DNA of 8,022 bases from SAR202 cluster bacterium (GTDB taxonomy: Bacteria > Chloroflexota > Dehalococcoidia > SAR202 > CAJWER01): NCBI GenBank assembly GCA_030740335.1, contig JASLXL010000053.1:1-8022 (forward strand), read 5' to 3'. The notes beneath the pieces are model-generated. The model made no database searches and had not been told where the DNA came from. It saw nothing but the letters and a program-made list of their open reading frames with translations. This document shows, in pieces, positions 1-8,022 of this stretch (position 1 is the first letter of the stretch; every line of letters begins with the position of its first letter). The position numbers and the translations under genes are program-made.

Positions 1-60
1 CAACCTGGGAGACGCCTCGACGCCGCCCTCACGACACTCTTGTTCTCGGGTCCAGTATGC

Positions 61-213
61 CTAAAGGATGTCCGATATGAGGATCCCGACGACGGTCAGC
101 ATGCCCAGTATTGGCACGATTGTGGCGCCCAGAAACATGTCCTCGGCTAGAAGGACCTGGAGCAGCACAGGCCTCTCAGCGTCAAGCTCCATCACATCGG
201 TCGGACGACGCAA
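61..213 (-). CDS. Small single-span membrane protein, unknown function
   Basis: This is an unrecognised 50-residue ORF, read on the - strand from a TTG at 213 to a TAG at 63-61. The start was chosen because GAGGTGAA lies just upstream (plus 221-226 reads CACCTC), 7 bases from the TTG; in-frame GTG 195 and ATG 192 have no such site. The first half is charged (MRRPTDVMELDAERP). The second half, from about residue 27, is a hydrophobic stretch (FLGATIVPILGMLTVVGILI) ending in SDIL, consistent with one membrane helix. Codon third positions are G/C-rich, as in the neighbouring genes. The overlapping + strand frame gives a polar, unconvincing protein. It resembles in size the small accessory subunits of respiratory complexes, but nothing sequence-specific supports that. 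It may be the first gene of a unit running off the left edge. Confidence 0.45.
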   Translation of the reverse strand: MRRPTDVMELDAERPVLLQVLLAEDMFLGATIVPILGMLTVVGILISDIL

Positions 214-261
214 CCAACTTCACCTCAACCCCCAGACCGATGGGGTGACTGGTCCGACCTT

Positions 262-289
262 TGAATATCGCGACTTCATTTCTTGTCGA
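262..289 (-). promoter_or_regulatory. Possible promoter with imperfect inverted repeat
   Basis: On the - strand, TCGACA (plus 284-289) and TATTCA (plus 262-267) are separated by 16 bases, a fair match to a housekeeping -35/-10 pair. They would start transcription about 40 bases before the small ORF beginning at 213. The same stretch carries an imperfect inverted repeat, ATATCGCGAC (265-274) against GTCGATAT (285-292), which could be an operator. The area is AT-rich relative to its surroundings. No start site is proven. Confidence 0.3.
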
Positions 290-429
290 TATGATTATCG
301 GCGTGGCGAAACTCCGGAACCGTTGGCTACGACTCCCGCTGGGGCGCATCCAAGCCGCCTGGGTCTAGGGAGATGGTCAAAACGATTGAGCCGTTGACCT
401 TTTGTCGCCCTCGCCGGGTCACCGCTGCC

Positions 430-476
430 CACTAAAACAAACAGGACCCCGGCTGCGTACGAGAGCTCCCGGGGGT
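430..476 (-). terminator. Probable intrinsic terminator of the regulator gene
   Basis: Read on the - strand, CCCCGG (474-469) can pair with CCGGGG (452-447) across a 16-base loop that itself contains the palindromes GAGCTC and CGTACG. The stem is followed by a T-rich run, TCCTGTTTGTTTTAG. It begins about 38 bases after the regulator stop codon, where a terminator is expected. The loop is longer than usual and the T run is interrupted, so strength is uncertain. The rest of 214-513 shows no gene. Confidence 0.5.
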
Positions 477-513
477 TACACGAGCGGTAAAGGGATAGCT
501 GCCGATCTGCAAG

Positions 514-2235
514 TCAACGGCGCGGGACCTGCGCGATCATGGTTCTGCGCAGGGCTTCAGTCTCCTGGCTGGGTTCTACCCCGATCTCATCTCTCAAAAT
601 CTTCCTGCAGGCCTCGTACTGACGCAACGCCTCGTCCCTCCGGCCTGCCTCCCACAGAAGTCCTACAAGCTGACGGTGGATTTCCTCCCGCCCTTGGTCA
701 ACGCCTAGGGCGGCGCGGCAGGAGTCAATGGCGCCCGCCACGTCACCGCTCTCGGCAAGGATGGATGCCATCTGCCTGCGCATATTGAGGTACACCTCTT
801 TCAGGTGAGTCCTTTCAAGCGAACACCAGTCGCTGTAACGCTCCTCTCCCATGTACTCCCCCCTGTACAGGGAAGCGACCCTCCTGTATTCGGTGAGAGC
901 CCTCTCCCCATCACCATCGACTGCAGTTTCCGCCGCCTGACTCACCCCTTTCGCGAATTGCTCAGCATCTACCCACACCCGATCTGACGGGTCCAGATGC
1001 ACCAGGTCGCCCTGGCTCAGAATAAAGGACGACACGCGGCCAGCCTCCAGCTCGGGCTCGAGGCTGCGACGCAGGGCGTGTAGAACGACGCGCAGGTTGC
1101 CACTGGATCGCCTCGGGTCGGACCCTGGCCACAGGAATTCCATCAGGGCCTGTCGAGGAAGAGGCCTTCCCCGATGAGCCACCAAGAGTTTCAACAATGT
1201 AAGAGCCCTCTTGAACCGCTGGAATCGAGCCATCGGAATGGGCTCCCCGTCCACGAACACCTCAAACGGTCCCAAACAGTTGATTTGGAGTCGAGAGGTC
1301 TCGCGGGGAAGCGTTTCCCTGTCGGGTCCCTGTCTCTTCTCACCGACGAGGTACGCCCATCGAAGGTACGCGCTAACCTGCACTGCGACCGGGAAAAGAA
1401 TCCGTACCGCCGAGGCAATGTCGTACTCACTCTGCTTGCTGGCGATGCACAGGGCTCCAAGAATGCGACTTTCGGCCACCAGAGGCGCACTCAGATACCA
1501 CCCAGGGATTCCGGACGGGCTCCCTCCTGGCCATGTTCCCGCCGCCAACAAGGGCACGCGAGAACGACGAATCAAGTCAGGAAACTCGTCTCCGATAGAG
1601 GACTGGCGGAACTCTCGCACGGCCTCAGTGGGGAGTCCTTGGTGCTCCATGAGGACGAGATCGTGGGATTCAGGGTCAAGCAAGAACAATTCTCCCGCAT
1701 CGGCAGAGGTGGTGCGGAGCAGCGTGCTCACGAAAACGGCCAGGGCCTCTTGAGAGCCAACGGACTCCGATATCACCGGATAGATCGCCTCTACCGTTTC
1801 CAGAACCAGGGAGCGCGAATCCGCTGCGGCGGCGGCAGTCGGACCGACGAAACAGATGTTTCCCCGCTCAAAGGTCGGGAGAATACACTTGAGGAAGAAA
1901 CAGTCCAGGTGGGTCTGTTTGCCTCCTGCCCACGGGGCCTGGAGCACCCGGTTATGGGCCCATGCTGAACCGGTTGTCCTTTGGATCAAGGGACAACCTT
2001 CTTCACAAGGACGACCGCTCCCCACGTCCACGGCGGGCATGATCTCGTAACACGGCCGCCCCAGAGCCTCGGACACTGGGATGCCCAGTCCTTGTTCCGC
2101 GTTGCGATTCCAGGCCACAATGCGGAGGTCTTCATCCACGGCGAAAACAGCACCCAGCGTGCGACCCACAAGTGTTTCCACTACCCCATGGCAGAACCTC
2201 CAGAACCGAGTCGCCGCAATCATATCACCCGCCAT
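514..2235 (-). CDS. PAS-GAF-winged helix-BTAD (SARP-like) transcriptional regulator
   Basis: A 573-residue cytoplasmic regulator, probably the activator of the divergent operon. Visible parts in order: a PAS-like domain at about 25-130 (GAVFAVDEDLRIVAWNRNAE); a GAF-like domain at about 145-295 (LSAPLVAESRILGALCIASK); an OmpR/PhoB-type winged helix at about 315-415 (CLGPFEVFVDGEPI, then LWPGSDPRRSSGNLRVVL); and a bacterial transcriptional activator (BTAD) helical domain at about 422-568, ending LRDEIGVEPSQETEAL, which is typical of SARP/AfsR-type proteins. The PAS domain is cysteine-rich: C62, C77 and C81 around CYEIM and PCEEGCP, then C112, C117 and C128. These could bind a metal or cluster or act as thiol switches; this is inference. 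The start chosen is ATG 2235, preceded by AAGGTG with about 9 bases of spacing; GTG at 2247 is the alternative. The family assignment is firm; the signal sensed is unknown. Confidence 0.9.
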   Translation of the reverse strand: MAGDMIAATRFWRFCHGVVETLVGRTLGAVFAVDEDLRIVAWNRNAEQGLGIPVSEALGRPCYEIMPAVDVGSGRPCEEGCPLIQRTTGSAWAHNRVLQAPWAGGKQTHLDCFFLKCILPTFERGNICFVGPTAAAAADSRSLVLETVEAIYPVISESVGSQEALAVFVSTLLRTTSADAGELFLLDPESHDLVLMEHQGLPTEAVREFRQSSIGDEFPDLIRRSRVPLLAAGTWPGGSPSGIPGWYLSAPLVAESRILGALCIASKQSEYDIASAVRILFPVAVQVSAYLRWAYLVGEKRQGPDRETLPRETSRLQINCLGPFEVFVDGEPIPMARFQRFKRALTLLKLLVAHRGRPLPRQALMEFLWPGSDPRRSSGNLRVVLHALRRSLEPELEAGRVSSFILSQGDLVHLDPSDRVWVDAEQFAKGVSQAAETAVDGDGERALTEYRRVASLYRGEYMGEERYSDWCSLERTHLKEVYLNMRRQMASILAESGDVAGAIDSCRAALGVDQGREEIHRQLVGLLWEAGRRDEALRQYEACRKILRDEIGVEPSQETEALRRTMIAQVPRR

Positions 2236-2280
2236 CGGAACAAGCACCTTCAGGGAAATTCCGTCCCCAACAGGCTTGTA

Positions 2281-2298
2281 TTAACGGCCATTTAACGC
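2281..2298. promoter_or_regulatory. Candidate SARP-type operator: two heptamers, 11-bp period
   Basis: TTAACGG (2281-2287) and TTAACGC (2292-2298) are direct repeats separated by 4 bases. Known SARP regulators bind heptameric direct repeats with 4-base spacers, the last repeat usually 8 bases upstream of the -10 box. Here TAAACG (2307-2312), a weak -10, begins exactly 8 bases after the second heptamer. The site lies in the 181-bp gap between the divergent BTAD regulator and the oxidase-like operon, so it could serve the operon, the regulator's own promoter, or both. Binding is inferred from geometry only. Confidence 0.45.
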
Positions 2299-2307
2299 TC
2301 CATTGCT

Positions 2308-2335
2308 AAACGTGCTCGCAGGTCCCCAAACGTGC
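2308..2335. repeat. Direct repeat AAACGTGC x2, 20-bp period
   Basis: AAACGTGC occurs at 2308-2315 and 2328-2335 in the same orientation, close to two helical turns apart, directly downstream of the TTAACGS heptamers. Both repeat types share the core AACG, giving four AACG copies between 2283 and 2332. This may be an extended or second operator in the divergent control region. It could also be chance, since the unit is only 8 bases. Confidence 0.35.
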
Positions 2336-2404
2336 GACCCGCAGCTCACTTCGGGAGGCTATCGGATTGTGAAGCAGGGAGGGAGCGGCACGGATGCGGG
2401 AAGG

Positions 2405-2410
2405 AAGGAG
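2405..2410 (+). promoter_or_regulatory. Strong Shine-Dalgarno site fixing the first operon start
   Basis: AAGGAG lies 6 bases before the GTG at 2417. This decides the start of the small membrane subunit: an in-frame ATG exists at 2303, but it has no ribosome site and would run through the candidate operator and promoter. Confidence 0.7.
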
Positions 2411-2416
2411 ACGATC

Positions 2417-2596
2417 GTGACACAACAAGAACGAGGTAGCACCGAGGAACTGGCGAGCGATGATGGCCGTATGCCGGTGATGCAGGAAATCTACGACAAC
2501 ATATGGTTCCTGTTCCTAGTCAGCGGCATCATCATCCTGGTTTTCTACATCATCTGGGGGCTCATCGATCTCCTGAATACGCCCACGCTGCCCTAA
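2417..2596 (+). CDS. Small single-span subunit of the heme-copper complex (CbaD/subunit IIa-like position)
   Basis: A 59-residue protein with a polar N-terminus (to about residue 20) followed by MQEIYDNIWF and one long hydrophobic helix (FLVSGIIILVFYIIWGLI) at about 30-51. It is the first gene of the operon, 13 bases before the CuA subunit gene. Thermus-type ba3 oxidases contain a very small one-helix third subunit (IIa, CbaD) that packs against the core. Size, topology and gene position suggest the same structural role here, but no diagnostic residues can be cited. Start is GTG with AAGGAG six bases upstream. Expected location is the cytoplasmic membrane. Confidence 0.7.
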   Translation: MTQQERGSTEELASDDGRMPVMQEIYDNIWFLFLVSGIIILVFYIIWGLIDLLNTPTLP

Positions 2597-2609
2597 TGGA
2601 GGAGCAACC

Positions 2610-3152
2610 ATGCCGGTAACAAGTCCCAGCGAACGGAACTGGTGGGACGTTCCGTTAGGCATACACGAGAAGATATGGCTCACCGTTGTCGTCCTGGTGG
2701 GCGTCGGCATGTTCGTGATGATGCCTGTGTGGCATGTCTTCGGCGACCAAAATCCCTCGACCACCAGCTATCGAGTCTCTCCTGACGGTTACTTCGAAAA
2801 GGTGACCCAGTGGGTAAAAGAGGCTGAGCGGGTGGAGCAGGGAGTGAAACCACCGGGACAGGATGCCTACCTAGTGGCATTGCGATACGCCTGGTTTCCC
2901 AACCCGCTGGTGCTGGAAACTGGAGTTCCCTACCGGATCCACCTGTCCAGCAAGGATGTCAACCACGGGTTTTCGTTGCACAAGGATGGGGAAGCGTCGC
3001 AGAAGGTGAACTTCCAGGTGGTGCCCGGGTACGAATACGTCCTCACCATGGAGTTCCCCGAGCCTGGTACCTACCACATCGTGTGCCAGGAGTACTGTGG
3101 GCTCGGGCACCAGAACATGGTAGGCAAGATCATCGTGGAAGAGGGTAGCTAA
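2610..3152 (+). CDS. Heme-copper oxidase/NO reductase subunit II with CuA site
   Basis: A 180-residue membrane-anchored electron-entry subunit that passes electrons from a one-electron donor to subunit I. One N-terminal anchor lies at about 21-44 (WLTVVVLVGVGMFVMMPVW), with the cupredoxin domain outside the membrane. The CuA ligand set is complete: H119 (in VNHGFSLHKDGE), C159 and C163 with E161 between them (CQEYCGLGH), H167 and M170. The single anchor and short length resemble ba3-type subunit II rather than the longer two-helix A-type. No fused cytochrome c domain follows, so the donor must be a separate protein, probably cytochrome c or a cupredoxin. The start ATG has GGAGGAG five bases upstream. 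Only one base separates its stop from the subunit I start, so the two are probably translationally coupled. Confidence 0.93.
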   Translation: MPVTSPSERNWWDVPLGIHEKIWLTVVVLVGVGMFVMMPVWHVFGDQNPSTTSYRVSPDGYFEKVTQWVKEAERVEQGVKPPGQDAYLVALRYAWFPNPLVLETGVPYRIHLSSKDVNHGFSLHKDGEASQKVNFQVVPGYEYVLTMEFPEPGTYHIVCQEYCGLGHQNMVGKIIVEEGS

Positions 3153-3153
3153 G

Positions 3154-4860
3154 ATGACCATAGCAGCGGTGCGCGCCAAATTCTGGACCTGCAATGTCAC
3201 CGGGTTGAAAGTACACGATTCGGCTGTGCCGCCTTTGATGGCCAACGCTGTGACCGGCGTGGTCTTTCTCCTGGTTGGCGGATTACTCTCCGTTCTCATC
3301 GGCCTGACTCGTTGGGAGGCCATCGACCTCCTGCCCGACAACTGGTACTACGTCGTGCTCACGCTCCACGCCTGGAGCATGCTGATCTTTTGGATAATAT
3401 TCATCGAAGTAGCAATCCTCTACTTTGCTTGCACCGCGGTTTTGAATGCCCGTCTCGTGAGTCCCAAGGCCGCGTGGCTGGCCTACGCCATGATGCTGGG
3501 TGGCGCTGCCCTGGCCGCGCTAACCGCATTACTTCAGGGAGATACCAGGGACCAGCCACTCTTGACCTCTTACGTGCCCCTGGACATCCATCCCCTTTTC
3601 TTTGTCGGAGCCATCATATTCGCGGTGGGAGCCTTGCTGGCCACGGGTATCTTTTTCGCCACTATCTTTATGGCGAAGAGGGAGCGAACATACGAGGGCT
3701 CGCTCCCCCTGGTCACCTTCGGTGCGGCCATCGCCGCCATTATCGCGGTCGAAAGCCTGCTGGGCGGAGCCATCGCGTATATCTGGCAGTTGCTGTGGGC
3801 CATCGGACTTGTGGACAGCATCGACGCCGAGATGTATCGAGTAGTGTGGTGGCTGCTGGGTCATGGCACTCAGCAAATCAATCTGGTCGCAATGGTGAGC
3901 GTTTGGTACCTGCTGGCACACCTATCCACAGGGGCCCAATCTGCCAGCGAAAAGGTGAGCCGCACCGGTTTCGTCCTCTACTTGCTCTTTATCAACCTGG
4001 GCGCGGCGCACCACCACCTATCGGACCCTGGCGTCACCAGTGCGTGGAGGATATGGAACGCCGGGTATGCAATGTATGGTGCGGCCATGGCCAGCTTGAT
4101 CCATGCCTTTGCCATCCCCGCAAGCATCGAACTGGCCCTCAGAAAACAAGGACACGGCGGTCTCTTCGGATGGCTGCGACACGCCCCATGGGGAAATCCA
4201 GCTTTTGCGGCGCTGGCCGTCTCTCTGCCCCTGTTTGGCATCTTGGGAGGCATCACCGGCATCACCTTCGGTACCGAGCAGCTCAACATGATGGTCCATA
4301 ACACGTTGGCCATCACCGGGCACTTCCACGGCACTGTAGTAGCCGGAACCACCATCGCATTTATGGGTGTAGCGTATGCAGTGATATGGCTGATCGGCCT
4401 GAGGGAGCTTCTCAGCGAGAGGCTGGCAACATTGCAGATTTACGTGTTCGGCGCGGGAATGGCCGTCTTCGTCGTGGCGATGATGTGGATGGGCTACTTT
4501 TTTGGCATCCCCAGGCGTCATCCGGATGTCTCCTCGCTCCCCATTATCCGGTCCCCTTCCCTGGAAACCATTGTGGGAGTCGCCGGTGTCGTCGCCATTC
4601 TTGGCGGCGTACTCTTCCTTGCGCTGGCCGTAGGCACGCTGCTATTGGGCACCCGGCGGGAGAAGGGTCCGGTCGTCGTTGCGGTCGGCGGTCCCAGCAT
4701 TGGTGGTCAGACGCCGGTTCCAACGGAGCACACGTCAGAGCATGGGAAAGCTCATGATTTGCGTGGCACGCTGACACTGTCTTTCGTTTTCTTGGCCGTC
4801 TTCATCGTCATCTACGCCACTCACTGGATCAACCTGTCTAGCCTCTGGTCCATCGGCTAG
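3154..4860 (+). CDS. B-family (ba3-like) heme-copper subunit I with active-site Tyr replaced by Gln; possible NO reductase
   Basis: A 568-residue membrane protein with roughly 13 helices, the catalytic subunit. It matches ba3-type subunit I: low-spin heme ligands H72 (LTLHAWSM) and H392, high-spin heme ligand H390 (VHNTLAITGHFHG), and CuB ligands H237 (WWLLGHGTQQIN) and H286/H287 (GAAHHHLSDPG). In ba3 oxidases helix VI reads H-x3-Y, and that Tyr crosslinks to the CuB His and is needed for O2 splitting. Here the His+4 residue is Gln241, with Gln240 before it. B-family-derived NO reductases that have lost this Tyr are known, so NO reduction is plausible, but a divergent oxygen reductase cannot be excluded. 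An extra hydrophobic helix closes the C-terminus (about 540-558) after a hydrophilic linker. Family is certain; substrate is not. Confidence 0.93.
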   Translation: MTIAAVRAKFWTCNVTGLKVHDSAVPPLMANAVTGVVFLLVGGLLSVLIGLTRWEAIDLLPDNWYYVVLTLHAWSMLIFWIIFIEVAILYFACTAVLNARLVSPKAAWLAYAMMLGGAALAALTALLQGDTRDQPLLTSYVPLDIHPLFFVGAIIFAVGALLATGIFFATIFMAKRERTYEGSLPLVTFGAAIAAIIAVESLLGGAIAYIWQLLWAIGLVDSIDAEMYRVVWWLLGHGTQQINLVAMVSVWYLLAHLSTGAQSASEKVSRTGFVLYLLFINLGAAHHHLSDPGVTSAWRIWNAGYAMYGAAMASLIHAFAIPASIELALRKQGHGGLFGWLRHAPWGNPAFAALAVSLPLFGILGGITGITFGTEQLNMMVHNTLAITGHFHGTVVAGTTIAFMGVAYAVIWLIGLRELLSERLATLQIYVFGAGMAVFVVAMMWMGYFFGIPRRHPDVSSLPIIRSPSLETIVGVAGVVAILGGVLFLALAVGTLLLGTRREKGPVVVAVGGPSIGGQTPVPTEHTSEHGKAHDLRGTLTLSFVFLAVFIVIYATHWINLSSLWSIG

Positions 4861-4864
4861 GTGG

Positions 4865-5437
4865 GTGGTAGCGAGGCTGGCGATCGCCGAACGGGTAGGC
4901 GATGTGCGAAGTGATCGGCGCGGGATCGGCAGGTTGCCGCTTTGGCCACTGGCCGTCCTCGGCGTAGTGGGGTTTCTCGTGGTATTGGCTGTGGCGGAGA
5001 CAGTGTGGATACCCAATTCGATGCCCCGGGAGTACGTTTCACAGACAAATCTGGTTGTCATACCACGCTCCGATGGATTGACGGCGGACTCAACGGAATG
5101 GACAGCCGAAGCTGTGGATTTCGCCAGCAGCGATGCGGTGCTGGCAAGCATTGTTGACATGCTGAACCTTCGAACCGAGTCCTCGGCGGAGTCTCTTGAT
5201 CCCAGCCAGTTGCGTCGCAGCCTGAATGTAAGCACTCGGTGCATCCAGATACCAGACAGCCAGGAAGGCACTATACGTGGAGTACTGATGTCGATCACAG
5301 TGCGCGGAGGAGACAACGCCAGACTTTCGGCGATTGCCAAGACGTGGGCTCAAGTTCTGACAGCGAACAACCTGTTGGAGCGACGAGATCATAGGTTCGA
5401 ACTTGGGACACCCTACCTACCGTGTGTGGAAGAATGA
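4865..5437 (+). CDS. Membrane-anchored Wzz/chain-length-determinant-like protein
   Basis: A 190-residue protein with a basic N-terminus, one membrane helix at about 25-48 (LAVLGVVGFLVVLAVAETVW) and an exported domain of about 140 residues. The pattern is that of the Wzz domain of polysaccharide co-polymerases: YVSQTNLVVIPRS strand, a segment with FASSDAVLASIVDMLNL, then LRRSLNVST, then GVLMSITVRGGDNARLSAIAKTW. The second, C-terminal membrane helix usual in Wzz proteins is absent. Two exported cysteines occur, C126 and C187. Its place between two heme-copper subunit genes (4 bases after the first, 7 before the second) is unexpected. It might be a scaffold or assembly subunit of the complex; this is inference. 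Start is uncertain: GTG 4865 is used, and in-frame GTG 4904 is an alternative. The fold call rests on pattern recognition only. Confidence 0.6.
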   Translation: MVARLAIAERVGDVRSDRRGIGRLPLWPLAVLGVVGFLVVLAVAETVWIPNSMPREYVSQTNLVVIPRSDGLTADSTEWTAEAVDFASSDAVLASIVDMLNLRTESSAESLDPSQLRRSLNVSTRCIQIPDSQEGTIRGVLMSITVRGGDNARLSAIAKTWAQVLTANNLLERRDHRFELGTPYLPCVEE

Positions 5438-5444
5438 AGCGGGC

Positions 5445-6872
5445 ATGAACGGTAAGCTTGTCGACCGGCTATGGTATCGACCCAACGGTGATACGGGTCT
5501 CGCTCGGTCCTTGGATGGTTCGGTCCGGGGTCTGGTCATCGGCTGGCTGCGGCTATCAGTCGCAGCGCTCATGGTAGCCGGACTATTCGCCATATTGGTG
5601 GCCTTTGCGCGTTCGCTGGCGGCGCAGGGTTTTGTCGGCGAGGAATACTTCAAGGTATCGCTCGTAGGCCACGTGACATTTTCTTTGACCGTGTGGTCAT
5701 TGAGCTTCGCCGGTGTACTATGGACGCTGGCGGCCGCTCGTACCAGCACTCCCTCTAGCCTGGCGGTTGGCTGGATAAGCCTGTGGCTTTCGTCTGCCGG
5801 TGCTGTCCTGATGGCAGGAGCGACGGCAGTTGGGTGGGGAAATCCCCTGCTGGTCGACTACGTCCCGACTCTGGAACATCCCGTCTTTGCGGTGGGGCTG
5901 GGGGTGTTTTTCCTGGGAACCGGCCTATGCGCCGTCAACTTCCTTGTGGCGTTGCGTCATCGCATAGTCTCCAGTCCGGTCGATGTTAAGGCTCTTGGAG
6001 CCGGAGCGGTAGCGTACCTTTCGGCCATGTTAGTGCTGGTTCTGGCGTTTGGAGTCGAAGGGGGGATGGACTGGCCTACGGCAACCTGGGGAACCGGTCA
6101 TCTCCTCCAGGTAACGAACTCGGCCACGATGGCTGCGGCGTGGATAATCCTGCTCGGCGGCGAACTGCCCAAGCGAGCGCGAACGGTCCTGTCGTGGGCC
6201 GTACTGTTCTACCTGCTACCGGTGATCAGTGTTCCGCTGTTTTACTTGCTTCCGGGCCCACTTCGGATGGGGCCGGTTGGGACGATAACCTGGACAGGCC
6301 TGACTGTCCCGACGTTCGGGGTATGGCTGGTCGTGGGGGTGGCAATGGTTCGACGACGGCGCTCACCGTCTCCTCGCCTGGTGCCGTTGTTCGTCTCGAT
6401 GCTCCTGTTCGCGGTCGGTGGTTACGCTGCTCTCATGGGCCTGGAAGGCGATTCCAAGATCACTGCTCACTACCACGGCACGGTAGGAGCGGTTACGGTC
6501 GCACTTATGGGAATCGCGTACTGCCTGCTCCCCGATCTCAAGATCAGACTATGGATGCCCAGTCTGGCGCGCTTTCAACCTCTATTGTACGGAGGTGGGC
6601 TCCTTCTCCTCATCGCTGGGCTGTTTTGGGCCAGCAACTATGGAGGTCAGCGCAAGGCTTTTGAGGCGTTCGCGCAAAACTCCAGCATTCTCGGGCCGAT
6701 GGGCTTGTTCGGTTTGGGCGCCCTGCTTACGGTAGTGGGGGGCTTGACATTCGTCCTGGGAGTAGGGGTTTCGCTGCTCGCAAAGGGTTTAACGCCGCTG
6801 CAGGCGCCTTCGAGCGATTCTGACACGCTGCAAGAAGACCGGCAGCGAATTCGGAGCGAGCAGTTGCGTTGA
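5445..6872 (+). CDS. Divergent heme-copper subunit I homologue lacking the helix VII His-His pair
   Basis: A 475-residue protein with about 12 membrane helices, clearly related to the subunit I encoded upstream: LLVDYVPTLEHPVFAVG parallels LLTSYVPLDIHPLFFVG, and WGTGHLLQVTN parallels WLLGHGTQQIN. Retained: H76 on helix II (LVGHVTFS), H219 on helix VI, and H342/H344 (ITAHYHGTVG), so two hemes could still bind. Missing: the helix VII His-His pair, where the segment reads VLFYLLPVISVPLFY, so a normal CuB is not possible. There is no Tyr at H219+4 (Val), but Q222 and N225 match Q240 and N243 of the upstream protein. It may be an altered catalytic subunit, a heme-only electron-transfer subunit, or a relative of little-studied NOR-like groups. 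The start ATG 5445 follows the preceding stop by 7 bases; TTG 5403 and GTG 5424 are alternatives. Confidence 0.85.
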   Translation: MNGKLVDRLWYRPNGDTGLARSLDGSVRGLVIGWLRLSVAALMVAGLFAILVAFARSLAAQGFVGEEYFKVSLVGHVTFSLTVWSLSFAGVLWTLAAARTSTPSSLAVGWISLWLSSAGAVLMAGATAVGWGNPLLVDYVPTLEHPVFAVGLGVFFLGTGLCAVNFLVALRHRIVSSPVDVKALGAGAVAYLSAMLVLVLAFGVEGGMDWPTATWGTGHLLQVTNSATMAAAWIILLGGELPKRARTVLSWAVLFYLLPVISVPLFYLLPGPLRMGPVGTITWTGLTVPTFGVWLVVGVAMVRRRRSPSPRLVPLFVSMLLFAVGGYAALMGLEGDSKITAHYHGTVGAVTVALMGIAYCLLPDLKIRLWMPSLARFQPLLYGGGLLLLIAGLFWASNYGGQRKAFEAFAQNSSILGPMGLFGLGALLTVVGGLTFVLGVGVSLLAKGLTPLQAPSSDSDTLQEDRQRIRSEQLR

Positions 6873-6883
6873 GTGATGTTGGG

Positions 6884-7717
6884 ATGGCACACCGCCGTCA
6901 TGCCCGGAACCGATCCCTGATGGCACTGGTTGGGCTGGCGATGGCGGCGAGCATCTTCCTCGGCGGATGTTCAGCCGTCAGAGCAGGGACTCCGGCTCCC
7001 AATTTCGAGTTGACAGACCAACGCGGACAGGTCGTGAGCCTCGATCGCCTTCGCGGCAAGCCGATTCTTATCACCTTCCTATTTACTCATTGCCCGGACA
7101 CGTGTCCACTCTACTTGTCCAGGGTCCAACAGGCATTGGCTGCTCTGGAGGTCGCCGATGCGGAGATCTCCGTGGTTGCCGTGACGGTCGACCCCGAGCG
7201 CGATACCGTGGAGCGCCTCCAACGCTATGCAGGTTCCTGGCCATCGAGTTGGTATTTCCTTACAGGCCGACCAACAGCGGTTGCGCGGGTGTTGAGCGAC
7301 TATGAGGTCTCCGCATGGAGCGAGGTATTCGGTGGACTCGACCACTCCCCCAGTGGCTACGATGTTATCCACACCGCCAAGATGATGGTGCTCGATGAGA
7401 ACGGCAACATCGCGACTGCGCTGTACGGGAATTGGAGCGCAGAACAGCTCGAAGATGTCGTTGGAAAGGTACTCGCAGGCGAAGTGGTCGCCCAGGGCAC
7501 GGCAGTACTCCATCCTTTCGCCCGTCTCCTGCAGAGTTGTGGGGAATTCGCATCCTCGCACCCGTGGACGTTCTCAGGCCTGATTATCTTGATAATGTTT
7601 CCTGGCTTGATCTTGCCTGTATTCCTTCTTCGAACATTCCTGGCGACTGGCGAGAAGCAGCAGCAGCCGAAAACCGATGTAGACCGTCAGCGAAAATGGG
7701 ACACCATTGAGGGCTAG
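6884..7717 (+). CDS. Sco1/SenC-type copper chaperone, lipoprotein with extra C-terminal helix
   Basis: A 277-residue exported thioredoxin-fold protein that delivers copper to, or reduces, the CuA site of subunit II. The N-terminus is basic (HRRHARNRS) and is followed by a hydrophobic segment and the lipobox LGGC, with C29 as the lipidated residue. The Sco copper site is complete: C70 and C74 in HCPDTCP and H163 in VIHTAKMMVLDENG. APNFELTDQRG and VTVDPERDT are further family marks. After the domain (to about 200) comes an unusual tail with a second hydrophobic helix at about 231-250 (FSGLIILIMFPGLILPVFLL) and a short charged end, so the protein could be held at both ends. It closes the operon, 11 bases after the preceding gene. 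Start: ATG 6884 chosen; TTG 6869 (overlapping the previous stop) and ATG 6920 are possible. Confidence 0.93.
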   Translation: MAHRRHARNRSLMALVGLAMAASIFLGGCSAVRAGTPAPNFELTDQRGQVVSLDRLRGKPILITFLFTHCPDTCPLYLSRVQQALAALEVADAEISVVAVTVDPERDTVERLQRYAGSWPSSWYFLTGRPTAVARVLSDYEVSAWSEVFGGLDHSPSGYDVIHTAKMMVLDENGNIATALYGNWSAEQLEDVVGKVLAGEVVAQGTAVLHPFARLLQSCGEFASSHPWTFSGLIILIMFPGLILPVFLLRTFLATGEKQQQPKTDVDRQRKWDTIEG

Positions 7718-7742
7718 AGAACCCGAGAACGGCGTTTGTGAG

Positions 7743-7863
7743 GCTCGGTCAACAGTTCACCTACAACGCAACGGGTGACCGGGTACAGCCCTTCCTCCAG
7801 AAATATTGAAGTCTCTGGGTGAAGGAGGGTCGAACGATACCTGGAACACCTTATTCCGGTGTT
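7743..7863 (+). other. Run of possible RNA hairpins after the operon
   Basis: Three inverted repeats follow the last operon gene. CGGTCA (7746-7751) pairs with TGACCG (7776-7781), extendable to nine pairs with two G-U; an alternative stem, TCACC/GGTGA (7757-7761 with 7774-7778), competes with it. Next, CCTTC and TCCAGA (7790-7801) pair with TCTGGG and GAAGG (7814-7825) with one mismatch and a 12-base loop. Last, AACACC (7845-7850) pairs with GGTGTT (7858-7863). None is followed by a U run, so these are not classic intrinsic terminators; they could be a structured 3' end or a small RNA. No gene is seen in 7718-8022, and the remainder to 8022 shows nothing convincing. Confidence 0.35.
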
Positions 7864-8022
7864 GATGGCTGCCTGAGAATGCTGGGTGCACAGAACACAA
7901 CTCGCCCCTTATCCATCGACTGGACCTAGGCTAGTCGCGACGCTGGGCAACAAGCGAGGTCGTATTTCCAACAACATCCGCTGATTTGATAGGCTTATAG
8001 TCGCTCCTCGAAATGGGAGGAC

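What the first reader, a model, noticed from the sequence alone, without database searches (positions are those of the whole stretch)
5445..6872. Second heme-copper homologue in the same operon without the CuB His-His pair
The protein keeps the helix II His, the HxH of helix X and the helix VI His, but where its operon partner has HHH before LSDPG it has a segment with no histidine. That would leave two hemes and at most one CuB ligand. Two subunit-I homologues of unequal state in one operon suggests a hetero-complex with one catalytic and one electron-transfer or regulatory core, or an enzyme with a different metal site.
Basis: partly seen in the sequence, partly recalled or inferred. Interest (0 to 1): 0.78.

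Follow-up and report, generated by a model that had tools for sequence, protein, structure and literature searches.

The report
Copper-free relative of respiratory oxidases
Beside a nitric-oxide-reductase gene lies a gene for a protein built like the core of a respiratory oxidase that keeps its places for two hemes but has lost its copper site; a whole family of such proteins in many bacteria and some archaea shares this loss, so it looks like an old, maintained accessory protein and not a broken copy.

Summary
The protein (5445-6872, +) has the fold of heme-copper-oxidase subunit I and keeps the ligands of both hemes (H90, H356, H358, numbered from 5403) and the helix VI His (H233), but has no His pair on helix VII. 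It is not a local mutation: the loss marks one clade (SH-aLRT 100), seen in ten NCBI-named phyla including archaea, under purifying selection. The partner is an eNOR-type subunit I (Gln at the Tyr site).

The family sits in two settings: operons of eNOR or, in three loci, a Tyr-bearing relative (53 of 81 loci; 12 more show typical neighbours only), and undecaheme-cytochrome ("Uet"-like) clusters with cytochrome c maturation genes (13 of 81). It is optional: many eNOR operons lack it, and in 7 of 13 Uet-like genomes no eNOR was found. Fusions met are to SCO1, a UbiA prenyltransferase and TPR, none to eNOR subunits; in 12 loci its divergence follows SCO1 (r 0.81) more than subunit I (0.61). I favour a copper-free, probably di-heme b, membrane redox accessory for assembly or electron supply over a second core of eNOR. 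Heme binding, redox role and partners are inferred, not shown. NCBIfam has no matching model; the held papers searched do not name it.

The parts
5445..6872 (+). Copper-free heme-copper-oxidase homologue ('the protein'; 475 aa from ATG 5445, 489 aa from TTG 5403); H90, H233, Q236, H356, H358, R417, K418 in 489-aa numbering
3154..4860 (+). eNOR-type subunit I (568 aa): H72, H237-G-T-Q240-Q241, H286-H287, H390, H392; Gln at the Tyr site of oxygen reductases
   Evidence: criterion from passages of PMC8756737
2610..3152 (+). Subunit II, cupredoxin with CuA-type motif CQEYCGLGHQNM
   Evidence: motif read from the sequence
2426..2596 (+). Small single-helix protein (PVMQEIYDNIWFLF...), perhaps a IIa-like subunit; start codon uncertain
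   Evidence: closely similar peptide upstream of subunit II in L001, L002, L065, L074
4865..5437 (+). 190-aa single-helix protein with a Wzc/KpsE/Wzz-like predicted fold; a relative at this place in four other Chloroflexi loci
6884..7717 (+). SCO1/SenC protein, directly downstream (open frame from TTG 6869; ATG at 6884)
514..2247 (-). PAS-GAF-BTAD transcriptional regulator, divergent; possible regulator of the operon (inferred from position)

Best explanation
The protein belongs to one old family of heme-copper-oxidase homologues that lost the CuB histidine pair, on the tree once, and kept the sites of both hemes. It should not be able to do the usual O2 or NO chemistry at a heme-copper centre. 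Most likely it is a membrane redox accessory with two b-type hemes that exchanges electrons with the quinone pool or a neighbouring membrane cytochrome and serves proteins on the outer face of the membrane: in the window SCO1 and the CuA side of the eNOR, elsewhere cytochrome c maturation proteins and multiheme cytochromes. Shown: predicted fold, ligand pattern, one clade, purifying selection, the two gene settings, the fusions. Inferred: that hemes are bound, their type, the redox role, the quinone link and the partners.
For: Retention is selective: of 96 aligned eNOR positions conserved at 95% or more, 16 are kept in at least 90% of 60 family rows, among them H72, H390, H392, R454, R53, H237 and Q240; lost are H286, H287, Q241, E85, H317, H382 and N383. 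One clade of 56 rows, SH-aLRT 100. dN/dS 0.13 at the median of 337 pairs. Two settings with extracytoplasmic carriers and their maturation genes: SCO1 in 47 and CtaB in 44 of 51 loci with subunit I; ResB and CcsA in all 13 Uet-like loci, in L057 also CcmF, CcmH and CycH. Fusions to SCO1 in P0011 and P0013 (on the tree among Chloroflexi rows) and in Bacteroidota L042 and L061, to UbiA (P0022), to TPR (P0048, P0083, L077). In 12 dereplicated loci identity follows SCO1 (0.81) more than subunit I (0.61); subunits I and II give 0.93. In Chloroflexota SCO1 lies near eNOR in 4 of 4 loci with the protein and enough flank, and in 0 of 20 without it.
Against: No heme, redox or quinone data. In the class of G006 (Ca. 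Ferrigenium, Gallionellaceae) SCO1 is near eNOR with or without the protein (13 of 13 and 16 of 18), so SCO1 is not its special partner everywhere; and L069 (Chloroflexota, Tyr-bearing partner) has the protein but no SCO1 hit. The co-divergence test has 12 loci and 64 non-independent pairs; over all 46 loci the seven family pairs tested correlate at 0.92-0.97. A thioredoxin-fold gene is directly downstream in only 4, perhaps 5, of 13 Uet-like loci. Maturation genes are expected near any CuA or multiheme enzyme; CtaB also lies near 5 of 20 eNOR genes without the protein. Three of 81 loci (L005, L008, L068) show none of these neighbours.
Confidence: 0.5

Rival explanations
1. It is a structural, electron-transferring second core of the eNOR complex: it takes electrons from quinol or a donor and passes them to CuA or the catalytic core.
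For: On one piece of DNA with subunit I or II in 53 of 81 loci from nine NCBI-named phyla (in three of these loci the partner has Tyr); heme sites kept; close behind subunit I in Chloroflexi and Rokubacteria.
Against: Found in 4 of 29 Chloroflexota genomes with eNOR (only the three best candidates per genome were scored) and in none of 17 such regions with 6 kb on both sides, which were picked as lacking it genome-wide; absent from 6 of 16 uncut regions in the class of G006, with no replacement gene evident; present where no eNOR was found (7 of 13 genomes); partial correlation with subunit I 0.18 given SCO1.
Confidence: 0.22
2. It is an enzyme with a rebuilt distal site: a heme with H233, Q236 and, in eNOR operons, mostly Y281, with or without a metal, acting on NO or another small molecule.
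For: H233 and Q236 are kept in 160 of 162 rows although the CuB pair is gone, and in all 13 Uet-like rows; Y281 in 53 of the 65 other locus rows.
Against: A third protein ligand for a metal is not evident; Y281 is not among the three commonest residues in Uet-like rows (H 3, A 3, Q 2 of 13); H233 could instead ligate the second heme.
Confidence: 0.13
3. It is an assembly scaffold or heme chaperone without a redox cycle of its own.
For: Fusions and neighbours are maturation factors.
Against: Strict conservation of both heme sites and of the Arg/Lys pair at the heme propionates (R417 and K418, 161 of 161 rows with a residue) suggests stably bound hemes.
Confidence: 0.12
4. It is a decayed copy or an assembly error.
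For: Missing catalytic ligands; more divergent than subunit I (median pairwise identity 35% against 52.5% in 46 loci).
Against: Same loss throughout the family, one clade, dN/dS 0.13, long intact frames in many genomes.
Confidence: 0.01

Closest known systems
eNOR subunit I (B-family-related nitric oxide reductase)
   Same: Fold; helix II, VI and X histidines; Q240; R53; profile match E 4.3e-44, 21% identity
   Different: No H286/H287, no Gln at the Tyr site, no E85, H317, H382-N383; separate clade
Thermus thermophilus ba3 oxidase subunit I (1ehk, 1xme, 4g7q)
   Same: Best solved relative by profile (E 3.6e-21) and by Foldseek (TMq 0.73)
   Different: CuB pair (H282/H283) and Tyr 237 replaced (alignment; residue numbers recalled); about 21% identity
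cNOR/NorB (4xyd)
   Different: NorB binds a non-heme iron with a His pair and Glu (recalled); not aligned by residue here
Undecaheme electron transfer (Uet) cluster of Tenderiales and some Gallionella
   Same: 13 of 81 loci hold relatives beside ResB and CcsA, 12 of them with a cytochrome of one family (11 CxxCH counted in L057, L070, L075, L077); in L075 also tri- and tetraheme cytochromes and NHL proteins, as described in passages of PMC10734462
   Different: The passages read name no oxidase-like component; the Tenderiales paper itself (PMC9599434) is not held; no sequence comparison with Tenderia was made

Membership tests
Heme-copper oxidase superfamily, subunit I | Subunit I fold | tested here: met
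   predicted model and profiles:
Heme-copper oxidase superfamily, subunit I | Three His ligands for two hemes (helix II and HxH of helix X) | tested here: met
   presence of heme itself not tested
Heme-copper oxidase superfamily, subunit I | CuB site with His of helix VI and the His pair of helix VII | tested here: not met
   helix VI His kept, pair absent
eNOR | Gln in place of the active-site Tyr (PMC8756737 passages) | tested here: not met
   Q241 -> V237 (F, V, L or I in most rows); the window partner at 3154-4860 does meet it
eNOR | NO reductase activity | not testable with these tools
   none
Oxygen reductases (A, B, C families) | CuB ligands and active-site Tyr | tested here: not met
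Uet cluster component | Encoded beside an undecaheme cytochrome, tri/tetraheme cytochromes and NHL proteins | tested here: inconclusive
   no such genes among the window proteins scanned, but only 8 kb are held; relatives elsewhere lie in such clusters

The most novel reading that the evidence does not exclude
The family is a third functional branch of the heme-copper superfamily, neither oxidase nor NO reductase: a quinol-linked di-heme b reductase that keeps cofactors or thiols of extracytoplasmic proteins in the reduced state during maturation (Cu(I) for SCO1 and CuA, ferrous heme or CxxCH thiols for multiheme cytochromes), which would explain why it accompanies both eNOR and undecaheme cytochromes.
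Probability: 0.2. Interest if true: 0.85.

Novelty: new variant of a known kind. Interest (0 to 1): 0.64.

Why it matters
The superfamily is defined by its heme-copper centre. A widespread clade that discarded the copper pair and kept the places of both hemes suggests that the scaffold has been reused for something other than O2 or NO reduction. It also affects annotation: some members carry names such as cbb3-type cytochrome c oxidase subunit I and may be counted as terminal oxidases. And it offers a handle on how eNOR and undecaheme-cytochrome systems are assembled or fed with electrons.

Tried and rejected
Local mutation or sequencing error: rejected by the family.

SCO1 as a marker of the protein: looked strong in Chloroflexota (0 of 20 eNOR regions without the protein), but in the class of G006 16 of 18 regions without it have SCO1, and all 6 of those with 6 kb on both sides do; so I use it only with that limit. 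The pooled Fisher p of 8.9e-5 mixes groups and leans on Chloroflexota.

A gene that replaces the protein in eNOR operons without it: none stood out among 13 regions with and 18 without it; 12 of the 18 are cut within 6 kb of eNOR on at least one side.

Residues E205 and N225 as part of a conserved site: not conserved.

Promoter and terminator scan: no sigma-70-like site; terminator-like sites 8 against 4.1 in shuffles, none that I could tie to a gene boundary.

Left out before counts: P0020 (family annotation AFOR), P0085 and P0086 (HH-bearing relatives) from the 162; locus rows without [AG]HYH; one cbb3 row from the tree for length. The tool kept the best 80 of 169 relatives, and one search listed the best 120 of 5805.

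Literature: searches listed no paper that I could see describing such a protein; mostly returned papers off the subject (bear cubs), searches returned nothing. A DOI recalled for the PNAS paper on NOR diversity and PMC9599434 are not held, so an earlier mention there cannot be excluded. I saw search listings, and passages of PMC8756737, PMC11388526, PMC4653789, PMC10734462, PMC8114936, PMC5566968, PMC5371394 and PMC12575090; no whole text.

Full report
What is there. The + strand carries a small single-helix protein (2426-2596), a CuA-type subunit II (2610-3152), an eNOR-type subunit I (3154-4860), a 190-aa single-helix protein (4865-5437), the protein in question (5445-6872) and SCO1 (6884-7717); a PAS-GAF-BTAD regulator (514-2247) lies on the other strand. 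The partner's best solved relative is Thermus ba3 oxidase; it has Gln where oxygen reductases have Tyr, the mark of eNOR given in passages of PMC8756737. Of the 120 listed of its 5805 relatives 118 show H-x-x-Q-Q-[IV]-N; the other two are short. The window most likely comes from a member of the Chloroflexota, judged from names of its nearest relatives; no genome is held.

The observation. The protein has the predicted fold of oxidase subunit I. Profile alignments to ba3 and eNOR place H90 and H358 at the low-spin heme, H356 at the high-spin heme, H233 on helix VI, and F280/Y281 where CuB has its His pair (which ligand serves which heme is established knowledge of the superfamily, recalled). 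In 162 family rows, 154 distinct, the heme ligands are invariant, H233 and Q236 are kept in 160, position 280 is never His and position 281 is His in 11. Part of this is filtered: 79 rows were chosen by [AG]HYH and the genome scan used an AHYH pattern. The 83 unfiltered protein-search rows keep H90, H356 and H358 in 83 and H233 and Q236 in 81. The exceptions at H233 are P0036 and P0046, sisters on the tree.

The family. The protein search gave 86 matches; I set aside P0020, P0085 and P0086. A genome scan gave 169 relatives, of which 80 loci were kept. By NCBI names these are Pseudomonadota 53, Chloroflexota 5, Rokuibacteriota 4, Nitrospirota 4, Methanobacteriota 2, Hydrothermarchaeota 2, Acidobacteriota 2, Bacteroidota 2, Myxococcota 1, Methylomirabilota 1 and four without a named phylum. 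In a tree of 93 rows the family is one clade (56 rows, SH-aLRT 100), apart from eNOR (23 rows, 100) and from Tyr-bearing relatives (quick method, some long branches, uneven letter make-up, no AU test). dN/dS is 0.04-0.27 in the 25 closest pairs and 0.13 at the median of 337. The simplest reading is one old loss of the CuB pair with the rest maintained.

What was kept and what was lost. Of 96 aligned eNOR positions conserved at 95% or more, 16 survive in at least 90% of 60 family rows and 35 in under 10%. Survivors include the three heme ligands, R454 of the pair at the heme propionates (the second, R455, is Lys), R53, H237 and Q240; losses include both helix VII His, Q241, E85, H317, H382 and N383. 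This fits a protein that still holds two hemes and no longer does binuclear chemistry.

Setting one. In 53 of 81 loci (window and 80) subunit I or II is on the same piece of DNA, in nine NCBI-named phyla; 12 more have typical neighbours only. Of 50 subunit-I rows 46 have the Gln-Gln signature; L032, L063 and L069 have a Tyr-bearing partner, and one row is a second oxidase-like gene in L074. In 51 loci with subunit I the profiles found SCO1 in 47, CtaB in 44, cytochrome b in 41 and the 175-aa protein in 39; two cytochrome b proteins of L017 carry 2Fe-2S and flavin domains or 4Fe-4S and FlpD domains. The protein is optional: 29 of 400 Chloroflexota genomes have eNOR and 4 of them the protein (mostly only three candidates per genome were scored). 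In 60 eNOR regions from four other groups 27 have it, many regions being cut by contig ends; among uncut regions (6 kb on both sides) the class of G006 gives 10 with and 6 without, Bacteroidota 2 and 6, Nitrospirota and the phylum of G014 0 and 1 each.

Setting two. In 13 loci, 12 named Pseudomonadota and one unnamed, the gene follows ResB and CcsA, in 12 also a multiheme cytochrome of one family, and a TPR protein follows or is fused in most (Pfam-checked in L055, L057, L077, L079). Eleven CxxCH were counted in L057, L070, L075 and L077; tri- and tetraheme cytochromes and NHL proteins lie upstream in L075. This resembles the Uet cluster as described in passages of PMC10734462. In L057 CcmF, a redoxin, CcmH and CycH follow. 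eNOR was found in 6 of these 13 genomes and not in 7 (most are MAGs, so absence is weak).

Mechanism. The fusions met join the protein to SCO1 (P0011, P0013; Bacteroidota L042, L061), to UbiA (P0022) and to TPR (P0048, P0083, L077), none to catalytic subunits. In 12 dereplicated loci with all four genes, pairwise identities of the protein correlate with SCO1 at 0.81 and with subunit I at 0.61; partial values are 0.68 and 0.18; subunits I and II reach 0.93. Over all 46 loci the seven pairs tested lie at 0.92-0.97 and do not discriminate. Together with the optional presence and the second setting this argues for an accessory redox protein tied to maturation or electron supply on the outer face, and against an obligate second core of eNOR. 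SCO1 is no universal mark: in the class of G006 it is near eNOR with or without the protein, and L069 has the protein without SCO1. Whether H233 ligates the second heme cannot be settled here.

Novelty. No NCBIfam model matches the six members tested, Pfam sees only COX1 in the oxidase-like part, and the literature searches named in Tried and rejected listed no such protein. Papers that may treat it are not held, so an earlier mention is possible.

Noticed in passing
[not shown]
   Followed up: partly
L063 about 6702-11347, L032 about 1776-6686: Two Acidobacteria loci carry three subunit-I homologues in a row: a Tyr-bearing one, a second whose helix X shows only the first His (AHYV / SHYD), and a member of this family.
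   Followed up: partly
L042 8314-9981, L061 2952-4619: The eNOR subunit I of two Bacteroidota has GHFK instead of GHFH, so Lys in place of the second His of helix X.
   Followed up: no
L017 7415-9358 and 11914-13518; L014 7879-9771: eNOR operons encode cytochrome b proteins with 2Fe-2S and flavin domains or 4Fe-4S and FlpD domains; the end of the archaeal one in L014 looks by eye like the separate 175-aa protein. They hint at a link to NAD(P)H or ferredoxin.
   Followed up: partly
L003 7070-8728: A cytochrome d1 (NirS-like) protein near the operon, in line with a denitrification setting.
   Followed up: no
L005, L068: Members of the family without any of the usual neighbours on pieces of 11.5 and 10.7 kb; the genome of L068 does hold an eNOR elsewhere, that of L005 showed none.
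   Followed up: partly
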